37,338 bases of DNA from an uncultured Pseudomonadota bacterium (lineage in GTDB: Bacteria > Pseudomonadota > Gammaproteobacteria > Burkholderiales > Thiobacillaceae). The stretch covers positions 1 to 37,338 of the forward strand of contig CAILNT010000115.1 of the NCBI GenBank assembly GCA_903835655.1, given 5' to 3'. Position numbers and translations under genes: made by a program. How positions within the stretch are numbered: the first letter of the stretch is position 1; each line of letters begins with the position of its first letter. Below are positions 1 through 37,338 of this stretch, piece after piece. Under the pieces are notes generated by a model, which saw only the letters and a list, made by a program, of their open reading frames with translations, searched no databases and was not told the origin of the DNA.

Positions 1-322
1 ACACCACCATGTCACGCCCGATCAGGTCGGCGCGGGTGATATGGCCATCCAGGTTCACGCGCACACAGGGCCAGTTCAGGCGCGCGGCCACCTGTTCGAT
101 GTGCGAGGACTTGCCACTGCCGTGCGGCCCGTGGACATAGATGCGGCGATCATGGGCGAAACCCAGGAGGATGGAGCGGCACACCTGCGGCACGAAGCGG
201 AAGGCCGGATCGACTTCGGGCACATGCGCCTCGGCCCGGGAAAAGGCGGGCACCGGCCAGGGCAGATCGAAGCCGAAGGCCGAGGCACAGTCGCAGATTG
301 AATCGGGAAGGTCGGAAGACAA
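1..322 (-). CDS. cobS: CobS-type AAA+ ATPase (cobaltochelatase subunit), N-terminal part only
   Basis: The frame runs off the window at position 1, so only about 107 N-terminal residues are visible. They contain a CobS-like lead-in (LPWPVPAFSRAEAHVPEVDP), then RIYVHGPHGSGKSSHIEQVA with the Walker A lysine, then a stretch resembling NLDGHITRADLIGRD. This matches the family's usual beginning, a short linker followed by the AAA+ core. CobS works with CobT as the ATPase motor that drives cobalt insertion in aerobic cobalamin synthesis; related paralogues load metal or activate other enzymes, so the substrate is inferred. No in-frame ATG precedes the conserved region. I chose the TTG at 320-322, which gives MSSDLPDSI, although no clear Shine-Dalgarno site precedes it. 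It lies just after the terminator hairpin of the small upstream gene, so it probably has its own transcript. Confidence 0.72.
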   Translation of the reverse strand, partial: MSSDLPDSICDCASAFGFDLPWPVPAFSRAEAHVPEVDPAFRFVPQVCRSILLGFAHDRRIYVHGPHGSGKSSHIEQVAARLNWPCVRVNLDGHITRADLIGRDMVV

Positions 323-343
323 TGTAGTAGGCGTCGGAAATGA

Positions 344-369
344 AACCGCCCCGGCAAGCCGGGGCGGTT
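344..369 (-). terminator. Perfect GC-rich hairpin between the 45-aa gene and cobS
   Basis: An 11-bp perfect inverted repeat (aaccgccccgg with ccggggcggtt, loop of four) lies 18 nt after the stop codon of the small gene at 388-525. Read on the minus strand it is followed by tcattt, a short and imperfect U tract. It is probably an intrinsic terminator or an RNA-stabilising hairpin that isolates the small gene from the downstream cobS-like gene. Confidence 0.6.
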
Positions 370-387
370 CATTGAACGCAGTGAAGG

Positions 388-525
388 TTAGGAATGAACG
401 GACGAACCGTCATTAGCGACGTTCGGATTGTTTTGTGTTTCACCCATCATCAGTGTGGTCAGGGTCGGGGCGGCATAGGGCTGCTTGATCTCGGTGACTT
501 CTTCGTTCATTTCGACGGTCTGCAT
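388..525 (-). CDS. Putative lasso-peptide (RiPP) precursor, 45 aa
   Basis: This short gene has a good ribosome site (aggag, five bases before the ATG) and ends in TAA just before a strong hairpin. The protein is acidic at its N-terminus, and its leader includes Y17-A-A-P20-T-L22-T-T-L25, then T30-Q31. That spacing fits lasso-peptide leaders, where Y-x2-P-x-L is bound by the PqqD-like recognition protein and a Thr sits at position -2. Cleavage after Q31 would leave the core NNPNVANDGSSVHS. Its Asp is at core position 8, a legal ring-closing position giving an eight-residue ring, a GSSVHS tail and a C-terminal Ser. Core residue 1 would be Asn, which is less usual than Gly, Ala, Ser or Cys. An HPr-kinase-like gene and a sulfotransferase lie on the same strand at 2014-3786. 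No cyclase or leader peptidase is visible. The gene call is fairly secure; the lasso assignment is inference from motif spacing and neighbours. Confidence 0.6.
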   Translation of the reverse strand: MQTVEMNEEVTEIKQPYAAPTLTTLMMGETQNNPNVANDGSSVHS

Positions 526-850
526 GGGTACTCCTGGAGGACTGGCGTAGCGGTGGCCATCCTAACCCAGTTCTCGGGAAATGTGTGTGAGGGTGGACAA
601 GCTTTGTGTCTGGGAAATGGATAGTTTGCGACTTTCATCACACTCGGATCGATGCCATGGATAGCGCATTGGAAGTGCCGATTGCGAGCCACAAGGTGGG
701 AAAGGGTATGGTGCGGTGGCTGCGGAAACGTTGCAAACGCTGCCGAATGGCCACTGGCAGTGGTCGCCCGAGCCCGCTGCAATCTCGGTGTAGATCCGCG
801 TGTCGCACGACGCCAGCCGGCATTGCCGCCCCCTACCCCCGAGTGTGTCC
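526..850. other. Intergenic tract upstream of the small gene; no gene recognised
   Basis: Several reading frames cross this stretch, but none has a recognisable product or a convincing start site. It must hold the promoter of the 45-aa gene unless that gene is read through from far upstream. I found no clear -35/-10 pair on the minus strand. Confidence 0.4.
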
Positions 851-962
851 AAATCCCCCTAACCCCCCTTTTTCAAACGGGGTGTGTTCCTCCCACTTCC
901 GCAAAGGGGTACCGAGAGGAGTTTTTCTTCCCCCTTTGAAAAGGGGGGAGCGAGGGGGATTT
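851..962. repeat. C/G-rich palindromic repeat block 1 (MITE-like)
   Basis: The block opens with aaatccccctaacccccc and closes with gagggggattt, so its ends are inverted copies of each other. Inside, the right half has the unit ccccctttgaaaaggggg, itself nearly palindromic, and the left half has the reverse orientation (cccctttttcaaacgggg). The same unit makes up the tandem array at 1385-1641 and a lone copy near 16391. Terminal inverted ends and dispersed copies suggest a small non-autonomous element or a REP-like family. Its right end runs into an unrecognised reading frame. Confidence 0.75.
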
Positions 963-1360
963 CCTATCTCAACAGCCTGGATGCCGCGCGCGCGGCGTTT
1001 CGCCAGGCGGTGGATGCGGACTCGAAACTCGGTCCCCAGGTGAGTGTCGCCATCAAGCGCGGTTGCACGCATTACGAACTGAAATGCGGCCCTTCCGACC
1101 AGTATCGATTTCTGCCGGAACAGGCGGGGATCGAAGCCGCGCTGCGGTCACGCATCGAACCCGCGCCCAAACTTCCCTCTCCCTCGCAGTCGGCGCAGAA
1201 GATGCAGACCTTCTTACTCTGGATCGAAACGGCCTACCGCCTGGGCGACGAGACCTATCGCGACTTTACCGGCGGTAAACGACTCTTTTCCGAGACCGTA
1301 AAATACGATCCGGAAGGCCAGGACGCCCCTGCCTGCGCCAATGGCTGGGCGAGAAGCTAA
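884..1360 (+). pseudogene. Unrecognised reading frame whose 5' end is repeat sequence
   Basis: From about 966 to the TAA at 1358-1360 the frame looks coding, with GC-rich third positions and balanced composition. It includes LDAARAAFRQAVDADSKLG, GCTHYELKCGPSDQYRFLP and FLLWIETAYRLGDETYRDF. I do not recognise the family. The first 25 or so codons, from a GTG at 884, are translated repeat (SSPFEKGGARGIS), so the natural N-terminus seems to have been replaced by the repeat block at 851-962. No ribosome site supports the GTG. The most economical reading is a 3' gene remnant of about 130 codons truncated by repeat insertion. A short genuine gene starting inside the repeat cannot be excluded. Confidence 0.35.
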
Positions 1361-1366
1361 TCTCCC

Positions 1367-1420
1367 CTACCCCAGAGAGTGGTCAAATCCCCCCTACCCC
1401 AGAGAGTAGTCAAATCCCCC
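1367..1420. repeat. Two tandem 27-bp direct repeats at the left edge of repeat block 2
   Basis: The motif ctaccccagagagt, then g or a, then gtcaaatccccc occurs at 1367-1393 and again at 1394-1420, differing at one base. Both copies contain aaatccccc, the end sequence of the larger repeat family, so the edge of the element appears to have been duplicated. Confidence 0.75.
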
Positions 1421-1451
1421 CAACCCCCCATTTGCAAAGGGGGGACTTATA

Positions 1452-1641
1452 CCTTCCCCCTTTGAAAAGGGAGACCCGAGGGGATGCACCTTCCCCCTTT
1501 GAAAAGGGAGACCCGAGGGGATACACCTTCTCCCTTTGAAAAAGGGGGATCGAGGGGGATTTCGCCTTCCCCTCTCCCTGTAGTATCCGAGGGGGCTTAC
1601 TCCTTCCCCCTTTGAAAAAGGGGGATCGAGGGGGATTTCCG
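1452..1641. repeat. Tandem array of five units of about 37-40 bp
   Basis: Five consecutive units each start with ccttc and end in a G-run: 1452-1488, 1489-1525, 1526-1564, 1565-1601 and 1602-1641. Four carry the near-palindrome cccctttgaaaagggg or a close variant. The 1565 unit is diverged (cccctctccctgtagtatcc). Units 1 and 2 are almost identical, which suggests recent duplication. The last unit encodes the C-terminus (IPLFQRGKE) and stop codon of the DUF559 gene. The right edge, gagggggattt, mirrors the left edge near 1412 (aaatccccccaacccccc), so the whole 1385-1641 block is bounded by inverted ends. Confidence 0.8.
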
Positions 1642-1992
1642 CCTTTCCACGACACTCGCTATCGCTTCAACGACCGCGTCGATCTCCCGCAGGACCTGGA
1701 GATTGTCGAAACGCATGACCATCAACCCAAGTGATTCCAGTTTCTGCGTTCTGGATTGGTCCGCCTGTTGCCCAGCTTCTTCAAAATGCTGGGAACCATC
1801 CACCTCGATCACCAGATTGGCCGCGGCGCAGTAGAAATCAACGATGAAATCCGCCAGGGGTTTTTGACGATAGAACCTCACCCCGAGAATCTGCCCGCGG
1901 CGCAGCCTCGACCACAGCACCCTCTCCGCGTCCGTCATGTCCCGACGCAGGTTGCGGGAAAGGGTTTTGAGTTTCTTTTCGTAGTCAAGCAT
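1597..1992 (-). CDS. DUF559 family endonuclease-like protein (Vsr/PD-(D/E)XK fold)
   Basis: The 131-aa product begins MLDYEKKLKTLSRNLRRDMT and has the DUF559 layout: an acidic residue at E23 (TDAERVLW), D52 (DFIVDFYC) and E63-V-D65-G (LVIEVDGSQHF), matching the PD-(D/E)XK-type catalytic core. A C-terminal helix (RFDNLQVLREIDAVVEAI) follows. The family is small and usually stands alone; its biological role is not established, though its fold is related to very-short-patch repair endonucleases. A G-rich site (agggggaa) precedes the ATG. The last dozen residues (SPSIPLFQRGKE) are encoded by the adjacent repeat array, so the stop codon lies inside the repeat. It starts about 20 bp after the sulfotransferase stop, on the same strand, and probably belongs with the repeats and not with the peptide genes. 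Confidence 0.8.
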   Translation of the reverse strand: MLDYEKKLKTLSRNLRRDMTDAERVLWSRLRRGQILGVRFYRQKPLADFIVDFYCAAANLVIEVDGSQHFEEAGQQADQSRTQKLESLGLMVMRFDNLQVLREIDAVVEAIASVVERRKSPSIPLFQRGKE

Positions 1993-2013
1993 CGTTCCCC
2001 CTACGAATACGGA

Positions 2014-2865
2014 TCAAGTCCTCTCACTCACCGGATCGCCATTTTCGTCCAGATAGCCGAAACGGCGCATGACTGCGCCATGGTCGGTGACGATGCGATC
2101 CACCTGCTCCTGGGTCAGCTTGTCGCGCCAGGTGCTGCCACCTGCGCGGAAGAAACGCTCGGTATGTTGCGGGCGTTCGCGAAAGCCCTTCTCCGCCTCC
2201 TGCCGTGCGAGTTCGCGAAAGTCGCTGAAACGGATGGCCGTTTCCAGGCGATTCCTGGGGAGCTGGAGAAAGTCCGTGGCCAGGCCGAAAGTGCTCAGAG
2301 GGTCGTGCAGCATGTCTTCGTAGCGGATGACGCGGCAGTTCAGTCCGGGCGCATCGACCCAGCTCAGCACATGCTGCGACCAGGTGAGCAGCCTCTGGCG
2401 CACCTGGCTGGGCAGGCTCTTGCGTGAGCGCGCCAGGGCCATCTCGGGATCGGCCATCTTGGCGATGGCCGCATCGATGGAGCAATGCCAGTGGTTGGCC
2501 GCCGAGGGCGCCACATCCAGCGGATTGCGCAGGATGTAGAGCGCGCCCAGGGGGGCGCTCACCAGGGGCTCATCGTCCGAGGTGAGCGTATAGGCGTCGT
2601 GGATCTTGTGGTAACCGATCTCCCGTTCCCGCAAGGCCCAGCGGTAGACGGCGGGGCGCAGACGCTCGACCTCGTCGGGGGTGAGTTCGGCGGTGTCGAA
2701 GCCCAGCACTTCGTCCAGCCAACCCCGATGGCTGGCGATGCTGCCGGTGGCCAGGTCGTTGATGTCCACGGGTTGATCGCCGTCGTTCTGAAGATTGCGC
2801 AAAAAGGTGCGAAACCAGGTGTTGCCCGACTTCGGGTAGGAGGCGAGCCAGTAGATGCCGGGCAT
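2014..2865 (-). CDS. PAPS-dependent sulfotransferase, probably tailoring a RiPP
   Basis: The 283-aa product has the classical sulfotransferase signatures. The 5'-phosphosulfate loop is at the N-terminus (SYPKSGNTWFRTFL, K12), a K-x-H motif follows (YHKIHDAY, near 85-92), and the 3'-phosphate site is near 110-126 (LYILRNPLDVAPSAANHW). A C-terminal GGSTWRDKL resembles the G-x2-G-x-W cofactor loop. The fold moves sulfate from PAPS to a hydroxyl or amine. It has no signal peptide, so it should be cytoplasmic. It starts three bases after the stop of the HPr-kinase-like gene, implying co-translation. Both gene types occur as tailoring enzymes beside lasso-peptide genes, which together with the 45-aa precursor on the same strand suggests a peptide substrate. 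That substrate is inference; a small-molecule acceptor is possible. Confidence 0.82.
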   Translation of the reverse strand: MPGIYWLASYPKSGNTWFRTFLRNLQNDGDQPVDINDLATGSIASHRGWLDEVLGFDTAELTPDEVERLRPAVYRWALREREIGYHKIHDAYTLTSDDEPLVSAPLGALYILRNPLDVAPSAANHWHCSIDAAIAKMADPEMALARSRKSLPSQVRQRLLTWSQHVLSWVDAPGLNCRVIRYEDMLHDPLSTFGLATDFLQLPRNRLETAIRFSDFRELARQEAEKGFRERPQHTERFFRAGGSTWRDKLTQEQVDRIVTDHGAVMRRFGYLDENGDPVSERT

Positions 2866-2868
2866 GAA

Positions 2869-3786
2869 TCAGGGATGTTCGGCTACGTCGGCCAGGATGC
2901 GGTCGATCAGGGCGTCGAGTTCGAAGCCCTTCTCCGGACGGGTGATGCGGGCCAGGCGTATCCGTCCTGCGAGCTTGCCGCAGAGCTTGAGGTGTTCGGA
3001 CTTCAAGGCCATCCCTTCCAGGTAGCGCACCCGGTAGGTGTTGGCATGCAAGGGCTGGAAGCGCGCCATGCCCCGGATTGGCTCGAACAGGGTCTCGGGC
3101 CGTGCATGGCTGCCGAGGATGTAGACCCAGCGTACCGGTAGCGGCCGGTCGGCGAACTGGTCGAAAAGTGGGTAGTTGAACTTTTCCATCTCCGGACGGA
3201 TGCGGCGCAAGGCTTGCGTGTCGATGTCGAGCCGGTCGGCCGCATCCTGCCACAGCTTGATGCGGGGGAAACCCGGCAGAGCACGACAGTCCGTGGCGAC
3301 CGGCACGACGTCGTCGGCGAGGATCTCGTGGCCGCGCCGCAGGAAGCCGGCCGCGAGCGTGGATTTCCCCGCGCCCGAGTGGCCGACGCAGACCATGCAC
3401 TGCTCGCCGATGCGGATGGCGTTGCCGTGCAGAACCAATAGTCCACGCTGGAACAAGAGCGCTCCCAAGGCCGAGCCCAGAAGGAAGACCCGCAGACTGT
3501 CCGCGTCGATACCAGGCTCGGGGTCGATCACGATCTCCCGGCCTTCGCTGACCAGGAAGCGGGCGACCTTCGGCACCTGTAGCCACAGCGAACTCACGGT
3601 GACCCACAGGAACGGCCCGAGCCGGGTCCCACCGGGGAGACCCTCCGGGGCAACCGGCCCGATCCGGATATCGACCTCGGCCGGGGCGATCTCGGGCACG
3701 GAGGAGACCGCATGGAGCAGTTCGGGGAGGGGGAGCTGGCTCTGTATCGTCAGGCCGTAACAGGTGTAGTGAAATCGATCTGGCAT
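2869..3786 (-). CDS. HPr-kinase/phosphorylase-like protein of RiPP clusters
   Basis: The 305-aa product starts MPDRFHYTCYGLTIQSQLPL, the opening typical of the HprK-like kinases found with lasso peptides and with the so-called HPr-rel-A systems. A conserved LVLHGNA (near 117-123) precedes the P-loop VGHSGAGKST (135-143, K141) and an HprK-like LADDVVPV (156-163). The true HprK N-terminal domain is missing, and a different N-terminal module of about 110 residues takes its place. In paeninodin-type systems such kinases phosphorylate the C-terminal Ser of the precursor; the candidate precursor at 388-525 ends in Ser. The gene is followed almost without gap by the sulfotransferase and begins about 30 bp after nnrD, so it may be read from that promoter. 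No canonical HPr or PTS gene is nearby, which argues against a carbon-catabolite role. Confidence 0.82.
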   Translation of the reverse strand: MPDRFHYTCYGLTIQSQLPLPELLHAVSSVPEIAPAEVDIRIGPVAPEGLPGGTRLGPFLWVTVSSLWLQVPKVARFLVSEGREIVIDPEPGIDADSLRVFLLGSALGALLFQRGLLVLHGNAIRIGEQCMVCVGHSGAGKSTLAAGFLRRGHEILADDVVPVATDCRALPGFPRIKLWQDAADRLDIDTQALRRIRPEMEKFNYPLFDQFADRPLPVRWVYILGSHARPETLFEPIRGMARFQPLHANTYRVRYLEGMALKSEHLKLCGKLAGRIRLARITRPEKGFELDALIDRILADVAEHP

Positions 3787-3817
3787 CCGCGCATGATACG
3801 GAATCAGGGCGATCCGG

Positions 3818-4675
3818 TCAGTATCCTCCTGGCGCTGGTCTCATGGCGGCACTGTTGAGCAGGCGTCTAACCCGCGGCAGCAGTTCCGAGGCGGTCAGGC
3901 CCACCGGCCCCAGGTCTTCCTCCACGGCCAGGTCGGCCGCGGCGCCATGCAGCCAGACTCCGGTCACGGCGGCGGCTTCCGTACCCATGCCCTGGGCGAT
4001 CAGGGCGGCGAGGATGCCGGTCAGCACATCCCCCATGCCCGGGGCCGCCATGCCCGGGTTGCCGCTGTGGTTACGCCAGACTTCGCCTTCCGGGGCCTGC
4101 ACCAGCGTGCCCGAGCCTTTCAGGATCGCCACGGCGCGGAAGTCCGCACAAAGCTGGAACACGCTGCCCAGGCGGTCGCCCTGCACCGCGGCACTGGTCT
4201 TGCCCAACAGGCGGCCGGCCTCGCCGGGGTGAGGCGTGAGCAGGGTGGGGGCGGCGCGGGCACGAACCCGTGCGCGCAGACCCGGGTCGGCCGCGATCAG
4301 GTTGAGCGCATCGGCATCCAGCAACAGCGGCAGTTCCAGCGCCAAGGTCGCCCACAGGACCGCGTGCGCGGCGGCACTTTGCCCCAGACCCGGCCCGGCC
4401 ACCAGACAGGCCGGAGCCGACAGGATCGGTAGCGCCTCCGGGCGGGTGACCATCAGTTCCGGCGCGGCCGGGTCCAGGCCGATGCGTTCGTCCAGCAGAC
4501 CCGCGTAGACGCGCCCTGCGCCGCAGTACAGGGCGGCGCGCGCGGCCAGCAGCGCCGCACCCGCCATGCCTGGCGCGCCGCCGATCACGGCCACGGCGCC
4601 GAAATCGCCCTTGTTGCAGGCGGCGGGGCGTGCCGCGAGGCGGTCCGGCAGGGTATTCGAGCGTATCTCTAGCAT
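3818..4675 (-). CDS. nnrD: ADP-dependent NAD(P)H-hydrate dehydratase
   Basis: The 285-aa protein has the ribokinase-like NnrD pattern. KGDFGAVAVIGGAPGMAGAA lies near the N-terminus, LLTPHPGEAGRLLG is central, AILKGSGTLV follows, and the nucleotide/catalytic segment is NPGMAAPGMGDVLTGILAAL. The enzyme uses ADP or ATP to dehydrate the S-form of damaged, hydrated NADH or NADPH. The epimerase domain often fused at the N-terminus is absent, so any NnrE partner must be encoded elsewhere. The frame is open far upstream, but the ATG at 4673-4675 (MLEIRSNTLP) places the start where the family begins and leaves a 145-bp divergent intergenic region before the response-regulator gene. Confidence 0.9.
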   Translation of the reverse strand: MLEIRSNTLPDRLAARPAACNKGDFGAVAVIGGAPGMAGAALLAARAALYCGAGRVYAGLLDERIGLDPAAPELMVTRPEALPILSAPACLVAGPGLGQSAAAHAVLWATLALELPLLLDADALNLIAADPGLRARVRARAAPTLLTPHPGEAGRLLGKTSAAVQGDRLGSVFQLCADFRAVAILKGSGTLVQAPEGEVWRNHSGNPGMAAPGMGDVLTGILAALIAQGMGTEAAAVTGVWLHGAAADLAVEEDLGPVGLTASELLPRVRRLLNSAAMRPAPGGY

Positions 4676-4820
4676 GGTCGTGTCCCGTTCAAGCGGGTTC
4701 CAACGCGGAGGATGAAGCAGCGCTGGCCGCCGGGCAATATTTGCACAAGGCGAGCGTCGGCGTGGGGGATGGCGGTTACTATTTCCTCCTTCTAGCAGAT
4801 GGCATGCCGGCGGAGCGGGC

Positions 4821-5234
4821 ATGGGTAGAGAGATGAACGATAAAACAACGGCGCAGCGCGTGTTGGTGGTCGATGACGACACGCTCATGCGCGAAGTGCT
4901 CAAGGCGATTTTGCGCAGTGAAGGCTTTATCGTGGCCGGCGAAGCCAAGGATGGCCAGGGGGGACTCACCCTGGTGGAGCGGCTGCGGCCGGATGCCTTG
5001 TGCCTGGACGTCAACATGCCGGGCATCTCCGGCCTGGACACCCTGAAGATCCTGCGCGAAAAATTTCCCGAGGTGCGCGTGGTGATGATCACCGGCGATG
5101 CCAGCATGTCCACGGTGCGTGAGGCGGTGAGTTTCGGCGCGGTGGGTTACATCATCAAACCCTTCAACGCCGGCCGCGTGGCCGATGCCCTGCGTGCCGC
5201 GTTAAGACCGGCGGGCGATTCGCTGTTTTCCTGA
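4821..5234 (+). CDS. Single-domain CheY-like response regulator
   Basis: The 137-aa protein is one receiver domain with no output module. It has the acidic cluster D18-D19-D20 (VLVVDDD), the phospho-acceptor D63 (LCLDVNMPG), T91 (VVMITGD) and K113 (YIIKPF). Such stand-alone receivers pass phosphate or act by protein contact; the cognate kinase is not in the window. The ATG at 4821 is preceded by ggag at good spacing. A second ATG at 4833 (MNDKTT) lacks a properly spaced site. It is divergent from nnrD and about 70 bp upstream of purL, with no functional link to either that I can see. Confidence 0.9.
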   Translation: MGREMNDKTTAQRVLVVDDDTLMREVLKAILRSEGFIVAGEAKDGQGGLTLVERLRPDALCLDVNMPGISGLDTLKILREKFPEVRVVMITGDASMSTVREAVSFGAVGYIIKPFNAGRVADALRAALRPAGDSLFS

Positions 5235-5302
5235 GTACGCCCGACAGGTCGGGGCGCGGTTTCACGTTAAAATCCGCGCTTTCCCGCATCTGAGGCCGCA
5301 AC

Positions 5303-8300
5303 ATGTCCCGCGTCCTGTTCCTCAAGGGCGGTTCCGCCCTCTCCGAGTTCCGCGCAACCAAGCTGCTGCAGGCCCTCGCTCCCCTGGGGGTCGCGCAAGT
5401 GCACGCGGAGCAACGCTATTTCGTCGAACTCGGAAGCGAGCCGAACACGGCCGACTTCGCCTTCCTGTGCGAGTTGCTGGCGGCGCGCGTGCATCAGCCG
5501 GAACAGCCCGCCGTCCTGGTCACTCCACGCCTGGGCACGGTGTCTCCCTGGTCGTCCAAGGCTAGCGACATCGCCGCCAATTGCGGCCTGGGCGCGGTCA
5601 TCCGGATCGAGCATGGCGTGAGCTGGATATTGCTGAACGAGCAGGGCAAGCCGTTGCGGTCCGTGCAGGCCGCACTGCCCCATCTGCACGATCGCATGAC
5701 GGAAAGCGTGTTGCTCGACGAGCGCGACGCGGAACAATTGTTCCACCACGTCGCCCCGCAAGCGCTGCTCACGGTGGATATCCTGAAAGGCGGCAAGCAG
5801 GCCCTGGAAGCGGCCAATGCCGACATGGGGCTGGCGCTGTCGGCGGACGAGGTCGATTACCTGGTCGCCAATTTCAGGAAGGTGAAGCGCAATCCCACCG
5901 ATGTGGAATTGATGATGTTCGCTCAGGCCAATTCCGAGCACTGCCGCCACAAGATATTCAACGCCGAGTGGGTGATCGACGGCGAGAAGCAGGCGGAATC
6001 CCTGTTCGCCATGATCCGCCACACCCACAGCATGCGCCCCGAGGGCACCCTGTCCGCCTACCACGACAATGCCTCGGTGATCAAAGGGGCCACGATCCAG
6101 CGTTTCTACCCGGATGCGAAGCGGCTCTACCGTTCCCATGAGGAACCCACCCACATCCTGATGAAGGTGGAGACCCATAATCACCCGACCGCCATCGCCC
6201 CGTTCGCCGGAGCGGCCACCGGTTCCGGCGGCGAGATCCGCGACGAGGGTGCGGTGGGGCAGGGCTCCAAGCCGAAGGCCGGTCTGTGCGGGTTTACCGT
6301 CTCCAACCTGCGTATACCCGGCTTTGAACAGCCATGGGAGCGCGAGCATGGCAAACCGCTCGGCCGCCCCGGGCGCATCGTCTCGCCCTTGCAGATCATG
6401 ATCGATGCCCCGCTGGGCGCGGCCGCTTTCAACAACGAATTCGGCCGGCCCAATCTCACCGGCTATTTTCGCAGCTTCGAAATGGAGACGCCGGATGGCA
6501 GTGTGCGCGGCTACCACAAGCCGATCATGCTGGCCGGGGGCCTGGGCAACATCCAGGAACGCCATATCGACAAGCACCGCTTCGCCGCCGGCACCCTGCT
6601 GATCCAGTTGGGTGGGCCTGGTCTCCTGATCGGCCTGGGCGGGGGCGCGGCGTCGAGCATGGGTGCCGGGTCGAACACCGAGGGCCTGGACTTCAACTCC
6701 GTGCAGCGCGGCAACCCGGAAATCCAGCGCCGCGCCCAGGAAGTCATCGACCGCTGCTGGCAGATGGGGGCGAAGAACCCCATCCTCTCGGTGCATGACG
6801 TCGGCGCCGGCGGGCTCTCCAATGCCATGCCGGAGCTGGCGCACGGGGCGGGTCTGGGTGCCGTATTCGAACTGCGCGACGTGCCCAGCCTGGAGCCGGG
6901 CATGAGCCCACGGGAAATCTGGTGCAACGAGGCGCAGGAACGCTACGTGCTGGCCATCGCCCCGGAAAACCTGGCCCTGTTCAAAAAACTGTGCGAGCGC
7001 GAACGCTGTCCCTACGCCGTGGCCGGCCACGCCACGGACGACGGCCGCCTGATCGTCGGCGACCGCCATTTCGGCAACAACGCTGTCGACATGGACATGG
7101 AAGTCCTGCTCGGCAAGCCGCCGCGCATGACCCGCGACGTGAAACGCCAGTCGCCCCTGCTCCGGCCCTTCGATGCCGAGGGTTTGAACCTGAAGGAGAT
7201 CGCCTATCGCGTGCTGCGCCACCCCACCGTGGCCAGCAAGTCCTTCCTCATCACGATCGGCGACCGAACCGTGGGCGGTTTTACCGCGCGCGACCAGTGC
7301 GTCGGCCCCTGGCAGATGCCGGTGGCGGATGTCGCGGTCACGACCATGGGCTACGAGGGATATCTGGGCGAGGCGATGGCGCTGGGCGAAAGGCCCCCTC
7401 TCGCCCTGATCGACCCGGCTGCATCGGGGCGCATGGCCGTGGGGGAAGCCATCACCAACCTGGCGGCCGCGGCTATCGGCGACATTTCCGACATCCGGCT
7501 CTCCGCCAACTGGATGGCCGCCGCGGGCCACCCCGGCGAGGATGCCGCCTTGTACGACACGGTGCGCGCAGTGGGACTGGCGCTTTGCCCCTCCTTGAAC
7601 ATCAGTATTCCGGTGGGCAAGGACTCCATGTCCATGGCAACCCGTTGGCAGGACGAGGGCATCGACAAGGCGGTGGTGTCGCCGCTCTCCCTCATCGTCA
7701 CCGCCTTCGCTCCCAGCCCGGATGCGCGCCGCACCCTGACGCCGCAATTGCGCATCGACCAGGGAGAGACAGACCTGATCCTGCTCGACCTCGGTCACGG
7801 CCGTAATCGTCTGGGTGGGTCCATCCTCGCCCAGGTCTGCGGCGAATTGGGCGATACCTGCCCCGATCTCGAGGACGCCACGCGTTTACGGGCCTTCTTC
7901 GCCTTGATCCAGAAACTCAACGGCGAGGGAAAGTTGCTCGCTTACCACGATCGCGGCGATGGCGGCCTGTTTGCCAGCCTCTGTGAGATGGCCTTCGCCG
8001 GTCGCTGCGGCGTCGACCTGGACGTCGACGAACTGCGCTATCACCGCATCCACGACGACATCATGGAAGACGTGGAGGACGCACCCGATCCGCACGAGCC
8101 CTATTCCAGCCGGCTGTTCGGCATTTTGTTCAACGAGGAACTGGGTGCCTTGATTCAGGTGCGCCGCGACGACACCCGTGCCGTCATGGACGCGTGCCTG
8201 GAGGCCGGCATGCGCGATGAGTTCTACATCATCGGCACGACCAACGGCAAAGACCGCGTGCGCATCCTGCGCGAGGGTGTGGCGGTGTTCAACGAATCCC

Positions 8301-9244
8301 GAGGCGATCTCCTCGCCGCCTGGTCGGAAACCAGCCACCGTATCCAGGCCCTGCGTGACAACCCGGATTGTGCACGTCAGGAATTCGCCGGGTTGACGAA
8401 GAAGAACAACCCGGGTCTGCACGCCGAGTTGAGTTTCGATCCGAACGAAGATGTGGCCGCACCCTTCATCAAGAAGCGTGCCCAGCCCAAGGTGGCCATC
8501 CTGCGCGAACAGGGCGTCAACGGCGAGGTGGAAATGGCCGCGGCCTTCGCGCGCGCCGGCTTTGCCGCCGTCGATGTGCACATGAGCGACATCCTCGCCG
8601 GCCGGGTGAAACTCGCGGACTTCAAGGGGCTGGCCGCTTGCGGCGGTTTTTCCTACGGCGACGTACTCGGCGCCGGCGGCGGCTGGGCCGCCTCGATCCT
8701 GCACAACGCCCGTGCCCGCGACGAATTTCAGGCCTACTTTGCGCGCGGCGATAGCTTCGCCCTGGGGGTTTGCAACGGCTGCCAGATGATGAGTCGCCTG
8801 AAGGACATCATCCCGGGTGCTGCGCACTGGCCTCGCTTCGAACGCAATCTCTCGGAACAGTTCGAGGCTCGTTTCGTCATGGTGGAGGTTCCGGAAACGC
8901 CCTCCATCCTGTTCGCGGGCATGGCGGGCAGCCGCATGCCCGTGGTCGTGTCGCATGGCGAGGGCAGGGTGGTGTTCGACAGCAAACAGCAGCGCCGCGA
9001 CGCCGAGATCTGCCTGCGCTACGTCGACAACCGTGGCCGCAAGACCGAAGCCTACCCACAGAATCCCAACGGCTCACCCAAGGGGATCACCGGGTTGACC
9101 ACGGCGGATGGCCGCTTCAGCATCATGATGCCGCATCCGGAACGACTGTTTCGCGCAGTGCAACATTCCTGGAAACCCGCCGACTGGCGGGAAGACGGCC
9201 CGTGGCTGCGCCTATTCAGGAATGCGAGAAAGTGGGTGGGGTGA
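5303..9244 (+). CDS. purL: Phosphoribosylformylglycinamidine synthase, long form
   Basis: The 1313-aa product is the single-chain FGAM synthase of beta/gammaproteobacteria, which turns FGAR, glutamine and ATP into FGAM in purine synthesis. The N-terminal PurS-like region is followed by the linker and first AIR-synthase-like half ([20 protein letters not shown]), a second half ([33 protein letters not shown]), and a C-terminal glutaminase domain. The glutaminase has nucleophile C1157 in [10 protein letters not shown] and a distal [11 protein letters not shown] carrying the catalytic His and Glu. Length is normal for the long form. The 3' end overlaps the tail of the convergent ccoI gene by 33 bp. 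Confidence 0.97.
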
Positions 9245-11677
9245 ACCGGCGTCGCCCGCCGCTTTCGTGGCGTTGCCCGGCTTGGCCAGGCGCATGGCGT
9301 TGAGCACCACCAGCAGCGACGACAGCGACATGCCGATGCCAGCCAGCCAGGGCGTGACATAGCCCATTGCGGCGGCGGGGATGGCGATGGCGTTGTAGAG
9401 CACGGACCAGGCGAGATTCTGGCGGATGATGCTCTGAGTCTTGCGCGCCACCCTTACACCGTCTGCCAGCCGGCCGATTTCCGAAGAGAGCAGGACCATG
9501 TCGGCCGCGGCCTGGGCAGCTTCCGCGCCCTGGTCCACGGCGATGGAAACCTGCGCCTGCGCCAGCACCGGTGCGTCGTTCACGCCGTCGCCGGTCATGG
9601 CGACGATGCAGCCCGCCCGCTGCATGGTTTTCACCGCTTCCAGCTTGTCCTGAGGCAGCATGCCGCCGCGCGCGTCTTCGATACCGAGTTCGCGGGCGAG
9701 GGCCGCGACGTTTTCCGCGCGGTCGCCGGAATAGAGGTGCAGCCGCACGCCCAGGCCCTTCAGTTCTTCGATGAGCCGCCGCGCCTGGGGACGGGTCGCG
9801 TCCCCCAGGGCAAACCAGGCGAGCACGCCCTGCGCGTCGGCCAGGCCGACCAGTGAGGCGCCTGCCGGCAGGACATCGCCTGGAGGTGTGGCGTGGAGGA
9901 AATCGGGCGAGCCCAGGCGCAAGACCACGCCGTCGATGCTGCCCTCGATGCCGAGGCCGGCATGGTAGTGCAGCGCTTCGGCGTTGAGCGGCGTATCCCC
10001 GGCGGCTTCGCGCAGCGCCGCCGCGATCGGATGGGTGGCGCCCTGTTCCAGCGCGCGGGCGAGTGCGAGCGCATGCTCGCGGCTGCCGCGCAGGACCACT
10101 ACGTCCAGCAAGCTGAAGTCGCCGGTGGTCAGCGTGCCGGTCTTGTCGAACACGAAATCCGTGGCGTGCGCCAGGGTTTCCAGGGCATGGCCGCGCGTGG
10201 CGAGCAGGCCGACACGGGTGAGCCGGCCCAGGGCGGCGGTGAGCGCTGCCGGGGTGGCCAGAGACAGCGCGCAGGGGCAGGAGACGACCAGCACCGATAC
10301 GGTGATCCAGAAGGCACGACTGATGTCCACGTATATCCAGATGCCGGCCACGCTGGCGGCGACCAGGAGCAAGGCGAAGACGAACCAGCCGGCGACGCGG
10401 TCGGCCAGCTTGGCCAGGCGCGGCTTCTCCGCGAGCGCCCGGTCGAGCAGGCGGACGATACCCGAGAGCACGGTATCCGCGCCGACCTTCTCCACCCTCA
10501 CGATCAATGGACTGGCGAGATTGATCGTGCCGCCGATGATGAAGCTCCCGGTACGCTTGGCGACGGGGTGCGATTCGCCGGTGAGCAGGGCTTCGTTGAC
10601 ACTGGATTCGCCCTCGGCCACCGCGCCGTCTGCCGGGAAGCTGTCGCCCGGACCCACCAGGACGAAGTCTCCGGGTGAGAGCTTCACGGCGGCGATGGTT
10701 TCTTCCTCGCGCTCGTCGGGGAAGCCGGGTAGCTTCACGGCGGCGGCGGGAATCAGCTTGATCAGGCTTTCCGCGGCTTCCGCCGAGCGCTTGCGCGCGT
10801 TCATTTCCAGGAAGCGGCCGGTGAGCAGGAAGAAGACAAACATGGTCACCGAGTCGAAATAGACGTGTTCCGCGCCGATAAGGGTGCCGTAGACGCTGGC
10901 GGCGTAGGCCGCGCCCACGCCCAATGCGACTGGCACGTCCATTCCCGCGCGCTTGAGCCTCAGGTCGCGCCAGGCGCCCTGGAAGAAGGGCAGGGCGGAG
11001 TAGAACACCACCGGCGTGGTGAGAAACAGGCTAGCCGCGCGCATCAGGGCTTTCAGGTCCGACTCCATGACATCCTGATAGGCCAGATAGGTCGGCACGG
11101 CGTACATCATCACCTGCATCATCCCCAGGCCGGCGATGGCCAGGCGCCGGATCGCGGTATTGCGCTCCTTGCGGAACAGGTCTTCCTGACGGCTGCTGTC
11201 GAAGGGGTAGGCCAGATAACCGATGTGCTGGATGCTGGAGAGGATGTCCGAGAGGTGGATGCGGCTCTCGTCCCAGCGTACCCGGGCGCGCCGCGTGGAG
11301 AAATTGATGTCCGCGGAGAGCACCCCCGGCAGGCTGTGCAGGTGACGCTCGTTGAGCCAGACGCAAGCGGCGCAGACGATGCCTTCCAGTATCAGGTTGG
11401 CCTCGCGCTGGTCGCCTTCGCTCCTCACGAAACTTTGCTGGACTTCCGGCAGATCGTAGAGCTTGAGATTCTTGAGTTCTTCCAGCGCGGCTTCCGCGGT
11501 CTTGGGCAGGTCGGTGCGCAGGCGGTAGTAGTCGGCGTTGCCGGAGTCGATGATGGTCTGCGCCACAGCCTGGCAGCCGGCGCAACAGCCGGGCTCCACG
11601 CGTTCCTGATAGCGGATGGGATAACGGGCGCCGTTCGCTACCGGTTCGCCACAGTGAAAGCAGTGGGTGTCAGTCAT
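9212..11677 (-). CDS. ccoI: Copper-translocating P1B-type ATPase, CcoI/FixI type
   Basis: The 821-aa protein starts with a Cys-rich segment (HCFHCGEPV, then GCCAGCQAV), which is characteristic of CcoI/FixI. A heavy-metal-associated domain with [10 protein letters not shown] follows. The P-type core has the membrane CPC motif ([16 protein letters not shown]), a phosphorylated Asp in FDKTGTLT, the nucleotide-domain HP pair ([10 protein letters not shown]) and hinge [10 protein letters not shown]. This subtype exports copper to the periplasm for assembly of cbb3-type cytochrome oxidase. The ccoNOP and ccoS genes are not visible here. Its tail overlaps purL by 33 bp in convergent orientation. A 45-bp gap separates it from the upstream hypC on the same strand. 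Confidence 0.92.
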
Positions 11678-11722
11678 GGCGCGGCATTCTAGCAGGCTGC
11701 CGCGCCCGCCCCGCCCGCAGCC

Positions 11723-11953
11723 TCAATGGCCGATCTCGGCGAGGATCTGGTCGAACAACTCCCAGGCCAGGCGGGCGTCCACCTCGCTGACTTTTTGCAG
11801 GGCGTTGCCCTGGTTGACCATGACATATTCGCCAACGCTGGGCGGGTCGTCCCACAGCGAGAACAGGGAGACGTCGCGGATGACCCCCTTGGCTTCACAG
11901 CGCGCCCTGAGGCCTTCGATGGACTGGATCTGCATGGGGATGGAGAGGCACAT
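11723..11953 (-). CDS. hypC: HypC/HupF-family hydrogenase maturation chaperone, isolated
   Basis: The 76-aa product begins MCLSIPMQIQSIEG. The invariant N-terminal Met-Cys of HypC fixes the start at 11951-11953, although the frame is open further upstream. The remainder (ARCEAKGVIRDVSLFSLWDD, GEYVMVNQGNALQKVSEVDA) follows the HypC beta-barrel pattern, with Y-V-x-V followed by A-x2-K/V. HypC carries the Fe(CN)2CO unit with HypD and docks on the [NiFe]-hydrogenase large subunit. No hypD, hypE or hydrogenase gene is in the window, so it is either an orphan member or works with genes elsewhere. No strong ribosome site precedes it. Confidence 0.85.
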   Translation of the reverse strand: MCLSIPMQIQSIEGLRARCEAKGVIRDVSLFSLWDDPPSVGEYVMVNQGNALQKVSEVDARLAWELFDQILAEIGH

Positions 11954-12050
11954 GGGTGCCAAGTGTAGCGGTTCCCGTGCATTTCCGGGCAGGGTCGAGG
12001 CCACAGGACAGACTTTTCACCGGTTGATGTCGAATCAACGCGGGAAGGGC

Positions 12051-12079
12051 TTAATGTGCTCGCGATTTATCTGTAGAAT
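12051..12079 (+). promoter_or_regulatory. Candidate sigma-70 promoter for petABC
   Basis: A TAGAAT hexamer (12074-12079) lies 17 bp after TTAATG (12051-12056), in the gap between divergent hypC and petA. The -35 match is poor. A start near 12086 would leave a leader of about 95 nt before petA. Confidence 0.35.
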
Positions 12080-12179
12080 GCGCGATTTGTTGGGCCGGCA
12101 ACCTGTGTACTCGACCTGAATATCTGAAATCGAGTGCCGAGTCGGCGAAAATTTTCATCCCTCAGGCAGGATAAATGTT

Positions 12180-12776
12180 ATGAGTGACAAGAGCGTTGAC
12201 AACTCCAAACGCCGCTTTCTGGTGACCCTGGCTTCGGCGACAGGCGGTGTGGCTGCATTGGGCGTCGCTACGCCCTTCGTCATGAGCATGATGCCCAGTG
12301 CGCGCGCGAAAGCCGCTGGCGCACCGGTGGAAGTGGACCTCAGCAAGGTCGAGCCAGGCATGCTCCTGGCCGTGGAATGGCGGGGCAAGCCGGTGTGGGT
12401 GGTCAATCGCAGCAAAGAAATGCTGGATTTGCTCACCAAGCACGATGCCCGCCTGACCGACCCGATGTGCGAGGTTCCGCAGCAGCCCGATTACTGCAAG
12501 AACGTGACCCGTTCGATCAAGCCGGAGTATCTGATCGTCGTGGGTATCTGTACTCACCTGGGCTGTTCGCCGAATTTCCGCAAGGAAGTCGGCCCGGCAG
12601 ACCTGGGGTCCGATTGGCCGGGCGGCTGGTTGTGCCCCTGCCACGGTTCGCGTTTCGACCTGTCCGCACGGGTTTTCAATGGTTCACCCGCGCCGACCAA
12701 CCTGGTTATTCCGCCGCACAAGTATCTGTCCGACACCAAAGTACTGATCGGTGTGGATCAGGGCGCGGCCGCCTGA
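12180..12776 (+). CDS. petA: Rieske iron-sulfur subunit of cytochrome bc1
   Basis: The 198-aa protein has an N-terminal anchor preceded by a twin-arginine-like KRRFLVTLAS (near 10-19), as in other proteobacterial Rieske proteins exported folded by Tat. Box I is CTHLGC (C124, H126 ligands; C129 disulfide) and box II is CPCHGS (C152, H155 ligands; C154 disulfide). It moves electrons from quinol at the Qo site to cytochrome c1. It is the first gene of petA-petB-petC, 21 bp before petB. A two-codon frame (ATG TTA TGA, 12175-12183) just upstream ends across the petA start codon and could couple translation. Confidence 0.97.
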   Translation: MSDKSVDNSKRRFLVTLASATGGVAALGVATPFVMSMMPSARAKAAGAPVEVDLSKVEPGMLLAVEWRGKPVWVVNRSKEMLDLLTKHDARLTDPMCEVPQQPDYCKNVTRSIKPEYLIVVGICTHLGCSPNFRKEVGPADLGSDWPGGWLCPCHGSRFDLSARVFNGSPAPTNLVIPPHKYLSDTKVLIGVDQGAAA

Positions 12777-12797
12777 TTGCAAAGAGGGGACTGAATA

Positions 12798-14024
12798 ATG
12801 GAAAAACTGCTTAACTGGGTGGATGAGCGTTTCCCGCTCACCGCCAGCTACAAGGCGCATCTGTCCGAATACTTCGCGCCGAAGAACTTCAACTTCTGGT
12901 ACTACTTCGGCTCGCTTGCGCTGATGGTGCTGGTGATCCAGATCGTTTCCGGCATCTTCCTGACCATGCACTACAAACCGGACGCGCTGCTCGCCTTCGC
13001 CTCCGTCGAGTACATCATGCGAGACGTGGATTTCGGCTGGCTGATCCGCTACGTCCATTCCACCGGCGCATCCATGTTCTTCGTGGTGGTCTACCTGCAC
13101 ATGTTCCGTGGCCTGATCTACGGTTCTTACCGGCAGCCGCGCGAACTGATCTGGTTGTTCGGCGTGATCATCTACCTGGTGCTGATGGGTGAAGCCTTCA
13201 TGGGCTACCTCCTGCCTTGGGGGCAGATGTCCTACTGGGGCGCGCAGGTGATCGTCAACCTGTTCTCCGCCGTACCCTTCATCGGTGAAGACCTGTCGCT
13301 CTGGATACGTGGCGACTTCGTGGTGTCGGATGCCACCTTGAATCGTTTCTTCGCGTTCCACGTGATCGCGCTGCCGCTGGTCCTGGTGGGCCTGGTCGTC
13401 GCCCACCTGGTTGCGCTGCATGAAGTCGGCTCGAATAACCCCGACGGTGTCGAAATCAAGAAGCTCAAGGGTGCGGACGGCCATCCCCTGGACGGCATTC
13501 CCTTCCACCCCTACTACACGGTGAAGGACATCCTGGGTGTCGTGGTCTTCCTGATGGTGTTCGCGGCCATCGTGTTCTTCGCCCCGGAAATGGGCGGCTA
13601 CTTCCTGGAAGCGAATAACTTCATTCCCGCCGACTCGCTGAAGACGCCGCCGCATATCGCCCCGGTGTGGTACTTCACGCCCTACTACGCGATCCTGCGC
13701 GCCATCCCGCCGTTGTTCGGCTCGCAGTTCCCCGGTGTGGCAGCGATGGGCGTATCGGTCTTGATCTTCTTCGCGCTGCCCTGGCTGGACCGTTCCCCGG
13801 TCAAGTCGATACGCTATCGCGGCCCGAAGTTCAAGATCGCCCTGGGCTTGTTCCTGATCGCCTTCATCGGTCTGGGTATATTGGGTGTCCTGCCCGTTTC
13901 GCCCTTGTACACCGTGCTCTCGCGCGTTTTCTCCGTGGTCTATTTCGCGTTCTTCCTGCTCATGCCTTGGTACACCAAGAACGATACCTTCAAGCCGGTT
14001 CCGGAAAGGGTGATCTTCAAATGA
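12798..14024 (+). CDS. petB: Cytochrome b subunit of the bc1 complex
   Basis: The 408-aa membrane protein has the cytochrome b core with eight or more hydrophobic helices. Conserved segments include the haem-helix stretch YVHSTGASMFFVVVYLHMFR, GYLLPWGQMSYWGAQVI and, in the fourth helix, FAFHVIALPLVLVGLVVAHL. The Qo motif is PVWY in IAPVWYFTPYYAILRAIPP, so the Glu of canonical PEWY is replaced by Val, as is usual in beta/gammaproteobacteria. It oxidises quinol and passes electrons across the inner membrane. Its TGA overlaps the ATG of petC (ATGA), implying translational coupling. Confidence 0.97.
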   Translation: MEKLLNWVDERFPLTASYKAHLSEYFAPKNFNFWYYFGSLALMVLVIQIVSGIFLTMHYKPDALLAFASVEYIMRDVDFGWLIRYVHSTGASMFFVVVYLHMFRGLIYGSYRQPRELIWLFGVIIYLVLMGEAFMGYLLPWGQMSYWGAQVIVNLFSAVPFIGEDLSLWIRGDFVVSDATLNRFFAFHVIALPLVLVGLVVAHLVALHEVGSNNPDGVEIKKLKGADGHPLDGIPFHPYYTVKDILGVVVFLMVFAAIVFFAPEMGGYFLEANNFIPADSLKTPPHIAPVWYFTPYYAILRAIPPLFGSQFPGVAAMGVSVLIFFALPWLDRSPVKSIRYRGPKFKIALGLFLIAFIGLGILGVLPVSPLYTVLSRVFSVVYFAFFLLMPWYTKNDTFKPVPERVIFK

Positions 14025-14752
14025 AAAAACTGATCTTCTTCTTCCTGGCTTTGCCACTGGTGGCGCTGGCTTCCGAGTCCGGCGTGCCTCTCGACCACGC
14101 TCCGGTCAGCCTGAACAACCATGAGTCCTTGCAGCGCGGCGCGCGGGTGTTCGTGAACTACTGCCTCACCTGCCACAGCGCCGGTTACATGCGTTACAAC
14201 CGCATGCAGGATCTGGGCTTGAGCGAAAACCAGATCAAGGACAATCTGCTCTACGCTGCGGAAAAACCGGGTGCCACCATGCAGGTGGCCATGCGCCCCG
14301 CCGAGGCCAAGAGTTGGTTCGGCGCCGCACCGCCCGACTTGTCCGTCATCACCCGCTCACGCGGGGCCGATTGGGTCTACACCTACCTGCGCGGCTTCTA
14401 CCGTGACGACGAGCGCCCCACCGGCTGGAACAACACGGTGTTCGACAAGGTCAGCATGCCACATGTCCTGCAGGAATTGCAGGGCCAGATGGTGCCGGTC
14501 TACCACACCATAAAGGGTGAGGATGGCAAGCCGGAGCAGGTCATCGAACGCTTCGAACTCGCCAAACCAGGCAAGTTGACGCTGCCCGAGTACGACGCCC
14601 TGGTCGGCGATCTGGTCAACTACCTCGACTGGATGGGCGAGCCCGCCAAAGGCGCGCGCATGACCACCGGCATCTTCGTCCTGTTGTTCCTGGGCGTGTT
14701 TTTCATCATCGCTTTCTACTTGAAGAAAGAATTCTGGAAGGACCTGCACTGA
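14021..14752 (+). CDS. petC: Cytochrome c1 subunit of the bc1 complex
   Basis: The 243-aa protein starts with a Sec signal (MKKLIFFFLALPLVALASES). It has one CxxCH haem site (C48, C51, H52 in NYCLTCHSAG) and a C-terminal anchor (GIFVLLFLGVFFIIAFYL) ending in a basic/aromatic tail. It takes electrons from the Rieske protein and gives them to periplasmic cytochrome c. The start overlaps the petB stop by four bases. The frame is open about 350 bp upstream inside petB, but the signal peptide and ATGA overlap decide the start. Confidence 0.96.
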   Translation: MKKLIFFFLALPLVALASESGVPLDHAPVSLNNHESLQRGARVFVNYCLTCHSAGYMRYNRMQDLGLSENQIKDNLLYAAEKPGATMQVAMRPAEAKSWFGAAPPDLSVITRSRGADWVYTYLRGFYRDDERPTGWNNTVFDKVSMPHVLQELQGQMVPVYHTIKGEDGKPEQVIERFELAKPGKLTLPEYDALVGDLVNYLDWMGEPAKGARMTTGIFVLLFLGVFFIIAFYLKKEFWKDLH

Positions 14753-14769
14753 GCGGGGCATAACACTCA

Positions 14770-15369
14770 ATGATGATTCTTTACTCGGGCACGGCGTGCC
14801 CGTTCAGCCACCGTTGCAGGATCGTCCTGTACGAGAAGGGCATGGATTTCGAAATCCGCGATGTGGACTTGCACGACAAGCCCGATGACATCGCGGCCAT
14901 GAACCCGTACAACCGCGTCCCCATCCTGGTGGAACGCGATCTCACCCTGTACGAGTCCAACATCATCAACGAGTACATCGACGAGCGTTTTCCGCATCCG
15001 CAACTGATGCCGGCAGACCCGGTGATGCGGGCCCGTGCTCGCCTGTTCCTCTATAACTTCGAGCACGACCTGTTTTCACACATCGGCGATCTCGAGCACG
15101 GCACGACCAAGGCCGCCGAGAAATCGCGGGTCATCGTGCGTGACAATCTGACCCAGATCGCACCGATATTCGCCAAGCAAAAGCATATCCTGGGCGAGGA
15201 CTACTCCATGCTGGACGTGGCCATCGCCCCCTTGCTGTGGCGCCTCGAGCACTACGGCATCCAGTTGCCCAAGCAGGGTCTGCCCATACTCAAATACGCG
15301 GAACGCCTGTTCTCCCGCCCAGCCTTCATCGAAGCGCTGACGCCGGTGGAAAAGGCCATGCGCAAGTAG
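14770..15369 (+). CDS. sspA: Stringent starvation protein A (glutathione-S-transferase fold)
   Basis: The 199-aa protein has an N-terminal thioredoxin-like half (MMILYSGTACPFSHRCRIVL, NPYNRVPILVERDLTLYES) and an alpha-helical GST C-terminal half. SspA binds RNA polymerase and modulates transcription under starvation and acid stress; the SspA-type GSTs lack ordinary transferase activity. It follows petC by 17 bp and precedes sspB, the order commonly seen after petABC in beta/gammaproteobacteria, so it is probably transcribed with the bc1 genes. Confidence 0.93.
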   Translation: MMILYSGTACPFSHRCRIVLYEKGMDFEIRDVDLHDKPDDIAAMNPYNRVPILVERDLTLYESNIINEYIDERFPHPQLMPADPVMRARARLFLYNFEHDLFSHIGDLEHGTTKAAEKSRVIVRDNLTQIAPIFAKQKHILGEDYSMLDVAIAPLLWRLEHYGIQLPKQGLPILKYAERLFSRPAFIEALTPVEKAMRK

Positions 15370-15377
15370 TTCAGAGC

Positions 15378-15815
15378 GTGCCCGCCCTCACTCCTTCCGC
15401 ACTTTCGCAGCAGCCCTACTTTCTCCGCGCCCTCTACGAGTGGTGCGTGGATAGCGGGTTCACGCCCTATCTCACGGTGCGTGTGGATCATCGCACGCGC
15501 GTTCCGCAAGGCTACGTCAAGGATGGCCAGATCGTCCTCAACCTGGGCCCCAGCGCGGTGCGCAACCTCAATATGGACAACGACTGGGTTACTTTCTCGG
15601 CCCGGTTCGGGGGCGTTTCCCACACGATCGAAGTGCCCATGGCCAATGTCCTGGCGATCTACGCGCGCGAGACCGGTGAGGGCATGGGTTTTGCGGCCGA
15701 GGGCGAGAACGCAGCCTTGGCTCAGGGGGACGCTGAAATCGGCGCGGATACGGTTCCAAGCAGCGAGCCGCCCAAACCGCCACGCGGACGCCCTCAGTTG
15801 ACTGTGGTCAAATAG
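15378..15815 (+). CDS. sspB: ClpXP protease specificity-enhancing factor
   Basis: The 145-aa product begins at GTG 15378 (VPALTPSALSQQPYFLRALY), eight bases after the sspA stop. The folded domain (EWCVDSGFTPYLTVRVDH, GYVKDGQIVLNLGPSAVRNL) binds ssrA-tagged substrates. An acidic, Ala-rich linker follows, then the ClpX-docking tail RGRPQLTVVK. It delivers tmRNA-tagged proteins to ClpXP. No ATG lies near the conserved N-terminus, and the ribosome site is weak, consistent with coupling to sspA. Confidence 0.93.
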   Translation: MPALTPSALSQQPYFLRALYEWCVDSGFTPYLTVRVDHRTRVPQGYVKDGQIVLNLGPSAVRNLNMDNDWVTFSARFGGVSHTIEVPMANVLAIYARETGEGMGFAAEGENAALAQGDAEIGADTVPSSEPPKPPRGRPQLTVVK

Positions 15816-15833
15816 AGCTTACCCAGTTTCCCC

Positions 15834-15909
15834 GCCGGCATAGCTCAGTTGGTAGAGCAACCGCCTTGTAAGCGGTAGGTCACCAGTTCGAATCCGGTTG
15901 CCGGCACCA
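15834..15909 (+). tRNA. thrT: tRNA-Thr (anticodon UGU), with encoded CCA
   Basis: This is a 76-nt cloverleaf: acceptor GCCGGCA/TGCCGGC, D arm GCTC...GAGC, anticodon stem ACCGC/GCGGT around CTTGTAA (anticodon TGT), T loop TTCGAAT and an encoded ACCA end. The T stem ACCAG/CCGGT has one A-C mismatch. It starts 18 bp after sspB. The sequence immediately after it resembles an integration scar. Confidence 0.95.
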
Positions 15910-15926
15910 ATAAAACCAACGATTTA

Positions 15927-15951
15927 GGCCACTTTCAAGAGTGGCCTTTTT
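15927..15951 (+). terminator. Rho-independent terminator after tRNA-Thr
   Basis: A 7-bp stem (ggccact with agtggcc, loop ttcaag) is followed at once by five T residues. It ends the sspB/tRNA transcript. Confidence 0.85.
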
Positions 15952-16020
15952 CGTTTCTGGCTGACGTGTAGCCACCATGTAGCCGTTTCCGGGCAATCCG
16001 CATCCATCCCGCCAGGCAGA

Positions 16021-16046
16021 AAAAAGCCCGACGCATGGCCGGGCTG
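16021..16046 (-). terminator. Rho-independent terminator on the minus strand
   Basis: On the minus strand the stem agcccg/cgggct is followed by six U residues. The only visible minus-strand gene upstream is the MlaE-like permease, about 450 bp away, so it may instead be left over from an inserted element. Confidence 0.65.
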
Positions 16047-16390
16047 AATAACCGGGCATTGCGGCAGGTCGAGAGCCGTTCACCCATGCGTCAGGTAGAG
16101 CCAGGCCGGCAGCCGGCGAAGCCCCCGTTTCGGGGTTCTCGGGAGTCGGTGCCGTGGTGACTCAGCCACTCCATAAACGCATCCTATTGGCACGATTTAT
16201 GCAAATAGCAAGTCCTGTGCCATGAAGTGATCTTATGGACTGACCAAGACACCTCGCCACCCCTACCCATCAAGTTTGAGAAGCGTTGCAACGAATGCGG
16301 CGCGAAAGGCTCGCGGGTCGCCGTGAACACTGTGCACCTGGTCGGGCTCCTCCACCGCCCTTCATTCCAGGTTTACCGGCCATTTTGATT

Positions 16391-16410
16391 CCTTTTTGAA
16401 AGGGGGATTT
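16391..16410. repeat. Lone copy of the C/G palindromic repeat
   Basis: The sequence cctttttgaaagggggattt matches the core and right edge of the units at 851-962 and 1452-1641. It shows that the family is dispersed in the genome and not confined to the DUF559 locus. Confidence 0.6.
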
Positions 16411-16496
16411 TTTCCGCAAATGGGTTCACATGCGGTTTCCAGTCAACGAATCACCAGAGATTCGCACCCCCTACCTACTACGAATCACATAGGCAC

Positions 16497-17288
16497 CTAG
16501 ATGTATTTGAACACCAGCGAGCCCATCTCGATCAGCATCAGCACGAAGAACAGCCGCACCATGCCGCGCAGCACGGAAATGGGTGCCATGAACAACATCT
16601 TCGGCGTGGCCAGTCCTTCCGCAACCGGAATCACCGTCACCGCCAGGCCGAAGGCCAGGGATTTGAGCCAGATGCTGGCCAGCATGGCGTTGTCGAATAC
16701 CTTGCCCATGACCCGATTGAAATCCGCCAGGCCCCAGGGATGGGGCCCATAGACGGCCAGGTAGGCGAGTATCAGGGCCAACACGCTGGTGATGGCGGTC
16801 AGCGACAACACCGAGAGCATGCCGCCGATGACGCGCGGCATGATTTCCAGACGCAGGGTATCGACGCCATTGGTTTCCAGCGCCTCGAACTCATTGTGGA
16901 TGCGCATCAGGGCAACTTCGGTATTGATTGCAGACCCCGAGCGCAGCGCCACGAACAAGGCGGTAACCAGCGGCAGGACTTCCAGCACCAGGAGGCGCAC
17001 CACCATTTCCAGTGCGTATTCGGAAAGCCCGTATTCCGCGGCCGTGCCCACCACGATCTGGATCAGCACGAAGGAGAGCAGGGCGGCGAACAGGGTGAAC
17101 GGAACCAGGATCTGCACGGCGGTGAAATAGATCTGCTTCATCACCACGGTGCGCGTCGCGCTGTTGTAAACCGCCGGCGACAGGGCCGCCACCACCACTC
17201 GCCCGGCCAGCCCCAGGGTGGCGCGCCACAGACGCAGGGTCGCCAGGAAGGCTTTGCCGCGTTGGGTCAATATGCTGTGTGCCGACAT
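16497..17288 (-). CDS. MlaE/YrbE-family ABC transporter permease
   Basis: The 263-aa membrane protein has the DUF140/MlaE pattern: a long N-terminal amphipathic part, a helix over QILVPFTLFAALLSFVLIQI, the coupling segment ALRSGSAINTEVALMRIHNE and FEALETNGVDTLRLEIMPRV, then three or four further hydrophobic helices. This family forms the membrane core of lipid transporters between inner and outer membranes. The usual partners (ATPase MlaF, MCE protein MlaD, MlaC, MlaB) are not adjacent, so it is either an orphan permease or works with subunits encoded elsewhere. Its start lies about 100 bp from the divergent SH3-like gene. I have not used the symbol mlaE because the operon context is missing. 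Confidence 0.82.
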   Translation of the reverse strand: MSAHSILTQRGKAFLATLRLWRATLGLAGRVVVAALSPAVYNSATRTVVMKQIYFTAVQILVPFTLFAALLSFVLIQIVVGTAAEYGLSEYALEMVVRLLVLEVLPLVTALFVALRSGSAINTEVALMRIHNEFEALETNGVDTLRLEIMPRVIGGMLSVLSLTAITSVLALILAYLAVYGPHPWGLADFNRVMGKVFDNAMLASIWLKSLAFGLAVTVIPVAEGLATPKMLFMAPISVLRGMVRLFFVLMLIEMGSLVFKYI

Positions 17289-17389
17289 GGGCGAATATTA
17301 ACCGTGGAGTCGGCCCGCCGCGAATCTCACGCGCATGCACGGGTGCTCGCGGTTGTATCATTTGCGCCCACGCTCAAAGCTGGAATGTC

Positions 17390-17917
17390 ATGAAACCCAT
17401 ACTCTTACTCGCCTGCCTGCTCGCGGCCCCAGCACTGGCAGCGCCTGGCGTCATGCTCAAGGACGAAGACCTGAGGGGCAGTGCCTCCATCGACGCCGCC
17501 CATGTCGGCCACCTCGCCCGGGGGGCCGTGGTGGAAATCGTCGGCCACCAGGGCGGCTGGACCCAGGTGACCGGGAGTGCCGGTCACGGCTGGGTACGCA
17601 TACTCTCGGTACGCTCCACCGTGTCGACCGGCGCCGGGCTCTCGGGTCTGGTGCAGGCGGGGAGCACGCGCGGCGATTCGAGCCGCGTGGTGGCAACGGC
17701 CGGGCTGCGCGGCCTCGACGAGGAACAACTCAAGGCCGCTCACTTCGACGCCAACGAGTTGATGAATATGGATCGCTACCTGGTCGATCGCACAGCGGCG
17801 GAACAATATGCCCGCGCGGGGGGCCTGCGCCACCGTGACCTGGATTATCTGCCGGCGCCGCAGCCCGAGAAAACACGGGACAAGCCCGCTCCCTTCGGTG
17901 ATGGGGGAATGTTATGA
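17390..17917 (+). CDS. Secreted SH3-like (SH3b) domain protein
   Basis: The 175-aa protein opens with a clear Sec signal (MKPILLLACLLAAPALAA). A bacterial SH3-like domain follows, with the repeat-type pattern DLRGSASIDAAHVGHLARGA and GGWTQVTGSAGHGWVRILSV. The rest is a hydrophilic helical part (GLRGLDEEQLKAAHFDANEL) and a Pro-rich tail. SH3b domains commonly bind peptidoglycan or partner proteins in the periplasm. The stop overlaps the start of the M48 peptidase gene by four bases (ATGA), so the two are co-translated and probably act together. Confidence 0.82.
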   Translation: MKPILLLACLLAAPALAAPGVMLKDEDLRGSASIDAAHVGHLARGAVVEIVGHQGGWTQVTGSAGHGWVRILSVRSTVSTGAGLSGLVQAGSTRGDSSRVVATAGLRGLDEEQLKAAHFDANELMNMDRYLVDRTAAEQYARAGGLRHRDLDYLPAPQPEKTRDKPAPFGDGGML

Positions 17918-18822
17918 GACGCGGCCTGCACTGGGTATGTATCGCACTTTTCTGCATGGGCCCGGCTCACGCCGGCGATTTCGACGCTTTCCTCAAGGGC
18001 GTGATCAAGCAGAAATTGCAACCGACGCCGCCAACCTCGCCGACACCACCCACGGCGCCGAACGCGCCCACCGTGCCACAGGAAAAGCCTGCCAACCTGC
18101 TGCTCAAGTCGCTGCTCTCCGGCAGTACTTCGCAGGAGGATGAGGTCCGTATCGGCCAGCAGATCGCCGGCAATCTGCTGGGTGCCGCTCCGCTGGTGCA
18201 CGACGAGGAGTTGCAACGCTATGTCAACAAGATCGGCCGCTGGGTCGCGCTACAAAGCGAGCGACCCGATCTGCCCTGGCACTTCGGCGTGATCGAGAGC
18301 GACGATCTCAACGCCTTCGCCGCCCCCGGGGGCTACGTTTTCCTGACCCGGGGGCTCTACCGGAAGTTGAACAACGAGGCCGAACTGGCCGGCGTTCTGG
18401 GGCATGAGATCGGCCACGTGATCCGCAAGCATCAGCTCAAGCTGTTACAGAAATCGCAGGCCATCGCCGCAGTGGGCGCGTACTTCAGCAGCCGGGCCAG
18501 GAATGAGAGCCAGGTCGTGCAGAACCTGATCGGCAACGGCGCCGAGATCGTCGCGCGTGGGCTCGACAAGGACGCTGAATTCGAGGCCGACCGCATCGGC
18601 CTGGTGCTGGGCGCGCGCGCCGGTTATGACGCCTATGGTCTGCCCTCGGTGCTGGCCGAGATCGGCCATGTCGCCAAGAACGACAAGAGCGTATCGCTGC
18701 TGTTCAAGACGCATCCGCTGCCGGAAGATCGCCTGGGACAGTTGTCGGCAGCGGTGGGCACGCGCCTGGACGGGCTGGCGGAAGGACAGAGCGGCGCGGC
18801 GCGTTTTTATCGCCTGCATTGA
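17914..18822 (+). CDS. Periplasmic M48-family zinc metallopeptidase
   Basis: The 302-aa product has a signal peptide (MRRGLHWVCIALFCMGPAHA) and a Pro/Thr-rich linker near 37-58. The M48 domain has the HExxH zinc site (H164-E-I-G-H168 in LGHEIGHVIRKH) and the third ligand E224 in AEFEADRIG. The segment LNAFAAPGGYVFLTRGLY before the zinc site is typical of M48B/BepA-like proteases. These enzymes act in envelope quality control, for example on misfolded outer-membrane proteins. No TPR domain follows, so it is shorter than BepA and closer to LoiP/YcaL in build. It is coupled to the SH3-like gene just upstream. Confidence 0.9.
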   Translation: MRRGLHWVCIALFCMGPAHAGDFDAFLKGVIKQKLQPTPPTSPTPPTAPNAPTVPQEKPANLLLKSLLSGSTSQEDEVRIGQQIAGNLLGAAPLVHDEELQRYVNKIGRWVALQSERPDLPWHFGVIESDDLNAFAAPGGYVFLTRGLYRKLNNEAELAGVLGHEIGHVIRKHQLKLLQKSQAIAAVGAYFSSRARNESQVVQNLIGNGAEIVARGLDKDAEFEADRIGLVLGARAGYDAYGLPSVLAEIGHVAKNDKSVSLLFKTHPLPEDRLGQLSAAVGTRLDGLAEGQSGAARFYRLH

Positions 18823-18930
18823 GCATGAGCGGCCACGGTTTTTCTCCGGTGTCACAGGAAGGCGATTCCGCCGGTCGCCGGAAAATCCCGTTTCTCCATC
18901 CGATGAACCCCATGCTGCATTCCATGAACC

Positions 18931-21138
18931 ATGAATCTGAACCTGCGTAGCCGTCGTTTTCTCGGGCAATTCGGCCTTTCCCTGTTGTTCATCCTGCTGC
19001 TCACCGGTCATGTCGGGCAGGTCTACAACCTGTATTTCGTGGCGAAGCTGGATGCGGCCCTGTATGACATGAAGCTGCGCGTCTTCCATCCCAAGACCGT
19101 GGATGAGCGGGTGGTGATCGTCGATATCGACGACAAGAGTCTGAAGGAGATCGGCCGCTGGCCCTGGCCCAGGGTCGAGGTCGCCAAGCTCACGCACACG
19201 CTGTTCTCGCAGTACGGTGTCGCCGCCGTGGGCTACGACGTGATTTTTTCCGAGCCGGATCAGAGTTCCGGGCTGCCCGTCCTGGAACGCCTGGCGCAGG
19301 GGACGCTGGCCGGCGACGGCGGCTTCGCGGCCAGCCTGACGCGCATCCGCCCGCAACTGGATTACGATGCCAGGCTGGCGGATGCGCTGGCTGGCGGCCC
19401 CGCCGTCCTGGGCTACTACTTCAGTTTCGTGCCTCCCGTGGAAACCAGCGGGCAATTGCCGCCCGCCCTGTTCCCCTGCGCCCAGGTGGCGAAGCAGGGC
19501 ATCACCCCGCGCCACAGCGTGGGCTACAACGCCAACCTGAAACGGCTACAGGATCGCGCCGCGGGCGCGGCCTTCTTCAACATGGACGCGGATTTCGATG
19601 GTGTGGCACGGCGCATGCCGGTGCTCATGGAGTACGCGGGCCAGTGCTATGGCTCGCTGGCATTCCTGACCGCGCGTGCCGGCATGGGCTCGGGCGCGCC
19701 CAGGATCGTCCCGGCGCAGGGGGTGCATCCCACTGCGCTGGACCTCGACGGTTTGCGGGTTCCCCTGGACGCGCACGCCAATGCGCTGGTGCCCTACCGC
19801 GCCGCCAACGCCTTCGCCTACATCTCCGCCGGCGATGTGCTTCACGGGCGCGCGCCCTCGTCCAGCCTGGAAGGGCGCATCGTGCTCATCGGCTCCACCG
19901 CGCCGGGCATCATGGATCTGCGCGTCACGCCAGTCTCCAGGATGCTGCCCGGCGTCGAAATCCATGCCAGCCTGATCTCCGGCATCCTCGATGGCACGGT
20001 GAAGTGGGAACCGGTCGGCGTGCGCACCATGGAGCTGGCCAGTGTCGCCATCGCCGGCCTGCTGCTCGCCGCCCTGTTGCCTGTGATCTCGCCCCTGTGG
20101 GCCGCGCTGGTCACCCTGGGGCTCGGCTTGGTGCTGGCCGGGGGCGATTTCTACGCCTGGTCCGCCTGGAACGCACAGATTCCTCTGGCCGCATCCTTGT
20201 TGGCCGTGCTCGGGCTATTCGTGCTCAACATGAGTTACGGCTTCTTCGTCGAGGCGCGTTCCAAGGCGCAGATTACCAAGCTGTTCGGACAATACATCCC
20301 GCCTGAACTGGTCGACGAAATGGCCAAGGATCCGGCCCGCTATAGCCTGCGCGGCGAATCCAAGATCATGACCGTTCTGTTTTCCGACATCGTCGGCTTT
20401 ACCGGCATCTCGGAGAAGCTGGAAGCCGCACAGCTGGCGGACATGCTCAACCTCTACCTGTCCGCCATGACGAGGATCGTCCAGGAGGGACGCGGCACCA
20501 TCGACAAGTATATCGGCGACGCGGTCATGGCCTTCTGGGGCGCGCCCATGAGCGACGATCACCACGCCCGCGACGCCGTGCTGGCCGCCTTGGCGATGCA
20601 AAAAGGCCTGCTGGAACTCAATCCGCGGCTGGAAGCGCGCGGCTGGCCGGCGGTGAAGATCGGTGTCGGTGTCAACACCGGGCGCATGAGCGTGGGCAAT
20701 ATGGGTTCCGAATTCCGCATGGCTTACACGGTCATGGCCGATGCGGTGAACCTGGCTTCGCGCCTGGAAGCCCTCACCCGACAATATGGCGTCGGCGTGC
20801 TGGTCGGCGAGTCCACCCGCGCCGAGTGCCCGGACCTGAGTTTTCAGATGGTCGACCGTGTCAGGGTCAAGGGCAAGGATATTCCGGTGGCCATCTACGA
20901 ACCCCTGGGCGAGACCGCAGCACTGCCGCCGGAACGGCTGAAGGAGGCGTTTCTGTTCGAGGACGCTTATGCGGATTATCTGGCGCGCCGCTGGGACGAA
21001 TCCGAAATCAAGCTGATGCAACTGGGCAAGTTCAGTCAACGCAAGCTGTACCAGGTCTATCTCGACCGCGTTACCCACTTCCGCTTCAATCCGCCGTCCC
21101 CGGAGTGGGATGGTGTGTTCACCCATACGACAAAATAG
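18931..21138 (+). CDS. CHASE2-domain class III nucleotide (adenylate) cyclase
   Basis: The 735-aa protein has an N-terminal membrane helix (FGLSLLFILLLTGHVGQ) and a periplasmic CHASE2 sensor (about 40-340; VVIVDIDDKSLKEIGRWPWP near its start). About three hydrophobic helices follow (roughly 365-440), then a cytoplasmic class III cyclase domain. Catalytic features are metal-binding D486 (LFSDIVGFTG) and D530 (YIGDAVMAFWG), K526 (TIDKYIGD), which fits ATP recognition, and the NLASRLE transition-state Asn/Arg pair. It should make cAMP in response to an unknown envelope signal. The phosphodiesterase gene follows by 14 bp, giving a make-and-break pair. Confidence 0.93.
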   Translation: MNLNLRSRRFLGQFGLSLLFILLLTGHVGQVYNLYFVAKLDAALYDMKLRVFHPKTVDERVVIVDIDDKSLKEIGRWPWPRVEVAKLTHTLFSQYGVAAVGYDVIFSEPDQSSGLPVLERLAQGTLAGDGGFAASLTRIRPQLDYDARLADALAGGPAVLGYYFSFVPPVETSGQLPPALFPCAQVAKQGITPRHSVGYNANLKRLQDRAAGAAFFNMDADFDGVARRMPVLMEYAGQCYGSLAFLTARAGMGSGAPRIVPAQGVHPTALDLDGLRVPLDAHANALVPYRAANAFAYISAGDVLHGRAPSSSLEGRIVLIGSTAPGIMDLRVTPVSRMLPGVEIHASLISGILDGTVKWEPVGVRTMELASVAIAGLLLAALLPVISPLWAALVTLGLGLVLAGGDFYAWSAWNAQIPLAASLLAVLGLFVLNMSYGFFVEARSKAQITKLFGQYIPPELVDEMAKDPARYSLRGESKIMTVLFSDIVGFTGISEKLEAAQLADMLNLYLSAMTRIVQEGRGTIDKYIGDAVMAFWGAPMSDDHHARDAVLAALAMQKGLLELNPRLEARGWPAVKIGVGVNTGRMSVGNMGSEFRMAYTVMADAVNLASRLEALTRQYGVGVLVGESTRAECPDLSFQMVDRVRVKGKDIPVAIYEPLGETAALPPERLKEAFLFEDAYADYLARRWDESEIKLMQLGKFSQRKLYQVYLDRVTHFRFNPPSPEWDGVFTHTTK

Positions 21139-21152
21139 AGCAGGAGGCGAAC

Positions 21153-21947
21153 GTGAAAATCAGCGTTCTGGGTTGTTCCGGCGGCATCGGCGATGACCGT
21201 CATACCACGAGTTTTCTCATCGACGATGACATCCTGGTGGATGCGGGCACGGGCGTGATGCGCCTGTCGATCGAGGCGCTGGCGCGTATCGACCACGTTT
21301 TCCTGACGCATTCCCACCTCGACCACGTTCTCTGCCTGCCTCTGCTGCTGGACAGCGTGGCCGGCAGGCGCGGCCATGCCCTGGTGTTGCATGCCATGCC
21401 GGAGGTGCTGGAAATCCTCAAGGATCACTTGTTCAACTGGCGGATCTGGCCGGATTTCTCCCGCATCCCCAGCGCGGATTCACCCTTTCTGCGTTACGCA
21501 CCGCTGGAAATCGGCGTGCCGCGTTGCCTCGGGAACCGGGAAATCACGGCCATCCCCGCCAACCATACGGTGCCCGCGGTCGGTTATTTGCTGCGCGGCG
21601 CGGGCGGCAGCCTCCTGTTTTCCGGGGACACGGCGAGCCACTCGCGGCTGTGGGAACTGGCCGATACCACCGCGGACATGAAACACCTCATCGTCGAGTG
21701 TTCCTTCGCCAAGGGGCAGTCGGACGTCGCCCTGGCTTCGAAACACTATTGCCCGGAAGCGCTGTCCATCGACCTGGCCCTGATGCGCCCCGGCCCCGCC
21801 GTCTGGATCAGCCATCTCAAGCCCGGGGGCGAGGCCGACATCATGGTGGAACTGGATGCTCTCGTGCCGGGACGGGTGCAGGCCCTGCAAGAGGGTATGG
21901 TGTTCGACCTCAAGGTGGCCAGGCTGCCGGCAGGGATGCCGTGGTGA
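21153..21947 (+). CDS. Class II cyclic-nucleotide phosphodiesterase (metallo-beta-lactamase fold)
   Basis: The 264-aa product starts at GTG 21153, with a near-perfect aggagg six bases upstream. It has the binuclear zinc motif THSHLDH (H53, H55, D57, H58), an ANHTVPAVGY segment, SGDTASHS and a late SHLKPGGE. The order and spacing match the class II cAMP phosphodiesterase group of the metallo-beta-lactamase superfamily. It should hydrolyse cAMP (or cGMP) to the 5'-monophosphate in the cytoplasm. It is co-transcribed with the CHASE2 cyclase just upstream, which strongly supports a cyclic-nucleotide substrate. The frame is open further upstream within the cyclase gene, but the ribosome site fixes the start. 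Its last 38 bp overlap the tail of the convergent nucleotidase gene. Confidence 0.88.
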   Translation: MKISVLGCSGGIGDDRHTTSFLIDDDILVDAGTGVMRLSIEALARIDHVFLTHSHLDHVLCLPLLLDSVAGRRGHALVLHAMPEVLEILKDHLFNWRIWPDFSRIPSADSPFLRYAPLEIGVPRCLGNREITAIPANHTVPAVGYLLRGAGGSLLFSGDTASHSRLWELADTTADMKHLIVECSFAKGQSDVALASKHYCPEALSIDLALMRPGPAVWISHLKPGGEADIMVELDALVPGRVQALQEGMVFDLKVARLPAGMPW

Positions 21948-24399
21948 GGAGCGCGCTGTCGCTGCGCAATCGGAAGGCAAGATTTTCCAGGGTGAGCACG
22001 CCGGAAATTCGCAGCGTGTCGCCGGTATTGCCCGGCAGGATACTGGTGGCGTGGCCCGTCGCGTCCCAGACCTTCAGCGTTTGCCCATACTGGTCGACCA
22101 CGATGCCGGCGGCGGCCGATTTTTTGGCCAGAAACTGGACGTAGTGGTTCTTGTTGTCGTCCTTCAGCAAGGCGTCGATCGACGCCAGCAACACCGGCCT
22201 GGCCAGGCTGTCGTCATGGCCGACGATCTTGAACTCGACGCCGTCGGCGTGGATGCCTTCCTGGTCGATGAATTCCGGATTGCCGCCGTAGAAGCCAGCC
22301 TTGCCCCAGATTTCGACGATGTCTCCGGGTTTCAGCGCGCCGTGCTTGAAGCCCAGGAAGCCGCGATACCACGCCTGTTCGGCCAGACGGTTGCCGGCTG
22401 CGATGGAGCCATCGGCATTCACCAGACTGGCCGGCACCTGTTTGCTGCCGCGCCGCGCCAGGGTTTCCGGGGTGGCGCGCAGGAAGCGGATAAAGACATG
22501 AGCCTGGCTCTGCGTGCCGTTGTTCAGCATGGTCACGACCGCGCGATAGCCGCCGGAATAGTGGCCGTCGAAGTGATAGCGGTCACCGCCGACCCGATAT
22601 GCCACGGCCGAAGTCGGATGCAGCGCGGTCATGAACTCGGCCAGGCTTTCGCGCACCCGCGCGGCCGAGGTCAGCGGAGCCCTATCGCGCCAGACATAGG
22701 CAGCAGGCGGGTGGTCATAAAGATGGTTGTCGATGCCCACCGTGTACCAGTGGTTCGGGTCGATGGCCTGGCCGTTGAAGTCGATGCGGGTGGCAATGCC
22801 GTCGTGGGCGGTCACCTCCAGTTGACGGGAGTACCCGGCGGCCAGATTGGTTTTTCCGAGAAAGTCAGCAATATCCTGGCCGGTCATGTTGACCCGGTAG
22901 TAGAGGTCGTCGGCCCAGGGAAAGGTCTCGTAGACCTGCTTCCAGGTGACCGGCCCCGCCGGGATGTCGGCGCGCACGCCCCCTCCAGCGGCCATCGCCA
23001 GGTCACAGGCGGAGAACAAGCGGGCGCATTTCCATTGCATGGCATCGGCGACCCACTGGCTGGCGGTGTTGTTGCCGCTCCACGGGTATTCGTTGGCCGA
23101 CCACCACTTCATGCGCTCGTCCTGCATCAGGGCATCGCCCGTGTAGCCGACGACCTCCCCCAGCTTATGGCCGGTGGCGTTGGCGTCATAGGCGGCGACG
23201 AGCTTGTTCACGTAGGTCGCCACGTCCGGGTCGGGGGTGATGTCGCGGTCGCGCAGCACATGCTGGACAGAGCTCAGGTACTTGCCGGCGGCGTCCACGT
23301 TCAATTCGCCGATATAGTTCATGTAGCTGGCCGATTCCGTGAATATCGTCTTGTAGTTCAGGACGGCGGGCTGCCAGACCGTCTCTGCCCAGGTGTGCCA
23401 GTGGCCGGTCACGGCGATTTCGGGCAGTTTGGCGTCGGCAGTGTCGGCGAGCACCGGCATCACCGGGTCGACCAGGTCACTATGACCGTCATGAGCGAGC
23501 AGGATGACGATGTCGCAATGTTCTGTATTGCGCAGTTCGTTGACGTAGTCGGCGAGATGGCAGGGGTTCACCACCTTCGTGGCCCCTGAATGGGCTGCGT
23601 TCCAGTCGCAGCGCACGACTTCGAGGGTGCGCTTCAGGGCGGCGCCGACCACGGCGGTGGGGGTGGTGTAGCCCAGAATGCCGATCCTGGTGCCGTTGAC
23701 CGTGACCGTTGTGCTGGCCGCGAAGTGGGGCCTATGCGTGGCGATGTCGCGCACGTTGACGGAAACCACCGGGATGCCGGCGCTGCCGTGCATCGACTCC
23801 AGATTCCGGAGGTAGCTGGCATCGCGCACGTCGTGGTTGCCAACTACCAGGGCGTCGATGCCGCGGCCACCTCGGCCGGGTATTCGTTTCAGCTTGTTGG
23901 CGAGCAGGGTGTAGAAGCCGGTCATGCCGCCGTTGCTTGAATGGGGCGTGCTGGCGTCATTCGTGTCGCCCACCGGGTCGCCTTCGGAAATGTCGCCGGC
24001 GTCCAGGATCAGGGCGGTCGGCCTCGCGCTCGCCAGGGCCTCCAGTTCGCCCGCGAGATAGGCCGCGCCCCCCACCTCCTCGAACGCGGTTGGATCTGCG
24101 CCATGCTGGCGTACGATCCACCGATGCGGCAGCACCCGGGCATGCACGTCGTTCATGTGAAACAGGCTGAAGGGGCCGCGCCTGGATGTTCGGTTGTCAA
24201 GCACTACCCTGGCGCTCACGGCGCCGGTCTTGTTGGCGGCCAGCGGGTTCGTCGCGCCGCCGGTGCCGGCCCCTACCTGTGCGACCCATCCCAGTGCGAT
24301 CAGGCCCAGCAAGGCCAGGCGCCACAAGCCGCGACGCATGTCGCCCACGGTGGCATCCCCACCGGCGGGGTGCCTCTGGCGGACTGGCAATTGCGGCAT
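21910..24399 (-). CDS. Secreted UshA-type 5'-nucleotidase / metallophosphoesterase
   Basis: The 829-aa product has a signal peptide (RRGLWRLALLGLIALGWVAQ), then a calcineurin-like phosphoesterase domain. Its metal sites are FHMNDVHAR, LDAGDISEGDP, VVGNHDVRDASY, LLAHDGHSD and TGHWHTWAE. The 5'-nucleotidase C-terminal domain follows (YPWSGNNTASQWVADAM, LAMAAGGGVRADIP). The last 200 or so residues form an extra beta-rich region (LKPGDIVEIWGKAGFYGGNP, GDTLRISGVLTLENL) resembling an OB-type fold, so the protein is longer than UshA. It should release nucleosides and phosphate from extracellular nucleotides. I chose the ATG at 24397-24399, preceded by aggagg; the later ATG at 24337-24339 would start directly at the signal peptide. 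Its tail overlaps the phosphodiesterase gene. Confidence 0.88.
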   Translation of the reverse strand: MPQLPVRQRHPAGGDATVGDMRRGLWRLALLGLIALGWVAQVGAGTGGATNPLAANKTGAVSARVVLDNRTSRRGPFSLFHMNDVHARVLPHRWIVRQHGADPTAFEEVGGAAYLAGELEALASARPTALILDAGDISEGDPVGDTNDASTPHSSNGGMTGFYTLLANKLKRIPGRGGRGIDALVVGNHDVRDASYLRNLESMHGSAGIPVVSVNVRDIATHRPHFAASTTVTVNGTRIGILGYTTPTAVVGAALKRTLEVVRCDWNAAHSGATKVVNPCHLADYVNELRNTEHCDIVILLAHDGHSDLVDPVMPVLADTADAKLPEIAVTGHWHTWAETVWQPAVLNYKTIFTESASYMNYIGELNVDAAGKYLSSVQHVLRDRDITPDPDVATYVNKLVAAYDANATGHKLGEVVGYTGDALMQDERMKWWSANEYPWSGNNTASQWVADAMQWKCARLFSACDLAMAAGGGVRADIPAGPVTWKQVYETFPWADDLYYRVNMTGQDIADFLGKTNLAAGYSRQLEVTAHDGIATRIDFNGQAIDPNHWYTVGIDNHLYDHPPAAYVWRDRAPLTSAARVRESLAEFMTALHPTSAVAYRVGGDRYHFDGHYSGGYRAVVTMLNNGTQSQAHVFIRFLRATPETLARRGSKQVPASLVNADGSIAAGNRLAEQAWYRGFLGFKHGALKPGDIVEIWGKAGFYGGNPEFIDQEGIHADGVEFKIVGHDDSLARPVLLASIDALLKDDNKNHYVQFLAKKSAAAGIVVDQYGQTLKVWDATGHATSILPGNTGDTLRISGVLTLENLAFRLRSDSALLTTASLPAAWPP

Positions 24400-24470
24400 C
24401 ACGGCGCCTCCTATCCGTTTCATCTTACGCGGCCTCGCCAGAAGTGCCATGTGCAGGATTATCGGACCGA

Positions 24471-24485
24471 TATAATCCCAAAATG
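24471..24485 (+). promoter_or_regulatory. Consensus -10 box suggesting a leaderless gspG transcript
   Basis: A perfect TATAAT at 24471-24476 ends six bases before the ATG at 24483. A start about seven bases downstream would coincide with that ATG, and no ribosome site is present. The -35 region is poor. Confidence 0.4.
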
Positions 24486-24941
24486 ATGCAGACCCTTTGT
24501 ACCCCTCCCGCCGTCGCGCAGTCGTCTCCCCGCACGCGGCCTTACGCCGGATTCAGCCTGCTGGAACTGCTGCTGGTTCTGGTCGCACTCGGCGTGCTGC
24601 TGATCTATGTGGTGCCGCGCTACTTTTCCCAGCCGGGCCGGACCCGGGTCGAGACGGCGCGGTCGCAGATCAAGGCCATGGCGGCCGCACTCGACCAGTA
24701 TCGGCTCGACCTGGGACGCTATCCCGGCACGAAACAGGGGCTCGCCGCGCTATCCACGCGGCCCGCGGGTGAGGCGCGCTGGCAGGGTCCGTATTTGCGG
24801 AAGCCGCCCCCTGTGGATCCATGGGGTAACGCGTACCACTATCGCCAACCCGGCGAGCACGGCGGCTTCGACCTGTATTCCCTGGGCCGGGACGGTCAAC
24901 CAGGCGGCACCGGCGAAGCCGCCGACATCGTCAACTGGTGA
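24483..24941 (+). CDS. gspG: Type II secretion major pseudopilin, isolated
   Basis: The 152-aa protein has a long leader (to G23), then the prepilin peptidase site G-FSLLE (F24 at +1, E28 at +5) and a hydrophobic helix LLLVLVALGVLLIYVVPRYF. The C-terminal GspG signature is WQGPYLRKPPPVDPWGNAYH, GGFDLYSLGRDGQPGG and a final EAADIVNW. In type II secretion GspG polymerises into the pseudopilus. No other gsp genes are nearby; its partners must lie elsewhere. The stop is followed after three bases by scpA, with which it may be co-transcribed. Confidence 0.9.
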   Translation: MMQTLCTPPAVAQSSPRTRPYAGFSLLELLLVLVALGVLLIYVVPRYFSQPGRTRVETARSQIKAMAAALDQYRLDLGRYPGTKQGLAALSTRPAGEARWQGPYLRKPPPVDPWGNAYHYRQPGEHGGFDLYSLGRDGQPGGTGEAADIVNW

Positions 24942-24944
24942 CCC

Positions 24945-25808
24945 ATGGTCACAAGCCACCACGTCAAGGAAGCCGCCATCGGCGCGCGTCTCTCCCGCAG
25001 CGTCAGCAACGCTCCAGGAGAGCTTCGTCACCTGGCCTGGGTTCAGGGGGAGTTGTGGAGCGAATTGCCGACGGATCTCTACATTCCACCGGACGCGCTG
25101 GAAGTCATCCTGGAGGCTTTCGAGGGGCCGCTCGATCTGTTGCTCTGGCTGATACGCCGCAACAGCCTGAACGTTCTCGACATCAACATGACCGCGCTCA
25201 CCCGGCAGTACATCGACTATGTCGAAGCCATGCACAGCAAGCGCCTGGAACTGGCTGCGGAATACCTGGTGATGGCGGCGATGCTGATCGAGATCAAATC
25301 GCGCATGTTGTTGCCACGCCCGGAAAAAGTGCTCGTGGGCGAAGATACGGATCCGCGCGCGGAACTGGTGCGGCGCCTGCTGGAATACGAGCGCATGAAG
25401 CTGTCGGCACGAAGCCTGGGTGAATTGCCCCAGGCGGGGCGCGATTTCCTCCTGCTGGGCGTCTACATCCCGCAACTGGCGGCTTGCCGGCTGCCGCAGG
25501 TGGCGCCTGAGGATCTCCTGGCTGCCTGGGGGGCGATCCTGAAGCGCGCCACGATGAGCCGGCACCACCGTATCGGCCGCCAGGAACTCTCGCTGCGCGA
25601 ACACATGAGCCGCATCCTCAAGCAGTTGCAGGAAATCCCCCGCTGCGTATTTTCCGACCTGTTCGACCCCGCGCAGGGGCGTTCCTCCCTGGTGGTCTCC
25701 TTCCTGGCCCTGCTGGAACTGGTGCGGGAACGGCTGGTCGATATCGTCCAGAATGAGCCCTTCGCACCCATCCATGCCCAACTGGCCCATGACTCCGCGG
25801 CTCGATGA
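24945..25808 (+). CDS. scpA: Segregation and condensation protein A (kleisin)
   Basis: The 287-aa product has the ScpA core LEVILEAFEGPLDLLLWLIR, NSLNVLDINMTALTRQYIDY and LAAEYLVMAAMLIEIKSRML, and a C-terminal winged-helix segment (FLALLELVRERLVDIVQNEP). ScpA bridges the heads of the SMC dimer and binds ScpB in the condensin complex. It carries a longer N-terminal extension (about 50 residues) than many homologues; a start nearer the conserved core is possible, but none has a better ribosome site. scpB overlaps its 3' end. Confidence 0.92.
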   Translation: MVTSHHVKEAAIGARLSRSVSNAPGELRHLAWVQGELWSELPTDLYIPPDALEVILEAFEGPLDLLLWLIRRNSLNVLDINMTALTRQYIDYVEAMHSKRLELAAEYLVMAAMLIEIKSRMLLPRPEKVLVGEDTDPRAELVRRLLEYERMKLSARSLGELPQAGRDFLLLGVYIPQLAACRLPQVAPEDLLAAWGAILKRATMSRHHRIGRQELSLREHMSRILKQLQEIPRCVFSDLFDPAQGRSSLVVSFLALLELVRERLVDIVQNEPFAPIHAQLAHDSAAR

Positions 25809-26349
25809 AATCAAGCGTGTGCTCGAAGCCGTGCTGCTCTCCAGCAATGGGGCGCTCAGCCAGGCGGAGCTCAGGCGCGTATTCGAGGTGGATCTCGGCA
25901 ATGATTTCCTGCGCCGCGCCCTGGAGTCGCTCAAGGCCGACTGGCAGGGCAGGGCGGTGGAACTGACGCTGGTGGCCGATGGCTGGCGTTTCCAGACCCG
26001 CCCGGAAGTGCAGCCCTACCTCGACCGGCTCAACCCGGAAAAGCCGCCGCGCTACTCGCGCGCCGTGCTGGAGACCCTGGCGGTGATCGCCTACCGGCAG
26101 CCGGTCACTCGCGGCGATGTCGAGGAAATTCGTGGGGTGGCGGTGAGCAGCCAGATCGTGAAAACGCTGGAAGAGCGCGGCTGGATCGAAGTAGTGGGAC
26201 GCAAGGACGTACCCGGACATCCCGCGCTGTTCGCCACGACCCGACAGTTTCTGTCCGACCTGAACCTTTGTACCCTCACGGAATTGCCGCCCTTGCCGGA
26301 ACTGGCGCGCGACCTCCTCAGTGACGAAATTCCCGGGGAGCGTTCGTAG
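25789..26349 (+). CDS. scpB: Segregation and condensation protein B
   Basis: The 186-aa product begins MTPRLDEIKRVLEAVLLSSN, the usual ScpB opening, and contains two winged-helix domains. The most conserved segments are YSRAVLETLAVIAYRQPVTR and GVAVSSQIVKTLEERGWIEV. ScpB dimers bind ScpA in the SMC complex. The start at 25789 is chosen by alignment with the family; in-frame ATGs at 25753 and 25774 also exist, and none has a clear ribosome site. Overlap with the scpA 3' end by 20 bp points to coupled translation. Confidence 0.9.
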   Translation: MTPRLDEIKRVLEAVLLSSNGALSQAELRRVFEVDLGNDFLRRALESLKADWQGRAVELTLVADGWRFQTRPEVQPYLDRLNPEKPPRYSRAVLETLAVIAYRQPVTRGDVEEIRGVAVSSQIVKTLEERGWIEVVGRKDVPGHPALFATTRQFLSDLNLCTLTELPPLPELARDLLSDEIPGERS

Positions 26350-26466
26350 TAGCGGTTTCGGTCGCGAATCCGGAACGAATCACGCAGGTTTATTTGTGCG
26401 GGGCACATTCAGTTTTCCCCGCATGACCCGATATTGAACGACATAACTCACATACCAACCCAGACC

Positions 26467-27375
26467 ATGCCACGCTATTCCTATAAAGGCAGGCCGCTCA
26501 AGGCCGCCGCCGAAGAGCTCGAAGACCACAGCGAGAAATTGCATAAAGCCCTGGCCAGCGCCGGGATGGGCTCGCGCCGCGAGATGGAAAAACTGGTCGC
26601 GGAAGGCCGCGTCAGCATCAACAGCATCCCGGCCAAGGTCGGTGACCGCGTCAAATCCAGCGATCTGGTCAAGGTGAATGGGCGCGTGGTGCGCCTGTCC
26701 TGGAAACGCCAGTTGCCGCGCGTGTTGATCTACCACAAGCCGGAAGGCGAAATCGTCTCGCGCGACGATCCCGAGGGTCGTCCCACTGTGTTCGACCACC
26801 TGCCATCGATACGCGGCGGCCGCTGGCTCACGGTGGGCAGGCTGGACTTCAATACCGAGGGATTGCTGATATTCACCAGCAATGGGGACCTCGCCAACCG
26901 CATGAGTCATCCACGTTATGAAGTGGAGCGCGAATACGCCGTGCGTCTACTCGGCGCATTGACCACCGAACAGATGAATCAGCTGCTCGAAGGCGTGGAA
27001 CTCGACGATGGCGTGGCTCAGGTGGACAGCATCCTGCCCGCGGGCGGCGAAGGCGCGAACCATTGGTATCGACTGGTCATCCGCGAAGGCCGCAATCGCG
27101 AGGTGCGCCGCATCATGGAACACATCGGTCTGACCGTCAGCCGTTTGATCCGCGTGCGTTTCGGGCCGGTTGCCATGCCTTCGCGCCTGAAGCGCGGCAT
27201 GCAGGAAGAAATGGCCGAAGCCGACGTGCGGGAACTCCTGAACTGGTGCGGCCTGCTCAAAGACGCGGGGGGCGACCGCGGCAACACACCCGAGAACCAG
27301 GAACCCGTCCGCACTCGGGCGGCCAAGCCCGACCAGCCCCAGAGGCGAAGCACTCGACCCGATCGCCAGGGCTGA
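26467..27375 (+). CDS. rluB: 23S rRNA pseudouridine synthase B
   Basis: The 302-aa product has an N-terminal S4 RNA-binding domain (EKLHKALASAGMGSRREMEK) and the RsuA/RluB catalytic domain. Motif I carries the catalytic Asp in VGRLDFNTEGLLIFTSNGDL, and REGRNREVRRIMEHIGLTVS follows. RluB makes the pseudouridine at 23S rRNA position 2605 (E. coli numbering). A low-complexity basic tail (RTRAAKPDQPQRRSTRPDRQ) ends the protein. I chose the ATG at 26467 (MPRYSYKGRP); a TTG at 26434 would add 11 residues. The order scpA-scpB-rluB is common in proteobacteria. Confidence 0.92.
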   Translation: MPRYSYKGRPLKAAAEELEDHSEKLHKALASAGMGSRREMEKLVAEGRVSINSIPAKVGDRVKSSDLVKVNGRVVRLSWKRQLPRVLIYHKPEGEIVSRDDPEGRPTVFDHLPSIRGGRWLTVGRLDFNTEGLLIFTSNGDLANRMSHPRYEVEREYAVRLLGALTTEQMNQLLEGVELDDGVAQVDSILPAGGEGANHWYRLVIREGRNREVRRIMEHIGLTVSRLIRVRFGPVAMPSRLKRGMQEEMAEADVRELLNWCGLLKDAGGDRGNTPENQEPVRTRAAKPDQPQRRSTRPDRQG

Positions 27376-27409
27376 TGCTCGGGTCGAGGGACGGATCGAC
27401 CGGTGCGCT

Positions 27410-28084
27410 TCAGCCGTGCCGTTTCTGATCCATGATCTTCTCGATGACCTTGCCGGCCCATTCCTTGCCACCCAGGCCGAAAGCGATGGCGAAGGCCAGG
27501 CCGACGGCGCCGAAGCCGATGATGAAGGCGGCGGTGAGCAGTTCATTGGCGATCTGCAATTGCTCCAGAGCCATGAAGAACACGAATACCAGCATGGCGT
27601 ATTCGGAGAAGGTCGACACGGTCAGCGCGCCCTGGAACTCCATGTTGGAGAGCCAGGCAAACACCAGACGGTTGATGAATCGCGCCAGTATGGTGCCGAA
27701 CACCAGCACCAGGATGGCGACGATCACATTGGGGATGTACAGCACCACCTTGTTGAACAAGTCGGCCACCATCGACAGGCCGAGCGAGTTGGCGACCGTG
27801 ACGATCATTACCAGGATGATCAGCCAGTAGACCAGGTTGCCCAGCAAGGTGGCGACCGAGAGTTCCAGCTCGGCGTGCTGCATGAAGGATTCCAGGCCGG
27901 ATTTTTCCGTCGCCTTGTCGAACTTGAGCAGGACGAGCAGTCGCATCACGCCGGTGCGCGCCAGTTTGGCTAGCATCCAGCCCAGAACCAGCGCGAGGAT
28001 GGCCCCCAGCAACTGGGGGATGAAGCTTGCCAACTGCGTCCAGAACGAAGCGAGCGAGGAGACGAAGATATCGAGTTGTTGCAT
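27410..28084 (-). CDS. Small integral membrane protein of the conserved TM-helix (MscS-like) family
   Basis: The 224-aa product has about five hydrophobic segments: IPQLLGAILALVLGWMLA, NLVYWLIILVMIVTVANSLG, IPNVIVAILVLVFGTILARF, YAMLVFVFFMALEQL and IIGFGAVGLAFAIAFGLGGK. The repeated pattern of a helix followed by a basic patch, and the ending GLAFAIAFGLGGKEWAGKVI, match the conserved TM-helix repeat proteins related to small mechanosensitive channels. The beta domain of a true MscS is absent, so channel activity is uncertain. It is convergent with rluB. Confidence 0.75.
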   Translation of the reverse strand: MQQLDIFVSSLASFWTQLASFIPQLLGAILALVLGWMLAKLARTGVMRLLVLLKFDKATEKSGLESFMQHAELELSVATLLGNLVYWLIILVMIVTVANSLGLSMVADLFNKVVLYIPNVIVAILVLVFGTILARFINRLVFAWLSNMEFQGALTVSTFSEYAMLVFVFFMALEQLQIANELLTAAFIIGFGAVGLAFAIAFGLGGKEWAGKVIEKIMDQKRHG

Positions 28085-28158
28085 GGTTTGCTCCGTGTAA
28101 TTGCGTTCGTGGGATCCCGCGAGCGGGCCGATACTCGATGCAAATGCTGTTTATAGCG

Positions 28159-29058
28159 CTAGTTCGTTACGAATTGTTCTTTGGTAAGAACGAATACGGT
28201 GTCTTCCGCGCCTTCGAGCTGCGGCCAGGCGAAATCGAGGAGCGGGAAGGCGGCTTCCAGGGCGGCGCGGTTGTGGCCGATTTCGACCACCAGCACGCCC
28301 CCGGAATTCAGATGCCGGGGGGCATCGCGCAGGATGATGCGGGTGGCATCCAATCCGTCCTGGCCGGAACCCAGTGCGAGCGCCGGCTCATGCCGGTATT
28401 CCGCGGGGAGGGCTGCCACCGATTCCGCGTTCACATACGGCGGGTTGGCGACTATCAGGTCATAGCGGGTCTCTCCCAGGGGGACGAAGAGATCGCCCTG
28501 GAACAGCTGCAAGCGATCCTGCAACCGGTATTCGGCGACATTGCGGCGTGCGACTTCGAGCGCATCGGCCGACAGATCCGTGGCATCCACCGTGGCGTCG
28601 GGGAAGGCCTGGGCCAGCAGGATCGCCAGGCAAGCGGAACCGGTGCACAGATCCAGCGCCCGCCGCACACCCTCGGGTTCGGCCAGCCACGGGTGCAGTT
28701 GTTCCAGGATCAGCGGCGCCAGGAAGGAGCGCGGCACGATCACCCGCTCATCCACATAGAAGCGGTAACCCTGGAGCCAGGCCTCGTGGGTCAGATAGGC
28801 TGCGGGAATGCGTTCGTGCGTGCGCCGCACGATGAGATTGGCCAGTTTTTCCCGTTCCGACGGCAACAGGCGGGCGTCGAGGAAAGGGTCGAGACGATCG
28901 GGCGGCAGGTGCAGGCCGTGCAGGCAGAGATAGGCCGCTTCATCGAACGCATCCGCACTGCCATGGCCGAAAAACAGCCCGGCCTCCTGAAAGCGGGAGA
29001 CAGCGAAGCGCAGCCAGTCGCGCAGGGTGAGAAGTTCCAGTTTTGCGTGCTCAGACAT
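28159..29058 (-). CDS. prmB: Ribosomal protein uL3 N5-glutamine methyltransferase
   Basis: The 299-aa protein has an N-terminal helical bundle ([20 protein letters not shown]) that recognises substrate. The SAM-binding domain has [20 protein letters not shown] and the catalytic NPPY in [20 protein letters not shown], followed by [17 protein letters not shown]. PrmB rather than PrmC is favoured by the N-terminal sequence and by the sequence after NPPY. It methylates a glutamine in ribosomal protein L3. The ATG at 29056-29058 lies inside the end of dapE (8-bp overlap), so translation is coupled. Confidence 0.92.
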
Positions 29059-30214
29059 GCAGCAGTTTCTCCAGGGTGAGGCGGTAGATGTGGGCCAGTT
29101 GTTGCAGTTCGGCGATGCCGACATGTTCGTTGATCTTGTGGATACTGGCGTTGATCGGTCCGAATTCCACGACTTCCGTCGCGATCTGTGCGATGAAGCG
29201 GCCATCCGAGGTGCCGCCGGTCGTGGAGAGTTCCGGGAGGATGCCGGTGACTTCTTCCGTGGCCGCGGAAATCGCTTCCACCAGCGATCCACGCGGCGTC
29301 AGGAAGGGTATTGCGCCGATCTCCCATTCCAGTTCGTAATCGAGTTCCTGTCTGTCGAGGACGGCGGCGAGGCGCGCTTGCAGGCTCTCGATGCTGCTGG
29401 CGGTACCGAAACGAAAATTGAAAGCGAGTTCGGCGTGGCCGGGAATCACGTTGGCCGCACCCGTGCCACTGTGCATGTTGGATATCTGCCAGGTGGTGGG
29501 TGGAAAATAGGCGTTGCCTTGGTCCCACTCCATGGCCGCCAGTTCGGTGATGGCAGGGGCCACGAGATGGACAGGATTCCTGCCCAGGTGTGGGTAGGCG
29601 ATGTGCGCCTGGGTCCCTTTCACCTTGAGGCGGCCGTGCAGGGAACCGCGTCGCCCATTCTTCATCGTGTCGCCGAAACGGTGCACGCAGGTGGGTTCGC
29701 CGACGATGCAGGCGTCGATCCTTTCGCCGCGCGCGGCGAGCCGCTCCACGACCCGAACGGTGCCGTCGATCGCGGGGCCTTCTTCATCCGAAGTGATGAG
29801 CCAGGCGATGGAGCCGGGGTGCTCGGGGTGTTCGTGGAGGAAATCCTCGACGGCGGTGAGGAAAGCTGCGATCGAACCCTTCATGTCCGCGGCGCCACGC
29901 CCGTAGAGCTGGCCTTCGCGTTCGACGGGCGTGAACGGGTCGCTGTGCCATTGTTCCACCGGGCCGGTCGGGACCACGTCGGTATGGCCGGCGAAGCAGA
30001 CCACGGGGGATGCTGTGCCGCGGCGCGCCCAGAAATTGCTTACGCCGCCCTGGTTCACGTTTTCCACCTGGAAACCAAGCGCTTGCAGTCGCACGATCAG
30101 CCAGCCCTGGCAGCCCGCGTCGTCGGGCGTGAGCGAACGGCGCGCGATCAGTTCGTGCGCAAGCGCCAGAACCCGGCCTTGCGGGACAGGGGCATGACGC
30201 AGGGCTGCCCTCAC
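29051..30214 (-). CDS. dapE: Succinyl-diaminopimelate desuccinylase
   Basis: The 387-aa M20-family product shows the binuclear zinc motifs [30 protein letters not shown] and [13 protein letters not shown], plus [15 protein letters not shown] in the dimerisation domain. It removes succinate from N-succinyl-LL-diaminopimelate in lysine and cell-wall synthesis. The start is a GTG at 30212-30214 with ggag six bases upstream, one base after the stop of the yffB-like gene. The yffB-dapE arrangement is also known from enterobacteria. Confidence 0.94.
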
Positions 30215-30215
30215 T

Positions 30216-30563
30216 TCATTCTCCGAAAAAGGCGCCGTAGTTCTCCTCGCTGAATCCGACCTGAACCTGGCCGTCGCGATCCAGGATCGGACGCTTGATG
30301 ACGCTGGCGTTTTCCCGCATCAGGTCCAGCGCGGAGTCGGCATCCTGAATGTGTGCGCGGCGATCTTCCGGAAACTTGCGCCAGGTGGGGCCGCTGCGAT
30401 TAACCAGGGATTCCCAGCCCAGCGACTCGCAGAGGTCGCGCATCAGCGCTTCCGGGATGCCCTGCTTCTTGAAGTCGTGAAACTCATAGGGAATATCGCG
30501 CGCTTCCAGCCAGGCGCGGGCTTTTTTTACGGTACTGCAATTGGGGATGCCGTAGAGTTTCAT
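30216..30563 (-). CDS. ArsC/Spx-family protein, YffB-like
   Basis: The 115-aa protein starts [20 protein letters not shown], with the single redox Cys C9 in a Cys-x3-Lys motif, followed by [20 protein letters not shown] and a late [20 protein letters not shown]. Length and sequence fit the YffB group of the arsenate-reductase-like family, whose exact role is unsettled; it is probably not an arsenate reductase in the classical sense. The start is chosen at the conserved MKLYGIPNC although the frame is open upstream. Confidence 0.88.
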
Positions 30564-30605
30564 GGCAAACTCGCTCGAAGAATGATGCGATATTCTACCC
30601 GGCGT

Positions 30606-31076
30606 ATGCCCCCAACTCCTCACTTCGTGGTCGTCCGCGCCGACTGGCTCCGCGACGAAGCCGACGTTGCCCGCGTGCGCCGCGAGGTGTTCATCGAGGA
30701 ACAGGGTGTGCCCGAGTCGCTGGAGTGGGAGCCGCTCGACGCGGAGTGTGCCTGGTTTATCGCCAGGGGCGGTGCAATGGTCGACGCCGGCGACGCAGCC
30801 GGAGAGGTGGTCGGCGTCGTTCGTTTGACGCCAGACGCACGTATCGGTCGCATGGCGGTGCGGGCGTGCTGGCGCCGTCGCGGCCTGGGCGCGGCCCTGC
30901 TCGCCGCGGCGATGGAGGAGGCACGCCGGCTAGGCTACGGGGGTGTGCGTTTGTCCGCGCAAACCCATGCCCTACCCTTCTATGCCCGTTTCGGTTTTCG
31001 CACCGAGGGGGGCGTCTATCAGGATGCGGGTATTCCGCATGTCGCCATGTCGTTCACTTTCAAGGATTTTTCATGA
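30606..31076 (+). CDS. GNAT-family N-acetyltransferase
   Basis: The 156-aa product has the GNAT fold: [20 protein letters not shown] (beta1/alpha1 region, as in the ElaA/YjcF-like group), [20 protein letters not shown] and the acetyl-CoA loop [19 protein letters not shown], then [20 protein letters not shown] and a terminal [14 protein letters not shown]. The substrate is unknown. The ATG at 30606 fits the start of the fold; ATGs at 30582 and 30585 are possible. The stop overlaps the ispF start (ATGA). Confidence 0.88.
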
Positions 31077-31555
31077 TGAACCTCCGCATCGGCCACGGCT
31101 TCGACGTGCATGCCTTCGCCGCAGGGCGGCGCCTGATACTCGGCGGTGTCGATATTCCCTGCGACCTCGGCTTGCTTGGCCACTCGGATGCCGACGTGCT
31201 GTTGCATGCCCTTTGCGATGCGTTGTTGGGTGCGGCCGGCTTGGGAGACATCGGCCGCCACTTCCCCGATAGCGACCCGGAATATCGCGGCATCGACAGC
31301 CGCAAGTTGCTGCGCCATGTGGCCCTGTTGCTGCAACGGCAGGGTTGGCGTATCGGCAATGTCGATACCACGATCATCGCCCAGGCGCCGCGCATGGCAA
31401 CGCATATCCCGGCCATGCGCGCTCACATCGCCGCGGATTTGAATGTGGCGCTGGAGCAGGTGAACGTGAAGGCCACCACCACCGAGAAACTGGGATTCAC
31501 CGGCCGTGGCGAAGGCATCGCCGCGGAGGCGGTCTGCCTGATCGAGCGGACATGA
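31073..31555 (+). CDS. ispF: 2-C-methyl-D-erythritol 2,4-cyclodiphosphate synthase
   Basis: The 160-aa product has the conserved metal site [11 protein letters not shown] (D11, H13), [19 protein letters not shown] (H45) and the C-terminal [20 protein letters not shown]. It catalyses the cyclisation step of the MEP isoprenoid pathway and works as a trimer. A ribosome site (aagga) lies six bases before the ATG, and the start overlaps the end of the GNAT gene. An ispD gene, often the neighbour or fusion partner, is not visible. Confidence 0.95.
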
Positions 31556-31562
31556 TTCCCGG

Positions 31563-32090
31563 ATGAACGGCGAAGCCCTGCGGCTGTTCTTCGCGCTCTG
31601 GCCGGAAGCGGCGGTCAAGGCCAGGCTGGATGCGGCTGCCGGCCGCTTGCACGAGCAGATGGGGGGGGTGCGCATGCGCCCCGAGACGCTGCACCTTACC
31701 CTGGTGTTCGTCGGCGAACTCGCACCGGAGCGTCTACCCGAGATGCAAGCCCTCGCCGCAAACATCGTGGTGGAAAAATTCGAGGTGTTGTTCGACCGTG
31801 CCGATTGCTGGCGCCATAACCGCATCGCCCATCTCGGCGCCAGCCAGTCGCCAGCCGCCTTGCTGGAACTGGTGGGGCAACTCGAATCGCGCATGGATCG
31901 AGCCGGCATCCGCTTCGACCGTCGCCCCTACGTGCCGCACATCACCTTGCTGCGCAAGGCGGAGTGTGCCGCGCCCGACCCCGCGCCAGAGCCGATCTCC
32001 TGGCTCGCGCGGGATTTCGTGCTGCTGGATTCCGTTTCGCGGACCGGGGAGGCGCGCTATGCGCTGCGCGGCCGATGGCCTTTGCTATAA
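31563..32090 (+). CDS. thpR: RNA 2',3'-cyclic phosphodiesterase (LigT/ThpR)
   Basis: The 175-aa product has the two HxTx motifs of the 2H phosphoesterase family: H44-L-T-L in ETLHLTLVFVGEL and H126-I-T-L in RRPYVPHITLLRK. The N-terminus (LRLFFALWPEAAVKARLDA) is typical of ThpR. It hydrolyses 2',3'-cyclic RNA ends and can ligate 2'-5' bonds in vitro. It follows ispF by seven bases and ends in a 6-bp convergent overlap with the host-attachment-family gene. Confidence 0.9.
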   Translation: MNGEALRLFFALWPEAAVKARLDAAAGRLHEQMGGVRMRPETLHLTLVFVGELAPERLPEMQALAANIVVEKFEVLFDRADCWRHNRIAHLGASQSPAALLELVGQLESRMDRAGIRFDRRPYVPHITLLRKAECAAPDPAPEPISWLARDFVLLDSVSRTGEARYALRGRWPLL

Positions 32091-32519
32091 GCAGACGTAA
32101 CTTTCCATGTGCCCCGCCAGTTCTCTGACGGGCAGACGGGTGTAGTCCTTGTCGACGACCTCCGAGATCCTGCTTCTTACCGGTTCGGGCAGGTGGCTGT
32201 TCAGGAGCCCCACGAACGGGGCCGAAGCCACGAGGACGAGCCGGTCGTAAGCGTTCCTGATGCGACCATCGTCCAGTTCCCGCGATACTTCCTGGGCAAA
32301 ATGCTCCGCTTCGTGATGCTTGGGGTCCGTGGCCTGCTGTAAAGCGCCGTGCCCGGTTCCGGTGCGGGAGCCGGAACGGTCGCTGACCAGATTGGATGTC
32401 TTCTCGCGGCTCTCCGGATGTACCATTTCCTTGATGAACTGAAGCCCCTTGTTCGGGCCATGATTGACGAAAATTTTGGCTTGGCTGGCGTTGGCGACCA
32501 TGATCCATGTGATGGACAT
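32085..32519 (-). CDS. Host-attachment family protein (PF10116-like)
   Basis: The 144-aa product starts MSITWIMVANASQAKIFVNH and contains HHEAEHFAQEVSRELDDGRI, RLVLVASAPFVGLLNSHLPE and ISEVVDKDYTRLPVRELAGH. This matches the family annotated from agrobacterial work as required for attachment to host cells. The fold resembles an eRF1-like domain, so the true molecular function is open. A very strong ribosome site (aggaggt, seven bases before the ATG) sets the start and suggests abundant expression. It stands alone on its strand. Confidence 0.85.
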   Translation of the reverse strand: MSITWIMVANASQAKIFVNHGPNKGLQFIKEMVHPESREKTSNLVSDRSGSRTGTGHGALQQATDPKHHEAEHFAQEVSRELDDGRIRNAYDRLVLVASAPFVGLLNSHLPEPVRSRISEVVDKDYTRLPVRELAGHMESYVCL

Positions 32520-32779
32520 CGCTCTAACCTCCTGTGCGTTGTAGACGATGGGGAAGCCGGTTGACGGACCGTTGCTTGCGATCGGTATTGCGGGCAGCGC
32601 TCTAAACATAGCAGGCGAAACAGGTGGGGAAGGTGCCGACAGGCTTCGAGGGATGCGTCGATATGTACTGGTATTTCATGCCCTCGAGGTGGGAATACTG
32701 TCGAATCAAAGGCCTGGGCGCTCGCCTGCGCGGGCCTGACGATTTGTTCGGCGCTTCCCTAGAGCGCCGGTGTCATCGG

Positions 32780-32785
32780 TATAAT
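32780..32785 (+). promoter_or_regulatory. Consensus -10 box upstream of guaB
   Basis: A perfect TATAAT lies about 30 bp before the guaB ATG and implies a short leader. The -35 region does not match the consensus well. The preceding 260 bp hold no supported gene. Confidence 0.5.
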
Positions 32786-32801
32786 GCGGCTTTGCGCGTA
32801 A

Positions 32802-34274
<1,473 letters not shown>

Positions 34275-34357
34275 CGAAGTTGGCGATTTTAGCCGGCTGA
34301 TCACAGAGACTGCCGATTGATCGCTGCCAACTGCCAACTGCTGACCGCCAACTCGCC

Positions 34358-35920
34358 ATGCACCAACGCATCCTCATCCTCGACTTCGGTTCCCAGTACA
34401 CCCAGCTCATCGCCCGCCGTGTGCGCGAGGCCAATGTCTATTGCGAACTGCACCCATACGACGTCTCCGATCAGTTCATACGCGACTTCGCACCCGCCGG
34501 GGTGATACTTTCCGGCGGCCCCGCTTCGGTGACCGAGGAAGATACGCCGCGTGCGCCACAGGCCGTGTTCGAATTGGGTGTGCCGGTACTGGGCATCTGT
34601 TATGGCATGCAGACCATGGCAGAGCAGTTGGGGGGGGCGGTGGAGACCGCCAGCCACCACGAATACGGTTATGCCGAGTTGCGCGCGCGCGGCCATTCCC
34701 GCTTGCTGGCCGACATACAGGACCGCGTCGATCCTGACGGGCGTGCCTGGCTGGATGTGTGGATGAGCCACGGCGATCGTGTGGTCGAACTGCCGCCAGG
34801 GTTCAAGGTGATCTGCGACAACGCTGCCACTCCAGTGGCCGGCATGGCCGACGAGACGCGTCGATTCTACGGTTTGCAGTTCCACCCGGAAGTCACCCAT
34901 AGTCTGCAAGGCAAGGCCATCCTTGACCGCTTCGTTCATGACCTGTGCGGTTGCGGACAGGATTGGAACATGCCCGACTACATCACCGAGGCCGTGGCCA
35001 AGATCCAGGCTACGGTGGGCACAGACGAAGTCATTCTGGGCCTGTCCGGCGGCGTCGATTCTTCCGTTGCCGCAGCTTTGATCCATCGTGCCATCGGCGA
35101 GCAACTCACCTGCGTCTTCGTCGATACCGGTTTGCTGCGGTTGAATGAGGCGGAGCAGGTGATGGAGACTTTCGCCAGTAGCCTAGGCGTCAAGGTCATC
35201 CATGTCGATGCGTCCGGGCAATTCATGGGAAAACTGGCCGGCGTGGCGGACCCGGAGCGCAAACGCAAGATCATCGGGGGCGAGTTCGTCGCCGTGTTTC
35301 AGGCCGAATCCGCCAAGCTGGAAAACGCCAGGTGGCTGGCCCAGGGTACGATCTACCCGGATGTGATCGAATCCGCCGGCGGCAAGACCAAGAAGGCGCA
35401 TGCCATCAAGAGTCACCACAACGTGGGTGGCCTGCCCGAGGACATGCACCTCAAGCTGCTGGAACCCCTGCGCGAATTATTCAAGGACGAGGTCCGCGAA
35501 CTGGGCGTGGCCTTGGGGCTGCCGCACGACATGGTCTATCGCCACCCCTTCCCCGGCCCCGGCCTCGGGGTGCGTATCCTGGGTGAGGTGAAGCAGGAAT
35601 ACGCCGATCTCCTGCGCCGCGCAGACCACATCTTCATCGAAGAACTGCGTGCCTCTGGCTGGTACGACAAGACTTCCCAGGCGTTCGCCGTGTTCCTGCC
35701 GGTGAAGGCGGTGGGCGTGATGGGCGACGGACGAACCTACGACTACGTAATCGCCCTGCGTGCCGTGCAGACTCAGGATTTCATGACGGCGCACTGGGCG
35801 GAACTTCCCTACGCCCTGCTCGCCAAGGTCTCCAACCGCATCATCAACGAGATCCGCGGCATCAACCGCGTAGCCTACGACATCACCGGAAAACCGCCGG
35901 GCACCATCGAGTGGGAATGA
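34358..35920 (+). CDS. guaA: GMP synthase (glutamine-hydrolysing)
   Basis: The 520-aa protein joins an N-terminal glutaminase (C81 in [11 protein letters not shown]176 and E178 in LQFHPEVTH) to an ATP pyrophosphatase domain with the PP-loop [13 protein letters not shown] (near 229-241). The C-terminal dimerisation domain ends with the conserved KPPGTIEWE. It aminates XMP to GMP. The gene is intact to its normal C-terminus. An integrase gene and repeat-rich spacer follow directly, consistent with guaA 3' ends being a known integration hotspot: the island preserves the reading frame. Confidence 0.97.
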
Positions 35921-35927
35921 TTCGACG

Positions 35928-35954
35928 TCTTTCGGGGTCTATCGAGATCTATCG
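35928..35954. repeat. First copy of a 27-bp direct repeat behind guaA
   Basis: The copy ends ctatcgagatctatcg and itself contains two copies of tctatcga. A second copy at 35992-36018 differs at two of 27 positions; the copies start 64 bp apart. Position just behind guaA and in front of an integrase suggests a recombinase or excisionase binding site. Confidence 0.75.
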
Positions 35955-35991
35955 AAATTTGATGCTAAGTGCTTGTCCCGTATAGAAAATA

Positions 35992-36018
35992 TCTTTCGAG
36001 GTCTATCGACATCTATCG
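35992..36018. repeat. Second copy of the 27-bp direct repeat behind guaA
   Basis: The copy ends ctatcgacatctatcg and matches the copy at 35928-35954 at 25 of 27 bases. Confidence 0.75.
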
Positions 36019-36037
36019 GGGGGATGCACTCCAGTCT

Positions 36038-36193
36038 AACGGTAAATCTGACGGTAAAAAACTGAGATGTGCACCACGAAAATTTTTTACCGTCAGGCTG
36101 GAACGGGATGTGACGGTAAAAATTAAGTTGGAAAACTCAATAAAAACAACGACTTAAGGCATTTGTAGCGTTCCTTTTTTCTTGACGGTAAAA
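36038..36193. promoter_or_regulatory. Five copies of the motif tgacggtaaaa in front of the integrase
   Basis: Exact 11-mers lie at 36049-36059, 36111-36121 and 36183-36193 on the plus strand and at 36085-36095 on the minus strand. A partial copy (taacggtaaat) lies at 36037-36047. The last copy ends 23 bases before the integrase ATG. Regularly repeated, mostly same-orientation short sites between a hotspot gene and an integrase fit integrase arm-type sites or operators for its control. Confidence 0.65.
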
Positions 36194-36216
36194 TTCGCAC
36201 GAATGGAGGTGCGACG

Positions 36217-37338
36217 ATGCTGTCAGATGGGACGTTGAGAGGCCTCAAGCCAGAGGCCACGGCCTACAAAGTGGCCGACCGGGACGGGATGTACGTGACC
36301 GTCTCGCCCAAGGGCACGATCACGTTTCGGCTGGACTACCGCCTAAATGGCCGGCGCGAGACGCTCACGGTGGGCCGCTACGGTGCCAAGGACGGCATCT
36401 CGCTGCTGATGGCGCGGGAGCGCTGCATGGAAGCGCGGCGTGCTATCGCCGAAGGTCAGTCCCCCAGCCAGGAAAAGCAGCGCGAGAAGCGTCGCATGGC
36501 CGAGGCCAAGACCTTCGAACAGTTCACCAACCGCTGGCTGGAAGAGGCCAGGATGGCGGACAGCACCAAGTCGATGCGCAAGAGCATCATCGACCGGGAC
36601 ATCATGCCGGCGTTCCGCAGTCGGCTGCTGGCGGAGATCGGCCCCGAAGACTTGCGCAACCTGTGCGCAAAGGTCAAGGAGCGCGGCGCCCCGGCCACAG
36701 CCGTGCATGTGCGCGACATCGTCAAGCAAGTGTTCAGTTTCGCCGCACTGCATGGCGACAAGGCACCGAACCCCGCAGACGAAGTCGGCCCCTCGTCGAT
36801 TGCGACGTTTGTGGCCAAGGATCGAGCGCTGTCGCCGTCCGAGATCCGAGTCATGCACCGCGTGCTCGACACCACGGCGACGCTGCCGACCATTCGCCTG
36901 GCGCTCCGCCTGGTCCTGCTCACGCTCGTGCGAAAGAGCGAGCTCATCGAGGCCACCTGGAACGAAATCGACTTCGAGAACGCGGTCTGGACGATCCCGA
37001 AGAGCCGCATGAAGGCGGGCAAGCCCCACAACGTCTACCTGTCGCAGCAGGCGCTGGACATCATGGTGGCGCTCCGCACCTGTGCCGGCGGCTCGCGGTT
37101 CCTGCTGCCATCGCGCTATGACGCCGATCGCTGCATGTCGAAGGCGACCCTCAACCGGGTGACCCAGGTCGTGGTCGAGAAGGCCAAGGAATCTCGCCTG
37201 CCGTTGGACTCCTTCACCGTACATGACCTGCGGCGCACGGGCTCCACCATCCTCAACGAGCTTGGTTTCAATAGCGACTGGATCGAGAAGTGCCTCGCCC
37301 ACGAGGACGGGCGGTCATCGCGTGGCGTCTACAACAAG
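36217..37338 (+). CDS. P4-type tyrosine integrase of a guaA island, 3' end outside the window
   Basis: At least 374 residues are visible and the frame is still open at the window end. The N-terminus has the DUF4102-like arm-binding domain (LRGLKPEATAYKVADRDGMY, RLDYRLNGRRETLTVGRYGA), then the core-binding helices and the catalytic domain. The catalytic Arg is probably in LLTLVRKSELIEATWNEIDF, and the HxxR box is TVHDLRRTGSTILNELGFNS. The final GHxx-type box (CLAHEDGRSSRGVYNK) is just reached; the nucleophilic Tyr is probably the one in GVYNK. The ribosome site ggaggt lies six bases before the ATG. It should insert the element at the end of guaA. Codon use resembles that of the neighbours. Confidence 0.93.
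   Translation, partial: MLSDGTLRGLKPEATAYKVADRDGMYVTVSPKGTITFRLDYRLNGRRETLTVGRYGAKDGISLLMARERCMEARRAIAEGQSPSQEKQREKRRMAEAKTFEQFTNRWLEEARMADSTKSMRKSIIDRDIMPAFRSRLLAEIGPEDLRNLCAKVKERGAPATAVHVRDIVKQVFSFAALHGDKAPNPADEVGPSSIATFVAKDRALSPSEIRVMHRVLDTTATLPTIRLALRLVLLTLVRKSELIEATWNEIDFENAVWTIPKSRMKAGKPHNVYLSQQALDIMVALRTCAGGSRFLLPSRYDADRCMSKATLNRVTQVVVEKAKESRLPLDSFTVHDLRRTGSTILNELGFNSDWIEKCLAHEDGRSSRGVYNK

Follow-up and report, generated by a model that had tools for sequence, protein, structure and literature searches.

A 45-codon gene in the genome of an uncultured member of the Thiobacillaceae very probably encodes a class II lasso-peptide precursor, which would be phosphorylated at its C-terminus and possibly sulfated by enzymes encoded in the same window, and cleaved and cyclised by enzymes encoded on a second contig of the same genome. 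The gene itself is real; the reading of its product is based upon the open reading frame, its homologues, the families of the surrounding enzymes and the co-occurrence of their genes, all as observed in sequence. The stretch of DNA that was analysed (the window, 37,338 nucleotides) is the entire contig C115 of a 3.67-Mb genome that is distributed over 132 contigs. An earlier note, made from the letters of the window, had proposed that the gene encodes a lasso precursor, and that proposal is upheld by a profile from which the window precursor was withheld, by homologues found at kinase loci, and by B1, B2 and cyclase genes located elsewhere in the genome.

The precursor gene and its surroundings

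The open reading frame lies where the earlier note had placed it (positions 388 to 525, 45 codons), and its strand, which that note had left unsaid, is the minus strand, with the ATG at 525 and the stop codon at 388-390; a plus-strand reading of 388-525 was rejected. The translation, MQTVEMNEEVTEIKQPYAAPTLTTLMMGETQNNPNVANDGSSVHS (45 residues), divides into a leader, MQTVEMNEEVTEIKQPYAAPTLTTLMMGETQ, and a predicted core, NNPNVANDGSSVHS. The features of the window to which the text refers are the following.

339-373, minus strand: GC-rich, terminator-like hairpin, 3' of the precursor stop codon
388-525, minus strand: lasso precursor gene, 45 residues plus stop (held-out profile match, AGGAG site, homologues at kinase loci)
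391-432, minus strand: predicted core NNPNVANDGSSVHS, with Asn1, Asp8 and Ser14 (putative cleavage site)
433-525, minus strand: leader (residues 1-31), carrying Y17-x2-P20-x-L22 and, at position -2, T30 (P20 and T30 unchanged across all 10 aligned rows)
531-535, minus strand: ribosome-binding site AGGAG, 5 bases 5' of the precursor ATG, read directly
840-1640, unstranded: palindromic C/G-rich repeat array, between the precursor and the kinase and sulfotransferase genes
962-1360, plus strand: open frame flanked by copies of the repeat (Pfam matches no better than E 0.07)
1597-1992, minus strand: DUF559 gene, between the repeats and the sulfotransferase gene
2014-2865, minus strand: PAPS-dependent-type sulfotransferase (Sulfotransfer_1), putative tailoring enzyme (E 7.9e-16)
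2869-3786, minus strand: HprK-like kinase, putative C-terminal Ser kinase (matches below the curated cut-offs of HprK models)

The kinase and sulfotransferase genes are located upstream of the precursor gene and on the same strand, while the 5' part of a cobS-like gene is found downstream of it and runs off the contig. A strong ribosome site and a hairpin of its own had both been ascribed to the precursor gene, and both are present: AGGAG precedes the ATG by five bases, and positions 330-390 of the minus strand fold at -32.4 kcal/mol (z -6.9; none of 200 shuffles was as stable), although a consensus scan called neither a terminator nor a sigma-70 promoter at the gene or the hairpin.

The leader displays the aromatic-x2-P-x-aliphatic motif and the Thr at -2 that are expected of a class II lasso precursor, and the five residues that had been singled out within it (Y17, P20, L22, L25 and T30) are all found. 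Their spacing had been likened to that of paeninodin-type leaders; the aromatic-to-Thr distance of 13 is at the short end of the range, since that distance is 13 in 4, 14 in 10 and 15 in 8 of 22 tabulated precursors. The Asp at core position 8 and the final Ser had likewise been pointed out correctly: the former falls within the interval (core positions 7-9) at which a lasso core carries Asp or Glu, and the latter supplies the C-terminal Ser of a paeninodin-type precursor. The core of 14 residues contains three Ser, no Tyr, no Cys and no aromatic residue except His, and its tail is without an aromatic plug.

The kinase and sulfotransferase genes and their loci in other genomes

The window peptide has no match among Pfam and NCBIfam models at E values up to 1, and a search of 61 genomes (its own included) returned one other match, at E 0.04, that was unconvincing; because the peptide alone matched nothing convincing, the kinase was taken as the anchor for searches. 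Kinase residues H120, K141, D158 and D159 are invariant in seven of seven aligned kinases and, by a mapping made in this analysis, appear to correspond to the His-Lys-Asp-Asp motif that lasso kinases are described as requiring (PMC9266682). As described in the same source and in PMC8498205, the kinases PadeK, ThcoK and SyanK phosphorylate the C-terminal Ser of a linear precursor. The window kinase is 72% identical to a Thiodictyon homologue that is located in a lasso locus, and a search of contigs with it led to eight named loci (Thiodictyon, Sphingorhabdus, Elusimicrobia, Cellvibrionales, two Erythrobacter, the unclassified Pseudomonadota KLAP37, and Coleofasciculus). Its distribution is sparse: a kinase profile matches 13 genomes among 399 of the order and nine among 369 of the class (its own genome being counted in each), and the window kinase is matched in six of 121 near relatives, a count that includes its own genome and three others of the same family but none other of the genus. 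A search of 72,556 plasmid records gave 14 matches, all below 60% identity.

In the sulfotransferase, the sequence YPKSGNTW, the residues K87-x-H89 and the pair R113/S121 are invariant in five of five aligned proteins; we take the first of these to be the PSB (PAPS) loop and the second to be the catalytic K-x-H motif. The best solved relatives of the enzyme are Teg12 and Teg14, sulfotransferases that act on glycopeptides, followed by aryl sulfotransferases.

Within the stretches fetched from 31 other genomes, a sulfotransferase related to that of the window is present in ten, which together with the window gives 11 loci that encode both a kinase and a sulfotransferase. The earlier expectation that homologous small open reading frames would lie beside such gene pairs in related genomes was confirmed at seven of the 11, the window counted among them, and all seven precursors retain the aromatic-x2-P motif, an acidic residue at core position 8 or 9, and Ser as their final residue. 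Their cores are NNPNVANDGSSVHS (window), AGTGSYNDATNYPDPGIS (L010), GMLNPGNDGAGTSTLS (L060), KAKFTTPVEGGPSGHTS (L061), LNKFTSPTEYSVLGSASYGAGS (L088), LSIAGSHGDGALTYPSLS (L089) and TFSIANFEGAFYQTS (L097, for which the split is ambiguous); those of L061 and L088 belong to precursors that are weak by profile (E 2.3). At the remaining four loci (L011, L087, L098 and L101) no convincing precursor was found.

Several other genes of these loci deserve mention. The Thiodictyon lasso locus (L010) encodes, at 3865-5418, an FGE-sulfatase-like protein with a peptidoglycan-binding domain; the cluster of genome G073 (L060) contains a second sulfotransferase, a protein with TPR and Sulfotransfer_3 domains (6527-8056) that adjoins B1; and the sulfotransferase of L087 (1407-2252, minus strand), from a draft genome, is broken by an in-frame stop codon.

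A lasso synthetase encoded on a second contig

Lasso precursors usually, if not absolutely, adjoin their B and C genes. Here the surroundings of the precursor in the window (C115) yielded no such gene, whereas contig C79 of the same genome carries genes for B1, B2 and a lasso-type cyclase, together with those for an ABC transporter and for a nucleotidyltransferase-like protein; B1, transporter and nucleotidyltransferase are encoded between or beside the cyclase and B2 genes. The B2 gene (C79:5040-5375; NF033537, 79.2 bits against a cut-off of 33) is the only one in the genome to match PF13471 above the cut-off, and B1, of the PqqD type, scores 83.1 bits with NF033536 (cut-off 80). The third component, a glutamine-dependent cyclase resembling asparagine synthetase (C79:76-2010), scores above the cut-off for PF00733 (118.3) and below that of the lasso model NF033535 (350.5 bits against 525), so that the genome possesses B1, B2 and an ATP-dependent cyclase, the last of them under its lasso-model cut-off.

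Open reading frame and profile searches revealed no recognisable precursor on C79, and the precursor profile, taken to E 10, has a single match in the whole genome, which is the window gene (itself a member of that profile's training set). When matches in the stretches fetched from the 31 other genomes are ranked by bit score, Thiodictyon supplies the top one for the window kinase and sulfotransferase as well as for B1 and B2 of C79, and the Elusimicrobia supply that for the transporter and the nucleotidyltransferase, the latter being related to a PF14907 protein of the Elusimicrobia locus (L012); the cyclase is closest to that of KLAP37 (52% identity, compared with 34% to that of Thiodictyon). 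Genes of both kinds occur together elsewhere: the Thiodictyon locus unites B1, kinase, sulfotransferase, cyclase and precursor, and in G073, which belongs to the family of the window genome, precursor, kinase, sulfotransferase, B1, cyclase, nucleotidyltransferase, transporter and B2 are all encoded within 18 kb. We infer that the window and C79 serve one pathway.

The repeat array of the window bears upon the relative position of the two contigs. Three mismatch-free copies of the repeat begin in the window at 932, 1532 and 1608, and the fourth and last such copy in the genome occupies bases 1-30 of C79, with the cyclase gene starting 45 bases farther on. This arrangement suggests that the two contigs adjoin, a statement that is kept at that strength because the genome also has 12 looser copies, of which 11 belong to other contigs and one to the window, and two of these copies lie no more than 200 bases into a contig. 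The DUF559 gene was considered as a companion of the repeat and rejected, as no DUF559 relative is found on C79 or in eight stretches around looser copies.

Separation of the B2 gene from the kinase locus is found in five of nine genomes examined (that of the window and four of eight others), and in two of the others (G122 and G127) it is seen within long records. If the 3.56-Mb record of Sphingorhabdus sp. 109 is a circle, its kinase and sulfotransferase genes are located some 109 kb from the B1-B2-C genes; in a linear record the distance would be greater. In Erythrobacter MO_005 the kinase locus and B2 lie in the interior of two contigs, 323 and 476 kb long. Lone B2 genes at L056, L058 and L059 (from Thiodictyon and two Erythrobacter) were not accompanied by any B1 or cyclase relative in the fetched 10-20 kb.

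Such an arrangement might instead reflect a cluster that has been split and has partly decayed, in which the repeats, the DUF559 gene and the unassigned open frame have invaded the interval between precursor and kinase, leaving a dead pathway. The repeat array and DUF559 gene that stand between precursor and sulfotransferase, the location of the synthetase on a separate contig, and the sporadic distribution of the kinase (six of 121 genomes, with none other of the genus) are all as that explanation would predict. Yet the named genes are open and their conserved positions intact, as are the ribosome site and the hairpin of the precursor gene, and separation alone does not amount to decay because the same separation occurs inside the long records of G122 and G127. 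Decay is accordingly judged unlikely, and a functional pathway divided between two loci is preferred. Cluster-based mining can miss precursors of this type, given that B2 is away from the kinase locus in five of nine genomes and that the window precursor has no Pfam or NCBIfam match.

Comparison of precursors

Twenty-two precursors were tabulated and split after T-x. An acidic residue is found at core position 8 or 9 in 20 of them, compared with a mean of 3.9 for shuffled cores (none of 20,000 shuffles reached 20), a figure that is biased upward because ten alignment rows were picked by eye and one search required the acid; the other two are without an acid at positions 7-9. The final residue is Ser in 15, against 3.0 expected by chance, while seven end otherwise. 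The precursor of L104 has Val rather than Thr at -2, and that of L097 is ambiguous in its T-x split, which as chosen places Glu at position 8 and in its alternative places Glu at 10.

Nine candidates were left out of the table: L046, L049 and L053 (all Sphingorhabdus), two each from L095 and L096, L101 and L102. Split after T-x, five of the nine show the acid at position 8 or 9 (L053 and both from L095 and from L096), and the others (L049, L101, L102, and L046, which has Asp at 5, 11 and 12) do not. Matches to the precursor profile with E above 0.7 were also omitted, and those at L094 and at 13703 of L096 were dropped as precursors, both being the ends of cyclase frames.

The three Sphingorhabdus candidates are lasso-like precursors scattered over the chromosome of Sphingorhabdus sp. 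109 (the genome of L011), at least 95 kb from both the B1-B2-C genes and the kinase and sulfotransferase pair; all three end in Ser, and one begins MQTVE, as the window precursor does. At L013 (911-1048, minus strand), a precursor-like peptide with an acid-free core of nine residues, KGMSQVNIS, adjoins kinase, B1 and B2 genes.

The closest counterpart of the window core is NAGGDGADGATQHS, from a precursor of L099 (genome G763), which has nearly the same plan: 14 residues, Asn1, Asp8-Gly9, His13-Ser14, and the same aromatic-to-Thr spacing of 13. That locus differs from the window in that a tandem pair of precursor genes stands between those for a nucleotidyltransferase and a cyclase, and no sulfotransferase was found in the fetched stretch. 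An initial Asn is present in four of the 22 tabulated precursors (those of the window and L016, and both of L099). The suggestion of the earlier note that the gene may represent a new subfamily, made from Asn1 and the plugless tail, is the weaker part of its reading: the argument from Asn1 is weakened by these relatives and by metanodin (PMC12670498).

These comparisons also bear on the possibility that the product is a linear peptide of a non-lasso RiPP family, the tail of which is modified by the kinase and sulfotransferase with no ring being formed, while the lasso genes of C79 serve some other end. The absence of a B or C gene near the precursor in the window would accord with such a product, as would its atypical Asn1 and plugless tail of six residues and the acid-free core of L013, which occurs beside kinase, B1 and B2. 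Arguing against it, however, an acid is conserved at core position 8 or 9 in every one of the seven precursors recognised at sulfotransferase loci, the genome has a lasso synthetase set for which no other precursor was found, and kinase, sulfotransferase and cyclase occur together in Thiodictyon and G073. A linear product is thus quite unlikely, and assignment to the lasso family is favoured.

Precursor profiles

A held-out profile, constructed from nine other precursors with that of the window excluded, was matched against the 658 open reading frames of the window and C79, and recovered the window precursor at E 1.6e-5, with the runner-up at E 0.74. When the profile was restricted to leader columns, the window precursor ranked fifth of 4446 open reading frames (E 0.0033), below four lasso-like precursors from other genomes, one of which (L049) has no acid in the ring range. 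Besides the window, 17 matches in the latter search reach E 1, and an acid is present at projected core positions 7-9 in 11 of these and absent in six, by a projection that is off by one for the window precursor; the leader-only matches do not include the precursors of L061, L062 and L088 or the second one of L099. That the gene is a chance reading frame without a product, as its shortness and its overlap by opposite-strand frames might indicate, is scarcely credible against the held-out match, the presence of a ribosome site, and kinase and sulfotransferase neighbours such as its relatives possess.

Proposed pathway

The precursor is assigned to class II, its core being without Cys. In the pathway that we propose, B1 (of the PqqD/RRE type, from C79) would bind the leader motif YAAPTL, and the HprK-like kinase of the window would phosphorylate Ser14 of the linear precursor before cyclisation. 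B2 (C79) would cleave after Gln31, one residue beyond the conserved Thr30, and the C79 cyclase would form a bond between the Asn1 amino group and the Asp8 side chain, generating a ring of eight residues through which the six-residue tail, GSSVHS, would presumably be threaded. The nucleotidyltransferase of C79 could next add a hexose to the phosphate, as PsmN reportedly does, the window sulfotransferase may add sulfate to a hydroxyl of a tail Ser or to an attached sugar, and the ABC transporter of C79 would export the product. Ser or an attached sugar would be the likeliest site of sulfation because the core lacks Tyr. The end of the tail probably carries a phosphate, and perhaps a sulfate.

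A broader proposal, which we regard as doubtful, is that the loci encoding both kinase and sulfotransferase constitute a branch of the lasso family in which some tails are very short and plugless, and in which a charged cap (phosphate, phospho-hexose or sulfate) upon the conserved terminal Ser takes the place of the bulky plug in holding the tail within the ring; in that case the first sulfated lasso peptides would be products of the sulfotransferase, and a synthetase encoded elsewhere in the genome would act in trans on the precursor.

Comparison with known systems

A 2026 review gives the size of lasso cores as 13-33 residues and mentions phosphorylated paeninodin, and the word sulfotransferase is absent from its available text (PMC13352647); a 2022 review of unusual lasso modifications contains no word starting with 'sulf' (PMC9266682). 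In the available text of the open-licence PMC literature that names both lasso peptides and sulfotransferases no sulfated lasso peptide was seen, nor was any lasso-cluster sulfotransferase with an assigned substrate seen in the available open-licence PMC literature.

The separate features of the window system have already been published. Paeninodin (PadeA/PadeK) and other kinase-bearing clusters, including the proteobacterial SyanA/SyanK, combine an HprK-like kinase with a C-terminal Ser, as the window does (PMC9266682; PMC8498205). The window differs from the paeninodin type in that the synthetase is not adjacent, a sulfotransferase adjoins the kinase, and the 14-residue core begins with Asn and is free of aromatic residues except His. 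Pseudomycoidin (PsmK/PsmN), in which PsmN adds a hexose to the phosphate, shares with the window genome the combination of kinase and nucleotidyltransferase (PMC9266682), whereas the window adds a sulfotransferase and the nucleotidyltransferase is encoded on C79.

The placement of Asn at the first position of a lasso core had been predicted before its first experimental observation, which was made by mass spectrometry in metanodin in 2025 (PMC12670498). Metanodin and the window precursor both have Asn first in the ring and Thr two residues before the core, and both were overlooked by automated annotation; they differ in that metanodin has a ring of nine residues and a tail of ten, and the word kinase does not appear in the available main text of its description (PMC12670498).

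Genes for an HPr kinase homologue and a sulfotransferase had been recognised as part of lasso clusters by 2014 (PMC4289311), and sulfotransferases in clusters of the Firmicutes are credited to Zhu et al. 2016 by a later review (PMC8498205), with the role of the sulfotransferase left undecided in the available text of both sources. The same pair of enzymes is shared by those clusters and the window, where it is found in Proteobacteria. The more useful novelty of the present system is the association of a kinase and sulfotransferase pair with a conserved terminal Ser, together with its separation from the synthetase, and the window locus offers a compact test case, in which a core of 14 residues with three Ser and no Tyr narrows the site at which a sulfate might be placed.
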